This document shows, piece after piece, positions 1 through 58,779 of a DNA stretch of 58,779 bases; positions within the stretch are counted from its first letter, which is position 1; each line of letters opens with the position of its first letter. The stretch is from Rhizobiaceae bacterium (GTDB lineage Bacteria > Pseudomonadota > Alphaproteobacteria > Rhizobiales > Rhizobiaceae), in contig JAIXTO010000063.1 of NCBI GenBank assembly GCA_027483885.1, positions 1 through 58,779 on the forward strand, read 5' to 3'. Below the pieces are notes generated by a model. The model was given only the letters and a program-made list of their open reading frames with translations, was not told where the DNA came from and did not search any database. The position numbers and the translations under genes are program-made.

Positions 1-600
1 CAGGTGTTTCTGCTGCAATATGCCAATGGCTTTCCGGCAGATCAGGTGGCCTTCGGCAAGGCGTCGACCTCGGCCGACATCATCCGCCTGTCAGAGCTTC
101 GCCAGTGGAAATACGACGTGGGCAACCGCGTGCCCTATCTGGCGCGCCGAGATGCCTCCAACTTTTTGAACCAGATCCTGCTCGCAACGGCGGCCGGCAC
201 GACTGAGGCGACAGGCACCGATGGCCCGCCGGACGCAAAATTCCTGCTGTTCATGGGAAGCGACACCCAGCAGGCGGAAGTGGCGACCCTGCTTGGCCTG
301 CACTGGCACATTCCGCCTTATGTGGACGATGAAACACCGCCAACGGGGGCGCTGACTTTTGAGCGGCTGCACGATGCGACGGGCAAGGCCTATGTGCGCC
401 TTGGTTTCGTGGCGCCGACACTCGACCAGATCCGCGAGGCTTCAACGCTTGACGCGAAAACGCCGCCGCTTCAGGCCGCGGTCACGCTTCCCGGCTGCGA
501 GAGCGAGATGGTGGACGGCGCCTGCCCGCTGGACAGTTTTTTGAAGATCGCCCGCGCATCGCTCGACATGAGCGCGGTGGCAACTCAGGCCTATCGATAG
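1..600 (+). CDS. Histidine-type (acid) phosphatase, 3' part only
   Basis: This is the C-terminal roughly 200 residues of a histidine acid phosphatase of the AppA phytase / Agp glucose-1-phosphatase type, an enzyme that is normally periplasmic and removes phosphate from phytate or sugar phosphates. The reading frame is open through base 1, so the N-terminus with the catalytic RHG motif lies outside the window. The end matches the family well: a TPP-G-L-FER block after the second catalytic motif, and a late Cys pair (GCESE, ACPLD). The second catalytic motif, usually HD inside GHDTN, reads GSDTQ here, so the Asp is kept but the His is Ser. The stop is only 3 bases from the stop of the convergent pdeM gene. 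Family is secure; substrate is unknown. Confidence 0.8.
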   Translation, partial: QVFLLQYANGFPADQVAFGKASTSADIIRLSELRQWKYDVGNRVPYLARRDASNFLNQILLATAAGTTEATGTDGPPDAKFLLFMGSDTQQAEVATLLGLHWHIPPYVDDETPPTGALTFERLHDATGKAYVRLGFVAPTLDQIREASTLDAKTPPLQAAVTLPGCESEMVDGACPLDSFLKIARASLDMSAVATQAYR

Positions 601-603
601 GGG

Positions 604-1332
604 TCAGCCGATCAGGCTGTCGAAGCGGACCGAATAAATCCGGTCCCGGCCGAGAAGATGGGCAATGAGGGCGGCACGGTCGAACAGGCCGTGCATGGCC
701 TTGTGCTTGAGGTCGAGCCCGCCGGTGAGCACCCCGAAGGCGGGCATGACGAGGCGGTTGCCATCCGTGGCAAAACAGGGCCGGCGCACATATTTGCCGC
801 GCCGGCCAACGGTGGCCGATGGATGCAGGTGGCCGGCGACCTCGCCCTTGCCGGCCACAAGGCTCGGTTCGTGGCGGAAGACGAGACCACCATAAACGAG
901 TTCGTCGGCACACTGGCCCGGAAGATCGAATGTACCATCCGGATCATGGTTGCCGTTGATCCAGATCCAGTCGCGCCCGCGCGCAAGGCCATTGATCGTG
1001 TCGCGAAACGGCTGCGGCATCAACTGCGAGCCGCGCCGGTCATGAAAATTGTCGCCGAGCGAAATCACGGTTTTCGGATCGTAACGGGCGATGACGGCCG
1101 ACAGGATGTTGAGCGTCGCCAGCGTATCGTAGGGCGGCAGCATCATGCCGCGCCGGGCAAAGGCGGCGCCTTTTTCCAGATGCAGGTCAGAGACGACAAG
1201 CACGCCATGATCCGGCAGGTAAAGCCCGCCAAGCGGATCGCAGACGCCGGCCACGCCATTGACGAGGATCTCGGCACCGGCTGCAAGGCTCGTGATGTCT
1301 GCGGCGGCAACCGCCAGTCTCTGGTTCATCAT
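604..1332 (-). CDS. pdeM: Ligase-associated DNA damage response endonuclease PdeM (metallophosphoesterase)
   Basis: A calcineurin-like metallophosphoesterase of 242 residues. All metal-binding motifs are visible in order: DLHLEKG (D49, H51), GDN (93-95), GNHD (127-130) and GHLH (167-170). The compact length and the DLHLEKG form are typical of PdeM, the nuclease that accompanies an ATP-dependent DNA ligase, an exonuclease and an Lhr-like helicase in a proposed bacterial DNA-repair set. The helicase gene lies immediately upstream on the same strand with a 47-base gap (if its stop at 1380 is used), so the two are probably co-transcribed. The ligase and exonuclease are not next to them. The start is ATG-ATG; either Met is possible. 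Function is assigned from the family and neighbourhood. Confidence 0.88.
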   Translation of the reverse strand: MMNQRLAVAAADITSLAAGAEILVNGVAGVCDPLGGLYLPDHGVLVVSDLHLEKGAAFARRGMMLPPYDTLATLNILSAVIARYDPKTVISLGDNFHDRRGSQLMPQPFRDTINGLARGRDWIWINGNHDPDGTFDLPGQCADELVYGGLVFRHEPSLVAGKGEVAGHLHPSATVGRRGKYVRRPCFATDGNRLVMPAFGVLTGGLDLKHKAMHGLFDRAALIAHLLGRDRIYSVRFDSLIG

Positions 1333-1379
1333 CGTCGTCTTCTGTGGCGAGCCCGTTCCCGCCGTCCCCGTCGTCGTTC

Positions 1380-3914
1380 CTAGCCCATCGCCTCGGCAAT
1401 CAGATCCTCGGCAGCCTCTGCCAGCACCGCATCCTGCGCTTCGCCGGCGACCGGCTCGCGGCCGATTTCCAGCATGACCGGAACGGCAAGCGGCGAGACC
1501 CGATCGAGCGGGCGATGCACGACATGGCCCTTGATTCGCAAAAGCATAGCGCCAAGCCGGCCAATATCCAAAAGCCCTGATGCCGCATCCCGCCGTGTGG
1601 CCTCCAGAAGCACATGATCCGGCTCGTGGCTGCGCAGCACGTCATAGATGAGATCGGTGGAGACCGTGACCTGTCGGCCGGTCTTTTCCTTGCCGGGATG
1701 GCGCCGCTCGATGAGGCCGGAAATCACCGCGCAGTTTCGAAACGTGCGCTTCAGCAGAAAGCTTTCATCCAGCCAGGCCTCCAGGTCGTCGCCCAGCATG
1801 TCCTCATCGAACAGGTCGGCAAGGCTTAAACGCCCCCGCGCGATCATCTCGCCGATGTCGTTGAGGCCCCAGATGGCGAGCGAATAGTCGGTGGCGACAA
1901 AGCCGAGCGGGCGGGCACCCGCCCGTTCCAGCCGGCGCGTCAACAGCATGCCGAGCGTCTGGTGCGCCAGCCGGCCTTCGAAACAGTAGGCGATGAGAAA
2001 GAAGCGCTGTCCACGGGGAAAGGTTTCGACCAGCAGTTCGTCGCGCGCCGGCAGCATGGATTTTTCCCGCTGCAAGGCCAGCCAGTCGCGCACCTGATCG
2101 GGCAGCACATGCCAGCGGGCGGGATCGGCAAGCATGGCGCGCACCTGGTCTGCCAGATAGGTGGAGAGCGGAAACCGGCCGCCCGCGTAAGCCGGGATCT
2201 TTGGATCGAGCGAAAAGGCGTTGGAGACGAGGCATTCGTTTTCGCGGATCCCCTCGAAGCGCAGCACCTTGCCGGAAAACAGGAACGTATCGCCCTGCAC
2301 CAGCTGCTCGAGGAAATATTCCTCCACCTTGCCGAGCGACATGCCGCCCCGGCCAATGGTGCCCTTGGCATTGTGCTTGACGAGCCGGACATTCAGCTCG
2401 GCAGCCTCCACGATAGTGCCGAGGTTCATGCGGTATTGCTGGGCGATCTGCGGATTGGAGACGCGAAAGCGGCCCTCCTTCGTCCTGCGGATCTTGGCGT
2501 AACGCTCGTAAGCGCGCAGCGCATAACCGCCGGTCGCGACGAAATCGACGATGCGCTCGAACATCTCCCAGGAAAGCTCGGCATAGGGCGAGGCGCTGGT
2601 GATCTCGCCAAAAAGCTCCAGCGGATCAAAAGGTTCGGCGCAGGCCATGCCGAGCACGTGCTGGGCGAGCACATCGAGCGCACCTTCGCCGACCGGGGGC
2701 GTATCCTGCGCGCCGAGATAATTGGCATCGAGCGCTGCCTGGCACTCCATCACCTCGAAACGGTTGGCGGGCACGAGGATCGCCTTCGACGGCTCGTCCA
2801 TGCGGTGGTTGGAGCGGCCGATGCGCTGGGCAAGCCGCGAGGCGCCCTTGGGGGCGCCGACATGCACGACCAGATCGACATCGCCCCAGTCGAGGCCCAT
2901 GTCGAGCGTCGAGGTGGCAACGACGGCGCGCAGACGGTTGGCGCTCATGGCCGCCTCCACCTTGCGCCGCTGCCCGGCATCGAGAGAGCCGTGATGGAGC
3001 GCAATCGGCAGATTGTCCTCGTTGATCGTCCAGAGTTCCTGAAAGATAAGCTCGGCCTGAAAGCGCGTGTTGACGAAAATCAGCGTCGTCTTGTGGCGGC
3101 GGATTTCGTCGTAGACCTCGGGGATGGCATAGGTGGCGACATGGCCGGACCAGGGGATGCGCTTGTCGCTTGAGAGGATCTTGATATCGGGTGCTGCACC
3201 GCCCGTGACATGCACGAGGCCGGCGGGCGGGGCTGGCGCGCCCTCCGGCCCGCTGTTTTGCGGCACCAGCCAGCGCTGCAGATCCATGGGATCGGCAACG
3301 GTTGCCGACAGGCCGATGGTGGTCAGATCCGGCGCAAGACGACGCAGGCGCGCAAGGCCGAGCGACAGAAGATGGCCGCGCTTGGAGGTGACGAGCGAAT
3401 GCAGCTCGTCCAGCACGACATATTTCAAATCCTTGAAGAAACGTCCGGCATCCTTGTTGGCGATCAGCAGCGCCACCTGCTCCGGCGTCGTGAGCAGAAT
3501 ATCCGGCGGGTTGAGCTTTTGGCGCTGGCGCTTGGATTGCGGGGTGTCGCCGGTGCGGTTTTCCACGGAAACCGGGAGGCGCATTTCCTCAACCGGTTTC
3601 ATCAGGTTGCGCTCGATATCGACGGCGAGCGCCTTCAAGGGCGAGATGTAGAGCGTGTGGACGCCGGTGAAGGCCGCACCCGGCGGCAGTTTTCCGCGGC
3701 GGGTGAGATCGGTGAGCGAGGGCAGGAAGCCGGCAAGCGTCTTGCCCGCTCCGGTCGGCGCAATCAGCAGTATGTTCTCGCCGCCGCTTGCACGCGAGAG
3801 AAGCTCCATCTGGTGGGCGCGCGGGCTCCATCCCTTCAGCGCGAACCAATCCGTAAACGGGCGCGGCAGGAGATCGACGGTCTGGCTCAAGGGTTCGGCA
3901 GGGCTGTTATCCAC
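1380..3914 (-). CDS. Ligase-associated DNA damage response DEXH-box helicase (Lhr-like)
   Basis: A large superfamily 2 helicase of about 844 residues. Visible motifs are Walker A APTGAGKT, a DELH box, LSATVAD (motif III) and the arginine-finger segment QRIGRSNHR. They are followed by the long winged-helix/DUF4145-type C-terminal region (Lhr core) typical of this group. It probably unwinds DNA in repair together with PdeM, whose gene follows on the same strand. The open frame extends to a GTG at 3995, but the first 27 residues look unlike family N-termini (which begin just before a PRF-DWF-GW segment), so I prefer the GTG at 3914. Neither start has a clear ribosome-binding site. Confidence 0.88.
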   Translation of the reverse strand: MDNSPAEPLSQTVDLLPRPFTDWFALKGWSPRAHQMELLSRASGGENILLIAPTGAGKTLAGFLPSLTDLTRRGKLPPGAAFTGVHTLYISPLKALAVDIERNLMKPVEEMRLPVSVENRTGDTPQSKRQRQKLNPPDILLTTPEQVALLIANKDAGRFFKDLKYVVLDELHSLVTSKRGHLLSLGLARLRRLAPDLTTIGLSATVADPMDLQRWLVPQNSGPEGAPAPPAGLVHVTGGAAPDIKILSSDKRIPWSGHVATYAIPEVYDEIRRHKTTLIFVNTRFQAELIFQELWTINEDNLPIALHHGSLDAGQRRKVEAAMSANRLRAVVATSTLDMGLDWGDVDLVVHVGAPKGASRLAQRIGRSNHRMDEPSKAILVPANRFEVMECQAALDANYLGAQDTPPVGEGALDVLAQHVLGMACAEPFDPLELFGEITSASPYAELSWEMFERIVDFVATGGYALRAYERYAKIRRTKEGRFRVSNPQIAQQYRMNLGTIVEAAELNVRLVKHNAKGTIGRGGMSLGKVEEYFLEQLVQGDTFLFSGKVLRFEGIRENECLVSNAFSLDPKIPAYAGGRFPLSTYLADQVRAMLADPARWHVLPDQVRDWLALQREKSMLPARDELLVETFPRGQRFFLIAYCFEGRLAHQTLGMLLTRRLERAGARPLGFVATDYSLAIWGLNDIGEMIARGRLSLADLFDEDMLGDDLEAWLDESFLLKRTFRNCAVISGLIERRHPGKEKTGRQVTVSTDLIYDVLRSHEPDHVLLEATRRDAASGLLDIGRLGAMLLRIKGHVVHRPLDRVSPLAVPVMLEIGREPVAGEAQDAVLAEAAEDLIAEAMG

Positions 3915-4025
3915 GAGGCCTAAGGTAATGGGTCGCGCGGGAATGAGAAGGGGCCGCGCGACACATAGACACGAAGACTGCGACCGGCGCAACACGCCGG
4001 CCGGTCACGCGAGCAGCGCGGTCTG

Positions 4026-4439
4026 TCACTTCAGGACATCGACCCGAACCGTATTGTCGACGATCCGGCCATCCTTGGCTGACACGCGGAATTTTGCGTC
4101 GTCCTTGCCGACATAGCCCGCGTTCGAGGTGTAATAGCCGACGAGCATATCCACCTTGGTGTCGCGGCATTTCTCATACGGTCCCTTGGCCATGGCCGGG
4201 AACCGCTTTTCGGTGACAAAGACCAGCTTGCCGTGCTTCGGCGGCTCCAGGAGATAGGCCTGCGGGATCCCGTCGGCGGTACAATCCCGGTTCAGCTTCC
4301 ACGAGTTTCCGACCCAGGTTCTTTCGCCGGCCACGACTTTCTTGGTAAAGGTATGCGTTTCCACGCTGGCGGCCCCTTCGGTCGCACAACCAGCCAGACT
4401 TGTAAACACCAGCAACATGACTGCACGTTTCATGTTCAT
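4026..4439 (-). CDS. Small hypothetical lipoprotein
   Basis: A 137-residue protein with a lipoprotein signal peptide: MNMKR, a short hydrophobic stretch, then a lipobox LAGC (Cys at about 18). The mature part contains two more Cys residues (in NRDCT and EKCRD) that could form a disulphide, and no transmembrane segment. A strong ribosome-binding site GAGGAG sits 2-3 bases before the ATG, which fixes the start. I do not recognise a named family; rhizobial genomes carry many short outer-membrane or periplasmic lipoproteins of this shape. It is a single gene, upstream of the helicase gene on the same strand with a gap of 111 bases or less, so read-through is possible. Role unknown. Confidence 0.7.
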   Translation of the reverse strand: MNMKRAVMLLVFTSLAGCATEGAASVETHTFTKKVVAGERTWVGNSWKLNRDCTADGIPQAYLLEPPKHGKLVFVTEKRFPAMAKGPYEKCRDTKVDMLVGYYTSNAGYVGKDDAKFRVSAKDGRIVDNTVRVDVLK

Positions 4440-4693
4440 TGCTCCTCCACATCAGATACTGCAGAACGTCTCGGCCAGCAGCTGGCGGGCCACGGCGCAT
4501 ATCAGCCCAGAGCAAGGCGTCCTCTTCAAAGCAAATGCGCGTGATGATGTGATATTATATTACGTTCTTCAGGGGCGCCTCACATAACCTGAGATAGCAA
4601 GGCTTCAGCGGTGCTGCCGCAGCGTGCGGATGCGCGAAACCGGCGCTCGCGATGCGAGGAGACAGGGCCCCCTTCTACCGCTGCCGGAGCACA

Positions 4694-5338
4694 TCACCGC
4701 ACGATATAGCGATCCGTGCGGTGGTTGATGGCGAGTGTGAGGTTGAGTGTCAGTGCCGCAAGGATGGACAAAAGAATCACCATCGGCGTGGCGACGAAAA
4801 AGGAGAGCGCCAGCACCACGCCATCGAGCCCCAGTTGCACGAAGCCGGCGCGCCAGCCGAAGCGGTCCTGCAGGTAAAGCGCCAAAATGCCGAAGCCGCC
4901 AAGGCTTGCGCGGTGGCGAAACAGGGCGAGCATGCCGGTGCCGATGAGAAGCCCGCCAAAGAGGGCCGCGACAAGCGGGTGGATGTCTTCGATGCGGATG
5001 AGGCCGGGCAGAACTTCGGTCAGCACCGAGGTCAAGGCCACGGCGGAAAAGGTTTTCAGCGTGAAGGCAAGGCCAAGGCGCCGATAGGCGATCCAGTAAA
5101 ACGGCAGGTTGAGCAGGAAAAATACCACCCCGAAACTCAGCCCGCTGGAATAACGCAACAGGAAACCAAGGCCGGCCGTGCCGCCGATGAGGAGATGCGC
5201 CGAGGACAGCAGCGTGACGCCGAGGGCTGCCAGCATCGAGCCGGCGGCAATACCCTGGATATCCTCGATGAGCGAATGGCGATCGGTGCTGGAGGCCCAG
5301 AGGCCGATCGGGGTCTTTTCGCTGCCTGTTTTTGCCAT
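4694..5338 (-). CDS. YitT family membrane protein (second of a tandem pair)
   Basis: A 214-residue integral membrane protein of the YitT family (five to six predicted helices), with the family's GGTAG motif in LIGGTAGLGFLL, the RRLG-AF loop and FRHRASLGGFGILALY. Biochemical function of YitT proteins is not firmly established; transport or export has been suggested. The start is the ATG at 5338, which overlaps the stop of the upstream paralogue by one base (TGATG), so the two are translationally coupled. A longer reading with 27 extra residues would run into the upstream gene and is unlikely. The two proteins are clearly homologous along their whole length, ending in the same NHR-DRYIV tail. 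Confidence 0.82.
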   Translation of the reverse strand: MAKTGSEKTPIGLWASSTDRHSLIEDIQGIAAGSMLAALGVTLLSSAHLLIGGTAGLGFLLRYSSGLSFGVVFFLLNLPFYWIAYRRLGLAFTLKTFSAVALTSVLTEVLPGLIRIEDIHPLVAALFGGLLIGTGMLALFRHRASLGGFGILALYLQDRFGWRAGFVQLGLDGVVLALSFFVATPMVILLSILAALTLNLTLAINHRTDRYIVR

Positions 5339-6045
5339 CAGCGCACCACGATATAACGATCGGAGCGATGGTTGACCGCGAGAAACAGGTTGAGGATGAC
5401 GGCGCCGAGAATGGACCACATCACCACCTGCGGCTCCAGTACCAGAAAGGCTGCCGCCATCACACCGGTATCGAAGGCGAGCTGGATGAGACCGGCCTGA
5501 ATGCCGAAGCGCTCCTGGATATAGATGGCGAGAATGCCGACGCCGCCAAGGCTTGCCCGGTGCCGGTAGAGCGCCAGAAGCCCGTATCCGAGCAGAAGCC
5601 CGCCCATCAGCGCGCCCCAGAACGGGTGCAGGTAATCGATGACGAGGAAACGTCCCTCGATTTCGGTAATGACGGAGACTAGGCCGATGGCCAGAAAGGT
5701 TTTTGCCGAAAAGGCAAGGCCGAGACGGCGGAAGGAGAGGTAATAGAACGGCAGGTTGACGATAAAGAACAGGAGGCCGAAGGAGATGTGGAAGGCATAA
5801 TGGATGAGGAAGGCCACACCCGCCGTGCCACCGGTCAACAGCCCGACGCGGTTCAGCAGGTAAAAGCCGAGGCCTGAGACCAGCGCGCCGGTCAACAGAC
5901 CCTGGCTATCCTCCAGCAGCGTATGTTGCGAGGGATCGGCGCTGTAGAAACCCAGCGTTTTCTTTTGCGACAGAACCGTTGCCTTCTTTTCCGACAAGAC
6001 TGCTTTTCCCCTTTTTGATGGGGGCAATTGTGCACCGCAAAACAC
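5338..6045 (-). CDS. YitT family membrane protein (first of a tandem pair)
   Basis: A membrane protein of up to 235 residues, paralogous to the next gene. It shows LLTGGTAGVAFLI, YRHRASLGGVGILAIY and the C-terminal NHRSDRYIVV. The open frame begins at a GTG (6045), with AAGGGGC upstream. A TTG near 5998 preceded by AGGGGA is an alternative start giving about 219 residues and would fit the family length better. The gene pair is translationally coupled (TGATG). No other transporter component is adjacent; the methyltransferase gene upstream ends 53 bases away on the same strand. Two YitT copies could make a heteromeric membrane complex, but this is inference. Confidence 0.8.
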   Translation of the reverse strand: MFCGAQLPPSKRGKAVLSEKKATVLSQKKTLGFYSADPSQHTLLEDSQGLLTGALVSGLGFYLLNRVGLLTGGTAGVAFLIHYAFHISFGLLFFIVNLPFYYLSFRRLGLAFSAKTFLAIGLVSVITEIEGRFLVIDYLHPFWGALMGGLLLGYGLLALYRHRASLGGVGILAIYIQERFGIQAGLIQLAFDTGVMAAAFLVLEPQVVMWSILGAVILNLFLAVNHRSDRYIVVR

Positions 6046-6098
6046 GCCCCTTCAAGATGGTGCGGAGGGTCCCTGTCAAAAGGAAAGAAAGCGTGGGC

Positions 6099-7052
6099 TC
6101 AGGCGCAAAGCCGGGCAAGAAACAGAATGCCGAAGACGGTTTTTCCGGCATCCATGCGAATGTCGGTCTTCACCAGATCGAGAACCTGAAGGCCGGCCTC
6201 GGCAAGACTGTCCCGCACATAGGCCTCATGATGGGCATACCGCAGCGATGGCTGCAGGCAAAAACCTGTCTCCGCATCGCCGCCATCCGCGATGGTTCCG
6301 GCATCCTCGACGGAAAAGGCAAAGAGCCCGTTCGGCTTTAGGAGGTCACGGGCAAGGGAGAACGGCGTATCGAGACTGCCGAGATACATCATGACGTCGG
6401 CGGCCGAGACCAGATCGGCGCGGTGTTTCGGCAGGTCGGGAGAGAACAGGCCGGAACCTTCGACGGGCTCAGACAGATCCGCCTGGCCAAGATGCTGGTA
6501 GATGCCCTTCTCCCCGGCTTTTGCCAGCATGTTGGCGGAGAGGTCAAACCCTTCCAGACGGCCGCTTGTCGCTGCCATCTCAAGCCCGAAAAGACCGGTG
6601 CCGCAGCCGAGATCCACGGTCAGCGCAAAGGGTGCGTGCGGGCCAACAAGACGAAAAAGCTTTTGCGGCACGCTGTAGTTCAGTTTTTCGATGAGCGAGG
6701 CTTCGAACCGGTCGGCATAATCGTCGAACAGACCTTCGACATAAGCCGATGGCGGGCTCTCGGGCGTGGGAGCTGCGCCCAGCAGTGCAAGTTTCAGCGG
6801 CGCGCCAAAAATGCCGGGTTCGTCGAGGTCGGCGGCGCGGCGATAGGCAGCCACCGCCTCGGACGTCAAACCCGCCTTCTCGAAGAATTCCCCCAGCTGA
6901 AACCAGCCGGCGGCCCAGACGGGGGCAAGCTCCAGCGCCTGCGCCATCAAATCCGCGGCGGCACTGGCATCGCCAGATTCCAGCAGCATGCGGGCATAAT
7001 CGGCGCGGCGATCGGCGATCACGTCGCCGGACGAAAATTGGATGGGGGTCAT
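6099..7052 (-). CDS. TPR-containing class I SAM-dependent methyltransferase
   Basis: A 317-residue cytoplasmic protein with two parts. Residues about 10-85 form tetratricopeptide-like helices (LLESGDASAAADLMAQALELAP, then GEFFEKAGLTSEAVAAYRRAA as a second helix pair). The rest is a Rossmann methyltransferase domain with motif I VDLGCGTGLFG and a downstream acidic strand GFDLSANML. It should transfer a methyl group from S-adenosylmethionine, but the substrate cannot be read from the sequence. The start at MTPIQF was chosen because the open frame upstream reads through the divergent promoter region. The gene is divergent from the DUF6460 gene at 7197, leaving 144 bases for both promoters. Confidence 0.82.
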   Translation of the reverse strand: MTPIQFSSGDVIADRRADYARMLLESGDASAAADLMAQALELAPVWAAGWFQLGEFFEKAGLTSEAVAAYRRAADLDEPGIFGAPLKLALLGAAPTPESPPSAYVEGLFDDYADRFEASLIEKLNYSVPQKLFRLVGPHAPFALTVDLGCGTGLFGLEMAATSGRLEGFDLSANMLAKAGEKGIYQHLGQADLSEPVEGSGLFSPDLPKHRADLVSAADVMMYLGSLDTPFSLARDLLKPNGLFAFSVEDAGTIADGGDAETGFCLQPSLRYAHHEAYVRDSLAEAGLQVLDLVKTDIRMDAGKTVFGILFLARLCA

Positions 7053-7196
7053 TGGCTTCGATGCGCAAGAGGATGCGCGCTTCTGGCTGAAGCCACAAAA
7101 AAATACAAGTTCTATCGCAGGACGAGACCCGGCTGCTTGCGGCAGCCGGGCGGCGGACCTATCTCTCTCACCACGCAACCACAGAGGAAAAACGGC

Positions 7197-7463
7197 ATGG
7201 CCGACCAGATGAGCAGGGTTCTCGGAGACAGTCCGGGCCGCACCATCGTCAAACTGATCGTCGTGTCGCTGATCGTCGGCTTCGTCATGGCCGTGTTCGA
7301 CGTGCGCCCGTGGGATGTGTTTTACGGAATCCGCGATTTCGTTGTCGATCTCTGGCATCGCGGTTTCAGCGCGCTGGGCGCCGTCGGTGATTACCTGATC
7401 CTTGGCGCCACCATCGTCATCCCCGCCTTCATCATTCTTCGTCTTTTGAGCTACAGGCGCTAA
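7197..7463 (+). CDS. DUF6460-type small membrane protein
   Basis: An 88-residue protein with two hydrophobic helices: one at about residues 17-34 (IVKLIVVSLIVGFVMAVF) and one at about 63-80 (YLILGATIVIPAFIILRLL). I believe it is the DUF6460 family common in rhizobia, whose function is unknown. The ATG at 7197 follows AGAGGAAAA, a good ribosome-binding site. Its stop overlaps the start of the following CAP-domain gene (TAATG), so the two are translationally coupled. The longer open frame upstream of this ATG is the antisense shadow of the methyltransferase gene and was not used. Confidence 0.72.
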   Translation: MADQMSRVLGDSPGRTIVKLIVVSLIVGFVMAVFDVRPWDVFYGIRDFVVDLWHRGFSALGAVGDYLILGATIVIPAFIILRLLSYRR

Positions 7464-7957
7464 TGACCCGTTCTATCGATCTTCTGGCCCGCCGCGGATT
7501 TCTGCTTGTCTCGGGCGGCGCCCTTGTGACGCTTGCCGGCTGTACGCTGACCCGCCCCACCATCTCGATCGCCGGTGCCACCGACGAGACGCGCGCGGCG
7601 CTGCCGCTCGTGAATGCGCTGCGCCAGAAACACGGCCTGTCCTCCCTTTCCGCCAGCGGGCCGACGGGGCAGGCTGCGGCCGAACAGGCAGTGCGCATGG
7701 CAAAGGCCGGCGAGATGAAGCACCTGATCGGCTTTGGCGATGATTTCGGCGACCGCATGAAACGCAACGGCGTGCCGCTGCCGGCGGCTGAAAACATCGC
7801 CAGCGGCCAGTCCAACGTCACCGATGCGGTGCAGGCCTGGATCGATTCCCCCAAACATCTCGTCAACATGCTCGGCAATTACCGCGCGGTCGGCGTGGCC
7901 GTTGCCCGCGCACCTGCGACATCGCGCACCTATTGGGCCATGGTGCTATCGGCCTGA
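7463..7957 (+). CDS. CAP-domain (SCP/PR1-like) lipoprotein
   Basis: A 164-residue exported protein. The N-terminus has twin arginines (LARRGF) followed by a hydrophobic stretch and a lipobox LAGC (Cys about 27), so it should be a lipoprotein and may use the Tat route. The mature part is a CAP/SCP domain: LVNALRQKHGL, the AENIASG motif, and AWIDSPKHLVNMLGNYRAVGVAV, which match the conserved family blocks. Bacterial CAP proteins are secreted and poorly characterised; some bind lipids or cell-wall components. It is translationally coupled to the DUF6460 gene by TAATG. Confidence 0.82.
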   Translation: MTRSIDLLARRGFLLVSGGALVTLAGCTLTRPTISIAGATDETRAALPLVNALRQKHGLSSLSASGPTGQAAAEQAVRMAKAGEMKHLIGFGDDFGDRMKRNGVPLPAAENIASGQSNVTDAVQAWIDSPKHLVNMLGNYRAVGVAVARAPATSRTYWAMVLSA

Positions 7958-8066
7958 CGCGGCTTGGTTCCAGGATTTTCGCAAGGACAGGAAGACGTCA
8001 ACGCAACCTTACCGCGTCATCTCGGGGGAGGTGGGCGGAGGCGTGCCGATGCTGCTGTCACGTGGT

Positions 8067-8231
8067 TTAGAAACGCGTTGCCTCGCTCACGGGATCGATC
8101 CACATCAGCAACCGGACCAGCAGCACTGCCAGAAGAAGGTCAACGATCACGGTGATCGGCCGGCTATTCTTCAAGATCATCAGGCACCTTGCGACAAACA
8201 GCGGAAGCGCCAGGCGCAACCGAAGATACAC
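8067..8231 (-). CDS. Possible small membrane protein (54 aa)
   Basis: The 306-base gap between the CAP-domain gene and pyrD contains an open frame on the minus strand with a clear protein-like composition: an Arg-rich start, a hydrophobic core (about residues 27-43, PITVIVDLLLAVLLVRL) and a polar tail ending DPVSEATRF. It would be a single-pass membrane peptide. The only in-frame start after the upstream stop is a GTG at 8231, with no clear ribosome-binding site; an ATG inside would give a 37-residue form. It lies 32 bases after the pyrD stop on the same strand. I do not recognise it. Treat as tentative. Confidence 0.35.
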   Translation of the reverse strand: MYLRLRLALPLFVARCLMILKNSRPITVIVDLLLAVLLVRLLMWIDPVSEATRF

Positions 8232-8263
8232 GAGAGATGCAACAATAACCCTAGCGTGCTACT

Positions 8264-9346
8264 TTACAAGGGGTAAGCGTTCCACTTTTCCAGATGGCGT
8301 GACTTCTCCTCGGAAATCGAGGTTGCGCCTATGCGTTGCATCTCCGCAGACAGTCCGCGCACGATCTCGGCGGCAAGGCCGGGACCGCGATAGACCATGC
8401 AGGAATAGACCTGCACCAGATCCGCCCCGGCACGGATCTTTTCGAGCGCCGTCTCTGCCGAGGAGACGCCGCCCACGCCGATGAGCGGCAGGTCCGGGCC
8501 GATGCGCTTGCGCATGCGGGCGAGCACCGCCGTGGAACGGGCAAACAGCGGTTTTCCGGAAAGCCCTCCCGCCTCGCCGGACTGGCGGGCATCCTTCAAT
8601 CCATCACGGGCAAGCGTGGTGTTGGACACGATCAACCCATCGAGCGCATGGGAGAGAACCTCGGCTGCGATATCGTCCATACCCTCTTCGGTGAGATCCG
8701 GCGCGATCTTCAGGAAAACGGGAACCCGGCGCCCGGTGCGCACCGCCTCCTCGTCGCGCGCCAGAAGCACCGCCGACAGAAGCGCCGACAGGCTTTCGCG
8801 CGCCTGCAGGTCGCGCAGGCCCGGCGTGTTCGGCGAGGAGATGTTGACGGTGAAATAGGAGGCGAGCGCGGCAAACCGGTGAATGCCGGCGACATAATCG
8901 GCAATGCGGTCGGCGCTATCCTTGTTGGCGCCGATATTGACGCCGACGATGCCGCGGGTCTTCAGGGCCGACAGCCGCGTATGAGCGGCCGCATGGCCTT
9001 CATTGTTGAACCCCAGCCGGTTGATGACGCCTTCATCCTCGACAAGGCGGAAAATGCGCGGGCGCGGATTGCCCTGTTGCGGCTTCGGCGTCAGCGTACC
9101 GACTTCGGTGAAGCCGAAACCGAGCCGCAGGATCGCCTCCGGCACTTCGGCATTTTTGTCATAACCGGCTGCAAGCCCCACCGGGTTTTGAAATTGCAGC
9201 CCGGCAACCGTCACCTTCAGGCGCTCATCCGGCACGATCCGGCACGATGGCACAAGACCGGACTTCAGCGCGGCGATGGAAACACCATGCGCGGTTTCCG
9301 GATCGAGCGTGAACAGCGCGTTGCGGGCAAGGTTAAAAAGCGACAT
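8264..9346 (-). CDS. pyrD: Quinone-dependent dihydroorotate dehydrogenase
   Basis: PyrD class 2 (360 residues) oxidises dihydroorotate to orotate, the fourth step of UMP synthesis, using FMN and passing electrons to membrane quinones. The N-terminal helix (residues 1-40) that anchors class 2 enzymes is present. Visible family blocks are [30 protein letters not shown] (with the catalytic Ser of class 2 enzymes) and the C-terminal FMN-phosphate loops IGVGGVSS and [11 protein letters not shown]. The start at 9346 overlaps the stop of the upstream DUF952 gene (TGATG), so the two are coupled. Other pyrimidine genes in the window are pyrE and pyrC. Confidence 0.96.
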
Positions 9347-9690
9347 CAGACAATCTCCGGAAACTGGTGTGTACCATCGGCAAGTAGCGGCAGCGGCGCC
9401 TCGAAAAGCACGGCCGAGAGCGGCAGATGGGCGTAAAGATGCGGAAATAGCGCACCGCCGCGTGAGATCTCGTAAACGAGGTCTGCACCGAGAAGCGCGC
9501 CATCCACCGCCACCAGCAGCAGGCCCTGCTGGCCGGCAAAATGGCGGGCTGCGGTCTCCTGAAGCTGGGATGCGGTGGAGAAATGAATGAAGCCATCGGC
9601 GAGATCGACGGCTGCCCCCTCGAAAACGCCCGCTTGCCGTGCCGCCTGCCATAAAACATCCGGCACGATCTTATATATGATACCGCTCAT
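9346..9690 (-). CDS. DUF952 family protein
   Basis: A 114-residue protein of the DUF952 family (glutathione S-transferase-like fold has been noted for relatives, but function is unknown). It begins MSGIIYKIV and contains the family's [12 protein letters not shown] block and the late H-Y-H segment [10 protein letters not shown]. The ATG at 9690 was chosen because the longer frame upstream has no family similarity and runs antisense to the next promoter. The stop overlaps the pyrD start by one base, a pairing that makes co-translation with pyrD likely. No signal peptide is visible, so it should be cytoplasmic. Confidence 0.82.
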
Positions 9691-9837
9691 CCTCGGCCCC
9701 TCTGCCAGTGGAGACGAGGCAGGCTTTGCCGCAAACCGGGACCATTGTCCATGCCGGCAAAGAGAGGGCGACGAGATCACGCCCGAGGCGGGCCAGAAAA
9801 AGGCCGGCACGCGGCCCCAGGGAAACGGGAGCATGAC

Positions 9838-10260
9838 ATGCGGATAGGATTATTTACCTTGGCAGCCCTCATCACGCTTGGCGCGGGTCCGGTGCTCGCA
9901 GAGGACGCCCAGGCGTCGCCGGCGGATACGGCGCGCTACCGGCTGGAAAAGACCGAGACCGGCTTCATCCGGCTTGACCAGCAGACGGGGGCCATCACAT
10001 TCTGCCGCGAGACGGCGGCTGAATTGACCTGCCGCATGGCCGCCGACGAACGGGCCGCCTATGATCAGGAACTCGACATGCTCGCCAAACGGGTAACCGC
10101 CCTGGAGGCAAGGCTGGACCGCCTCGCCTCGTCCGGCCCCGTCGCAAGCGAGGCGGAAATCGAACATTCGCTCTCGATCATGGAGCGGTTCATGCGGCGT
10201 TTCATGGGCCTGGTCGAAGAATTCCGCCACGACGGCGCAACCCAGCCGGACCGCAGCTGA
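9838..10260 (+). CDS. Small periplasmic protein with coiled-coil, function unknown
   Basis: A 140-residue protein with a clear Sec signal peptide (MRIGLFTLAALITLGAGPVLA, cleavage after the second Ala of VLA-ED). The mature part starts with a conserved-looking block RYRLEKTETGFIRLDQQTG, then two Cys residues (TFCRE and LTCRM) about 10 apart that could be a disulphide. A short coiled coil follows (about residues 78-100, LDMLAKRVTALEARLDRL). Similar small secreted proteins occur widely in rhizobia without an assigned function. It stands alone, divergent from the DUF952-pyrD pair. GGGAG precedes the ATG. Confidence 0.68.
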   Translation: MRIGLFTLAALITLGAGPVLAEDAQASPADTARYRLEKTETGFIRLDQQTGAITFCRETAAELTCRMAADERAAYDQELDMLAKRVTALEARLDRLASSGPVASEAEIEHSLSIMERFMRRFMGLVEEFRHDGATQPDRS

Positions 10261-10264
10261 TGCC

Positions 10265-10297
10265 GGCGCCATCCCGGATCACGATGGTCCGGGCGCC
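10265..10297 (+). terminator. Hairpin after the periplasmic protein gene
   Basis: Five bases after the stop, CCCGGA (10273-10278) pairs with TCCGGG (10288-10293), and the flanking GGCG/CGCC can extend the stem. There is no T-run after it, so it could be a weak or Rho-assisted terminator. Confidence 0.4.
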
Positions 10298-10411
10298 ATG
10301 GCAGCAGCGCGTAAATGTACCCGCTGAAACTTAGACTTGTTTCACCATGGCATGCGGTTTAAGAATGACACGGGACGGAAGCAGACTATGCTCTTGGGAG
10401 GGGGCGTGGAC

Positions 10412-11077
10412 ATGCAACAGCTTAAAATCATCATTGCAGACGATCACCCACTGTTTCGCGGCGCTTTGCGCCAGGCGCTGCACGACATCGCCGACGGTTC
10501 CTCGATCACCAGTGCCCCGTCGATCATCGAAGCCGGCACGTTCGAGGCGGCGCGCGAGGCAACGCAGGCCCATCCGGACGCCGACCTTCTGCTTCTCGAT
10601 CTTTCCATGCCCGGTGTCAGCGGCTTTTCCGGCCTGATGTCGTTGCGCAGCGACATGTGCAGCCTGCCGATCATCATCGTTTCGGCCAGTGACGACACCG
10701 CCACCGTCCGGCGCGCGCTGGAGCTTGGCGCGTCCGGCTTCATCTCGAAATCCTCCGGCCTCGACGACATCCGCACCGCCATCCGCACCGTGCTGGACGG
10801 CGGCATCTGGGCCCCGGACGAGATGGCTGGGCGCTGCGACCAGGACCCTGCTCTGGTCGAACTGGTGGAACGGCTGAGAACGCTGACACCGCAGCAGAAC
10901 CGCGTTCTGTCCATGCTGGCCGAGGGGCTGTTGAACAAGCAGATCGCCTATGAGCTTGGCGTGTCCGAAGCCACGATCAAGGCCCATGTGTCCGCCATTC
11001 TGCTGAAGCTTAATGTCGACAGCCGCACCCAGGCGGTGATCAAGCTTGGCAAGGTCAACATGGCAATGGTGGCCTGA
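10412..11077 (+). CDS. LuxR/NarL-family response regulator
   Basis: A two-component response regulator of 221 residues. The receiver domain has the acidic pocket ADDH near the N-terminus, the phosphoacceptor Asp in LLLLDLSMPG (about residue 63), and the conserved Ser in IIIVSAS and Lys in FISKSS. A LuxR-type helix-turn-helix occupies the C-terminus (LTPQQNRVLSMLAEGL, then NKQIAYELGVSEATIKAHVS). No histidine kinase is adjacent, so its partner is unknown. I chose the ATG at 10412 because AGGGGG lies 8-9 bases upstream and the receiver strand begins right after; an ATG at 10388 would add 8 residues. Target genes cannot be told from context. Confidence 0.88.
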   Translation: MQQLKIIIADDHPLFRGALRQALHDIADGSSITSAPSIIEAGTFEAAREATQAHPDADLLLLDLSMPGVSGFSGLMSLRSDMCSLPIIIVSASDDTATVRRALELGASGFISKSSGLDDIRTAIRTVLDGGIWAPDEMAGRCDQDPALVELVERLRTLTPQQNRVLSMLAEGLLNKQIAYELGVSEATIKAHVSAILLKLNVDSRTQAVIKLGKVNMAMVA

Positions 11078-11166
11078 GAATCCTCGCTCTCTATATGAGC
11101 AGAAAGGATTTTATTCCTTTTAATGCTTTACTCGGGAACACGCATTCATTAGAGATAAACAGACAG

Positions 11167-11187
11167 GCTGCGTGATTTTCACGCGGC
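11167..11187 (+). terminator. Probable terminator hairpin after the response regulator
   Basis: A 9-bp stem (GC-T-GCGTGA pairing with TCACGC-G-GC, one G-T pair) with a 3-base TTT loop, followed by a T-rich stretch. It lies 90 bases after the regulator stop. A weaker A/T-rich hairpin (AAAGGA/TCCTTT) lies at 11103-11120. The rest of 11078-11320 shows no gene. Confidence 0.5.
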
Positions 11188-11320
11188 TTCAACTGTTGTT
11201 TTGGATGCAGGCGTCGTCTCGTTGCGCGAGCGGATCGGGTCCGGTAACTGCGCCGGCCGGTTTGGCCTTGCGACGCTTGCCGCAGAAGGTGCCTGTTGAA
11301 GGCGCGGAGCAAGAACGGTG

Positions 11321-11986
11321 ATGTTGTCGCACGATACGATCTGGAAGGCGATCGATACGCTGGCCGAGCGTCACCGGATGACCGCATCCGGCCTTGCCCG
11401 CCGCGCCGGCCTTGATCCGACCTCGTTTAACAAATCCAAGCGCCTGGGCCCCGATGGGCGGTTGCGCTGGCCCTCGACGGAATCGATTGCCAAGGTTCTC
11501 GAGGCAACCGGGGCCTCGATCGACCAGTTTTTAAGCTACCTGCCAGCGGAGATGGAGCATGGAAGCCTGCCGGAAGGCGCGTTTCCGCCCCAGCGCGGTG
11601 CCATTCCGCTTCTCGGTTTTGCTCAGGCCGGTGCCGGCGGCTTTTTCGATGATGGCGGTTTTCCAGCCGGCCAGGGCTGGGACGTGGTGGATTTTCCAAC
11701 CGACCCGACACACAAGGCCGGCGTTTACGCGCTGGAGGTTCAGGGCGATTCCATGCTGCCGCTTTACCGCGATGGCGACCGGCTGATCGTCGAGCCCGGC
11801 GCGCAGATCCGCCGCGGCGACAGGATCGTGCTGAAAACCCGCGAGGGCGAGGTGATGGCCAAGGTGCTGCTGCGCCAGAGCGCACGCACCATCGAAATTA
11901 GTTCGCTGAACCCTGCCCATCCGAACCGCGTGTTCGACATGGCCGAGGTGGAGTGGATTGCCCGCATCATCTGGGCGAGCCAATAA
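11321..11986 (+). CDS. S24/LexA-like transcriptional regulator with HTH domain
   Basis: A 221-residue regulator built like LexA or a phage C2/CI repressor. The N-terminal helix-turn-helix covers about residues 10-70 (MTASGLARRAGLDPTSF; then the STESIAKVLEATGASIDQF helix). An S24 peptidase domain follows, with a candidate Ala-Gly self-cleavage site in FAQAGAGG (about 103-104), catalytic Ser in GDSMLP (about 144) and catalytic Lys in EVMAKVLL (about 181). It could therefore be inactivated by RecA-stimulated self-cleavage, though many chromosomal relatives have other roles. No phage genes surround it. A GTG three bases earlier (11318) is an alternative start; GGAGC lies upstream. Confidence 0.83.
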   Translation: MLSHDTIWKAIDTLAERHRMTASGLARRAGLDPTSFNKSKRLGPDGRLRWPSTESIAKVLEATGASIDQFLSYLPAEMEHGSLPEGAFPPQRGAIPLLGFAQAGAGGFFDDGGFPAGQGWDVVDFPTDPTHKAGVYALEVQGDSMLPLYRDGDRLIVEPGAQIRRGDRIVLKTREGEVMAKVLLRQSARTIEISSLNPAHPNRVFDMAEVEWIARIIWASQ

Positions 11987-12007
11987 CGAGCGCCGGTCCG
12001 TATCCGG

Positions 12008-12883
12008 TCAATAAAATCCGTTGGGGAAATAGCGCAGGTAAATCTCCTGCAGCCGTCCCTTGCGGGAAAGCTCAGCCAGCGCATAATCGAAAGCGGCCAC
12101 CACCTGCGGCGTGTTGGGGCGCGCCATCAGCATCAGCCCTTCGCCGAGAAAGCGTTCGGAGAGATAGGCGCCACTAAACAACGTGCAGCAATTTTCCGAG
12201 GCCGGACTTCCCACCCAGAAGGGAAGCCGCAGCGCATCGGAAAACACCGCATCGAGTTTTGCCGTCTTCAGCGCCTCCAGCATAGCCTCCTGGCTGTCGA
12301 AGGAAACGGCGCGGATTTTCGGGAAAAAGGCCTTCAACATTTTCTGATGGACCGTGCCCTCGACCACGCCGACCGGATGGTCACCGAGCGCTGCGGCATC
12401 CTCTCCGGTGAGCGCCACCGACCGGTTTTTCGCAAAACGCGCGGGTATGGTGATGTAGGGCCGCGAGAAGGCAAATTTTTCCCGCAAGGCCGGCGTCACG
12501 GCGATGCCGGCAGCCACCGCCTCCCCATCTCCCGCCAGCAGCGCCGCCTCCAGATCGTCAAACGGCATGGCCTGGATCTGGCATTTCGCCTCGATTGCGA
12601 GTTCCGCACAGATTTCCCGGATGAGATCCATATGAAAACCGGAGAGCTTGCCCGTCTGGTCGACAAAACTGAAGGGCGGGAAGTCCACCGTCATCAGCAC
12701 CCGCAGACGCGGCAGGGTTGAAAGATCCGGTTTCGCCAGCCGCTCGTTCGCATCAAACAGCACTGGCATATCCGACGTCTGCGCCGATGCCCAAACGGGG
12801 GCAAACATAGACAATAACATCAAAATCCGGAGAAATTGGCCCTTCTTTCGGAGAGACCCCTGAGATTTGATAGGTGAAACCAT
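12008..12883 (-). CDS. Periplasmic substrate-binding protein (SBP_bac_3 family)
   Basis: A 291-residue solute-binding protein of the amino-acid ABC transporter type. After a charged N-terminus comes a signal peptide (about residues 18-34, LRILMLLSMFAPVWASA). The mature part shows the family pattern LRVLMTVDFPPFSFVDQTG, then GFHMDLIREICAEL, and later VGVVEGTVHQKML and DAVFSDALRLPFW. No permease or ATPase gene is adjacent, so it is an orphan binding protein that may feed a distant transporter or act as a sensor. It is convergent with the S24 regulator gene (21-base gap) and divergent from the GT2 gene. Confidence 0.83.
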   Translation of the reverse strand: MVSPIKSQGSLRKKGQFLRILMLLSMFAPVWASAQTSDMPVLFDANERLAKPDLSTLPRLRVLMTVDFPPFSFVDQTGKLSGFHMDLIREICAELAIEAKCQIQAMPFDDLEAALLAGDGEAVAAGIAVTPALREKFAFSRPYITIPARFAKNRSVALTGEDAAALGDHPVGVVEGTVHQKMLKAFFPKIRAVSFDSQEAMLEALKTAKLDAVFSDALRLPFWVGSPASENCCTLFSGAYLSERFLGEGLMLMARPNTPQVVAAFDYALAELSRKGRLQEIYLRYFPNGFY

Positions 12884-12957
12884 GGCGTGTATGTCTATGA
12901 TCCAAGTGGGGAAAAGTCGGCAAAGATCTCAGTCAACGGTGTATCAGCTTGACGGAC

Positions 12958-14850
12958 ATGGGGGAATATCCGCCCACGATGGCGGATCTACGGAATGTTG
13001 TCCTCACACATGGACAATGGCCGGCAATCTTTCGGGCGAAAACCGAGGTGGACATTCTGTCGGCGCTCGGTTTTGCGACATCGACCATTGCGCGGCTGGT
13101 CGAGAGGGCCAAGCACAACGGCACGACCGTCGAAAATGAGATGTTGTACGATGGCGCGGTGGAGGAAAACACCTATTACCGCACGATTGCGGACTACTTC
13201 CACCTGGCTTTTCTCGACACCATCGATCCGGCCCACCTTGTCGACATGGCGAGCATGGATACGCAGCTGGTCTTTCCCTACCAGGTGCGACTGACCTATC
13301 CCAATCGCATGCCGCAGATCGCCATAGTGCCACGCGCGGAAAAACTGTCGGAGTTTGCAAGCCTTCTGACACGCCTGCCGGAACTTGCCAGCACTCTGGT
13401 GGTCACCACGCCGAGCGCGCTGCGCCGTGCCGTCTGGGCGGCGGGCTCGGCCCGGCGGGTGCGCAAGGCAGCCAGTGAGCTTTTCGAACTGCAGCCGGAT
13501 CATTCAGCGCGGATCGTGGCGACGGGCCGCCAGGGACTGGTTGTCGGCACGTCCGTTACAGCCACCGTCTGCGCCTGCATCATGCAGCCACAACTTCTGC
13601 TGCCACTCGTGCATGCAACCGTGTCGCTTGCCTATCTTGCTTCGCTTTCGCTGCGCTTCGTTGCCCTGTTTCAACAGAAATACCGCAAACGGCCGCCAAA
13701 ACCCGCAGCCGTTCCCGCAGGCCCGCCGCCGGACTATACGGTGATGGTGGCAATCTACCGCGAGGCCGGCATGGTGGGGCAGCTGGTTTCCAGCCTCGAG
13801 CGGCTGGAATGGCCCCGGTCGCGTCTTGATATCAAACTGGTCTGCGAGGAAGACGACACAGACACACTGGCAGCGCTTGCCGCCCTCCACCTGCCGGTTT
13901 ATTTCGAGGTGGTCACCGTTCCCCCCTATCATCCACGCACGAAACCGAAGGCGCTTGCCTATGCGCTTCCGGCAGCCAGAGGCGAGTTTCTGGCCATCTT
14001 CGACGCGGAAGACAGGCCCCATCCGCATCAACTCATCGAGGCCTATGAACGCTTTCGCGCCAGCGGCCCGGAGCTTGCCTGCCTGCAGGCGCCGCTGATC
14101 ATTGCCAATGTCGATGAAAGTTATGTGAGCACGCTGTTTGCGGTGGAATATGCAGCACTGTTTCGCGGCCTCCTGCCCATGCTGGCACGTTACCGCATGC
14201 CGCTTCCGCTTGGCGGCACCTCCAACCATTTTCGCACTGCCGTGCTGCGCAAGGTCGGCGGCTGGGATCCGTTCAACGTGACGGAGGATGCCGATCTCGG
14301 CTTGCGCCTCTACCGGCTCGGCTACCGGTCCGAGACGCTGCGCTGCCAGACGCTGGAGGATGCGCCGGTGTCACTGCCGATCTGGACCGGCCAGCGCATC
14401 CGCTGGTTCAAGGGCTGGCTGCAGACCTGGCTGGTGCTGACGCGCAACCCGATCCTGACGGGCCGGCAGATGGGCCTCAAGGCCACCATCGTTTTTCACC
14501 TGATGATCGGCGGCATGCTGCTGTCTGCCCTGCTGCACCCGCTGATCCTGCTGTTCATGGTGAACGCCGGGCTAACGCTGATCCACACGCCGCTGTCAGA
14601 CATCCCCGGCACTGATCTGGCCCTGATGCTGCTTGACACATCAAACGTGCTCGGCAGCTACATCACCTTTCTCGGCCTTGGTGTCGGCTCCATGATCGGG
14701 CTTGAAAAGCTGAAAGTCGGCCACCGGTGGCTCGCCGTTCCGCTGCACTGGATGATGACGTCCTATGCCGCCTGGCGGGCGCTGAACGAGTTGCGCACCA
14801 ACCCCTTCTTCTGGAAAAAGACGCCCCACCGGCCAACCCGCAAGCGGTGA
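12958..14850 (+). CDS. Membrane glycosyltransferase family 2 with N-terminal GspE-N-like domain
   Basis: A protein of about 630 residues. Residues 1-150 resemble the type II secretion ATPase N-terminal domain that is fused to some GT2 enzymes. Two hydrophobic helices follow at about 195-240. The catalytic domain carries the processive GT2 signatures: a DAED metal-binding motif, TEDADLGLRL and QRIRWFKGW (Q--RW), as in cellulose or hyaluronan synthase relatives. Further membrane helices fill the C-terminus. It should polymerise or transfer a sugar from a nucleotide sugar at the inner membrane, making an exopolysaccharide of unknown composition. The start could also be a TTG at 12949; neither has a strong ribosome-binding site. 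It converges with a GT10 gene 13 bases away. Confidence 0.85.
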   Translation: MGEYPPTMADLRNVVLTHGQWPAIFRAKTEVDILSALGFATSTIARLVERAKHNGTTVENEMLYDGAVEENTYYRTIADYFHLAFLDTIDPAHLVDMASMDTQLVFPYQVRLTYPNRMPQIAIVPRAEKLSEFASLLTRLPELASTLVVTTPSALRRAVWAAGSARRVRKAASELFELQPDHSARIVATGRQGLVVGTSVTATVCACIMQPQLLLPLVHATVSLAYLASLSLRFVALFQQKYRKRPPKPAAVPAGPPPDYTVMVAIYREAGMVGQLVSSLERLEWPRSRLDIKLVCEEDDTDTLAALAALHLPVYFEVVTVPPYHPRTKPKALAYALPAARGEFLAIFDAEDRPHPHQLIEAYERFRASGPELACLQAPLIIANVDESYVSTLFAVEYAALFRGLLPMLARYRMPLPLGGTSNHFRTAVLRKVGGWDPFNVTEDADLGLRLYRLGYRSETLRCQTLEDAPVSLPIWTGQRIRWFKGWLQTWLVLTRNPILTGRQMGLKATIVFHLMIGGMLLSALLHPLILLFMVNAGLTLIHTPLSDIPGTDLALMLLDTSNVLGSYITFLGLGVGSMIGLEKLKVGHRWLAVPLHWMMTSYAAWRALNELRTNPFFWKKTPHRPTRKR

Positions 14851-14863
14851 GCCGGCCGAACAC

Positions 14864-15841
14864 TCAGCGGTGGCGCCACGCCTTGCGCTTGGCATTGAGC
14901 TTGCTCAGCCATGAGCGCTGGCGCGGTTCGTTGCGGCGCACGAAGATCGCGGCATAACCATACCGCGTCCGGCGTCGCGCTGCTTCCGGGTCCTGCCCGA
15001 AAATGAAGTTGAGGAAGGCGGCAAGTTCTTCGCGGCGGCGTGCCGGATCATTGCCATCGGCAAACACCGGTTCGTTCAGCATGGCGACCATGCGCTGCGG
15101 ATCTTCTGCCAGCGCCATGACATGGGCGATGCAGCTGTCATCATTTTCGAAATCATGCCGGTTGATGAAGGCGCGCGGATTGAAATCAAGATCCACCTTC
15201 GGATTGCCCCAGTAGATGGGAATGCAGCGGGCGGCAAAGGCGTGGAAGAGCTTTTCGGTGGTATAACCGGGGGTGCTCGAATTTTCAAAGGCGATGGAAA
15301 AATTGAAGCCGCTCATCACCGACACCTTGGCGCTGACCGGATCAAGCCCCTTCACGTGATCGAAGCGATCATCGTTGCGCAGGTGCCGCCCGAGCGAGGT
15401 GACCGGACGCTGCGCTGACAGCCGGTGAAAAAAACCGTCCCGCACCGGATCGGCCCGGCCATTGGAATAGATGAAGGTGCAGAAGCCGCGGTCGCTGAGC
15501 AGGCTCGCATCCACCGGCGCCCGCTGGTGCGCCGCCTCGGCGCGCTCCGGATCGCAGAAATAGAGCGGATAACGCAGATGCCGGTCTTCGAGCACCAGAT
15601 GATCGAAGCCGATGGCATAATCGCAGATGTTGAAATCCGGGCGCACATTCTCGCCGGTAAAAAACACCCGCAGGCAATCATAGGTGCGATGAACGGTGCC
15701 AAAGCACGAATAAAACAGGATATCCGGATTTTTCTCGTCGAGCACGATACGGATGTCAGGCGAAACGACATCCATCAGGAAGAGGCTCTGCGGATCGAAC
15801 TCGGGCCAGAAGTCGGTGTACCAGATTTTGACTGTCTTCAT
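14864..15841 (-). CDS. GT10 fucosyltransferase-like glycosyltransferase
   Basis: A 325-residue enzyme of glycosyltransferase family 10, whose known bacterial members are alpha-1,3/4-fucosyltransferases. The defining block near the C-terminus is clear: FNFSIAFENSSTPGYTTEKL followed by PIYWGNP, which binds GDP-fucose in known structures. The protein starts MKTVKIWYTDFW and has no signal peptide or membrane span. It probably decorates a surface polysaccharide or LPS with fucose or a related 6-deoxysugar; the acceptor is unknown. The ATG at 15841 has GGGGAGCGGTC upstream. It converges on the membrane GT2 gene, so both may serve surface glycans, but they are not co-transcribed. Confidence 0.85.
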   Translation of the reverse strand: MKTVKIWYTDFWPEFDPQSLFLMDVVSPDIRIVLDEKNPDILFYSCFGTVHRTYDCLRVFFTGENVRPDFNICDYAIGFDHLVLEDRHLRYPLYFCDPERAEAAHQRAPVDASLLSDRGFCTFIYSNGRADPVRDGFFHRLSAQRPVTSLGRHLRNDDRFDHVKGLDPVSAKVSVMSGFNFSIAFENSSTPGYTTEKLFHAFAARCIPIYWGNPKVDLDFNPRAFINRHDFENDDSCIAHVMALAEDPQRMVAMLNEPVFADGNDPARRREELAAFLNFIFGQDPEAARRRTRYGYAAIFVRRNEPRQRSWLSKLNAKRKAWRHR

Positions 15842-15974
15842 GACCGCTCCCCTTGCGACCCTCAATCCGGGATATCGCTCGGACGCGGTGATAATTCGTT
15901 CGCCAGGCGGGTTACAAGAGCGCTTCGGTAATGATCCGCAGCAACCAACAAGAATGTGAGCAAGGCAGAAGAAA

Positions 15975-16048
15975 TGGAGCGGGTGAAGGGAATCGAACCC
16001 TCGTATTCAGCTTGGGAAGCTGCTGCTCTACCATTGAGCTACACCCGC
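15975..16048 (-). tRNA. tRNA-Gly(CCC)
   Basis: The minus strand folds into a full cloverleaf: acceptor GCGGGTG paired with CACCCGC, D arm GCTC/GAGC, anticodon loop TTCCCAA (anticodon CCC), T loop GGTTCGATTCC, and an encoded CCA end. The sequence is very close to the general bacterial tRNA-Gly(CCC). One mismatch (G-A) closes the anticodon stem. Confidence 0.93.
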
Positions 16049-16118
16049 TTGAGCGCCAAAGCTCTAGCATCAAGCGGCTTTGCCGTTCAAGTGGAAACCA
16101 CGCGAAAAGCGTCGGCCT

Positions 16119-17213
16119 TCAGCTGCGAAAGTGTTTGGACAACTTCAAGCCCTGCGCCTGATAGTTGGAGCCGAGGCCGGAGCCGTAGAGGCCTTGTGGG
16201 CGGGCCAGCATGTGTTCGTAGACGAGGCGGCCGACGATCTGGCCGTGTTCGAGGATGAAGGGCACCTCGTGGCTGCGTACTTCCAGAACCGCCCGGCTGC
16301 CGGAGCCGCCGGCCGGTGCATGGCCGAAACCGGGATCGAAGAAGCCGGCGTAATGCACGCGAAATTCACCCACCAGCGGATCGTATGGCGTCATTTCGGC
16401 GGCATAAAGCGGCGGCACGTGGACGGCCTCGCGCGACACGAGAATGTAGAATTCATCGGGGTCGAGGATCAGGTCGTCGCGGCCGCGGCTGTATAGCGGT
16501 TCCCAGAAATCGAGCACGTCATGGGCGCCCTTCTGGTCCACGTCGATGACGGAGGTGTGGTGCTTGCCGCGATAACCGATGAGCCCTTCCGGACCGGTGC
16601 CCTTGAGATCGATGGAAAGCGCGATGCCGCCGCCCGAAACGTTCGGGGTTTCGCTCGCCACCAGCGTTTCCGCCTCATGCAGTGCCAGAACTTCCGGTTC
16701 GGTCAGCAGCGCATGGCCGGTGCGGAAACGGATCTGCGACAGGCGCGAGCCGCGTCGCACGATAACGGGGAAGGTGCGCGGCGAGATTTCGAGGTAGAGC
16801 GGGCCTGTGTAGCCGGCGGGGATCTTGTCGAACTCCTGGGCGCGATCAACCATCACGCGGGTAAAGATATCGAGCCGGCCCGTCGAGCTTTTCGGATTGG
16901 AGGAGGCCGACAGGTCGGCTGGGAGATCCAGGCTTTCCATCAGCGGCACGATGTAGACACAGCCGGTTTCGAGGACCGCGCCGTTTTCGAGATCGATCTC
17001 GTGCAGCGTCAGGCGTTCCAGCTTGTCGGCCACGGTATGGTTGGGGCCGGGCATGAAGCTTGCGCGCACGCGCAGCGCCTTGGCACCGAGACGCAGGTCA
17101 AGACTTGCCGGCTGGATCTGGTCACCATCCAGCGGCGCCTGGCTTTTCAGCCGGCCCGCCTCGAAAAGGGCGCCGATGGCGCTATCCGCCAGAATGCCTG
17201 ATGTGCGTGTCAT
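16119..17213 (-). CDS. dcd: 2'-deoxycytidine 5'-triphosphate deaminase, long alphaproteobacterial form
   Basis: A 364-residue dCTP deaminase, about twice the length of the E. coli enzyme, made of two dUTPase-like jelly-roll halves. It converts dCTP to dUTP (plus ammonia) for thymidylate synthesis. The first half contains IQPASLDLRLG and the SSNPKSSTGRLD segment, which matches the family's S-R-S-x-GR region; a second such region is IVSREAVHVPP. The start at 17213 is the ATG (MTRTSG), divergent from metZ with its leader. The 192 bases between dcd and metZ hold the SAM-II riboswitch. The tRNA-Gly gene lies 71 bases downstream. Confidence 0.88.
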   Translation of the reverse strand: MTRTSGILADSAIGALFEAGRLKSQAPLDGDQIQPASLDLRLGAKALRVRASFMPGPNHTVADKLERLTLHEIDLENGAVLETGCVYIVPLMESLDLPADLSASSNPKSSTGRLDIFTRVMVDRAQEFDKIPAGYTGPLYLEISPRTFPVIVRRGSRLSQIRFRTGHALLTEPEVLALHEAETLVASETPNVSGGGIALSIDLKGTGPEGLIGYRGKHHTSVIDVDQKGAHDVLDFWEPLYSRGRDDLILDPDEFYILVSREAVHVPPLYAAEMTPYDPLVGEFRVHYAGFFDPGFGHAPAGGSGSRAVLEVRSHEVPFILEHGQIVGRLVYEHMLARPQGLYGSGLGSNYQAQGLKLSKHFRS

Positions 17214-17294
17214 AAACCCTATCCTTCAATCGCAGGACAAAAGCAAAACCGGGGAATTGACGCAAGCGCCAGACGGGCGTAAGGCAGGTTTATC

Positions 17295-17353
17295 CCGTGG
17301 TGATTTGGCCGGTCGGCTTGCAGCCACGTTAAACAAGTGGCTAAAAAGACCGG
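17295..17353 (+). ncRNA. SAM-II (metA motif) riboswitch
   Basis: The leader of metZ matches the SAM-II consensus: CGTGGTGATTTGGCC, then CGGCTTGCAGCCACG, TTAAACAAGT and GGCTAAAAAG. CGTGG (17296-17300) pairs with CCACG (17324-17328) as P1, and CTTG in the loop can pair with CAAG downstream to form the pseudoknot. SAM-II is known from alphaproteobacterial metA and metZ genes and represses expression when S-adenosylmethionine is abundant. Identified by consensus from memory; no covariance model was run. Confidence 0.93.
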
Positions 17354-17389
17354 GTGCGAAACCGGTCTGCATATGCGACCGGTTTTTTT
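17348..17389 (+). terminator. Attenuator: terminator and competing hairpin after the SAM-II riboswitch
   Basis: ACCGGTC (17361-17367) can pair with GACCGGT (17377-17383), followed by a run of seven T: a classic intrinsic terminator 9 bases before the first possible metZ start. The same CCGGTC can instead pair with GACCGG at 17348-17353, which overlaps the 3' end of the riboswitch. The two folds exclude each other, so ligand state could decide termination. That link is inference. Confidence 0.78.
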
Positions 17390-17409
17390 GTTACGAGATG
17401 GTGACACGC

Positions 17410-18594
17410 ATGAGCAAGACCTGGCGCCCCGCAACCCAACTGGTTCACGAAGGCACGCTGCGCTCGCAGTATGGCGAAACCTCCGAAGCGATCTATCTGA
17501 CGCAAGGGTTCGTCTATGAGAATTCCGCCGCCGCCGAAGCCCGCTTCAAGGGCGAGACGGACGGCTTTATCTATGCCCGTTACGGCAGCCCCACCAACGA
17601 CATGTTCGAAAAGCGCATGATTGCGCTGGAAGGTGCCGAAGATGCGCGCGCCACCGCATCCGGCATGGCAGCGGTCGCCGCCGCCATACTCTGCCAGGTG
17701 AAGGCCGGTGACCATATCGTCGCCGCCCGCGCCCTGTTCGGCTCCTGCCGCTACGTGGTGGAAACGCTTGCACCGAAATACGGCGTCGAATGCACGCTGA
17801 TCGACGGGCGGGATCTCGCCAACTGGGAAGCGGCGATCCGCCCCAACACCAAGGTGATGTTCCTCGAAAGCCCGACCAACCCGACGCTGGAAGTGGTCGA
17901 TATCGCAGGCGTGGCAAAGCTCGCCAACCAGATCGGCGCCAAGGTCGTGGTCGACAACGTGTTTGCGACCCCCCTCTTCCAGAAGCCGCTGGAACTTGGC
18001 GCGCATGTCGTCGTCTATTCCGCCACCAAGCATATCTACGGCCAGGGCCGTTGCCTCGGCGGCGTTATCCTCTCCGACAAGCAGTGGATCGACGAAAACC
18101 TGCACGACTATTTCCGCCACACGGGCCCGGCCATGTCGCCGTTCAATGCCTGGACGCTGCTGAAGGGGCTTGAGACCCTGCCGCTGCGTGTGCGCCAGCA
18201 GACGGAAAGTGCGGCCCGTATCGCCGATTTCCTCGCCGGCGAGCAGAAGGTGGCCAAGGTCATCTATCCCGGCCGCAAGGACCATCCGCAGGCCGATATC
18301 ATCGCCAAGCAGATGACCGGCGGCTCGACGCTGATCTGCATCGAACTGAAGGGCGGCAAGGATGCAGCCTTTGCCCTGCAGGATGCGCTGGAGATCATCA
18401 AGATTTCCAACAATCTCGGCGATGCAAAAAGCCTGATCACCCATCCGGCGACCACGACGCACAAGAACCTCACCGACGAGGCGCGCGCCGAACTGGGCAT
18501 TTCCGGCGGAACCTTGCGCCTCTCCTGCGGCATTGAAGACACCGATGACCTGGTGGACGATCTGACGCGGGCTCTTGCCGCCGTATCGGCGTAA
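17410..18594 (+). CDS. metZ: O-succinylhomoserine sulfhydrylase
   Basis: A PLP enzyme of 394 residues in the Cys/Met metabolism family. It makes homocysteine directly from O-succinylhomoserine (or a similar ester) and sulfide, in the methionine pathway. Family blocks seen are YARYGSPTN, the GMAAVAAAILCQ segment, LESPTNPTLEVVDI, VVDNVFATP and the PLP-Lys motif YSATKHIYGQG. The gene follows a SAM-II riboswitch, as expected for methionine synthesis. I chose the ATG at 17410 (GGTGA lies 5 bases before it); an ATG at 17398 would add four residues but sits directly after the terminator T-run without a ribosome-binding site. Confidence 0.95.
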   Translation: MSKTWRPATQLVHEGTLRSQYGETSEAIYLTQGFVYENSAAAEARFKGETDGFIYARYGSPTNDMFEKRMIALEGAEDARATASGMAAVAAAILCQVKAGDHIVAARALFGSCRYVVETLAPKYGVECTLIDGRDLANWEAAIRPNTKVMFLESPTNPTLEVVDIAGVAKLANQIGAKVVVDNVFATPLFQKPLELGAHVVVYSATKHIYGQGRCLGGVILSDKQWIDENLHDYFRHTGPAMSPFNAWTLLKGLETLPLRVRQQTESAARIADFLAGEQKVAKVIYPGRKDHPQADIIAKQMTGGSTLICIELKGGKDAAFALQDALEIIKISNNLGDAKSLITHPATTTHKNLTDEARAELGISGGTLRLSCGIEDTDDLVDDLTRALAAVSA

Positions 18595-18657
18595 AAATCA
18601 CCGGGACGTTTCGGTCAGGCGCAGTGGAACAGGGTTAATCGCCAGTTCGTGACTGTA

Positions 18658-18692
18658 AGGATGGGTGCATTTCTTGACCTTGCGCCCATCCT
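18658..18692 (+). terminator. Hairpin between metZ and apaG
   Basis: AGGATGGGTGC (18658-18668) pairs with GCGCCCATCCT (18682-18692), 11 bp with one G-T pair and a 13-base loop. There is no T-run. It may terminate metZ transcription or be part of the apaG leader. Confidence 0.4.
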
Positions 18693-18731
18693 GTACGATA
18701 TCCCTCATTGTATAGAGTAAAGGTATCGCGC

Positions 18732-19124
18732 ATGTACCGGGCCCGGACGAAGGATATCGAAGTCGAGGTGGAACCCTATTATCTGGAGGAGCAATCCGAT
18801 CCGGATGACAGCCGCTATGTCTGGGGTTATCGCATCGTCATCTCCAACCACTCCAACCTCACCGTGCGCCTCATCCATCGCTACTGGAACATCACCGACC
18901 AGAACGGGCTGGTGGACGAGGTCGAGGGCCCTGGTGTGGTCGGCGAACAGCCGCGTCTGAAGCCGGGCGACACTTACGAATATTCCTCCGGCTGCCCGCT
19001 CGACACGCCCTCCGGCGTGATGTTCGGCCACTACCAGATGGAAACCGATGAGGGCGAGATTTTCAACGTCGATATTCCCGCGTTTTCGCTGGATAGCCCG
19101 GGGCTGATGCGGGTGCTGAACTGA
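18732..19124 (+). CDS. apaG: ApaG family protein (Co2+/Mg2+ efflux-associated)
   Basis: A 130-residue ApaG protein with a fibronectin III-like beta-sandwich (DUF525). Matching blocks are [38 protein letters not shown] and [20 protein letters not shown]. The family has been linked to Co2+ resistance and Mg2+ efflux in Salmonella, but its molecular role remains unclear. The start at 18732 ([11 protein letters not shown]) fits the family length. The preceding 8-residue extension to 18708 is not conserved-looking. Confidence 0.93.
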
Positions 19125-19231
19125 GGCCATGCGGCCTCGTTTGGTTATAGGTGGCGACCAAACCGCTATTTGTCGTTTTGATGAGACAGGCACAGATTTC
19201 CTCGGTCCAGTGGTCTTTGGGAGGAGAACTG

Positions 19232-20815
19232 ATGCGACAGATGATACCGCTGCTGTGCAGCGCCGCGATGATTTTGGCCACCGGCGGTGGCGCAAATGCC
19301 CAGAACGCCAGCAGCTTCAGAGATCAACCACCCGGCACCCCTTGGGCACCTGCTGCGGTTTCCCCTCAAATGGGATGCGAAGCGCTGAGCCGAGCAAGTT
19401 TCGGCGAGATTACCCAGTTGATTGCGCGCCACGTCGCAGAAACCGGCGACGTGCCCGCGCATTGCCATGTGACCGGCTTTATCCGGCCCCAGATCGCCTT
19501 CGAGGTGACGCTTCCGGACAATTGGAACAAGCGGCTCTACATGTTCGGCAATGGCGGATATGCCGGCGAAGATCTGGCCGCCCCTTCACGCGTGGCCACC
19601 CGCAACGCGGCTTTGGCGCGTGGCTTCATGACAGTCCAGCAGAATACCGGCCATGATGCCCGCACATACCAACTCGGCGATTTTGCCGATGGCAATATGG
19701 ATCTTCTGATCGATTACGCCTCACGGGCCGTCCATGTGACCGTGGCTACGGCCAAGGAGATGGCAAGCCGCTTCTATGACAAGACGGCCGCCTATTCCTA
19801 TTGGGATGGTTGCTCGACCGGAGGACGCCAGGGATTGATCGCAGCGCAGCGCTATCCGGCCGATTTCGACGGCATTATCGCGGGCGCACCGGTTCTGAAC
19901 TTCACCGACACGCAGGTGTGGGGCGTCTGGAACGCCCGTGCCCTTCAAAAAGCACCCATTTCCCGGGCACAACTGCCGGTTCTTGCCAAGGCTGTGATGA
20001 ACCAGTGCGACGCGCTGGATGGGGCATCCGACGGGTTGATCACCGATCCCCGTCAATGCAAGTTCGACCCGCGCAAAGACCTGCCGATCTGCGCGGCAGG
20101 AGAAGGTGGCGACCAGTGCTTCACCGAAGCGCAGGCGCAGGCCTTGCAAACCATTGCCGATGGCGTGCAGATTGGCGGAAAGACGGTCTTTCCAGGCGTT
20201 CCCTGGGGTGTCGAGGGACTGGACCCAAAGGGGGAAAGCGGCTGGAACCTGTGGATCGTGTCGCAAGACGGCCCCAGCCGGCAATTGGCCTATGGCGAAA
20301 CCTTCCTCCAAAACATGGCCATGCTGCCAGCGTCCGGCAAGAATATCGACTGGAAAACCTTCGACTTCGACGCCAAGTATCCGCAGATCAAGGCCATTCG
20401 ACAGATCCTTGATGCCACCGATCCAGACCTTTCGGCCTTTGCGACACGTGGTGGACGCATGATCACCTATTTCGGATGGGCAGACCCTGCCCTCAACCCG
20501 ATGATGGGGGTGAATTATTATGAGGCCGTGCGCAAGACGATGGGCAAGGAGAAGACCGAAGACTTCTATCGGCTTTTCATGGTCCCAGGCATGAACCACT
20601 GCCGGATGGGCTACGGGCCCGATACTTTCGATGCCCTGACGCCACTGATGAACTGGGTGGAGCGCGGCACGCCGCCCCAACAGATCCTGGCAAGCCAGAT
20701 GGACGGCTCGAAGATCGTCCGGGAGAGGCCACTATGCCCTTATCCGCAGATGGCAAAATACAGGGGCAGCGGCGATCTCAACCAGGCACAAAGCTTTGAA
20801 TGTGCCAGCCCTTGA
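19232..20815 (+). CDS. Secreted tannase / feruloyl esterase family hydrolase
   Basis: A 527-residue exported alpha/beta-hydrolase of the tannase/feruloyl esterase family, enzymes that split ester bonds of plant phenolics. A signal peptide ends at about residue 24 (GGGANAQ). The nucleophile motif is GCSTGGRQG (Ser), with later Asp (TYFGWADPALNP) and His (GMNHCRMG) completing the triad. Paired Cys residues fit the family disulphides (one CDALDGASDGLI Ca-binding segment is also typical). The start is fixed by a strong GGAGGAG ribosome-binding site. It sits between apaG and hslO, a region otherwise made of housekeeping genes, so it looks like an insertion. Substrate unknown. Confidence 0.87.
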   Translation: MRQMIPLLCSAAMILATGGGANAQNASSFRDQPPGTPWAPAAVSPQMGCEALSRASFGEITQLIARHVAETGDVPAHCHVTGFIRPQIAFEVTLPDNWNKRLYMFGNGGYAGEDLAAPSRVATRNAALARGFMTVQQNTGHDARTYQLGDFADGNMDLLIDYASRAVHVTVATAKEMASRFYDKTAAYSYWDGCSTGGRQGLIAAQRYPADFDGIIAGAPVLNFTDTQVWGVWNARALQKAPISRAQLPVLAKAVMNQCDALDGASDGLITDPRQCKFDPRKDLPICAAGEGGDQCFTEAQAQALQTIADGVQIGGKTVFPGVPWGVEGLDPKGESGWNLWIVSQDGPSRQLAYGETFLQNMAMLPASGKNIDWKTFDFDAKYPQIKAIRQILDATDPDLSAFATRGGRMITYFGWADPALNPMMGVNYYEAVRKTMGKEKTEDFYRLFMVPGMNHCRMGYGPDTFDALTPLMNWVERGTPPQQILASQMDGSKIVRERPLCPYPQMAKYRGSGDLNQAQSFECASP

Positions 20816-20830
20816 GCCAAGGCGAGCGAT

Positions 20831-20869
20831 GCCGTTCCCGTTTACGATATCACCGTAAACGGGAACGGC
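20831..20869. terminator. Perfect 16-bp inverted repeat between convergent genes
   Basis: GCCGTTCCCGTTTACG (20831-20846) is perfectly complementary to 20854-20869, with a 7-base loop. It lies between the stop of the tannase gene and the stop of hslO, which converge. There is no long T-run on either side. It is best read as a bidirectional terminator. Confidence 0.6.
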
Positions 20870-20899
20870 TCCTGAATTGCCAGACGTCACACGCCCTGA

Positions 20900-21889
20900 T
20901 CAGGCCGGCGTGAATTCGCTCGGCGCATAGCGATAGGTGGTCGAGCAGAATTCGCAGGTGACCGAAATCTCGCCGTCTTCCTCGCTCGCCGTGATTTCCT
21001 CGGCGGTGAAGCCGGAGAGGACGCCCTTGATCTTGTCACGCGAACAGCTGCAGCGATCGAGAACCGCCTGCGGTTCGAAGATGCGCACGCCGCGTTCGTG
21101 GAACAGCCGGTACAGCAACCGCTCGATGCCGACGAGCGGATCGGTGAGTTCATCGGTATCGACCGTCTGCACCAGCGTGCTGGCTTCGGCCCAGACATCG
21201 TCAGAGGCAAGGTCGATGTCGCGCTCGTCGCCATCGCCGCCATGCAGGTCGGGCTGGCGCATGCGCTCCGGTGCCTGCGGCAGGAACTGGGCAAGGACGC
21301 CGCCGGCCCGCCAGTTGTGGCGGGGTTTGCCCGCCTCATCACGGTCGATCAGTTCGGCCACACCGAGGCGCACCTTGGTCGGGATCTGCTCCGACTGGCG
21401 GAAATAGACGCCGGCGATTTCCTCAAGCGACGAACCGTCGAGCGGCACGATGCCCTGGTAAGGATGCATGCCCTGACCCTGGTCGATGGTGAAGGCGAGA
21501 AAGCCCTGGCCGAGCAGCTCGGCCGGAGAGACCCGTCCGGCATCGACCGCCGCTTTCAGCGCATCCTCATCGAAGCGGGCATAGGCGCGCATGCTTTCGG
21601 GGCTTGAGAAATCGGCCACCAGCAGATCCACCGGACCATCGCCCTTGGTCTGCACGGTAAAGCGCCCGTCGAACTTCAGCGAGGTGCCGATCAGGGCGGT
21701 CAGCACAATGGCTTCCGCCAGAAGCCGCGCGACCGGCGCCGGATAATCGTGGCGGGCAAGAATGGTGTTCAGGAGCGGCCCGATCTGCACGGCACGGCCG
21801 CGCACGTCCAGCTCCTCTACCTGAAAGGGAACAACGCGGTCATCGCCCGCCAGATTGAGATCGCTGAGGCCCACTACAGCTTCTGCCAT
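20900..21889 (-). CDS. hslO: Hsp33 redox-regulated chaperone
   Basis: A 329-residue Hsp33 protein, a holdase chaperone switched on by oxidation and unfolding. The C-terminal zinc/redox switch is complete: CSC (RCSCSRD) and CEFC, matching the CxC-CxxC pattern, spaced about 30 residues. The N-terminal domain has TVQTKGDGPVDLLVADF and GFLAFTIDQGQGMHPYQGIV, as in the family. GGAGT lies 6 bases before the ATG. It follows argD-argF on the same strand (227-base gap), an order that I recall from other Rhizobiaceae; the large gap leaves room for its own promoter. Confidence 0.95.
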   Translation of the reverse strand: MAEAVVGLSDLNLAGDDRVVPFQVEELDVRGRAVQIGPLLNTILARHDYPAPVARLLAEAIVLTALIGTSLKFDGRFTVQTKGDGPVDLLVADFSSPESMRAYARFDEDALKAAVDAGRVSPAELLGQGFLAFTIDQGQGMHPYQGIVPLDGSSLEEIAGVYFRQSEQIPTKVRLGVAELIDRDEAGKPRHNWRAGGVLAQFLPQAPERMRQPDLHGGDGDERDIDLASDDVWAEASTLVQTVDTDELTDPLVGIERLLYRLFHERGVRIFEPQAVLDRCSCSRDKIKGVLSGFTAEEITASEEDGEISVTCEFCSTTYRYAPSEFTPA

Positions 21890-22116
21890 GACTTAACTCC
21901 TTCACGCCGATGCCACTCACTTCGCACATAAGGCGGCCGAGCGGAACCGCTGACCGGGCAAAGAGGCCGACGATGTGTCTTGAAGCGACCGGACAGGCGG
22001 TGCTGACCGGAGCGCGATTGGAAAGCCGACAGATGGGGTGGCGTGACCGTCAAATCAAGCCATACGAACCTCTTCGCATGGCCCGCGCCGACAGCGCCTG
22101 CCGGACGCAAAAACGA

Positions 22117-23034
22117 TCAGACGGCGTCAAAGCACCAAGCAAGGATCGACTTCTGCGCATGCAGGCGGTTTTCCGCCTCGTCGAACACGACGGACTGCGG
22201 ACCGTCGATCACCTCGTCGGTCACCTCTTCGCCGCGATGGGCCGGCAGGCAGTGCATGAACAGTGCGTCGGCATTGGCGCGCTGCATCAGCTGGCTGTTG
22301 ACCTGGTATGGCTGGAAGACATTGTGGCCGCGCGCCTTATGTTCCTGGTTCATCGAGATCCAGGTATCGGTCACCACCATGTCGGCGCCATCGACGGCAC
22401 GTTCGGCATCATGGAACAGCTTGACGTCGCCGCCATTGTTGCGCGCCCAGTTGAGGTATTTGTCGGAGGGTTCAGATCCGAGCGGCACAGCCATGTTCAT
22501 CTGGTAGCCGAAACGGGCCGCGCCTTCCACGAAGGAATGCAGCACGTTGTTGCCATCGCCTGTCCAGGCGAAGGTCTTGCCCGCCACCGGCCCGCGATGT
22601 TCTTCGAAGGTCAGAAGGTCGGCCATGATCTGGCAGGGATGCGTTTCGTCGGTGAGACCGTTGATCACAGGCACCGTCGCGTGCTCTGCAAGCTCCAGCA
22701 GGCGCGTATGGTCAGTCGTGCGGATCATGATGGCATCGACATAACGCGACAGAACCTTGGCGGTGTCGCCAATGGTTTCGGCACGCCCGAGCTGCATTTC
22801 CGTGCCCGACAAAAACAGCGTCTCGCCGCCCAGCTGGCGCATGCCGACATCAAACGAGACGCGGGTGCGCGTAGAGGGTTTTTCGAAGATCATCGCCAGC
22901 ATCTTGCCAGCCAGCGGCTTGTCCGCCGTGCCGGCCTTGGTGGCCTGCTTGCGGGTGCGGGCGTCATCGAGAATGGTACGCAACTCCCCGGACGAAACGG
23001 CCGAGAGATCGAGAAAATGCTTAGGTGATGCCAT
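22117..23034 (-). CDS. argF: Ornithine carbamoyltransferase
   Basis: A 305-residue enzyme that joins ornithine and carbamoyl phosphate to citrulline in arginine synthesis. Carbamoyl-phosphate site [15 protein letters not shown], the [14 protein letters not shown] block and the ornithine-binding/catalytic [12 protein letters not shown] loop are all present. The start at 23034 ([10 protein letters not shown]) matches family N-termini; an ATG four codons earlier (23046) is possible. It lies 53 bases downstream of argD on the same strand, so the two form an arginine operon. Confidence 0.95.
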
Positions 23035-23087
23035 GGTCCAATCCATCGGGGCGCCGTCCGGCGGCCCTTGCGTTACGAAAGAGCCCG

Positions 23088-24284
23088 TCAGGCCGTTTTC
23101 TTCAACTGTTCGCGGCTGAGCTTTTCGGCCGCACGCTCGATGCGCGCAATGCCCTCGCGGGCTTCTTCCGCCGTCACCACCAGCGGCGGCAGCAGACGAA
23201 TGACGTTATCACCGGCGGGAACACCCAACAGATGTTCCTCGCGCATGGCCAGTACCAGTTCGCCGGCGGGCACGCGCGCCTTGACACCGAGCATCAGGCC
23301 TTCGCCCCGGATTTCCTCGATCACATCGGGGAAACGGTCCTTCAGCGAGGCAAGGCCCTGGCGGAAGACCAGCGCCACATCGCGCACATTGTCGAGGAAA
23401 CCATCGGCCAGCACCACGTCGAGCACGGCATTGCCGACAGACATGGCGAGCGGATTGCCACCATAGGTCGTGCCGTGAATACCGGGCTTCATGCCGGATG
23501 CGGCCTCGGCGGTCGCAAGGCAGGCGCCGAAGGGAAAGCCGCCGCCGATGCCCTTGGCAACGGCCATGATATCGGGCGTGATGCCGGTTGCCTCATAGGC
23601 AAAGAACTTGCCGGTACGGCCGACACCAGTCTGCACCTCGTCGAACATCAGCAAAATGCCGTTGTCGTCGCAGATCTGGCGCAGTTCGCGCAGGAATTCC
23701 TTCGAGACAACGCGAATGCCACCTTCGCCCTGGATCGGCTCGATCAACAGCGCTGCGGTGTTTTCGGTGATCGCTGCCTTCAGCGCGTCCATGTCGTTGA
23801 ACGGCACCTGATCGAAACCTTGCGCCTTCGGCCCAAAGCCTTCCATGTATTTTTCCTGGCCGCCGGCGGCAATCGTCGCGATCGTGCGGCCATGGAAGGC
23901 GCCTTCGAAGGTGATGATGTGGAATTTTTCCGGGTGGCCCTTGGAGTAATGGTAACGACGGGCCGTCTTGATGGCACATTCCAGCGCTTCCGCACCCGAG
24001 TTGGTGAAGAACACCTTGTCGGCAAAGGTCGCCTCGGTCAGGCGGCGGGCAAGCCGCTCCTGATCGGGGATCTCGTAGAGGTTGGACAGGTGCCAGACCT
24101 TGTCGGCCTGGTCCTTCAGCGCCTCGACCAGATGCGGATTGGAATGGCCGCAGGAGGTGACGGCAACGCCTGCGCCGAAATCGAGATATCGCTCGCCCGT
24201 TTCCGTCACGAGCCAGACGCCCTCGCCGCGCACGAAACGCAGCGGAGCCCGTGCAAAGGTGTCGAAAAGTGCGGCTTCAGCCAT
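23088..24284 (-). CDS. argD: Acetylornithine aminotransferase
   Basis: A 398-residue class III PLP aminotransferase of arginine (and possibly lysine) synthesis. It shows [29 protein letters not shown], the [11 protein letters not shown] and [15 protein letters not shown] blocks, and the PLP-Lys in [18 protein letters not shown] lies 10 bases before the ATG at 24284. It is the first gene of argD-argF. The 427-base region upstream is shared with the divergent gcrA gene. Confidence 0.95.
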
Positions 24285-24488
24285 GGCGACATCACTCCTT
24301 GGGCAACGATAATCCCTTGTGGCGGCACGGCCGCCGGAATTCAAACCAGAAACTAAAAATGCCGCCTGAAGCGGCGGCTGGCGCACTATCTGCATTTCAG
24401 GATCAACTGTCAACAAATCGCTTGAATTTCAGGGGATTTCCGTTGCGTGAGGCAGGCTTGCGCGAAGCTTTTGCGCTGTGACAAAAAA

Positions 24489-24679
24489 GACTCGCCTTAA
24501 AAGCAAGTTGGGGAAAACCCACAAATCGATTCGCCGCGATTCCGCCGACTCTTGTCAGGGAGTCCCGGGGTCGATAGGTTAAAGATCAATTACTAGACTG
24601 CATGCGGCGGAACTAGTCACCAAGCACATAGATATGGTATGTCCGGCTGGAAATCTTCCCGCCGGAGGGTGAGCGATTC
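24489..24679. promoter_or_regulatory. Cluster of six GANTC (CcrM) sites upstream of gcrA
   Basis: GANTC occurs at 24489-24493, 24528-24532, 24538-24542, 24547-24551, 24560-24564 and 24675-24679. Five lie within 76 bases. CcrM methylates GANTC in alphaproteobacteria, and GcrA is known to act with sigma-70 at promoters carrying methylated GANTC. The sites therefore could time or autoregulate gcrA. The count is direct; the role is inference. Confidence 0.7.
24579..24593. promoter_or_regulatory. CtrA-like site (TTAA-N7-TTAC) upstream of gcrA
   Basis: TTAA at 24579-24582 and TTAC at 24590-24593 are separated by seven bases. The CtrA consensus is TTAA-N7-TTAA, so one base differs. In Caulobacter CtrA and GcrA control each other; the site lies about 120 bases before the gcrA start. 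Confidence 0.45.
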
Positions 24680-24711
24680 TGTCCGCACAGGCCCCAAGGC
24701 GGAGAGACGGC

Positions 24712-25263
24712 ATGAACTGGACGGACGAGCGCGTCGAGAGACTAAAGCGGCTTTGGGCCGAAGGCCTGAGCGCAAGCCAGATCGCAACACAGCTGGGCGG
24801 CGTCAGCCGCAACGCCGTGATCGGCAAGGTACACCGCCTCAACCTGCCGGGCCGGGTCAAGGCCGGCGGCACGCAGGCAACGGCCCGCACCGCGCCCAAG
24901 CGCACCACCTCTGCTCCGCGCGCACCGAACTTTGCGGCCCGCACCACAACCAATCCTACCCTGACCACACCCCATACGGTCGGTGTTGCAGCGGTGGCAC
25001 GGGAAGTTGAGACCGTACAGCCGACGGAATTCCGCGCGCCGAGCAATGTCGTGGTCCCGATGTCGCGCAAGCTTTCGCTGACGGATCTGACGGAACGCAC
25101 CTGCAAGTGGCCGATGGGCGATCCCCTGAAGGACGACTTCCACTTCTGCGGTTCGGATTCTGCTGATACCTCGCCCTACTGCAAATATCACGCTCGCCTC
25201 GCCTACCAGCCGGTGAACGAGCGTCGTAAGGCCGCGAACATCTCGGCTGCCGCCCGCGCCTGA
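24712..25263 (+). CDS. gcrA: GcrA cell cycle regulator
   Basis: A 183-residue GcrA protein, the alphaproteobacterial cell-cycle regulator that binds sigma-70 and promoters with methylated GANTC. The N-terminal HTH block is typical: MNWTDERVERLKRLWAEGLS, then QLGGVSRNAVIGKVHRLNLPGR. A Pro/Ala/Thr-rich linker (about residues 50-105) leads to the sigma-binding C-terminal domain with its conserved Cys and His residues (RTCKWPMGDP, FHFCG, PYCKYH). Position beside the arg and pho operons matches other Rhizobiaceae as I recall. The region upstream carries six GANTC sites. A strong terminator follows. Confidence 0.95.
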   Translation: MNWTDERVERLKRLWAEGLSASQIATQLGGVSRNAVIGKVHRLNLPGRVKAGGTQATARTAPKRTTSAPRAPNFAARTTTNPTLTTPHTVGVAAVAREVETVQPTEFRAPSNVVVPMSRKLSLTDLTERTCKWPMGDPLKDDFHFCGSDSADTSPYCKYHARLAYQPVNERRKAANISAAARA

Positions 25264-25296
25264 TATCTTTTCGAGCGCTTGCCGCTCGGCACTCTG

Positions 25297-25323
25297 AAAA
25301 CGGGCCTCGCGCCCGTTTTTTTT
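25297..25323. terminator. Intrinsic terminator after gcrA
   Basis: AAAACGGGC (25297-25305) pairs with GCCCGTTTT (25311-25319) around a 5-base loop and runs into T's to 25323. The A-run on the other side means it may also stop phoB transcription from the opposite strand. Confidence 0.85.
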
Positions 25324-25423
25324 GTGCCTGGAGACACCCTCAAAAAAGCCGACAAAAAGAACGCCCGGAAGCAGGAGCCGCCGGGCGTCAAAACCGTGTT
25401 TCATCAGAAGTGACGAACGCGCG

Positions 25424-26107
25424 TCAGGCTTCCATCGAATATCCGGCGCCGCGCACGGTGCGGATCACATCCTGCATGTTGGAAAAGTTGAGTGCCTTGC
25501 GCAGGCGCCCGACATGCACGTCGACTGTGCGTTCATCCACGTAGATATCATGGCCCCAGACACCATCGAGCAGCTGCGAGCGCGAATAGACGCGGCCCGG
25601 CGAGGCCATCAGAAATTCCAGCAGGCGGAATTCCGTCGGCCCAAGCCGCACTTCGCGGCTTTTGCGGTGAACGCGGTGTGTCTCGCGGTCCAGCTCGATA
25701 TCACCGCAGCGCAGAACGCTGGAGAGAACCTCCGGGCGGGCACGCCGCAGCATGGCCTTTACCCGCGCCATCAGTTCCGGCGTCGAGAACGGTTTGACGA
25801 CGTAATCGTCGGCACCGGTGGCAAGGCCCCGCACCCGTTCGCTTTCCTCACCGCGTGCCGTCAGCATGATGATCGGCAGCCGTTCGGTTTCCGGACGCAT
25901 GCGTAAGCGCCGGCAAAGCTCGATGCCCGATACGCCCGGCAGCATCCAGTCGAGGATCAGAAGATCCGGCAACCGTTCCTGGAGGCGGATCTCCGCCTCG
26001 TCTCCGCGCAGGATCGTCTCGACCTCGTAGCCTTCGGCCTCGAGATTATAGCGCAGGAGGACGCTGAGAGCTTCCTCGTCCTCCACAACCGCAATTTTGG
26101 GCAGCAT
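25424..26107 (-). CDS. phoB: Phosphate regulon response regulator PhoB
   Basis: A 227-residue OmpR-family response regulator. The receiver domain has EDE near residue 10, phosphoacceptor Asp in LLILDWMLPG (about 54), the Thr in MLTARG and Lys in VVKPFS. The winged-helix DNA-binding domain ends with VWGHDIYVDERTVDVHVGRLRK, the recognition helix typical of PhoB. It binds Pho boxes under phosphate starvation. It is the last gene of the phoR-pstSCAB-phoU-phoB cluster, 26 bases after phoU. This distance from its sensor phoR (first gene) is the usual rhizobial order. Confidence 0.96.
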   Translation of the reverse strand: MLPKIAVVEDEEALSVLLRYNLEAEGYEVETILRGDEAEIRLQERLPDLLILDWMLPGVSGIELCRRLRMRPETERLPIIMLTARGEESERVRGLATGADDYVVKPFSTPELMARVKAMLRRARPEVLSSVLRCGDIELDRETHRVHRKSREVRLGPTEFRLLEFLMASPGRVYSRSQLLDGVWGHDIYVDERTVDVHVGRLRKALNFSNMQDVIRTVRGAGYSMEA

Positions 26108-26133
26108 GGTTCAGGCACTCCGTCAGTATGGCC

Positions 26134-26844
26134 TTACTCGGCCACAGCACCAAGCGTGTTGGACGTATCGTCCTTGGGGCGCTCGCCTTCAGGCTGGGCA
26201 CCTGTTGCGATGTAATAGATGGTCTCGGCGATGTTGGTGGCGTGGTCGCCGATGCGCTCGATGTTCTTGGCGCAGAACAGAAGATGCGTGCACGACGTGA
26301 TGTTGCGCGGATCTTCCATCATGTAGGTCAACAGCTCGCGAAACAGCGAGGTGTACATCGCGTCGATTTCCTCGTCGCGCTGGCGAATGGCTTCGGCCTT
26401 CTGCACGGAACGGCTGGAAAACACGTCCAGCACTTCCTTCAGCTGAACCAGCGCAAGCTCCGACAGGTGTTCCAGGCCACGGGCAAGCTTGCGCGGAACG
26501 CCGGTGCCCTGCACCGCGATGACGCGCTTGGCGGTGTTCTTGCCAAGATCGCCGACGCGCTCCAGATCAGCGGCGATCCTGAGCGTGCCGATGATTTCGC
26601 GCAGGTCAGCTGCCATCGGCTGGCGCTTGGCAATGGTGATGATCGCCTTTTCCTGGATCTCGCGCTCGGCGTGATCGAGGATCACGTCGTCGGAGATGAC
26701 CTTCTGGGCAAGCGCGCCATCGGAATTGACCAGGGCGCGCACGGCATCGCCGCACATCTGCTCAGCAAGGCCGCCCATTTCGGAAATCCGGCGGTTCAGA
26801 TATTTCAGGTCTTCGTCATAGGCCGAAAGGATGTGCGAAGGCAT
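26134..26844 (-). CDS. phoU: Phosphate signalling protein PhoU
   Basis: A 236-residue all-helical protein made of two PhoU repeats. It links the PstB transporter to PhoR and lowers Pho signalling when phosphate is plentiful. Metal-binding motif patterns are visible in each half: DHAEREIQEKA with DLERVGDLGKN in the first, and REL with NIERIGDHATNIAE in the second. It starts MPSHILSAYDEDL. It is 53 bases after pstB and just before phoB, consistent with one transcript. Confidence 0.96.
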   Translation of the reverse strand: MPSHILSAYDEDLKYLNRRISEMGGLAEQMCGDAVRALVNSDGALAQKVISDDVILDHAEREIQEKAIITIAKRQPMAADLREIIGTLRIAADLERVGDLGKNTAKRVIAVQGTGVPRKLARGLEHLSELALVQLKEVLDVFSSRSVQKAEAIRQRDEEIDAMYTSLFRELLTYMMEDPRNITSCTHLLFCAKNIERIGDHATNIAETIYYIATGAQPEGERPKDDTSNTLGAVAE

Positions 26845-26897
26845 ATTTGGCGTCCTCGGATAGGGGTGTCAGCGCAAGGGCATGGGTGTAACGGCAA

Positions 26898-27713
26898 TCA
26901 GCCGAAGCGGCCCATGATGTAATCCTGCGTACGCTGATCATCCGGGTTGGTGAACATCTTGTCCGTGTCGTTCTCCTCGACCAGCTGGCCGAGATGGAAC
27001 ATGGCGGTGCGCTGCGACACGCGGGCCGCCTGCTGCATCGAGTGGGTGACGATGACGATGGTGTAATTGCTGCGCAGTTCGTGGATCAGCTCTTCCACCT
27101 TGGCCGTCGCAATCGGATCGAGCGCCGAGCACGGCTCGTCCATCAGGATGACCTCAGGCGAAACGGCAATGGCGCGGGCGATGCAGAGGCGCTGCTGCTG
27201 GCCACCGGAGAGGCCGGTGCCGGATTCCTGCAGGCGGTCCTTCGCCTCGTTCCACAGGCCCGCACGCTGCAGGCTTGCCTCGACGATCTGGTCCATGTCC
27301 GCCTTGTTGCGGGCAAGGCCGTGGATGCGCGGGCCGTAGGCGATGTTTTCGTAGATCGACTTCGGGAACGGGTTCGGCTTCTGGAACACCATGCCGACGC
27401 GGGCGCGCAGTTCCACCACGTCGATCGACGGATCGTAGATATCGTCGGCATCGAGCGTGATACGCCCGGTGACGCGGCAGCTTTCGATCGTGTCGTTCAT
27501 GCGATTGAGGCAACGCAGGAAGGTGGACTTGCCGCAGCCCGAAGGGCCGATCAGCGCCGTCACCGTGTTCTCGCGAACATTGAGATTTACGTCGAAGAGG
27601 GCCCGCTTCTCGCCGTAATAGACAGAAACGTCCTTGCCCACCATCTTGTAGGAAACGTCATTCATTTTCTGGTCCAGAGCCTTTTCAACTGCTGCTTCCG
27701 ACATCATGTTCAT
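26898..27713 (-). CDS. pstB: Phosphate ABC transporter ATP-binding protein
   Basis: A 271-residue ATPase of the high-affinity phosphate transporter. Walker [11 protein letters not shown]-loop QKPNPFP, ABC signature [14 protein letters not shown], Walker [14 protein letters not shown] and the switch His (VTHSMQQ) are all present. The start at 27713 ([11 protein letters not shown]) fits family length; the longer frame upstream enters pstA. It is 13 bases after pstA on the same strand. Confidence 0.97.
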
Positions 27714-27726
27714 GGTCCGGGTCCTT

Positions 27727-29049
27727 CTACCAACGCCGTTCGAAGCGACGACGCAAGAGGATTGCGCCAACATTCATTGCGATCAGGAACAGGAGCAGGA
27801 TGATGATCGCTCCCGAGGTGCGCTCCACGAAGGCGCGTTCCGCCTCGTTAGCCCACATGTAGATCTGCACCGGCAAGGCCGTCGACGGATCGAGCGGCGT
27901 GGTCGGGTAGTTGGCCACGAAGGCGACCATGCCGATCAGGAGAAGCGGCGCGGTTTCACCGAGCGCATGGGCCAGACCGATAATGGTGCCCGTCAGGATG
28001 CCCGGCATCGCAAGCGGCAGAACGTGGTGGAAGATCGTCTGCATCTTGGAGGCGCCAAGCCCGAGCGCTGCCGCACGAATGGACGGCGGCACAGCCTTCA
28101 GCGCCGCACGCGTGGCGATGATGATCGTCGGCAGCGTCATCAGGGTCAGAACCAGGCCACCGATCAGCGAGGCCGAACGCGGCAAGCCCATGAAGTTGAT
28201 GAACACCGCAAGACCGAGAAGGCCGTAAACAATCGAGGGAACGGCCGCCAGGTTGTTGATGTTGACTTCGATCAGGTCCGTGAAGCGGTTCTTCGGCGCG
28301 AACTCTTCAAGATAGATGGAGGCGGCAACACCGATGGGCAGTGCCAGAACCAGCACGATCAGCATCATGTAGAACGAACCGATCAGCGCCACACCGACAC
28401 CGGCTGCTTCCGGACGGCTGGAGGCGCCGTTCACAAAGATGCCCGTGTTGAAGTGCTTGGCAAGCGTGCCGGCCTCGGCCATCTGCTTCATCCAGCCAAC
28501 CTGCTGGTCGGAGATCTTGCGGTTGCTCTCGGTCACGTCGAGATCGATCTGCCCCTTGAAGGCGGAGTCGAGATCGCCGGCTGCCAGAAGACGCACGCTC
28601 TGCGTCGTCCCGATGATCGAGGGATTGGCAACCACGAGGTCACGCAGCTGGGCACGCACGCTGTCTGACAGCATCTGCCCGACTTCGCGCATCTTGGTGC
28701 GGTCGTTTTCGGCGACGCCAAGCACTTTGGCGACCGCATTGCGGGCCAGCACCGGATAGTTCGCCGTGAGAAGTTTTTGCGGATTGGTTGCCCGTTCCTT
28801 GTTCGGATCGATCACCTGCTCGGAAAACTCGATCGGAACCGTGATCATCGTCTGCTGGAACGCCGTATAGCCCTTGGAGACGACCGAGGTCAGCAGCATG
28901 AACAGGAAGACGAGGCCGAACAGGATGGCAGCGATGCCATAGGCGCGGAAACGGCGTTCGGCGGCGTAACGACGCTTGATGCCGATGTCGCGGCGCACGC
29001 GGGGGCGTGCGGCGGCCGGAGTGGCCGAAGGCGTGACAACCTGGCTCAT
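27727..29049 (-). CDS. pstA: Phosphate ABC transporter permease PstA
   Basis: A 440-residue inner-membrane permease, about 150 residues longer than E. coli PstA. After the first helix (about residues 37-58) there is a large insertion, predicted periplasmic, with two charged segments ([10 protein letters not shown] and KMREVGQML). The C-terminal half is a standard PstA membrane domain ending with the EAA-type loop [23 protein letters not shown]. The ATG overlaps the pstC stop by four bases (ATGA), so the two permeases are co-translated. The long form is usual in alphaproteobacteria. Confidence 0.95.
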
Positions 29050-30530
29050 TCGTACTGCTCCCGGTATTTGCGCACGATGTAGAGCGCGTAGATGTTCAGG
29101 CAAAGCGTGATGGCAAACAGCGTGATACCCAGCGCAAAGGCAACCAGCGTCTGCGGCGAGGTGAATTCCAGATCGCCCGTCAACTGGTTGACGATCTTCA
29201 CCGTCACCGTTGTCATCGGCTCGAAGGGGTTGAGCTGCATGCGGGCGGCAACACCGGCGGCAAGCACCACGATCATGGTTTCGCCGATGGCGCGCGAGGC
29301 GGTCATCAGGATGGCGCCAACGATGCCCGGAAGGGCGGCCGGCAGGATAACGCGCTTGACCGTTTCGGACCGTGTGGCCCCAAGACCGAGCGAACCATCG
29401 CGCATGGCACGCGGCACGGCGGTGATGATGTCATCCGACAGCGAGGAGACGTACGGGATCAGCATGATGCCCATGACGAAGCCGGCGGTCAGCACGCTCT
29501 GCGCCTGGATAAAGCTGGTATAGTTTCCAGTGGTCAGGCCTGCGATCTGCGCGGAGATATCGCGCAGGAAAGGTCCAACCGTCGTCAGCGCGAAAAAGCC
29601 GTAGACGATGGTGGGGATGCCGGCGAGCACTTCGAGAAGCGGCTTGACGATGGCGCGCAGGCGCGGCGAGGCATATTCTGCCATGTAGATGGCCGAGAAC
29701 AGGCCGACCGGCACGGCAAACAGCATGGCGACGAAGCCGATATAAAGCGTGCCGAGCAAGAGCGGGATGAGGCCGAACTGGCCTTCCGAGCCACCAGAAC
29801 CGGCTGCTGCAAAACGCGGATCCCACACCGTTCCGAAGAAGAATTCCCAGGCCGGCACGGCATGGAAGAACTGCGTCGCTTCGGTGAGCATCGAGGCCAC
29901 GATGCCGACCGTGGTGAGGATGGCAATGGAGGAGGCAACGATGAGGCTGCCCAGAATGACATGCTCGACGCGGTTACGCGCCCGGAAACGTGGCTTGATC
30001 ATCCGATAGGACACGAAGCCGCCGATGAGCGCGATGAGCGTGACGATGAAGGCGGTTGCCCAGCCATTCAGTGCGCGCAGGCGGTTCAGGTCGACTGCGG
30101 CCTTGACCATATAAGGTTGCGGCTCGCCGGCGATGGCCACGCCGCGGCTACCCATCAGCGCGCGAAGTTCATCCGGATTGCGCTCAGCCTGCGCCGTTTC
30201 TTCGGCGGACAGCGCATTCAGACCGCGCGCAATGCCCTCGATCATGCCGAAGTTGAGGCTCTGCGTCGCAGCCGATTCCGCCAGCGCATCCGCCGGAAAA
30301 TCGTTGCGCACGACGTTATTGATGACCGCTGGCGAGACAATAAGCCAGATGGCAAGCACGAGGAGAGCCGGAAGGCCCGCCCAGACGGCGACGAACGAGC
30401 CGTAATAGCCCGGTCTTGAATGCATGTTCGACGACCGGCCACCGGAGAGTGCAAGCGCACGCCGCGTGCCGGCAAGATAGCCCAGAATGGCTATCACCGC
30501 CGTCGTCAGAAGGAGCATTGATGTACTCAT
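29046..30530 (-). CDS. pstC: Phosphate ABC transporter permease PstC
   Basis: A 494-residue inner-membrane permease, also longer than E. coli PstC because of an N-terminal extra region with two helices (about 4-25 and 45-65) and a periplasmic domain. The core has FFFGTVWDP, the AIYMAEYASPRLR loop and the EAA motif LGLGATRSETVKRVILPAALPG. GGGGGA lies before the ATG at 30530. The gene follows pstS with 185 bases between, including a strong hairpin. Paired with pstA by an ATGA overlap. Confidence 0.95.
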   Translation of the reverse strand: MSTSMLLLTTAVIAILGYLAGTRRALALSGGRSSNMHSRPGYYGSFVAVWAGLPALLVLAIWLIVSPAVINNVVRNDFPADALAESAATQSLNFGMIEGIARGLNALSAEETAQAERNPDELRALMGSRGVAIAGEPQPYMVKAAVDLNRLRALNGWATAFIVTLIALIGGFVSYRMIKPRFRARNRVEHVILGSLIVASSIAILTTVGIVASMLTEATQFFHAVPAWEFFFGTVWDPRFAAAGSGGSEGQFGLIPLLLGTLYIGFVAMLFAVPVGLFSAIYMAEYASPRLRAIVKPLLEVLAGIPTIVYGFFALTTVGPFLRDISAQIAGLTTGNYTSFIQAQSVLTAGFVMGIMLIPYVSSLSDDIITAVPRAMRDGSLGLGATRSETVKRVILPAALPGIVGAILMTASRAIGETMIVVLAAGVAARMQLNPFEPMTTVTVKIVNQLTGDLEFTSPQTLVAFALGITLFAITLCLNIYALYIVRKYREQYE

Positions 30531-30677
30531 TAAATCCCCCAGCCACCGCCTGTTCGGCAGCATGTGCCATGCGCCGTTCGGCTTCATTCATTGAAGCAGA
30601 CTAAATTTTGGTAAAAACAGGTGTTAGCAAACAGTCAGGTTTTCATCCGGCCAATGCCGGACGGCGCCATCAGGCAA

Positions 30678-30706
30678 TTGCCGGCGGAAGTATCTTCCGC
30701 CGGCAA
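30678..30706 (-). terminator. Strong hairpin between pstS and pstC
   Basis: TTGCCGGCGGAAG (30678-30690) pairs perfectly with 30694-30706, a 13-bp stem with a 3-base loop. It lies 10 bases after the pstS stop with no clear T-run. In a binding-protein operon such a hairpin usually acts as a partial terminator or protects pstS mRNA, giving more PstS than permease. Confidence 0.65.
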
Positions 30707-30715
30707 GCTTGGCAA

Positions 30716-31750
30716 TTACATGGTCTTGCCAGCAGCAAAGGCCTTGCGAACAGCTTCGCGCTCTGCGTCCGGCGCAGCAACCAGGCCGTATTCGGCCAGC
30801 GGCGAGTCAGGGCCGACCATGGCGTCGGAGATGAAGAACTCGACGTATTCCTTAAGGCCCGGGATAACGCCCAGGTGTGCCTTCTTGACGTAGAAGAACA
30901 GCGGACGCGAGACCGGATACTTGCCGGAAGAGATGGTTTCCGTCGAAGGAACAACGTCCTTGACGGTTGCAACCTTCAGCTTGTCCATGTTGTTTTCGTA
31001 GAAGGCGAGGCCAAACACGCCAAGACCGGTCTTGTTGGCCGAGATGCGAGCGAGCGTTTCGGTGTAGTCGCCGTCGATGTCAACAGCAGCACCGTCCTTG
31101 CGGATGGCGACGCACTTGGCAGCAGCCTGCTTGGCATCGGTGATGGCAGCCTTGATGACTTCAGCAGCGCCGGATTCCTTGCAGCCTTCCGTCATGATCT
31201 TCTCTTCGAAGACTTCGCGGGTGCCGTGCTTGGAGCCGGGGATATAGGCAGCGATCGGGCCCTTCGGCAGCGTCGCGTTAACGTCCGACCAGTTCTTGTA
31301 GGGGTTGGCAACGAGCTTGCCGTCGACGACGACTTCAGCGGCCAGCGCCTTGTAGAGGTCCTTCGGCTCGATCTTCATGTCGCCATTGCTGGAAGCGGCG
31401 GCAAAAACGATGCCGTCGTAACCGATGCGAACTTCCTGAACGTCAGTCACGCCGGCAGCCTTGCAGGCTTCCAGTTCGGACTTGTTGATCGGGCGCGAGG
31501 CATTGGCGATGTCGATGGTGGCTTCGCCGACGCCCTTGCAGAATTCCTTGAGGCCGGCGCCGGAGCCGCCCGATTCAACGACCGGGGTCTTGAAGTTCGG
31601 GAAGGTCTCGCCGAAAGTTTCAGCAACGATCTTGGCATAAGGCAGAACGGTGGACGAGCCGGCAACCTGGATCTGGTCGCGTGCGGCAGCGGCGCCTGCA
31701 AATGCGACAGATGCCACCAGGGCAGCTGCGGAAAGCTTCAGGATGTTCAT
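30716..31750 (-). CDS. pstS: Periplasmic phosphate-binding protein PstS
   Basis: A 344-residue binding protein with a signal peptide (MNILKLSAAALVASVAFAG, cleavage near AAARDQ). The phosphate-binding loops are visible: VAGSSTVLPYAK (SST loop), ESGGSGAGLKEFC, and SKHGTREVFEE, with IANASRPI. It captures phosphate for PstCAB. GGGAGATCACA lies before the ATG. The Pho-box-like array about 104-132 bases upstream suggests its own PhoB-dependent promoter in addition to phoR read-through. Confidence 0.95.
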   Translation of the reverse strand: MNILKLSAAALVASVAFAGAAAARDQIQVAGSSTVLPYAKIVAETFGETFPNFKTPVVESGGSGAGLKEFCKGVGEATIDIANASRPINKSELEACKAAGVTDVQEVRIGYDGIVFAAASSNGDMKIEPKDLYKALAAEVVVDGKLVANPYKNWSDVNATLPKGPIAAYIPGSKHGTREVFEEKIMTEGCKESGAAEVIKAAITDAKQAAAKCVAIRKDGAAVDIDGDYTETLARISANKTGLGVFGLAFYENNMDKLKVATVKDVVPSTETISSGKYPVSRPLFFYVKKAHLGVIPGLKEYVEFFISDAMVGPDSPLAEYGLVAAPDAEREAVRKAFAAGKTM

Positions 31751-31853
31751 TGTGATCTCCCGTCATGGGCTTGTGTGAATTCTGGCTGCAACCGGCTTTT
31801 TAAGCGTGCCGGCCATCAAGCAGCCTTGTCTTAGCCGCCCGAGCCTCACCTTT

Positions 31854-31882
31854 TATGTCATTTCGGTGAAACATTTGTGACA
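31854..31882 (-). promoter_or_regulatory. Pho-box-like direct repeats upstream of pstS
   Basis: On the minus strand three 7-mers recur every 11 bases: TGTCACA (31882-31876), TTTCACC (31871-31865) and TGACATA (31860-31854). PhoB boxes are tandem 7-mers like CTGTCAT with 11-base spacing. The match is imperfect but the spacing is exact and the position (before pstS) is right. Confidence 0.6.
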
Positions 31883-31944
31883 CGTCAAGCCATTGAAAAT
31901 GCTTTGTTATTTTTCAGCTTAATGCGTCTGAACCGTTCTTTGTG

Positions 31945-33192
31945 TCAAAATCTCACGGTAAAGTCCGTTCCCTTGCCCAGCTCGGATTTGACGATCAGGC
32001 GCGCGCGGTGCCGCGTGAGGATATGCTTGACGATGGCAAGCCCGAGGCCCGTGCCCTTTTTCGACCGGCTGTCGGCCACGCTGACGCGGTAAAACCTTTC
32101 CGTCAGACGCGGAACATGCTCGGCAGGAATACCCGCTCCCCGGTCGATAACGCTGAATTCCACCGGCTGTTGCGGCTCGCGGCGCAGGTGAACATCGACG
32201 ATCTTGCCCTCCTGGCCATATTTGCAGGCGTTCTCGATGAGGTTTTCGATGACCTGCACCAGTTCGTCGCGGTCACCGGTGACCTCCACCTTGCCATCAG
32301 GCAGGTGCATGCGGATCTCGACGCCCAGTTCGTGGGCAAGCGGCACGAGGGAATCGCGCACGCTGCCGACGAGCGGCACCAGATCCACCATCTGGTTGGG
32401 CGCGATATGCGCCTTGGATTCCAGACGCGACAGCGACAGCAGGTCGTCCACCAGACGGCTCATGCGGGTTGCCTGATCGAGCATGATGGCCAGAAACCGC
32501 TCATGGGCGGCGAGATCGGATTTCGCAGGCCCCTGCAGCGTCTCGATGAAGCCGCGCAGCGACGCAAGCGGCGTGCGCAACTCGTGGCTGGCATTGGCCA
32601 CAAAATCGGAGCGCATGCGGTCAATGCTGCGAAGCTCGGAAATATCCCGGAAGGACAGCGCAAAATAGCGCTTGGCGAAACTGCTCCCCCCATCCTCGAT
32701 GGGCGCCACCCGCAGGATATAGACCCGCTCGGAAGGATGGCGTTCGGAATGTTCGATCTGGTTCGGCTCGCCGGTGGCAATCGTTTCGCGCACCATGTCC
32801 AGGATTCCCGGCGTGCGAAGCCGCGCCGACAGGTGGGCACCGGGCGTCATGGCACCAAATGCCTTCGTCGCGGCCGGGTTCTGGAAGAGGACGTTGGCAT
32901 CGGCACCCAACACGATCACCGGCATGTCGAGCGCGCCATAGGCATCGGCGACATCTTCCAGGGGATCGCGCCGCAGGGGCGCAGGGGCCGGCGCCGGCAT
33001 GGACGGTTCCTCGGCAATCGGAAGCGAAGGGCCAAGCAGCAGCGACAGCACGATCAGCAGCCAACCGGCCGCGACAAAGACCGGATTGATCTCGGCACCA
33101 AGCGCCAGGGCTGCCAGCAGGCTTGCCGCCGTAACGACCAGCCAGCCGCGACGCAACTGTTCGACACGCCCTGCCCTTACCCCATGCGTCAT
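31945..33192 (-). CDS. phoR: Phosphate regulon sensor histidine kinase PhoR
   Basis: A 415-residue membrane kinase that phosphorylates PhoB. Two hydrophobic segments lie at about residues 15-32 and 40-55, then a PAS domain (about 85-190, DAYGALDMPVIVLGADANVL), and the histidine kinase core. H-box is ANASHELRTPLASLRGF, N-box ENLIENACKYG, and G-boxes DRGAGIP and KGTGLGLAIVKH. The start at 33192 (MTHGVRAG) has GGGGAGAGG upstream; the longer frame above it is unlikely. It is first of the pho cluster and divergent from ppk2. Confidence 0.95.
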   Translation of the reverse strand: MTHGVRAGRVEQLRRGWLVVTAASLLAALALGAEINPVFVAAGWLLIVLSLLLGPSLPIAEEPSMPAPAPAPLRRDPLEDVADAYGALDMPVIVLGADANVLFQNPAATKAFGAMTPGAHLSARLRTPGILDMVRETIATGEPNQIEHSERHPSERVYILRVAPIEDGGSSFAKRYFALSFRDISELRSIDRMRSDFVANASHELRTPLASLRGFIETLQGPAKSDLAAHERFLAIMLDQATRMSRLVDDLLSLSRLESKAHIAPNQMVDLVPLVGSVRDSLVPLAHELGVEIRMHLPDGKVEVTGDRDELVQVIENLIENACKYGQEGKIVDVHLRREPQQPVEFSVIDRGAGIPAEHVPRLTERFYRVSVADSRSKKGTGLGLAIVKHILTRHRARLIVKSELGKGTDFTVRF

Positions 33193-33389
33193 GCATGCCT
33201 CTCCCCGCCAAATTCCCGGTGCAACACCAGCCTGACGGATGGTGATAGCCTTCTCGCATGACAGATATACATCGCCCCGTCCCTGCGTTTGACAAAATTG
33301 GAACCTCTTTTGTTTTCTCAACAGGCAAAGCGGATTTTCTGCTGCAAAGCCTTACATAGAAGAAAGACGCAAAGGACGAGGAGACACAG

Positions 33390-34286
33390 ATGGACCAGCA
33401 GGATGGCCTGGGCAAAATCGGCAGCCGCATTGCCGAGATTGAAATCGACGGAAAGAACCGCCGCTTCGACATCGACGATCCGCATCTGCCAAAGTGGATT
33501 TCCGAAAATGCGCTCGGCTCCGACAATTACCCCTATGACAAGAAATTCGACGACGACCGCTATCACGAGGAACTGGAAGTCCTGCAGATCGAGCTGGTCA
33601 AAGCGCAGATCTGGCTGCAGAAAACCGGAAAGCGGGTGATGGCGCTGTTTGAGGGCCGCGATGCCGCCGGCAAGGGTGGCTCCATCTTTGCCATCCATGC
33701 CTGCCTCAATCCGCGCTCGGCCCGCGTGGTGGCGCTGACCAAACCGACCGAGACGGAAGCCGGGCAATGGTATTTCCAGCGCTACGTGACGCATTTCCCG
33801 ACCAAGGGCGAACTCGTGCTGTTTGACCGCTCCTGGTACAACCGGGCCGTCGTGGAGCCGGTCATGGGCTTTTGCACACCCGCACAGCACAAGCATTTCC
33901 TGAAGGTCACACCGGCCTTCGAGCAGTTGATCGTCGACGAAGGCATTCACTTCTTCAAGTTCTGGCTGAACATCGGCCGCGAAATGCAGATGAAACGCTT
34001 TCACGACCGCCGTCATGATCCGCGCAAGATCTGGAAACTGTCGCCGATGGATATCGCGGCCCTATCGAAATGGGACGATTACAGCGAAAAGCGCGACCTG
34101 ATGCTGGACAAGACCCACACCCAGGATGCGCCCTGGATCATCATCCGCGCCAACGACAAGCGCCGCGCCCGGCTGAACATCATCCGGCAGATCCTGACCA
34201 GCCTCGATTATGACGGCCGCAACGACGAGGCGATCGGCGATGTCGATTACAAGATCCTCGGTTTCGGCCGGAAGGCTTTCGACTGA
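33390..34286 (+). CDS. ppk2: Polyphosphate kinase 2 family protein
   Basis: A 298-residue PPK2 kinase, which moves phosphate between polyphosphate and nucleotides. Walker [10 protein letters not shown] (89-97), Walker [15 protein letters not shown] (Asp146) and the lid region with [13 protein letters not shown] are all as in the family. Length and the N-terminal extension fit class I (mainly NDP from polyP). GAGGAG precedes the ATG by about 9 bases. The gene is divergent from phoR with 197 bases between, so it may be under phosphate control, although I see only a half Pho box there. Confidence 0.92.
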
Positions 34287-34310
34287 GAGCCTGAGACGGC
34301 ACGAACTTTG

Positions 34311-34331
34311 GCCCGGCCTTATTGGCCGGGC
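34311..34331. terminator. Hairpin between ppk2 and the convergent membrane protein gene
   Basis: GCCCGGCC (34311-34318) and GGCCGGGC (34324-34331) form an 8-bp stem with loop TTATT. The stem overlaps the stop codon of the minus-strand gene. Confidence 0.5.
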
Positions 34332-35716
34332 AGAACCCGTACCGAATACAGAAAGATCGGGGAACGGCCGCCGAGAATGTCGCTGTTGATGTAGATGCGT
34401 CCCGGCTGGGTGGGGGCAAGCGTCCGATCGAAGGTGACGCGAAACAGCGTATCGGCGCGCTCCTGCGAGGCCGCAACCCGGTGGCGCGAGCAATTGCCAA
34501 GGCTTGCGAAGCCGCAACGCACCGCCACCTGCACCGACCTGTCGGCTGCCGATTGCAGGGTCAGCGCGATGGTCGAGGTCTTGCCGGACAATTCACGCAG
34601 AATATCGACGGGGACTTCGATGGCAACGTCGCCGCTCTCGTCGGCGGAAGCCGACGTGATACGCAGAGCCGGGCCATCCGCCATGGCAACGGTTTCCACG
34701 GTGGCCGACGCGCCGGCCGAAACCGCCGCCTTGCGATCGGGACCGTAAACTTCCAGCCAATCCGCGGAAAAACCGTGCTGCGGGTCGAAGCCGGCGGGGG
34801 TGCCGGCAGGCGTTCCGGAAAAGTCTTCCTCGCTCACGGTCGCCGGTGGATTGGGAACGCTCGTATCGCGCTGGGCTGCCGTCAGAAACAGGCCGGACGT
34901 CCAGGCCCACCAGCCGCCCATCACGATAAAGGTCAGCATGATCAGCCAGATGAACAGGCGCGAGATCAAACCGCGCCGACGGCGCTTGCGCTTTTCGCCG
35001 GGGATACCGGGCGCGGCATCGCCGTCCGACAGACCGGATGCGGCGTGCGTATTGCCCTTGCCGCCGCGCGCCGGCTTCACCTTGGCCTGCCGGCCTTTAC
35101 GCTCGGGCACGGGCGGTGGCGCAAGCCGATCATCACGGCGTTCGGCGCGCATGCCTCCGAGGTCGGCAAATCCGCTCTCTGACGAAGGCGCAGGCTCTGC
35201 TGCATGGCTCTCCGGCGCGCGCATGGCATCGTCCAGGCTCGGCTCGGATCTCCGCGCATCCAGAGGGGTGTCGCTTGGCGACTGATCCTGCGGCGCCACA
35301 GTTGGCGCCATGACAGGATCGACGCGGCGGGGCCGCGAAGCGGCAGGCGCATCGGGCGAGACGGCGGAAATCTCCGGCGGGAACGATGGCTGGGCAGGCG
35401 CACGATAAGCAGGCGCTGGGGACGCGGGCGATTGCGGAGTGGGCGCGGGCGAAACCGGCGGCTCCTGCACGCGCACATGCGGCGCCGACTGTGAAAGACC
35501 AGTTGCGCGTTCCCGCTCCTCGCTCTCGATTTCGCGGATCTTCAGTTCCAGACGCTGCCGTTCAGCCGCGATGACATCAGGATCGGTCACCGCCTGGCGT
35601 GTGAGGCCGGCTTCCAGGGCCTGCCGGGCCGTCTGATAAATACGGGCGCGAATGGTGGCGTCGCCGCGCTCGGAGCGCGACAGCGCGTTCCTGATTGCCG
35701 TTTCCAATCCACTCAC
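34319..35716 (-). CDS. Rhizobial single-pass membrane protein of unknown function
   Basis: A 465-residue protein. The N-terminus (about 1-90) is helical and charged (SGLETAIRNALSRSERGDA; later ERQRLELKIREIESEERERA, likely a short coiled coil). A long Pro/Ala/Ser-rich region (about 90-215) and a basic stretch (GEKRKRRRRGL) come before one membrane helix (about 258-282, LFIWLIMLTFIVMGGWW). The C-terminal part (about 320-465) is a beta-rich, carbohydrate-binding-like domain with two Cys (RCGFASLGNCSRH). With Arg residues before the helix, the N-terminus should be cytoplasmic and the C-terminus periplasmic. I do not recognise a named family. Confidence 0.68.
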   Translation of the reverse strand: MSGLETAIRNALSRSERGDATIRARIYQTARQALEAGLTRQAVTDPDVIAAERQRLELKIREIESEERERATGLSQSAPHVRVQEPPVSPAPTPQSPASPAPAYRAPAQPSFPPEISAVSPDAPAASRPRRVDPVMAPTVAPQDQSPSDTPLDARRSEPSLDDAMRAPESHAAEPAPSSESGFADLGGMRAERRDDRLAPPPVPERKGRQAKVKPARGGKGNTHAASGLSDGDAAPGIPGEKRKRRRRGLISRLFIWLIMLTFIVMGGWWAWTSGLFLTAAQRDTSVPNPPATVSEEDFSGTPAGTPAGFDPQHGFSADWLEVYGPDRKAAVSAGASATVETVAMADGPALRITSASADESGDVAIEVPVDILRELSGKTSTIALTLQSAADRSVQVAVRCGFASLGNCSRHRVAASQERADTLFRVTFDRTLAPTQPGRIYINSDILGGRSPIFLYSVRVLPGQ

Positions 35717-35995
35717 TGCGTCGCCTTCACTTTCGCTGTCCGTCCTGAAGTCCGCCCGGTCGTGCCGTGGGATTAATCTATGCCCGGCAAACCGATGAGC
35801 GCCTGTGCTTTCGGTAAACGCTCAGAGGCAGAACTGCAAGTCCGGCGCTCTCGCCTTCCTTTTGGCGCCATAGAAGGCACTTCCAAGGCAGTTTGACAAA
35901 AGAGATCCACAGGATGTGAAAATCCCCGCTTGAAATCTCTTCGCATTGCCTGTATCAGCCCCGTCACACCGCAAGGCCCACCGGGTTTTGCCGGC

Positions 35996-36071
35996 GCCGC
36001 TTTAGCTCAGGTGGTAGAGCACATCATTCGTAATGATGGGGTCGCAGGTTCGAGTCCTGCAAGCGGCACCA
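35996..36071 (+). tRNA. tRNA-Thr(CGT)
   Basis: Full cloverleaf: acceptor GCCGCTT with AAGCGGC, D arm, anticodon stem CATCA/TGATG with loop TTCGTAA (anticodon CGT), T arm with GGTTCGAGTCC, discriminator A and an encoded CCA. 35717-35995 upstream shows no gene. Confidence 0.93.
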
Positions 36072-36236
36072 TTTTTCTCTCCCTGCATCACTGAATTGTT
36101 TTCGATCCGCTGAGGCTCGGCTGTTTGCCTGCGTCCTCGCCGCAGCCGTTTGTTTTTTCGGAAACAATTCCGCGGCCATCCGGTTTGGGATCCTGAAGGC
36201 TGGCAAAAACTGTCGGCCGAAGGAGGAAACATCATC

Positions 36237-36557
36237 ATGAAAAGACTTTTGACCGTCGCCATCCTGTCTGTAGGCCTTGCAGGATCAGCCTTTGCACAAT
36301 CCGGCTCAGGTTCTGGCGGCTCCGGTTCCGGCGGTGCGGGCGCTTCGTCCGGATCTGGCACAAGCAGCGGTTCCTCCGGCACGTCGGGCACGTCCGGCTC
36401 CACATCCGGCCAGACCGGCGGTGGCAGCACAGATACCAACAACACGGCATCCGGCGCTGGCGGCACGGCCGGCCAGAACTGCAGCCCGGACACGTCCACG
36501 CCCAACTCCATGACGCAAGGCACGTCTGCCCAGACGGCCCCCATCCAGAAGTGCTGA
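36237..36557 (+). CDS. Small Gly/Ser-rich secreted protein
   Basis: A 106-residue protein with a clean signal peptide (MKRLLTVAILSVGLAGSAFA). The mature part is low complexity, built of GSG, GTSSG and GTSGTSG units, and ends with two Cys (QNCSPD and QKC at the terminus). It starts after a strong AGGAGGAA site. Such proteins are common in rhizobial genomes and have no assigned function; the composition suggests a disordered, periplasmic or surface protein. A hairpin follows the stop. Confidence 0.7.
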   Translation: MKRLLTVAILSVGLAGSAFAQSGSGSGGSGSGGAGASSGSGTSSGSSGTSGTSGSTSGQTGGGSTDTNNTASGAGGTAGQNCSPDTSTPNSMTQGTSAQTAPIQKC

Positions 36558-36586
36558 TCAAGGCGAGACGTGCCGATCAAGGATTG

Positions 36587-36608
36587 GCCCGGGAGCACGC
36601 TCCCGGGC
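36587..36608 (+). terminator. Hairpin after the Gly/Ser-rich protein gene
   Basis: GCCCGGGAG (36587-36595) pairs with CTCCCGGGC (36600-36608) with a 4-base loop. It is followed by ATTCTGTTGTT, a weak T-rich tail. Confidence 0.6.
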
Positions 36609-36638
36609 ATTCTGTTGTTCGGAAGACAGCCCATAAAA

Positions 36639-36671
36639 ACGGCCCCGCGCTGGAATAAAGAGCGGGGCCGT
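36639..36671 (-). terminator. Intrinsic terminator for the PRC-barrel gene
   Basis: On the minus strand ACGGCCCCGC (36671-36662) pairs with GCGGGGCCGT (36648-36639) over a 13-base loop and ends in a T-run. It is 34 bases after the PRC-barrel stop. Confidence 0.75.
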
Positions 36672-36705
36672 TGTGGTATCGGTCATTCAGGACGCGATCT
36701 GCACC

Positions 36706-37098
36706 TTACATCCAGTAGGGCGGAACACCGTAATAGTCGTAGACCGTGCGGTCGTTCTCGCGATAAAAACGGTCATCATCGCGGTCCTGATAACGCGGCG
36801 CGCCGGTGATCTGGTCCTTCGTAAAGTCAATGCGATAGCCGTCAAGCTGCTCGTCATACTGAAGCTTTTCCCAGGGGAGCGGGTAATAATCGTCGCCGAT
36901 CCCGAGGAAGCCGCCGAAGCTTAGGACGGCATAAGCAATCTTGCCGCCGCGCTTTTCGAGAAGCAGGCGCTCGACCGAGCCGATCCGCTTGCCATCCGCC
37001 CCATAAACGCTTGTCCCTTCGACCTTGTCGCTCGCAATCAGCGCATAACTGTCCTTGACGTAAGGATCCTGGCCGGCTCTCGGTTCCTGATGCAACAT
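36706..37098 (-). CDS. PRC-barrel domain protein
   Basis: A 130-residue protein with one PRC-barrel domain (about residues 15-95): VEGTSVYGADGKRIGSVERLLLEKRGGKIAYAV is the core, split here by a Gly-rich turn, followed by YYPLPWEKLQYDEQLDGYRI. The tail is rich in Asp, Arg and Tyr (RDDDRFYREND) and ends in PPYWM. PRC-barrel proteins of this sort are common in rhizobia, and some respond to stress, but the role is not known. A near-perfect AGGAGG site fixes the start at 37098. No signal peptide, so cytoplasmic. Confidence 0.85.
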   Translation of the reverse strand: MLHQEPRAGQDPYVKDSYALIASDKVEGTSVYGADGKRIGSVERLLLEKRGGKIAYAVLSFGGFLGIGDDYYPLPWEKLQYDEQLDGYRIDFTKDQITGAPRYQDRDDDRFYRENDRTVYDYYGVPPYWM

Positions 37099-37270
37099 GG
37101 TTTGCCTCCTTGGTTGTTTCCTCTGAAAGACCAACGTCGGGCTGTACCGAATGTTCCGCTCCACAGGCGGCTTGCCATCAATACGTTCTGGCCAATGTCC
37201 TCCAGATGCACAGCCGAAGCCCCCTGCGGCCTCAGGCCCGTTTTCTCTTTATCCGGCTCCACGGGATCAA

Positions 37271-37286
37271 TTGACGTTTACGTCAA
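37271..37286. promoter_or_regulatory. 16-bp operator-like palindrome upstream of fadD
   Basis: TTGACGT-TT-ACGTCAA is a perfect inverted repeat, 116 bases before the fadD start. It resembles, from memory, operators of LiuR/PsrA-type regulators of fatty-acid and branched-chain degradation. A similar CGTCAAAG follows at 37312. The regulator is not in the window. Confidence 0.5.
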
Positions 37287-37401
37287 AGTTATTTAGCTTT
37301 CCGTCAAAGCCGGTGTAGGATGACCGGAAAAAGCATCAAGCGGTCACGCGGCTGGAGTGGAGGCCACGCGGGACTTGCCATTCGAGGAGGAACACACCGC
37401 C

Positions 37402-39099
37402 ATGTCAGCCGTCACCCCCGCCGCGTTGGAGCCGAAAAAAATCTGGCTCGCATCCTATCCGCCAACTGTGCCAGCCGAACTTCCGCCACTTGCCCATCGC
37501 TCGCTGGGCCAGCTGTTTGAGGAAAGCTGCACGCGTTATGCGGATCGCACCGCCTTTTCCAGCATGGGCAAGGCGATGACGTTTCGGACGCTCGAAGAGG
37601 AAAGCCGCAAGATCGGCATCTGGCTGCAGGGCCTTGGCCTCGTCAAGGGCGACCGCGTGGCGGTGATGATGCCGAACGTGCTGCAGAACCCGGTCGTGGT
37701 CTATGGCATTCTCAGGGCCGGCCTCGTGGTGGTCAACGTCAACCCGCTCTATACGCCGCGCGAACTGGAGCACCAGCTGAACGATTCGGGCGCCCGCGCG
37801 ATTTTTGTGCTCGAAAACTTTGCCCATACCGTGCAGCAGGTGGTGGCGAAAACCGATGTCAAACATGTGGTGGTGACGGCGCTTGGCGATATGCTCGGCC
37901 TCAAGGGCCATGTCGTCAATCTGGTCGTGCGGCGCGTCAAGAAGCTGGTGCCTGCCTGGTCCATGCCGATGGCAAAGAGTTTCCGGCAGGTTCTGTCAGC
38001 GGGTGCCCGAGGCACGCTGCGCCCCATCGAGGTGGCGCTGGATGACCTGGCTTTCCTGCAATATACCGGCGGCACGACGGGCGTTTCCAAGGGCGCCATG
38101 CTCACACACCGCAACCTTCTCTCCAACAAGGACCAGATGGGATACTGGCTGGAAAGCGCCTTCCTGAAACGCCAGCGGCCGGACGTTCTGGTGTTTCTCT
38201 GCGCGCTGCCGCTCTACCATATCTTTGCGCTGACGGTGAATTCGCTGATGGGGATCGCGACCGGCAGCCACAATGTGCTGATCGCCAACCCGCGCGATCT
38301 GCCGGCGCTGGTGAAGGAAATCCAGAAACACAAGATCCACATCTTTCCCGGCCTCAACACGCTGTTCAACGCGCTTTTGAACAATGCCGAGTTCCAGAAG
38401 CTCGATCATTCCTCGCTGACCCTGGTGTTTGGCGGCGGCATGGCCGTGCAGCGGCCGGTGGCCGAGCGCTGGTTCCAGATGACCGGCTGCCCGATTACCG
38501 AGGGTTATGGGCTTTCCGAAACCGCGCCGGTTGCGACGGCAAACCGCGTCGATACGACCGAGTTTACCGGAACGATCGGCCTGCCCGTCTCCTCCACCGA
38601 GGTCAGCATCCGCGACGAGGATGGCCATTCTCTGACCCATGGCGAAGTCGGCGAGATCTGCATTCGCGGTCCGCAGGTGATGGCCGGTTACTGGAACCGG
38701 CCGGATGAAACCGCAAAGGCGATGACGCCGGACAGCTATTTCCGCTCCGGCGACATGGGCTTCATGGACCAGCGCGGTTACGTCAAGATCGTCGATCGCA
38801 AGAAGGACATGATCCTTGTCTCCGGCTTCAATGTCTATCCCAACGAGGTGGAAGAGGTTGCCGCCATGCATCCGGGCGTTCTTGAATGCGCCGCCATCGG
38901 CATACCCGATGGCAATTCGGGCGAAGCGGTGAAGCTTTTCGTGGTGAAGAAAGATCCGGCCCTGACGGAGGCCGCACTCAAGGCGCATTGCGCGGAAAAC
39001 CTCACCAATTACAAACGGCCGAGATCCATCGAGTTTCGCACCGAACTGCCAAAATCGCCTGTGGGCAAGATCCTGCGGCGCGAACTGCGGCCGAAGTGA
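37402..39099 (+). CDS. fadD: Long-chain-fatty-acid--CoA ligase
   Basis: A 565-residue AMP-forming acyl-CoA synthetase that activates fatty acids for beta-oxidation. The ATP/AMP-binding P-loop YTGGTTGVSKGA (221-232) is intact, with EGYGLSETAP, the YFRSGDMG Asp, the DRKKDMILVSGFNVYP hinge and the catalytic Lys near the C-terminus (PKSPVGKILRREL). Start chosen at MSAVTPAALE because GGAGGAA lies about 9 bases upstream. No other fad gene is adjacent. An operator-like palindrome sits upstream. Confidence 0.94.
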   Translation: MSAVTPAALEPKKIWLASYPPTVPAELPPLAHRSLGQLFEESCTRYADRTAFSSMGKAMTFRTLEEESRKIGIWLQGLGLVKGDRVAVMMPNVLQNPVVVYGILRAGLVVVNVNPLYTPRELEHQLNDSGARAIFVLENFAHTVQQVVAKTDVKHVVVTALGDMLGLKGHVVNLVVRRVKKLVPAWSMPMAKSFRQVLSAGARGTLRPIEVALDDLAFLQYTGGTTGVSKGAMLTHRNLLSNKDQMGYWLESAFLKRQRPDVLVFLCALPLYHIFALTVNSLMGIATGSHNVLIANPRDLPALVKEIQKHKIHIFPGLNTLFNALLNNAEFQKLDHSSLTLVFGGGMAVQRPVAERWFQMTGCPITEGYGLSETAPVATANRVDTTEFTGTIGLPVSSTEVSIRDEDGHSLTHGEVGEICIRGPQVMAGYWNRPDETAKAMTPDSYFRSGDMGFMDQRGYVKIVDRKKDMILVSGFNVYPNEVEEVAAMHPGVLECAAIGIPDGNSGEAVKLFVVKKDPALTEAALKAHCAENLTNYKRPRSIEFRTELPKSPVGKILRRELRPK

Positions 39100-39206
39100 C
39101 GCATTCTAAAAACCGTCACGAAAGAGAGCGTGCGGGATGGACGGCGAAGCAGCCGGCGTTTATGGATAAGGCATGAACGCGGGCTATCCGGCCCGTCAGC
39201 CTCTGA

Positions 39207-40502
39207 TTGACGGAACAGGATTTGGCCACGCTCCTCAACCTCACAGTCCGCACGCCTGTTTCGCCCCGCCTTAAGGGGGGCTCGCGGGCGATTGTCCTCC
39301 TTGCGCTTCTGTCGCTGGTGTCCGGCTGTGCCAGCCGCGCCGAAGGCGTTCTGGTGCCAACCACGCTTGAGGCCCGCGGCACGTCCAAGGTGGATGTGCT
39401 GGTTGCCACCACCCGCAAGGCATCCGACAATCCCGGCATCCTGTTTTCCGGTGAACGTGGCAAGGAACCCCAGGCCACGGAAATCGAAGTGTCGATCCCG
39501 CCGGAAAAAATGCGCAAGGTTGGCCAGGTGCAGTGGCCAAAGCGCCTGCCGGCCGATCCGGCAAAGGAATTTGCAACGCTTGCCGTCAACGAGCTTACGA
39601 TTCCGCAATCACGCCAATGGCTGAAGGCCCATATGCCGAAAAGCCGGCGCGTGCTGGTCTTCGTCCACGGCTTCAACAACCGCTATGAGGATGCCGTCTA
39701 CCGTTTTGCCCAGATCGTGCATGACAGCGGCGCCGATGTGGCGCCCGTTCTCTTCACCTGGCCGTCGCGTGGCAGCATCTTTGCCTATAATTACGACAAG
39801 GAAAGCACCAATTATTCGCGCGATGCGCTGGAAACCATGCTGCGGCGGGTGTCCGAGGATCCGGGCGTCGGCGAAGTGACGGTCATGGCCCATTCCATGG
39901 GCTCTTGGCTGACGATGGAGGCGCTGCGCCAGATGGCGATCCGCGACGGGCGGGTGTCACCAAAGATCCAGAATGTCATACTGGCTTCCCCTGATCTGGA
40001 CGTCGACGTGTTCGGCCGCCAGCTGGACGAGATGGGCAAGAAGCGGCCCAACATCACCCTGTTCGTGTCGCAGGATGACCGGGCACTGCAACTGTCGCGG
40101 CGCATTTCCGGCAATGTCGATCGCCTCGGCCAGATCGACCCGCGCCAGGAACCTTACCGCTCGCAACTCGAAAAGGCCGGCATCACGGTGCTGGACCTCA
40201 CTGCACTTCAGAGCAATGACCAGCTGAACCACGGAAAATTTGCCGAAAGCCCCTATGTGGTCAAACTTCTCGGCAACCGGCTGATCGCCGGCCAGACCGT
40301 CACCGATTCCTCCATCGGCCTTGGTGAAAGCATCGGGGCACTCGCCGTCGGCACCGCGCAGACGGTGGGTGGCGCGGCAAGCGTTGCAGTCAGCGCGCCC
40401 ATTGCCGTTTTCGATGCCCGCACGCGGCGCACCTATGTGGAACAGGTGGACCGTCTCGGCCAGACGATCGGCGGCACGGTGCAGACGGCTGTTGGCCAAT
40501 AA
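39207..40502 (+). CDS. Alpha/beta hydrolase lipoprotein (DUF900)
   Basis: A protein of about 431 residues with a lipoprotein signal ending in LVSGC (Cys about 41). The body is a DUF900 alpha/beta hydrolase: VLVFVHGFNNRYEDAVYRFAQI (oxyanion/start), FTWPSRGS, the nucleophile elbow MAHSMGSW, and an Asp region ASPDLDVDVF. The C-terminus is a hydrophobic Gly/Ala-rich tail (GGAASVAVSAPIAVFDAR). The TTG at 39207 is the first candidate; the signal peptide would also work from a TTG five codons later. Substrate unknown. It lies 107 bases after fadD. Confidence 0.8.
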   Translation: MTEQDLATLLNLTVRTPVSPRLKGGSRAIVLLALLSLVSGCASRAEGVLVPTTLEARGTSKVDVLVATTRKASDNPGILFSGERGKEPQATEIEVSIPPEKMRKVGQVQWPKRLPADPAKEFATLAVNELTIPQSRQWLKAHMPKSRRVLVFVHGFNNRYEDAVYRFAQIVHDSGADVAPVLFTWPSRGSIFAYNYDKESTNYSRDALETMLRRVSEDPGVGEVTVMAHSMGSWLTMEALRQMAIRDGRVSPKIQNVILASPDLDVDVFGRQLDEMGKKRPNITLFVSQDDRALQLSRRISGNVDRLGQIDPRQEPYRSQLEKAGITVLDLTALQSNDQLNHGKFAESPYVVKLLGNRLIAGQTVTDSSIGLGESIGALAVGTAQTVGGAASVAVSAPIAVFDARTRRTYVEQVDRLGQTIGGTVQTAVGQ

Positions 40503-40598
40503 CAGCGATCTGCCGACATCCACCCCTCGCCAGCCTTGATTTGATCGGGAAACCGAATAGGTTCCGTCATCTATCATTGATGACCCAAGAGGAATGCC

Positions 40599-42215
40599 AT
40601 GCAGGCGATCGTTGAACAGCTGAAGTCCACTGCCGCCGCCACGGAGGCGACGGATCTGCGTGCCGCATTTGCCGCCGACCCCTCCCGTTTCGACCGGTTC
40701 AGCGCACGCTTCGATGACCTGTTGATGGATTATTCGAAATGCGCCGTGAACGACAAGGTAATGGCGCTGCTCGAAACGCTGTTTGCCGAAGGCGGCGTGG
40801 CGGAAAAGCGCGCGGCCATGTTTGCCGGCGAAGCGATCAATTTTACTGAAAACCGTGCCGTGCTGCATACCGCGCTGCGCAATCGCTCCAACACGCCGGT
40901 GCTGGTGGACGGCAAGGACGTGATGCCGGATGTGAACGCCGTGCTAGCCGCCATGGCCGCTTTCGCCGACGGCATCCGCTCCGGCGCGACGAAGGGTGCC
41001 ACCGGCAAGGCCATCACCGATGTGGTCAATATCGGCATCGGCGGTTCGGATCTTGGCCCGGTCATGGCAACGCTGGCGCTCGCCCCTTTCCATGATGGTC
41101 CCCGTGCGCATTTCGTCTCCAATGTCGACGGCGCCCATATTGCCGATACGCTGAAGCTGCTGGATGCCGAGACGACGCTGTTCATCGTCGCCTCGAAAAC
41201 ATTCACCACTATCGAGACCATGACGAATGCCGCCACGGCGCGCGCCTTCATCGCCGATCAGCTGGGCGAAGAAGCCGTAAAACACCACTTCTGCGCCGTC
41301 TCCACCGCGCTCGACAAGGTGGCGGCCTTCGGCATCGACAGCGATCGCATTTTTGGCTTTTGGGACTGGGTTGGCGGACGGTATTCCATCTGGTCGGCCA
41401 TCGGCCTGCCGCTGATGCTCGCCGTCGGCCCGGAGAATTTCGGAAAATTCCTCGATGGCGCCCATGCCATGGATACGCATTTTCGCGAAGCACCGGTGCG
41501 CGAAAACCTGCCGGCCCTTCTCGGCCTCATCGGGTATTACCATCGCAATGTTCTGGATTACCCCTCGCGCGCCATTCTGCCCTATGACCAGCGCCTGACT
41601 CGTTTCCCGGCCTATCTCCAGCAGCTCGACATGGAATCGAACGGCAAGGGCGTCACCATCGACGGCACCCCGGTCGAGGGCAATTCCGGCCCGGTCGTCT
41701 GGGGCGAGCCCGGCACCAATGGCCAGCACGCTTTCTACCAGCTGATCCATCAGGGCACGACCGTCATCCCGGCCGAGTTCATGATCGCCAAGACCGGCTT
41801 CGAGCCGAACCTTCGCCACCAGCACGAGCTGTTGATCGCCAATTGCCTGGCCCAATCGGCAGCGCTGATGAAGGGCCGCACGCTGGACGAGGCAAAGGCC
41901 CAGCTCGTTAAAGCCGGCATGGATGCCGCCAAGATCGATCATATCGCGCCGCACCGCGTCTTTACCGGCAACCGGCCCTCGATCACCTTCGTCTACGACC
42001 AGCTGACGCCGTTTGCGCTCGGCCGCCTGATTGCGCTTTACGAGCACCGGGTGTTTGTCGAAGGCGTGCTGTTCAAGATCAACTCGTTCGACCAGTGGGG
42101 TGTGGAGCTTGGCAAGGAGCTGGCAACCGGCCTCCTGCCGGTCATCCAGGGCAAGGCCGCGGGCGAGGGACAGGACGGCTCGACCACCGGTCTGGTGAAG
42201 GCGCTGGTCGGCTGA
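40599..42215 (+). CDS. pgi: Glucose-6-phosphate isomerase
   Basis: A 538-residue Pgi that interconverts glucose-6-phosphate and fructose-6-phosphate. Active-site blocks are [11 protein letters not shown], the [17 protein letters not shown] signature, MESNGKG, and the [15 protein letters not shown] segment with the catalytic His. AGAGGAATGCC lies before the ATG. The convergent fructokinase gene lies 125 bases away; together they feed glucose and fructose into the same hexose-phosphate pool. A long terminator follows. Confidence 0.97.
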
Positions 42216-42250
42216 GATTTTTAAGCGGGGCCAGCCCTGCTCCCGAAATG

Positions 42251-42287
42251 AAAAAGGGGTGGCAACGCGACGTTGCCACCCCTTTTT
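42251..42287. terminator. 17-bp terminator between pgi and frk
   Basis: AAAAAGGGGTGGCAACG (42251-42267) pairs perfectly with 42271-42287 around a 3-base loop. A-run and T-run at the ends make it bidirectional, serving the convergent pgi and fructokinase genes. Confidence 0.88.
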
Positions 42288-42340
42288 AGGTCAGAGCCAT
42301 TTTACGTCCGAGCCTGCGCTCGAACGGCTTTAAAAAAACG

Positions 42341-43267
42341 TCAGAGCCCGATTTCGTGGGCATAGGGCGGGTTGGCGCCCGCGCGCGACACGGTAATGGC
42401 CGCGGCCTTGGCCCCCAGTGCCAGCGCATCCTTCACAGCCTGTTCGGAAAGGCTTGCGACCTTTTCCTTCGACAGCAGGTTCTGGCGCTTCAGCGAGGCG
42501 AGAATGCCGGCATCGAACGTATCGCCGGCACCGACCGTATCCACGACCGTGACGCGCTCGGCGGGCACCACAACCTTGAAGCCGGCGGTATAGCCGATGG
42601 CGCCTTCGGCACCGCGGGTGATCACGACAAGCTTTGCCCCCTGCCCCAGCCAGTATTTGGCCAGCGTATCGTGATCGCCTTCCATGCCGAACCACTCAAG
42701 ATCCTCGTCGGAAAACTTGATGATGTCGGACATGGCGGCCATGCGGGCGACGCGGCCGTGATGTTTTTCGCGATCCTTGATGAAGCCGGGGCGGATGTTG
42801 GGGTCAAACGAGATGACGCGTGTCTTGAATTCCCGCGCCATCAGCGTTTCGTAGGTTTCGCCGCAGGGTTCCGGAATGAGGCTGATCGCGCCGAAATGCA
42901 TGGCCTCGATCTCGTCCCCGAGTTCCGGCAGGTCCTCGCGCGACAGCATCCGTCCGGCCGTGCCCTCATCGTAGAAGGCATAGGTGGCCTGGCCGTTCAC
43001 CAGCTTGACGAAGGCAATGGTCGTCGGACGCGACGAGATGGCGCAGAAGCTTGCATCCACATGGCTCTTCTTCAGCGTCTCGCGCAGGATATCGCCCATC
43101 ATGTCGTCGGACAGGCCGGTAAAGAAGCCGGTCGGCTGGCCGAGCCGGCCCAGAGCGATGGCGGTGTTGAAAATCGCGCCGCCTGCGTAAGGCGCAAAGC
43201 CGTTTTCGCCAAGCGTCGTTTCACGCGGCAACATGTCGATGAGAGCCTCACCGCAGCACAAGATCAT
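42341..43267 (-). CDS. frk: Fructokinase-like PfkB family sugar kinase
   Basis: A 308-residue ribokinase-family kinase. The N-terminal GEALIDMLPRE and YAGGAIFNTAIALGRLG sugar-binding block, and the C-terminal DTVGAGDTFDAG with catalytic Asp, are clear. Substrate groove and the neighbour pgi favour fructose as the substrate; PfkB kinases of other sugars cannot be excluded. GAGGAG lies 6 bases before the ATG at 43267. pyrE ends 67 bases upstream on the same strand. Confidence 0.88.
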   Translation of the reverse strand: MILCCGEALIDMLPRETTLGENGFAPYAGGAIFNTAIALGRLGQPTGFFTGLSDDMMGDILRETLKKSHVDASFCAISSRPTTIAFVKLVNGQATYAFYDEGTAGRMLSREDLPELGDEIEAMHFGAISLIPEPCGETYETLMAREFKTRVISFDPNIRPGFIKDREKHHGRVARMAAMSDIIKFSDEDLEWFGMEGDHDTLAKYWLGQGAKLVVITRGAEGAIGYTAGFKVVVPAERVTVVDTVGAGDTFDAGILASLKRQNLLSKEKVASLSEQAVKDALALGAKAAAITVSRAGANPPYAHEIGL

Positions 43268-43334
43268 TTGAATTCTCCTCGAAGGCGGACCGGGTCTTCA
43301 ATCGATTAAATCAGGTTTGCGAAAAAGGCCAGCC

Positions 43335-44033
43335 TCAGGCCTCGGGCAATTCGCTGACGCCACCATTGCGGGCCGACCAGGCAAGCGGCGCATCGAGGAA
43401 GCTTTCGACTTCCGAGAGCGTGTCTGCATCGAACAGCTTTTGCGCCCGCGCCGCCGCCAGAACCTCGCGCCAGGTGGCGATGTGGTGCAGCGTGACGCGA
43501 CCATTGGCGAAACGCGCCTCGGCCTGCGGGAAAAATCCATAATAAAACAATGCGATGGCATGATCGACGACACCGCCGGCCGCCCGCACCGCATCGATGA
43601 ACTGGAACATGCTGCCGCCGACCGTCGTCAGGTCCTCGATCACGAGCACGCGGGCGCCTTCCGGCATATGGCCCTCGATCTGGGCGGCGCGGCCATGGCC
43701 TTTCGGCTTCTTGCGCACGTAGATCATCGGCAGAGCCAGCCTGTCGGCGAGAAGGGCGGCAAAGGGAATACCTGCCGTCTCGCCACCGGCAATGCAATCG
43801 AACCGTTCAAAGCCCGCGTCGCGGGTCACGGTGGCGGCGGCAAAATCCATGATGGCGGAGCGGATGCGCGGATAAGAGAGAAGCTTGCGGCAATCGATAT
43901 AAACCGGGCTCGCCATGCCGGAGGCCAGCTTGTAGGGCTCCTGCGGGCGAAAATGCACCGCGCCGATTTCCCAGAGCATTTTCGCCATCAATTCGGCCAT
44001 CACGCCGCGCTCGGGATACATCAAATGAACCAT
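43335..44033 (-). CDS. pyrE: Orotate phosphoribosyltransferase
   Basis: A 232-residue enzyme that makes OMP from orotate and PRPP, the fifth step of UMP synthesis. It shows [47 protein letters not shown] (flexible loop with Lys and His) and the PRPP site [14 protein letters not shown] chose the ATG at 44033: GGTGGAG lies 6 bases before it, whereas the ATG at 44039 overlaps that site. It lies on the same strand as the diguanylate cyclase and pyrC genes upstream. Confidence 0.93.
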
Positions 44034-44171
44034 GCTCATCTCCACCGGTTTGCGTTGCGCGCAAATAGCAGCAACAGCGCCGACTGACCAGCGGGCGACA
44101 CGGTTTATCCGGCGGCAGCGCGACAGAAAGATGCGTTTGCACCGGCAAGACGGCACCGGAAAAGACCCGTT

Positions 44172-45338
44172 TCACGCGGTGGTTCGGGACCCTTCAAGGG
44201 CATGCTCGACGACCCGATGCACGCGGTTGCGGCCATTGCGCTTGGCTTCGTAAAGGGCGGCGTCGGCGGCATTCAGGATGCCATCGAAATCCCGCCCTTC
44301 GGTAAAGCCATAGGCAATGCCGGCACTGACGGTGACGCGGAAGCGGGCATCTCCGGCGCTCAGTTCGCGCTCGGCAAAATTGCGCCGGATGCGTTCGGCC
44401 AGCCATTCGGCATAACCGGGGGCGGCGCTGCGAAGGACCGCGGCAAATTCCTCGCCGCCCAGCCTTGCCGCCGTGCTCAGGCCCACGGCATCCTTCAGGT
44501 CTTCGGCAAGGCAGCGGATCACCTCGTCCCCCACCGCATGGCCATACTGATCGTTGACCGCCTTGAACCGGTCGATGTCGAAAACGATCACCGCCATCTC
44601 GTCGGTAAACAGGTCGCGCTGATGCAGTTCAAACAGCGCGCGGCGGTTATAGAGCCCCGTCAGCGCATCGGTGATCGCCTCGCGACGGTGGCGGGCGGTA
44701 ATGCGCGCCTGATGCACCATCAAAGACATCGCGCCAACGCCGGTCATCCCGGCAATGCTGACGGCCGTATTGATGGCTTCGGCAAAGTTTTCCGGCGCCT
44801 GCCCCAGTACCCACTGGCCATCGGCCGCAATCACCACGGCGCAGAGAACGAAGGACAGGCCCGTCAACGCATACAAGACCGCCATGCCCACAAGCGCGCC
44901 CGGGGCCTCCTGCCGTCCGCGCAGATATTCGAGGGCGGTTCCAAACAGCATGACCGCACAGGAGAGATTGAGCAGGACGAAACCGATGCCGTCATAGCCG
45001 ATGGCAATCGGCGACAGGGTGAGGACAAGCGAAAGCAGGCTTGCAACGCCCGCACGCCGCACCGGTGATCGGTCCGTGCGGAACTGGAATGCCGCCGCAT
45101 AGATAATGGCAAACCCCACCAGCATAGTGGCGAAGCTGATACCAAGAATAAAGTTTGACGGGTATTCGGTGTAGTAGCTGTAGCCGAATATCGCGACGAC
45201 CAGCCAGGCCAGCCCCACCACCCAGGTCAACAGAAAGCCATCGCCGCGCCGGCCCAACCATGTGGCAAACAAGGTGACCAGCAGGCAAAGCGTGGATACG
45301 CCCAACGAAATCAGTAACGTTCGGTAATCAAGCATCAT
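44172..45338 (-). CDS. Diguanylate cyclase (GGDEF) with MASE-like membrane domain
   Basis: A 388-residue protein. Residues about 1-215 hold seven to eight membrane helices, a sensory domain of the MASE type. The C-terminal GGDEF domain has DALTGLYNRRAL, VFDIDRFKAVNDQYGH and the active-site motif GGEEF (a functional variant), so it should make cyclic di-GMP from GTP. The inhibitory I-site RxxD normally five residues before GGDEF is not present (here GLSTAAR). It lies between pyrC and pyrE on the same strand, with 211 bases upstream to pyrC. MMLDYRT is the start; the Met after it also works. Confidence 0.86.
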   Translation of the reverse strand: MMLDYRTLLISLGVSTLCLLVTLFATWLGRRGDGFLLTWVVGLAWLVVAIFGYSYYTEYPSNFILGISFATMLVGFAIIYAAAFQFRTDRSPVRRAGVASLLSLVLTLSPIAIGYDGIGFVLLNLSCAVMLFGTALEYLRGRQEAPGALVGMAVLYALTGLSFVLCAVVIAADGQWVLGQAPENFAEAINTAVSIAGMTGVGAMSLMVHQARITARHRREAITDALTGLYNRRALFELHQRDLFTDEMAVIVFDIDRFKAVNDQYGHAVGDEVIRCLAEDLKDAVGLSTAARLGGEEFAAVLRSAAPGYAEWLAERIRRNFAERELSAGDARFRVTVSAGIAYGFTEGRDFDGILNAADAALYEAKRNGRNRVHRVVEHALEGSRTTA

Positions 45339-45549
45339 GCCCGCCGGATTTCTAAGGCGAAGGTGTCTCAAAAGAAATTGACGCCGGTGGAGATTGTTCC
45401 GGCGGCTAACTACACTGAAATTACTAAAGCACGTATGTCGAAAGTGTTAAACGGCTTATAGAAGGAAAATATAGCCGGCCGCCCAGTGTGGGGCGGCGGC
45501 AGCCAGATCTTGGAGATCGTCGCGGGACGGCCAGAACCTGGCCAGAAAG

Positions 45550-46587
45550 TTAGGCCACGCGCCAGTGCAGCGGGAACATCGGGTCAAACACCGTCACCGG
45601 TCCCGCCTCCGTATCGCGCTTTGCCGGATAGTCCACCGGCTCCTCCTGCTTTTCCAGCACCATGATGTCCTCGTTGGCGGCAAGGCCGTACCAGGCGGGG
45701 CCATTCAGCGAGGCGAAGGCCTCCAGCTTGTCGAGGGCGTTTTCCTCTTCGAACACATGGGCAAGGCAGCTCATGGTGTTGATCGAGGTGTAGATGCCGG
45801 CGCAGCCGCAGGCGCATTCCTTCAGGGGGTCGACATGCGGGGCCGAATCCGTGCCGAGGAAAAAGCGGGCATCGCCCGAGGTTGCTGCCTTGCGCAGCGC
45901 CTGGCGATGATGTTCGCGCTTGGCAACCGGCAGGCAGTAATAATGCGGGCGAATGCCGCCGACGAGCAGCGCATTGCGGTTGATGATCAGGTGATGCGTG
46001 GTGATCGAACCGGCCAGATTGCGGTCGGCGCCGAGAATGTAATCCACGCCGTCCTTCGTTGTCACATGTTCCATGGTGATGCGCAGGTCCGGCAGGCGGC
46101 GGCGGATCACATCCATCTTCTCGTCGATGAACACCGCCTCGCGGTCGAAGATATCCACCTCCGGCGTTGTCACCTCGCCATGCACGCAGAGCGGCATGCC
46201 GATCTTGGCCATGCGCTCCAGTGTCGGCATCGCCTTGTCGAGGTCGCGAACGCCGCCGTGTGAATTGGTGGTGGCACCGGCCGGATAAAGCTTGACGGCG
46301 GTGATGAGGCCGCTCTTCAGCCCCTCCTCGACATCATCAGGGTCTGTGTGTTCGGTCAGATAGAGCGTCATCAGCGGCTGAAAACGATCCCCGGCCGGCA
46401 GTACATCCAGAATGCGTTGGCGGTAAGCCTTGGCATCCGCGGTGGTCACGACGGGCGGCACCAGGTTCGGCATGATGATCGCCCGGGCGAAATGCCGGCT
46501 TGTGTCTCCAATCACGGCTGCCATCACCGCGCCGTCGCGCAGGTGAAGGTGCCAGTCATCGGGGCGGCGAATGCGAATTCTGTTCAT
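45550..46587 (-). CDS. pyrC: Dihydroorotase
   Basis: A 345-residue class II (E. coli type) dihydroorotase, third enzyme of UMP synthesis. Metal ligands are visible: [10 protein letters not shown] (His-x-His), [13 protein letters not shown] (carboxylated Lys), [11 protein letters not shown] and FLGTDSAPH (Asp). The substrate loop [18 protein letters not shown] is also as in E. coli PyrC. The start at 46587 ([13 protein letters not shown]) fits the family; the upstream frame adds an unconserved stretch. Divergent from the Sel1 gene. Confidence 0.95.
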
Positions 46588-46697
46588 GGCGTGTTGTTCC
46601 GTGTGATCCGTCTTATCCCCGCCATAGCACCCGTTGGCAAAGGCCGACAACCGATCGGGCCTTGGTTTTTTCATTGCTGACGCCGTAACGAAGTCCA

Positions 46698-46725
46698 GCG
46701 CCGATCATCAAGCCGTGATCGGCGC
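46698..46725. repeat. 10-bp perfect inverted repeat in the pyrC promoter region
   Basis: GCGCCGATCA (46698-46707) is complementary to TGATCGGCGC (46716-46725), 8-base gap. It lies between the divergent pyrC and Sel1-repeat genes and could be an operator or a leader hairpin. No protein is known to match it from sequence alone. Confidence 0.45.
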
Positions 46726-46795
46726 GAATCGACGGAACCGGCTGTCAAGTCCTGCGTTCATTAATCAAATATAAAGTTTTGAACCGGAGAGAAGA

Positions 46796-47737
46796 ATGAA
46801 CGCCCGTTCTTCACAGATCAGGAATTTCGCAAGTGTGTGTGCCGGAACCGTCGTGGTTCTGGGAGCTCTGACTGTCGCGCCGAATGCGCGCGAGCCCGCA
46901 CAGGTGGTTCTCGCCGCTGCCATGCAGGACCAGTGCGACCGCATGGCCGGAAGCCCCTACGACCAGAACCGCAACATGGCCTACGCTCCTGTAGGCATCG
47001 AGGAAATCGATACGCAGGCCGTGACCGCCTGCCGCATCGCCTTCGAATCCACCCATAATCCACGCTTCGCCTACCAGCTCGGTCGCGCGCTGAACAAGAC
47101 ACAGGAAGCCGACCAGGCCATGACTGCCTATGAGACGGCCGTCAATGCGGACTATTCCGCGGCAAAGGTCAACTTCGGCATGCTGCTTGGCCGCCTTGGC
47201 GATACCACCCGCGAGTTCACGATGTATAGCGAGGCAGCGGCGGCCGGCAATGTGCTGGCCTCCTATAATCTCGGCGTTGCCTATCGTGACGGTCTCGGCA
47301 CTGACAAGAACGGCACAGAAGCCCTCAACTGGTTCGAAAAGGCCGCCGCCGGCGGCGATGACACCGCAGCGTTCAACATCGGCGCCATGTATGACGAGGG
47401 CGATCTCGTGCCGGAAGACAACCAGCTGGCAATTGCCTGGTACGATATCGCCGCCAAGCGCGGCAATGCCGATGCCATGATCAATCTCGGCCTGATGTAT
47501 CAGGCAGGCGAAGGCATTGCCGCCAATCCGCAGGCCGCGGCGGAAATGTATGCACAGGCTGCCGCCACCGGCGATACGTTCGGTGCGCTGAAGCTGAAGG
47601 AAATGCAGGATGCGGGCGTCGTGCCGGCTCCGGCACCTAATGTTGCCTCCAATGGCGCAGCGCCCAATAACGGCCTCGACATGCTGGTGCTGCAGGAAGG
47701 CGACGTGGAAATCCCCTCGTCGCTTCTCTCGATCTGA
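46796..47737 (+). CDS. Exported Sel1-repeat protein
   Basis: A 313-residue protein with a signal-like N-terminus (about 1-42, with VVVLGALTVAPNA and an AAA site near AQVVLAAA). At least four Sel1-like (TPR-type) repeats follow, recognised by A-NLG-Y-G-G units: NFGMLLGRLG, YNLGVAYRDGLG, FNIGAMYDEGDLVPEDN and INLGLMYQAGEG. The tail is Ala/Pro-rich. Sel1 proteins act as protein-interaction scaffolds in the periplasm, but this one's partner is unknown. GGAGAGAAG lies before the ATG. It is convergent with the hydroxyproline enzyme gene. Confidence 0.82.
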   Translation: MNARSSQIRNFASVCAGTVVVLGALTVAPNAREPAQVVLAAAMQDQCDRMAGSPYDQNRNMAYAPVGIEEIDTQAVTACRIAFESTHNPRFAYQLGRALNKTQEADQAMTAYETAVNADYSAAKVNFGMLLGRLGDTTREFTMYSEAAAAGNVLASYNLGVAYRDGLGTDKNGTEALNWFEKAAAGGDDTAAFNIGAMYDEGDLVPEDNQLAIAWYDIAAKRGNADAMINLGLMYQAGEGIAANPQAAAEMYAQAAATGDTFGALKLKEMQDAGVVPAPAPNVASNGAAPNNGLDMLVLQEGDVEIPSSLLSI

Positions 47738-47748
47738 GGCGTGGAGGT

Positions 47749-48789
47749 TCAGCCGGGAATATCGCCGGCTGACGGCCCCCAGACATCGGTCATGGCAAAG
47801 CCTGATGCCAATGGATCGAATGGATCAAGCGCCACCGTCTGCTGGCCAAAAGTAAACCCGCGCCCGCTGATGGTGGGGATGACCGCCGGTCGTCCGGCAA
47901 TTTCTGTCACGCCCGACAAACCGACACGAAATTCCGAACCGATGATGGAGCGCGACGTGAAAACGTCTCCCTCCTTCACCTTGCCGCGCGCATAAAGCGT
48001 GGCGAGATTGGCCGAATTGCCGGTGCCGCAGGGCGAACGGTCGGCGCGTCCCGGCCACATGGTGGTGCAGGTGCGCACGGCTCCGTCAGGGTCGATATCG
48101 CGGAACATCACATAGGCGACGCCCGAGACGGCCGGGATTTCCGGGTGGACAACCGGGAATTTCTCATTCACCGCAGCTTTCAGTTCCATGCCGGCGGCAA
48201 CCAGCGCTGCGGCATTGTGCTTTTCGATGGTAAGGCCGATCTGGCCCACATCCACCAGCGCATAAAACACGCCGCCATAGGCCAGATCGAGGCTAATCGT
48301 GCCCCATTTCGTGTCCAGTGCCACATCCAGTTCGGCCACGAAGGAGGGCACCATGGTCAGTTCCACGCGCTCGCAGCGACCATCGCGGCAAGTGGCGCGC
48401 GCCCGCACCAGACCAGCCGCCGTTTCCAGCACAACTGTCGTTTCCGGCTCGTGCATCTCCACCATGCCGCTTTCGAGAAGCGCCGTCGTCACGCAGATGG
48501 AATTGGAGCCGGAACTGGCATGGGCCTGATCCGGTTGAAGAATGATGAAAGCCGCATCGGCTGAGGGGTCGCTGGGCGGCACCAGCAGGTTAACCGAACC
48601 GATGGGGTTTCCGCGTGGCTCGAGACACAGGAAGCGGCGCAGCTCCTGCCCTTTCGGATCGCTGTTCAGCCAGGCGAGCTTGTCAGCCGTGGTCACACCG
48701 GGAATTTTCGGCACGCCGCCGATGGCCACCTTGCCGATTTCTCCTTCGGCATGGACATCCAGCAACTGCATCGTCCGTTTCCATCGCAT
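47749..48789 (-). CDS. Proline racemase family enzyme (hydroxyproline epimerase/dehydratase-like)
   Basis: A 346-residue protein of the proline racemase / 4-hydroxyproline epimerase / trans-3-hydroxyproline dehydratase family. The second catalytic Cys is clear in SPCGTGNSA (C254). The first, usually in MCGH, is replaced: the matching block reads SSGSNS, with Ser at about 93. By established family rules Cys/Cys enzymes are racemases or epimerases and Thr/Cys ones are 3-hydroxyproline dehydratases; Ser/Cys members have been reported with mixed activity. So it likely handles hydroxyproline, but I would not fix the reaction. AGGAAGGA lies before the ATG at 48789. Neighbours give no pathway. Confidence 0.83.
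   Translation of the reverse strand: MRWKRTMQLLDVHAEGEIGKVAIGGVPKIPGVTTADKLAWLNSDPKGQELRRFLCLEPRGNPIGSVNLLVPPSDPSADAAFIILQPDQAHASSGSNSICVTTALLESGMVEMHEPETTVVLETAAGLVRARATCRDGRCERVELTMVPSFVAELDVALDTKWGTISLDLAYGGVFYALVDVGQIGLTIEKHNAAALVAAGMELKAAVNEKFPVVHPEIPAVSGVAYVMFRDIDPDGAVRTCTTMWPGRADRSPCGTGNSANLATLYARGKVKEGDVFTSRSIIGSEFRVGLSGVTEIAGRPAVIPTISGRGFTFGQQTVALDPFDPLASGFAMTDVWGPSAGDIPG
47750..47771. terminator. Hairpin between convergent Sel1 and racemase-family genes
   Basis: CAGCCGG (47750-47756) pairs with CCGGCTG (47765-47771), an 8-base loop. It overlaps the end of the minus-strand gene and has no T-run; a weak bidirectional terminator at best. Confidence 0.35.
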
Positions 48790-48934
48790 GGTGCTTGTCC
48801 TTCCTGCCTGACTACTGCCGGCCTTCGTTTCGAAGCACGGCGGCGCGACCATAGGACCAGCCGGCCCGGCCCGGCAAGGCGGCGGATTTGCTTTTTCGCG
48901 CCCGATACCGCATCACCACACGAAGACCCATGCC

Positions 48935-49723
48935 ATGGACATGCCAATGCTTGCTCTTTTCGAAAAGGCCGCCCTTGAGGCCGGCCGCGTCATTCTGGAT
49001 ATCTACGCGCGCGGCTGTGCGGTGGATACCAAGGCCGATGCGACCCCGGTGACGGAAGCCGATATCCGCGCCGAAGAGATCATCCTGTCGATCCTTGCCC
49101 CGGCGCTTCCGGATCTTCCGATCATTGCCGAGGAACAGGTGGCCGCCGGCATCGTGCCGGATGTTTCAGGCGGTCGCTTCCTGCTGATCGATCCCTTGGA
49201 TGGCACGCGCGAATTCATCAGCCGCAATGGCGAATTCACCGTCAACATCGCGCTGATCGACAACGGCGTGCCGGTGGCCGGCATTGTTCATGCGCCAGTG
49301 CTCGGCACAGCCTATCTGGGCGGGCCGGATGGCGCTGTCAAACTGACGCTCGACGCCGACCAGCAGGTTATCTCACGCCATGCAATCAGCGCGCGCGCGG
49401 GCGCCACGCCGCCGATTGCCATGGCCAGCCGGTCGCATCAGGATCCGGAAACCGCTGCCTGTCTTCAACAGATGAATGTGTCGGAGTGTCGCCACATAGG
49501 CTCGTCGCTGAAATTCGGCCTGCTCGCCGAAGGGCTTGCCGACGTCTATCCACGTTTCGGCCGCACCATGGAATGGGATACGGCTGCCGGCGATGCCGTG
49601 CTGCGGGCCGCCGGCGGCATCACCCTCCTCGTGGATGGAACGCCGCTGCTCTATGGCAAGCGCCGACGCCCCGACATGGCCGATTTTGCCAATCCCGCCT
49701 TTATTGCCTGGGGCAAACGCTGA
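48935..49723 (+). CDS. cysQ: 3'(2'),5'-bisphosphate nucleotidase CysQ
   Basis: A 262-residue inositol-monophosphatase-fold enzyme that removes the 3' phosphate from PAP (a by-product of sulfate assimilation). CysQ-type motif DPLDGTREFISRNGEF is present, with EEQ metal ligand upstream and EWDTAAGDAVLRAAGG near the end. Histidinol-phosphatase relatives lack the DGTREF-I-RNGEFTVNIAL form, so CysQ is the better call. Divergent from the racemase-family gene and convergent with hemN; the stop of hemN lies 4 bases away. Confidence 0.9.
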   Translation: MDMPMLALFEKAALEAGRVILDIYARGCAVDTKADATPVTEADIRAEEIILSILAPALPDLPIIAEEQVAAGIVPDVSGGRFLLIDPLDGTREFISRNGEFTVNIALIDNGVPVAGIVHAPVLGTAYLGGPDGAVKLTLDADQQVISRHAISARAGATPPIAMASRSHQDPETAACLQQMNVSECRHIGSSLKFGLLAEGLADVYPRFGRTMEWDTAAGDAVLRAAGGITLLVDGTPLLYGKRRRPDMADFANPAFIAWGKR

Positions 49724-49726
49724 TCG

Positions 49727-51076
49727 TCAGACAGCCACCGAATGGCGCGCCTTGCCGGCGCCGAAATAGCGGTCGAAGCGGGCCGCGATCGTGCGCACGA
49801 AAAGCCGCCCTTGCGGCAGAACCTCAAAACGGTCGCCATCGAAACGGATGAAGCCGTCCGTGTCATCCGCCTCGATGCGTTCGGCATCTGCCCGCACGCT
49901 TTCGGCGGCGGCACCGTAACGCGCCCTGAGAGCAGAGACGGAAAATTCGTAAGCGCACATCAAGCCCTCGATGGCATCGCCGACCGCCCGGTCGATCGGG
50001 GAGAGCGCAAAGCCCTTGGCAATCGGCAGGCGCCCCTCGCGTACGGTGCGGATATAGTCGCCCGTAGCCACGATATTTTGCACATAACCGCCTTCGACCC
50101 GCCCGATGGACGAGGCGCCAAAGCCGATCAGGCTCGGCGCACGGTCGGTGGTATAACCCTGGAAATTGCGCTTCACCTCACCCCGGTCCAGCGCCTGCGC
50201 CAAGCTGTCGCCGGGGCGTGCGAAATGGTCGATGCCGATGGCCAGATAACCGGCGGCACTCAACTGCTCGCCGATCAGCTGCAACATCTCCAGCCGCTCC
50301 TCGACGCCTGCAAGCGCTGCCTCGTCGATCAGCGTCTGGTGTTTCTTCATCCACGGCACATGCGCATAACCAAAAATGGCAAAGCGGTCCGGCTGCATGG
50401 AGAGCGAGAGCGTCAGCGTTTCCTTGAGACTCTCCTTCGTCTGATGCGGCAGGCCGTAGACAACATCGAGGTTGACGCCGCCAATGCCGAGTTCCCTCAG
50501 CAGGCTGACGACACGCTCCGTCTGGTGAAAGCTCTGCGGCCGGTTGATCGCTGCCTGCACCGCCGGATCGAAATCCTGCACGCCCACACTGGCCCGCGTC
50601 ATGCCGAAATCCCGCCACGCAGCAAGCTTGACCGCATCGACATAACCCGGATCGATCTCAACGCTGATTTCTGCCGTGGGGTCGATGTCGAAATGTGCCT
50701 CCAGCACCTGGCGAAGCCGGGTCAGATCCGAGGACGACAGGATGGTGGGCGAACCGCCGCCAAAATGGATCTTGCCGACACTGCGCCGTTTCGGCAGGTG
50801 GGATGCAACAAGCGCGATTTCCGCCACCAGCGCATCCACATAGGCGCCGACCGGATCATACCGCTTCACCTGTTTGGTGTGACAGCCGCAATACCAGCAC
50901 AGGCGGTCGCAGAAGGGCACATGTAGGTAAAGCGACAGCGGCGCATCGCCATCCTCTTTGCCAAGCCAACGGGCATAGGCCTCGGACCCGACGCCCGGAT
51001 GGAAATGCGGGGCGGTCGGATAGCTCGTATAACGCGGCACGGGGGCGGAATATCGGGCAAGAAGATCTGGCTGCAT
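49727..51076 (-). CDS. hemN: Oxygen-independent coproporphyrinogen III oxidase
   Basis: A 449-residue radical-SAM enzyme that makes protoporphyrinogen without oxygen, for heme synthesis at low oxygen. The 4Fe-4S motif CDRLCWYCGC (C-x3-C-x2-C) and the SAM loop FGGGSPTIL are present, followed by EISVEIDPGYV, the GVQDFDPAVQAAINRPQ block and the C-terminal HemN segment. It starts at MQPDLLARYSAP (51076). The FNR box at 51129-51142 lies 53 bases upstream and is shared with fnrN. Confidence 0.95.
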   Translation of the reverse strand: MQPDLLARYSAPVPRYTSYPTAPHFHPGVGSEAYARWLGKEDGDAPLSLYLHVPFCDRLCWYCGCHTKQVKRYDPVGAYVDALVAEIALVASHLPKRRSVGKIHFGGGSPTILSSSDLTRLRQVLEAHFDIDPTAEISVEIDPGYVDAVKLAAWRDFGMTRASVGVQDFDPAVQAAINRPQSFHQTERVVSLLRELGIGGVNLDVVYGLPHQTKESLKETLTLSLSMQPDRFAIFGYAHVPWMKKHQTLIDEAALAGVEERLEMLQLIGEQLSAAGYLAIGIDHFARPGDSLAQALDRGEVKRNFQGYTTDRAPSLIGFGASSIGRVEGGYVQNIVATGDYIRTVREGRLPIAKGFALSPIDRAVGDAIEGLMCAYEFSVSALRARYGAAAESVRADAERIEADDTDGFIRFDGDRFEVLPQGRLFVRTIAARFDRYFGAGKARHSVAV

Positions 51077-51128
51077 GGTCCCATCCTTTTGATCCTTTCC
51101 AGAATACAAAGGGAAAAAACGGGCCGCC

Positions 51129-51142
51129 TTGATCAAGGTCAA
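51129..51142. promoter_or_regulatory. FNR/FixK box between hemN and fnrN
   Basis: TTGAT-caag-GTCAA fits the anaerobox TTGAT-N4-ATCAA with one difference. It lies 53 bases before hemN and 45 before fnrN, in a 110-base divergent region, so FnrN could regulate both itself and hemN. Confidence 0.82.
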
Positions 51143-51186
51143 GCCGGATGGCGCAGCCGCGCCGGAGGGGTTATATCTGATAGGCC

Positions 51187-51909
51187 ATGGACATAACCCG
51201 CCGCGATATCCACTCCCTCGACATCCCCGTGCTCTGCAAAAGCTGCGACGTGCGCCACAAGGGCATGTGCGGGGCGCTTGCCCCGGAAGAACTGCTGCAG
51301 CTTTCGCGCCAGACCCGCCAGATCGAACAGCCCGCCGGCACAGAACTGGTGGGCGAAAGCACCGATGTCGACGCTTATGACAATGTGATGAGCGGCGTGG
51401 TCAAACTGTCGAAGACGCTGGAGGATGGCCGCCAGCAGATCATCGGCCTGCAGTTCGCCCCGGATCTCGTCGGTCGCCTTTATGCCAGCGAAAGCCCGAT
51501 GACGGCGGAGGCTGCCTCCGACATTACCATCTGCCGCGTTCCGAAGGCGACGCTGGAACGCCTGGTCGAGCGCAATCCGGTCTTGCGCAAACGACTGATG
51601 GACCAGGCCTTGCGCGAACTGGACGAGGCGCGTGACTGGATGGTGACGCTGGGGCGCAAGACGGCGGCGGAAAAGGTGGCAAGCCTTCTGCTTCTGATCG
51701 CAACCCATCTCGATCCGGATGCACGGGGAGAGACCCGCGTTTTCGACCTGCCGATGTCGCGCCTCGATATTGCCGATTACCTCGGGCTCACCATCGAAAC
51801 CGTATCGCGGCAATTTTCGCGGCTGAAATCGGATGGCATCATCACCATTACCGCCAATCGTCATATCGAGATCGTCAATCTCGCCCGGCTGAAAAAACGC
51901 TGCGGCTGA
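51187..51909 (+). CDS. fnrN: FnrN-type Crp/Fnr regulator with Fe-S oxygen sensor
   Basis: A 240-residue Crp/Fnr regulator. Three N-terminal Cys (C17, C20, C28 in CKSC-x7-C) and C116 (DITICRV) can bind a 4Fe-4S cluster, making it an oxygen sensor like Fnr/FnrN rather than FixK. The HTH recognition helix TIETVSRQFSRLKSDGI has the E--SR residues that read the TTGAT box. Start at MDITRRDIHS. Divergent from hemN, sharing one FNR box. It lies upstream of the rut genes, which have their own promoter. Confidence 0.92.
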   Translation: MDITRRDIHSLDIPVLCKSCDVRHKGMCGALAPEELLQLSRQTRQIEQPAGTELVGESTDVDAYDNVMSGVVKLSKTLEDGRQQIIGLQFAPDLVGRLYASESPMTAEAASDITICRVPKATLERLVERNPVLRKRLMDQALRELDEARDWMVTLGRKTAAEKVASLLLLIATHLDPDARGETRVFDLPMSRLDIADYLGLTIETVSRQFSRLKSDGIITITANRHIEIVNLARLKKRCG

Positions 51910-52039
51910 CGCGCTGTTTTCTGCATCTGGAAACGATGCCCGTTTCAGCGCCAGTATCTGACAAAGATCAAAAAACAGCCACGCGCCTGCCTATTGGCCG
52001 GGCACGCCGCCGCATTTTTATTGATCGGACGGTAAATTT

Positions 52040-52055
52040 TTGACCATTTGATAAA
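52040..52055. promoter_or_regulatory. RutR-like operator upstream of rutA
   Basis: TTGACCA-TT-TGATAAA matches the RutR consensus TTGACCA-N2-TGGTCAA at 12 of 14 positions. RutR is a uracil/thymine-responsive repressor of rut genes. It is 52 bases upstream of the sigma-54 element. No rutR gene is in the window. Confidence 0.6.
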
Positions 52056-52107
52056 TTTTCTGGAGACCAAATTTCTAAGCCATTGAATAAATAAGATATA
52101 TTCATTC

Positions 52108-52123
52108 TGGCACGCGGATTGCT
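52108..52123 (+). promoter_or_regulatory. Sigma-54 promoter of the rut genes
   Basis: TGGCACG-cgga-TTGCT is a perfect match to the sigma-54 (RpoN) -24/-12 consensus TGGCACG-N4-TTGCW. It starts 63 bases before rutA. The E. coli rut operon is NtrC/sigma-54-dependent, so nitrogen control is expected here. A possible NtrC dyad GCATC-N7-GATGC lies at 51923-51939. Confidence 0.88.
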
Positions 52124-52170
52124 TTTCTGTTGTCATATCGAGGCCAGTCGTGCCTCGCGACAGAGGGAGC

Positions 52171-53268
52171 ATGAACATGGAAATCGGTGTCTTCATTCCA
52201 ATCGGCAATAACGGCTGGCTGCTGTCGGAAAACGCGCCGCAATACAAGCCGAGCTTCGAGCTGAACAAGGCGATCACGCTGAAGGCCGAAGAATACGGCT
52301 TCGACTTCGCGCTCTCGATGATCAAGCTGCGCGGCTTTGGCGGCAAGACGGAATTCTGGGACTATAATCTCGAAAGCTTCACGCTGATGGCGGGCCTTGC
52401 CGCCGTGACCTCCAAAATCAAGCTGTTCGGCACCGCCGCCACGCTCATCATGCCGCCGGCGATCGTGGCGCGCATGGCGACCACGATCGATTCCATCTCC
52501 GGCGGCCGTTTCGGCATCAACCTCGTCACCGGCTGGCAGCGGCCGGAATACAGCCAGATGGGCCTCTGGCCCGGCGACGACTATTTTTCCGACCGCTACG
52601 AATATTTGTCGGAATACGCGACCGTTCTGAAGGACCTTCTCACCACCGGCCAGTCGGACCTGAAGGGCAAGCATTTCCAGATGGACGATTGCCGCATGAA
52701 GCCGATCCCGGAAGGCGATGTGAAGCTGATCTGCGCCGGCTCGTCCAATGCCGGCATGGATTTTTCGGCGAAATATGCCGATTACAGTTTCTGCTTCGGT
52801 GTTGGCGTCAACACGCCAAAAGCCTTTGCACCCACCAATGATCGCCTGCTGGCGGCGACCGCAAAAACCGGCCGCGAGGTGCGCTCCTTCGTGCTGACCA
52901 TGGTTCTCGCCGAAGAAACCACCGAAGAAGCCTTTGCCAAGTGGGAGCATTACAAGGCCGGCGCCGATGAAGAAGCCATTAAATGGCTTGGCCTGCAGAG
53001 TGCCGCCGACACCAAGTCCGGCTCCGACACCAATGTGCGCCACATGGCAAACCCCGTTTCTGCCGTCAACATCAACATGGGCACGCTGATCGGTTCCTAT
53101 GCGGAAGTGGCCGCCATGCTGGACGAGATGAGCGAAGTGCCCGGCACCGGCGGCGTGATGCTGACGTTTGACGATTTTCTCGAAGGCATCGAAAAGTTTG
53201 GCAAATATGTGCAGCCGCTGATGAAGAGCCGCGCCCATGTGACCGAAATGCTGGAGGCCGCCGAATGA
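52171..53268 (+). CDS. rutA: Pyrimidine utilization protein A (uracil oxygenase)
   Basis: A 365-residue FMN-dependent luciferase-like monooxygenase that opens the uracil ring to ureidoacrylate peracid. It begins [17 protein letters not shown] and has [23 protein letters not shown] split along the conserved core, plus [26 protein letters not shown] precedes the ATG. It is the first of rutABCDF and overlaps rutB by four bases. A sigma-54 promoter and a RutR-like site lie upstream. Confidence 0.95.
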
Positions 53269-54011
53269 GCGACACCGTTGTTGCAGGTTATCAGCCGCGC
53301 CCGGAACGGACGAAAAGCGTCACGCTTCCCGCCCGCCCCGAGCCGATTACGCTGAAACCGTCGGAAACCGCTGTCGTCGTCGTCGACATGCAGAACGCCT
53401 ATTCCACCGAAGGCGGTTACGTGGATCTCGCCGGTTTCGACATTGCAGGCGCCAAGGGCACTATCGCAAACATCAAGAAAACGCTGGATGCGGCCCGCGA
53501 AGCGGGCGTGCTCGTCGTTTATTTCCAGAACGGTTGGGACAAGGACTATGTCGAGGCCGGTGGCCCGGGCTCGCCCAACTGGCACAAGTCGAATGCGCTG
53601 AAAACCATGCGCGCCCGGCCGGAACTGCAGGGCCAGCTGCTCGCCAAGGGCACCTGGGATTACGCTATCGTTGATGAGCTGCAGCCGCAGCCGGGCGATA
53701 TCCTGGTGCCGAAGACGCGTTATTCCGGTTTCTTCAACACCAATATGGACAGCGTGCTCAGAGCCCGCGGTATCCGCAATCTCGTCTTTGTCGGCATCGC
53801 CACGAATGTCTGCGTGGAAAGTTCGCTGCGCGATGCCTTCCACCTCGAATATTTCGGCGTGATGCTTGAGGATGCGACGCATCACCTCGGCCCTGAGTTC
53901 ATCCAGCAGGCGACAGTCTACAATGTCGAAAAATTCTTCGGCTGGATCTCAACCGTCAATGATTTCTGTGGCGCGATCGGTCAGGCCGCCCCTGCCGATG
54001 CCGCCGAATAA
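53265..54011 (+). CDS. rutB: Ureidoacrylate peracid amidohydrolase
   Basis: A 248-residue isochorismatase-fold hydrolase; it acts second in uracil degradation, releasing carbamate from the RutA product. The catalytic triad is visible: Asp in [11 protein letters not shown], Lys in [11 protein letters not shown] and Cys in [10 protein letters not shown]. The ATG overlaps the rutA stop (ATGA), so both are co-translated. Confidence 0.95.
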
Positions 54012-54037
54012 TCCCTTTCACCTCAAGGAGTTCACGC

Positions 54038-54427
54038 ATGCCGAAAACCATCGTCGTTCCCGAAGGCACATCCAAGCCGCTTGCCCCCTATTCGCCCGGC
54101 ACGCTGGCCGATGGCATCCTCTACGTTTCGGGCACGCTGCCCTTCGACAAGAACAATGACGTCGTCCATGTCGGCGATGCGGCGGCCCAGACCCGCCATG
54201 TGCTGGAAACGATCAAATCCGTCATCGAAACCGCCGGCGGCACCATGCAGGATGTCACCATGAACCACATCTTCGTCACCGACTGGGCCAATTACCAGGC
54301 GGTGAACAAGGTTTATGCGGAATATTTTCCAAGCAACGAGCCGGCCCGCTACTGCGTGCAATGCGGCCTGGTGAAGCCGGATGCGCTGGTGGAAATCGCA
54401 ACGGTGGCGCATATCGGCAAGAAGTGA
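54038..54427 (+). CDS. rutC: 3-aminoacrylate deaminase RutC (RidA family)
   Basis: A 129-residue YjgF/RidA-family protein with [21 protein letters not shown], the EAGGTMQDV-like [17 protein letters not shown] and C-terminal [18 protein letters not shown] (Arg/Cys active-site region). It deaminates 3-aminoacrylate. It follows rutB by 26 bases with AAGGAG before the ATG. A RIME-like element separates it from rutD. Confidence 0.93.
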
Positions 54428-54434
54428 GCGGGTA

Positions 54435-54574
54435 GCCCCCTCATCCGTCTGCCGGTACCTTCTGCCCGCAAGCGAGGCGAAGGACTGAAGCCGCAACCGC
54501 CTGCACCATAGGCCGACCTTGCACCAGAGGCGGCCGTCCCCTCTCCCCGCGGGGAGAGGGCCAGGGTGAGGGGC
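54435..54574. repeat. RIME-like mosaic palindromic element
   Basis: Between rutC and rutD, GCCCCCTCATCCG at the left end is roughly inverted relative to AGGGTGAGGGGC at the right end. Inside lie an imperfect hairpin CCTTC/GAAGG (54458-54483) and a 22-bp perfect palindrome centred on CCCCGCGGGG (54539-54560). This is the layout of the Rhizobium intergenic mosaic element (RIME). Elements like this are non-coding and can fold in mRNA. Confidence 0.78.
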
Positions 54575-54593
54575 AAGCCAGAGCAAAATACAC

Positions 54594-55388
54594 ATGCATT
54601 ACGACATCCACGGCAACACCGCTCCCGATGCCCCGACCATCCTCCTCTCCTCCGGGCTTGGCGGCTCCGGCGCCTATTGGGCACCGCAGATCGAGGCGCT
54701 TGGCGAGCATTTTCGTCTCGTGACCTATGACCACCGTGGCTGCGGCCGCACCGGCGGCGAGGTGCCCGAGGAGGGCGGCATTTCCGCCATGGCCGACGAC
54801 GTGCTGAAAATTGTCGAGGCGCTGAAGCTTCAAAAATTCCACGTCATCGGCCATGCGCTCGGCGGCCTGATCGGCCTCGACATTGCGCTCCGCCGCCCCG
54901 AGCTGATCGAAAAGCTCGTGCTGATCAACGCCTGGAGCAAGGCCGACCCGCATTCCGGCCGCTGCTTCGATATCCGCCTGGAACTGTTGGAAAAATCCGG
55001 CGTGGAAGCTTTTGTGAAGGCGCAGCCGCTGTTTCTTTATCCCGCCTGGTGGATGAGCGCGAACGCGGCCCGTCTTGCCGACGATGACAGACACGGCGTC
55101 ACCCATTTCCAGGGCAGAACCAATGTCACCCGCCGAATTGCAGCGCTGCGCGCCTTTAATGTGGATGCGCGGCTTGGCGAAATCACCGCACCGACGCTGG
55201 TGATGGCGACACGCGACGACCTTCTGGTGCCCTATACGCGCTCGGAGCGGCTGGCCGAAGGCCTGCCGAACGCCACCCTGTCACTTAGCGACAGCGGCGC
55301 CCACGCCATGAACATCGTTTTCCCGGATGCGTTCAACCGCACGGTCGTCGATTTCCTGAAGACAGACCATGCGGGCTCGACCGCCTAG
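54594..55388 (+). CDS. rutD: Rut pathway alpha/beta hydrolase
   Basis: A 264-residue alpha/beta hydrolase with [13 protein letters not shown] (oxyanion), [10 protein letters not shown], the elbow [11 protein letters not shown] (nucleophile position Ala-Leu in GHALGG; in RutD the Ser is also replaced in many members) and a late D/H pair ([17 protein letters not shown]). It aids hydrolysis or clearance of aminoacrylate. The RIME-like element lies between it and rutC; a weak site precedes the ATG at 54594. Confidence 0.9.
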
Positions 55389-55476
55389 CGCCCATACAAG
55401 AATTTGTTGCCGGGTGGATGAACCCCTGCCCGGAAAACATCGTAGACTGCCACGCACACGCCCTCTGGAGATCCGC

Positions 55477-56001
55477 ATGCCCCCTGCTCAAGCGCCGACC
55501 CTTGCCGCCCCCGAAGAGACCGCAGGCGAGGACCGTCGTCTCGCCTTCCGCGATGCCATGGCTCGCCTTGCCGCAGCCGTCACGATCGTGACGACCGATG
55601 GCCCCGGCGGACGCGCAGGCTTTGCCGCCACCGCCGTCTGCAGCGTTTCCGACAACCCGCCGACGCTGATTGTCTGCCTCAACCGCGGCTCGTCTGCCTA
55701 TCCGGCCGTTAAGGCCAATCAGGCGGTGTGCGTGAACGTGCTGTCAGCCGATCACGCCGAACTCAGCCGCCTGTTCGGCGGCAAGACGCCCGTCGACGAA
55801 CGCTTTGCCGCAGCCACCTGGTCCACCAGCCCGACCGGTTGCCCGCGTCTGGAAGGCGCACTTGCCTCCTTTGACTGCCGCATCCGCTCGGTGGCCGACG
55901 GCAACACCCACGACGTGCTGTTCTGCGAGGTGGAAGACATCCATTCCCAGACAGAAGGCCAGGCGCTTGTCTATTTCGACCGGGGATACAAGATCGTCTG
56001 A
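55477..56001 (+). CDS. rutF: Flavin reductase RutF
   Basis: A 174-residue flavin reductase-like protein that supplies reduced FMN to RutA. Core blocks are [42 protein letters not shown], and the [18 protein letters not shown] strand; later [15 protein letters not shown] and [12 protein letters not shown]. The start at MPPAQAPT has GGAG 7 bases upstream. It is last in the cluster. rutE and rutG are missing here. Confidence 0.92.
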
Positions 56002-56184
56002 ACCGGACTGAACGGTCAATCGCAAGGGCAGTGAAGCAGGCGCTTCGCTGCCCTCTGCGGATGTCCGCTCGTTTCGCAACAACTCTGCCGCTTCAGGAAA
56101 ACCGCAAGCCAAACGTGCCGGCACCAGAGCAAGTCGACGATGATGTCATCAATCAAAAGCGGTGCGCCACTCTATATAAAACAT

Positions 56185-57135
56185 TCAAGTGCGTGATTTT
56201 TCCATGTCATCCCAATGGTCTGATGATCCATGTTGCGCCTGCGGAATCCATGCTTGCGGCAGTGCGTCACGAAGCGCCTGCCGAATGATGAGCGCGAGAT
56301 GAGCGCTCGCTGAATTGTCAGGCCTTGATGGCCGCAGAAGGCTGAGGCCCAGGGACGGCAATTCAGGCAGGCCATACTGAACATGATCCAGCACGCGCAC
56401 ATCCGCTGAGCGGACGAACGGGGTCCGCAACGCGACGCCGAGGCCTGCGGCCGTTGCCGCCCACAACCCACCCAGACTTTGGCTGATGAAGGAGATGCGC
56501 CATGCACGCCCTCTCCTGTCGAGACAATTGCAGGCGAGAGTGCGCAGCAGGCACGGCGCTTCCAGCGTGACAAGTGGCAGCGGTTCGCCTGCGCCCACGT
56601 TCCAAAGCGGTTCCTGTTGAGCGGAACCAAGCCAACAGAGGGGCAGAGAGGCGATCCTTTCCGCATCCGATGAAACCTCATCGTCCCAGGCAAGCGCCAG
56701 GTCGAGATGACCCGACGCAATCTTTTCCCGCAATTCGTTGTTTCGGCTTATGCGGCCTTCGATCCGAACCTTGGGATGGGCGCGAGCAAAACGACCGAGC
56801 ACGTGTGGCAAGACAGTCTCGCCGAAATCCTCCTGAATGCCGAGACGAATCCAGCCTTCCAGTTCCGGGCTGCGAACGGCAGCGACCGCTTCATCATTGA
56901 GATTGAGAAGCCGCCGGGCGTAGGACACAAACACCTCGCCGCCATCGGTGAGTGCCAGTCCGCGCCCGGATCGGCGCACGAGTTCGGTTCCGGTCTGCTC
57001 TTCCAGCTTCTTCAACTGGGCGCTGACGGCCGATGTCGAACGGCCCAGCAGATCGGCAGCCTGCGCGAAGGAGCCGGCCTCGATGCCGCTCACAAAACTG
57101 CGCAGCGCGTCCATGTCGAGATTGGTAAAACGCAT
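56185..57135 (-). CDS. LysR-family transcriptional regulator
   Basis: A 316-residue LysR-type regulator. The N-terminal winged HTH is MRFTNLDMDALRSFVSGIEAGSFAQAADLLGRSTSAVSAQLKKLE split into helix-turn-helix and wing; the effector domain follows (WIRLGIQEDFGETVLPHVLGRF). It is divergent from the tautomerase/cupin/DUF4865 genes, as LysR regulators usually are from their targets. The intergenic region carries two palindromes. Effector unknown. 56002-56184 (183 bases) holds no gene I can see. Confidence 0.9.
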   Translation of the reverse strand: MRFTNLDMDALRSFVSGIEAGSFAQAADLLGRSTSAVSAQLKKLEEQTGTELVRRSGRGLALTDGGEVFVSYARRLLNLNDEAVAAVRSPELEGWIRLGIQEDFGETVLPHVLGRFARAHPKVRIEGRISRNNELREKIASGHLDLALAWDDEVSSDAERIASLPLCWLGSAQQEPLWNVGAGEPLPLVTLEAPCLLRTLACNCLDRRGRAWRISFISQSLGGLWAATAAGLGVALRTPFVRSADVRVLDHVQYGLPELPSLGLSLLRPSRPDNSASAHLALIIRQALRDALPQAWIPQAQHGSSDHWDDMEKSRT

Positions 57136-57144
57136 GTTATTCGT

Positions 57145-57190
57145 CCTGAAAATCAGGATATTTAATCCTGAATAATCTGATTATCGGGAT
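57145..57190. promoter_or_regulatory. LysR operator-like palindromes
   Basis: CCTGA-aaa-TCAGG (57145-57157) and a second arm pair ATCCTGA/TCGGGAT (57165-57190, gap 12) lie in the divergent LysR promoter region, the usual place for LysR binding. TAAT-ctg-ATTA also lies inside. Confidence 0.5.
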
Positions 57191-57242
57191 CATGGTGTCG
57201 CGTCATACTGCTGCTGTCAATTCCATTCGACGGAGCACAGGC

Positions 57243-57410
57243 ATGCCTTTCACTCGTATTTCCCTTCCCAGCGACAAGCCCCCCGAACATTTCAAAGCAT
57301 CTCTGGCTGTCCGACCGGAAGATGTCATGGTCGCCATCGCCCATTCGACTTTCGAGGACTGGTCCTTCGCCTCGGCTGCCGCCCCTGTCGCGCAGGAGGA
57401 CAACCGATGA
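57243..57410 (+). pseudogene. Internally deleted tautomerase-family gene
   Basis: A 55-residue open frame beginning MPFTRISL (with Pro at 2, the tautomerase catalytic residue) and ending VRPEDVMVAIAHSTFEDWSF. Full tautomerase_2 proteins of about 125-130 residues begin and end in just this way, so roughly 70 middle residues are missing while the frame is kept. The piece is followed at once by the cupin gene (ATGA overlap). Likely a deletion remnant that still opens the operon. Confidence 0.6.
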
Positions 57411-57841
57411 ACCATGTCTTTGACATGCAGGAGGCCTGCCCGTCCACGATGACCATTCTCAGGGCCGGAGACGGAATGGCCGCGGCACCCGAGGGCGTCT
57501 CAAGCGGTGCATTTCTCGTGCAGATGATCCTGTCGAGCCGCGCGGAGGGTGAGATGACGGCGATGCGCGCCTTTTTACCGCCGGGCGTGGCCACCCATTG
57601 GCACAGCCATCCGCGTGGCCAGCTTCTCTTCGTCCTTGATGGCGTCGGCCTCGTGCAGCGCGAGGGCGGCGAGGTCATCGAGGTTCGTGCCGGCGACGCC
57701 GTCTGGTTTACACCCGACGAGCGCCACTGGCATGGCGCGGCGCCCGCCAGCCCCTTCAACTATCTCAGTGTCCAATCCGTGAAGAACGGTGCCGCGGTCG
57801 CATGGCTCGGGCCCGTCGAGGAAGAAGGTTTTCAGCAATGA
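57407..57841 (+). CDS. Cupin domain protein
   Basis: A 144-residue single-domain cupin. The first cupin motif is HWHSHPRGQLLFVLDG (metal-binding His and Gln in the usual places), the second DAVWFTPDERHWHGA. Such small cupins can be dioxygenases, mandelonitrile-lyase-like or sugar-binding; here the function is unknown. It overlaps the tautomerase remnant by ATGA upstream and the DUF4865 gene by four bases downstream, so the three are one translation unit controlled by the divergent LysR. Confidence 0.87.
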   Translation: MNHVFDMQEACPSTMTILRAGDGMAAAPEGVSSGAFLVQMILSSRAEGEMTAMRAFLPPGVATHWHSHPRGQLLFVLDGVGLVQREGGEVIEVRAGDAVWFTPDERHWHGAAPASPFNYLSVQSVKNGAAVAWLGPVEEEGFQQ

Positions 57842-58398
57842 TTGCGATGCAATACAGTTTTTCGCTGCCGGCAGACTACGACATGGCGATCATTGACCGG
57901 CGGATCAGGGAAAAAGGCCCGCTGCTCGACGGCTTTCCGCGGCTGCGTTTCAAGGCATATCTCTCGGCGAAGAAGCAGGATGCCGGCTTCTCAAGCGTCG
58001 AAAACCTCTATGCCCCCTTTTACCTATGGGACGAGCCGGAGGGGATCGATAACTTTCTGACCGGTTCCGGCTTTGCCGCGCTGACGCGGGATTTCGGTTG
58101 GCCATCGATCGCAACCTGGCTTATCTGGCAAGCGGATCTTGAGCCGAACCTCGAAACTGCGCGTTTTGCGACGCGGCAGATCCAGCCGATCGCGCCTCAT
58201 TCCGATCTTGTCGGTGAGCGCGAGACCGCCAGAGCAGAAGCGCGATCTCAGCTCAATGCAGGCGCACTCGCGGCGATAACGGCTTTCGATCCGAGCGCAT
58301 GGCGCCGACTGCAATTCTGCCTCTGGCCGGAAGTGCCGGCCACGACGAATGCGCAAGTCTACTCGGTCGGTCATGTGTCACTGCCGAACCCGGAGTAA
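57838..58398 (+). CDS. DUF4865 family protein
   Basis: A 186-residue protein of the DUF4865 family. Matching blocks are YDMAIIDRRIREKGP, FPRLRFKAYLSAKKQ, YAPFYLWDEPEGIDNFL and FGWPSIATWLIWQ. Function unknown; the family is often next to a cupin, a tautomerase and a LysR regulator, as here. The ATG at 57838 overlaps the cupin stop (ATGA). A Met at 57847 (MQYSF) is an alternative start. Confidence 0.85.
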   Translation: MIAMQYSFSLPADYDMAIIDRRIREKGPLLDGFPRLRFKAYLSAKKQDAGFSSVENLYAPFYLWDEPEGIDNFLTGSGFAALTRDFGWPSIATWLIWQADLEPNLETARFATRQIQPIAPHSDLVGERETARAEARSQLNAGALAAITAFDPSAWRRLQFCLWPEVPATTNAQVYSVGHVSLPNPE

Positions 58399-58591
58399 GT
58401 GCGCAGCCACGCCGCAGATCGCCTCGTTGGCCCGCCGGACGGCGAGACCGATCCATGTCACCATGCCAACCACAGCGGCATTCAGATAGCGGTACGACCG
58501 CAAGACCGTGACAAAAACCCGCGCAGTGGCGGAGCTTCGCGTTACCGCCCAGAACCTCAAGGAGGCTTCGGAAACGGAGTCTCAGAAACGC

Positions 58592-58621
58592 CATGGGACC
58601 GCGTATGAACGCGATCCCATG
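58592..58621. terminator. Hairpin downstream of the DUF4865 gene
   Basis: CATGGGA (58592-58598) pairs with TCCCATG (58615-58621), and inner CGCG repeats can extend the stem. No T-run. 58399-58660 holds no convincing gene. Confidence 0.4.
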
Positions 58622-58660
58622 TCAGCTTGGCTTAAAGCCCTGTAATGTAAGGGAAATAGG

Positions 58661-58737
58661 TGGCGCACCCGAAGAGATTCGAACTCCTGACCCCCAGATT
58701 CGTAGTCTGGTGCTCTATCCAGCTGAGCTACGGGTGC
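58661..58737 (-). tRNA. tRNA-Arg(ACG)
   Basis: Full cloverleaf on the minus strand: acceptor GCACCCG with CGGGTGC, D arm GCTC/GAGC, anticodon stem CCAGA/TCTGG with loop CTACGAA (anticodon ACG), T loop AGTTCGAATCT, discriminator G and an encoded CCA. A34 is normally converted to inosine. Confidence 0.93.
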
Positions 58738-58779
58738 TTGCCTCACCGACTGTCCGTCGGCGTTGGCGATCCTCTAAAG

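Follow-up and report, generated by a model that had tools for sequence, protein, structure and literature searches.

Analysis of the 58,779-nt stretch of Rhizobiaceae DNA considered here (the window) revealed a dense array of GANTC sites directly upstream of gcrA, as in the gcrA promoter P_G of A. tumefaciens, with two of the sites bracketing the predicted -35 element. The window probably contains a promoter homologous to P_G, at which methyl groups placed beside the -35 element by CcrM would hinder sigma-70 until replication leaves the sites hemimethylated. The bracket is strongly conserved among close relatives and, in part, over the order.

The gcrA locus and its promoter

The gcrA product matches the Pfam family GcrA with E 6.6e-57; against the NCBIfam model sig70cofacGcrA it has E 7.6e-45, but 153 bits versus a cut-off of 280. 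The nearest GcrA proteins, among the best 80 of 582 relatives from named genomes, come from Rhizobium and Neorhizobium (65-73% identity). The divergent neighbour argD was identified by NCBIfam PRK01278 (E 3e-200) and TIGR00707 argD (E 2.2e-137), and phoB lies downstream of gcrA in convergent orientation. The genome also encodes a CcrM candidate, a 376-aa protein with a RAMA domain that matches the NCBIfam CcrM model with E 2.8e-189, yet with 628 bits against the cut-off of 830 set for a Caulobacter-named model. The features of the region are as follows.

23088-24284, minus strand: argD, divergent neighbour
24489-24493, no strand: GANTC site 1 (GACTC), near -100 relative to the predicted start; lowest conservation of the six
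24502-24518, minus strand: conserved element AGCAAGTTGGGGAAAAC (minus strand GTTTTCCCCAACTTGCT), containing the DnaA W-box consensus TCCCCA
24528-24532, no strand: GANTC site 2 (GATTC), distal
24538-24542, no strand: GANTC site 3 (GATTC), distal
24547-24551, no strand: GANTC site 4 (GACTC), abutting the -35 element
24552-24557, plus strand: predicted -35 element TTGTCA (seen as CTTGTC from 24551), placed with reference to the start published for S. meliloti
24560-24564, no strand: GANTC site 5 (GAGTC), within the -35/-10 spacer
24575-24580, plus strand: predicted -10 element TAGGTT, 17 b after TTGTCA, a weak match
24578-24594: two overlapping putative CtrA boxes, minus-strand TAA-N7-TTAAC (24592-24578) and plus-strand TAA-N7-TTACT (24580-24594)
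24589, plus strand: predicted transcription start (+/-1), carried over from S. meliloti gcrA
24602-24614, plus strand: putative EcpR1 sRNA target ATGCGGCGGAACT, from its position in the leader
24675-24679, no strand: GANTC site 6 (GATTC), inside the transcribed leader
24712-25263, plus strand: gcrA, 183 aa

On the argD side, a promoter scan found a promoter-like TTGACA-N17-GATAGT at 24413-24385, outside the array. Assignment of the array to argD was ruled out, since this site is more than 70 b distant.

The gcrA start of S. meliloti is located at -122 from the AUG (PMC4414408). It was placed at 24589 through two Ensifer loci of like layout (L016 and L018), not via the promoter of S. meliloti itself. 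Changes per column were counted by parsimony on the tree of the gcrA coding sequence. Five of the six columns of the -35 element show 0 changes, and CTTGYCA is present in 80 of 81 upstream regions; in the -10 element, the T, A, T and T columns show 0-2 changes and the two G columns 7 and 14. A simple promoter scan of the window did not have this pair (TTGTCA/TAGGTT) among its listed promoters.

Two further regulatory inputs known from S. meliloti appear to have counterparts here. A CtrA box on the minus strand with a weaker one on the plus strand has been reported for its gcrA (PMC3616915), and in the window the minus strand at 24592-24578 reads TAATTGATCTTTAAC, which has the form TAA-N7-TTAAC; the CtrA-box-like pattern GTTAA-N7-TTA is kept in just 31 of the 81 upstream regions. 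In S. meliloti, the binding place of the sRNA EcpR1 lies 13 nt past the gcrA start (PMC4414408). The leader block 24600-24621 (mean 4.2 changes per column) fits the place of this target, and for that reason a mini-ORF, ATGCGGCGGAACTAG, at 24602 was set aside. The published start, CtrA boxes and EcpR1 target of S. meliloti gcrA all match letters in the window (PMC4414408, PMC3616915); 'GANTC' is absent from the main text of PMC4414408, whose subject is not methylation. A search for known RNA families over 24000-25800 gave four Rfam matches up to E 1, all below the gathering threshold and none in the upstream region.

Density of the GANTC array

A sequence-only reading of this DNA had claimed six GANTC sites upstream of gcrA, five of them within 76 b. 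The letters bear this out: all six occur at the positions listed above, sites 1-5 span 76 bases, and the whole set falls within 223 b of the gcrA ORF, similar to A. tumefaciens, in which the 250 b preceding gcrA contain six sites (PMC11514494). The chance rate assumed in that reading, one site per 256-280 b, is not the rate of the genome itself, which has 238 GANTC in 333,677 b of 20 sampled stretches (0.71 per kb). The window contains 41 sites versus 267 expected from dinucleotide shuffles, a roughly 6.5-fold depletion relative to dinucleotide composition. The sampled stretches, and likewise the remainder of the window, contain at most two sites per 76 b. A Poisson model at the sampled rate gives about 0.0009 clusters this dense in a genome of 5.5 Mb; five sites in 76 b are therefore far from chance, and chance clustering was ruled out as the cause of the array. 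Because the genome avoids GANTC, the observation is stronger than first claimed. Over-representation of GANTC upstream of gcrA, relative to the chromosome, has also been described in A. tumefaciens (PMC11514494).

The array is not the sole dense GANTC cluster in the genome. An oriC-like region beside hemE, on another contig (L162:2552-2709 on C134), has four sites in 30 b, at 2552, 2560, 2569 and 2577, followed by sites at 2692 and 2705, and carries the DnaA-box-like sequences TTATCCCCA and TGTGGATAA. A further contig (C90, L150:1-20000) has one GANTC in 20 kb, far under the genome rate; this stretch could be recent or plasmid-like DNA.

Conservation among close relatives and two classes of sites

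The claim depended on the sites being shared by close relatives, and comparison revealed that they are. For this comparison, the best 80 named gcrA loci were taken from 582 confirmed relatives, so that the set leans to close relatives. The core GANTC-CTTG-GANTC (GACTC-CTTG...GAGTC, the pair 24547/24560) surrounds the -35 element in 75 of these loci, with a pair spacing of 13 b in 74 and of 14 b in one (L039); all 76 brackets, that of the window among them, have C and G as central bases. Upstream of the core, GANTC is found at 17-20 b (equivalent to site 2) in 68 of 76, at 8-10 b (site 3) in 50 of 76, and at 55-61 b (site 1) in 24 of 76. The exact 10/9/13 spacing of four sites occurs in 43 of the 80 named loci, or 44 with the window. 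Of 81 upstream regions, 78 have the leader site, and 80 have T at its central position. On average, the upstream regions contain 4.95 GANTC per 300 b, whereas the sequences flanking these loci have 0.91 per kb. In five loci (L055, L058, L061, L074 and L080) and in several genomes of the wider order, two GANTC 6-7 b apart stand in place of the single leader site.

The parsimony counts show which letters are kept. The GA.TC letters of sites 2-6 have a mean of 4.1 changes per column, against 13-29 at single letters between sites 2, 3 and 4, a mean of 19.1 in the intergenic background 24423-24501, and 20.7 at third codon positions. Site 1, with 12-15 changes per column, resembles the background. 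Site 5 shows 0-2 changes at all five columns, the central one included, and site 6 shows 0-2 per column. The central base changed 11 times in site 2 and 10 times in site 3, and once each in sites 4, 5 and 6. Since it drifts in the former and is near-fixed in the latter, the sites fall, as judged from these patterns, into two classes: distal sites, in which apparently only GANTC matters, and promoter and leader sites, in which the central base would matter too. The fixed central bases of the bracketing pair suggest a base-specific reading beyond methylation.

Distribution of the bracket in the order and its losses

GcrA was found in 119 of 120 genomes of the order; one of them (G043) has only 132 b upstream and was dropped, leaving 118 usable. 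The bracketed -35 element is present in 42 of the 118 genomes, representing 19 of 47 families. The full bracket is missing in the other 76, and 14 genomes are without any GANTC in 300 b. Either the full bracket or a spacer GANTC after a TTG element occurs in 58 of 119 genomes, where mononucleotide shuffles predict 1.38 for the spacer pattern and 0.04 for the bracket. The commonest distance between neighbouring sites in the order is 13 (44 cases, next 12). The pair of central bases in the 42 brackets is C/G in 26, C/T in nine, C/C in three, A/T in two, and G/T and C/A in one each. The full bracket has no occurrence in 392,116 b of background from the own genome or in 480,931 b of flanks; the looser pair GANTC-N7-9-GANTC occurs 0 times in the former and 22 times in the latter. 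Outside the order, 76 genomes of the class had a match, of which the 28 best-scoring loci were used, with the own genome and one order member set aside; none of the 28 has the bracket, and they average 1.04 GANTC per 300 b.

Five of the 80 close loci lost the bracket: both sites in L028 and L063, and the upstream site in L052, L065 and L076. CTTGYCA is intact in all five. CcrM was present in eight of eight tested genomes lacking the bracket, which ruled out site loss as a consequence of CcrM loss. Since the losses leave CTTGYCA and CcrM in place, the bracketing sites are separable from promoter function and are not kept merely through the presence of CcrM, and the methylation switch is dispensable in some lineages. 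The bracket is also found on Mesorhizobium chromosomes (e.g., the complete chromosomes with L059 and L071), and for this reason it probably did not arise to serve a second chromosomal origin.

A W-box-like element upstream of the array core

The most conserved stretch outside the promoter is AGCAAGTTGGGGAAAAC at 24502-24518, with a mean of 1.2 changes per column. Its part TTGGGGAAAA is present in 81 of 81 upstream regions, at 43 or 44 b from the -35 element in 78 of the 80 that were measured. A search for DnaA boxes upstream of gcrA gave the W-box-like TTTTCCCCA alone. The TCCCCA that it contains is the W-box consensus for Caulobacter DnaA (PMC4285127) and is common in its own right, with 76 occurrences in the 333,677-b sample of the own genome; GTTTTCCCCAAC has none in the same sample. 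TCCCCAACT is common to the element and the oriC-like region beside hemE. In Caulobacter, gcrA is under DnaA control (PMC8203912), and here DnaA may bind TTTTCCCCAA as a further cell-cycle input.

Probable methylation control of the gcrA promoter

The closest published system is P_G of A. tumefaciens, a homologous promoter with a like number of GANTC sites. Its reporter activity is lower when methylated, both in A. tumefaciens and in E. coli (active versus inactive CcrM), and overexpression of ccrM decreases gcrA mRNA in A. tumefaciens (PMC11514494). The authors suggest that full methylation limits recruitment of the sigma factor, whereas hemimethylation activates the promoter; they leave undecided whether A. 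tumefaciens GcrA is methylation-sensitive (PMC11514494). As repression of P_G by methylation has already been reported, the array in the window is the homologue of a published case. Methylation control of the gcrA promoter can thus be regarded as supported, because the effect was measured at the homologous promoter, also in E. coli without GcrA. For P_G, the start could not be predicted, and its conservation and promoter anatomy are not described in the passages concerned; section 25 of PMC11514494 describes no mutation of a single gcrA-promoter GANTC. By contrast, the sites are placed here against the -35 and -10 elements, the CtrA box and the leader, and traced through the order.

These data suggest the following sequence of events, which we consider probable as a whole. 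CcrM would methylate the array, and sites 4 and 5 would then put four N6-methyl groups into the major groove, flanking the -35 contact of sigma-70 on either side and weakening initiation at the gcrA promoter when methylation is full. Passage of the replication fork would leave the sites hemimethylated, repression would ease, and GcrA would be made early in S phase, until late CcrM shuts the promoter again. The upstream sites, at one-turn spacing, and the leader site may strengthen or tune the repression. Further cell-cycle inputs would come from CtrA, through the box that covers the start, and probably from DnaA at TTTTCCCCAA, and EcpR1 would act on the mRNA. We infer the causal role of the bracket, the hemimethylation step, the role of DnaA and a like behaviour in the source organism. 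Such a direct effect on sigma-70 accounts for the repression seen in E. coli, for the alignment of the two best-kept sites with the -35 element, and for their lack of fit to YGAKTCK, the Caulobacter GcrA-activation motif scored here. It alone leaves the family-fixed central bases and the leader site unexplained, and a protein that reads the sites, such as GcrA, may act in addition.

The sequence-only reading had proposed methylation-timed autoregulation by GcrA. Methylation control agrees with the results at the homologous A. tumefaciens promoter; binding of GcrA and sigma-70 to the methylated array, with activation or repression of the own promoter in step with replication, appears unlikely. 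Caulobacter GcrA does read methylated GANTC (PMC3667746, PMC8116508), three of the six window sites (24489, 24528 and 24675) fit YGAKTCK, and the conservation of the central bases in sites 4-6 points to a protein reader. However, the methylation effect is detectable in E. coli, which has neither GcrA nor other Alphaproteobacterial regulators, and its sign at the A. tumefaciens promoter is repression (PMC11514494). Moreover, each of the bracketing sites fits YGAKTCK in 0 of 76 cases and the leader site in just 2 of 81, and the phrase 'gcrA promoter' is absent from PMC3667746 and PMC7987155.

It is considerably less probable that GACTC-N8-GAGTC is an operator or an extended -35 element read as bases, with methylation incidental. 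The invariant C and G of the 76 brackets, the inverted-repeat form of the pair, and the better conservation of both its sites relative to the distal ones would be expected of such an element. However, the central bases vary among the 42 brackets of the wider order, and GANTC is therefore what is kept; the distal sites, too, retain GANTC while their central bases and the intervening letters drift. In addition, an effect of methylation was measured at the homologous promoter, and repression in A. tumefaciens is lost on removal of CcrM with the sequence intact (PMC11514494). Least probable of all is a role of the array in replication or for CcrM itself (a methylation sink or oriC-like sequestration, with any gcrA effect a by-product), since the core keeps register with the -35 and -10 elements rather than with itself and TTGGGGAAAA keeps its distance to the -35 element, even though the other dense cluster encountered is the oriC-like region by hemE, with which the gcrA upstream element shares TCCCCAACT.

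Comparison with other methylation-controlled promoters

In Dam-controlled promoters with GATC in the -35 or -10 elements, such as pIN of IS10, methylation directly reduces use by RNA polymerase, and hemimethylation opens a window of expression. The direct effect on sigma-70 preferred here resembles these promoters in the location of methylation within core-promoter elements, and differs in the site (GATC), the enzyme (Dam) and the bacteria concerned. The ctrA P1 promoter of Caulobacter, which likewise belongs to a cell-cycle master regulator and is likewise, as we propose for gcrA, held by methylation, is off when fully methylated and is released by hemimethylation after fork passage (PMC8116508). 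It has one upstream GANTC and depends on GcrA (PMC8116508), whereas in the window an array brackets the -35 element in front of gcrA itself, and the methylation effect at the homologue is also seen without GcrA. Brilli et al. counted the GANTC sites in front of cell-cycle genes and refrained from drawing conclusions on control (PMC2877005); another passage of that paper has CcrM controlling gcrA in that cluster. In Brevundimonas, no extended motif is preferred (PMC7987155).

Relative to the literature searched, what is new here is the placement of the sites against the published start, the presence of the bracket in 42 of the order's 118 usable genomes, its losses despite CcrM, the two site classes, and the rigidly spaced TTTTCCCCAA element. 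On a broader reading, which we put forward tentatively and hold at somewhat less than even confidence, a methylation sensor intrinsic to sigma-70 would operate across Rhizobiales, formed by a -35 element between two CcrM sites exactly 13 b apart and acting without a reader protein. It could have originated stepwise, from a widespread spacer site to the upstream site and then to the distal sites in Rhizobiaceae, and, given the Mesorhizobium bracket, probably not for second replication origins, a purpose that the model for A. tumefaciens might imply. With a DnaA W-box at a fixed distance and a CtrA box over the start, this one promoter would then integrate signals from DnaA, the passing fork and CtrA.

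The role usually given to GcrA is to read CcrM methylation; in the present case, gcrA would itself be under a methylation switch. The constraint on the array is strong over the whole family and, partly, over the order. The fixed -35 geometry makes GcrA-free repression in E. coli a simple question for defined templates, and the natural losses of sites in lineages that keep CcrM provide a comparative test.
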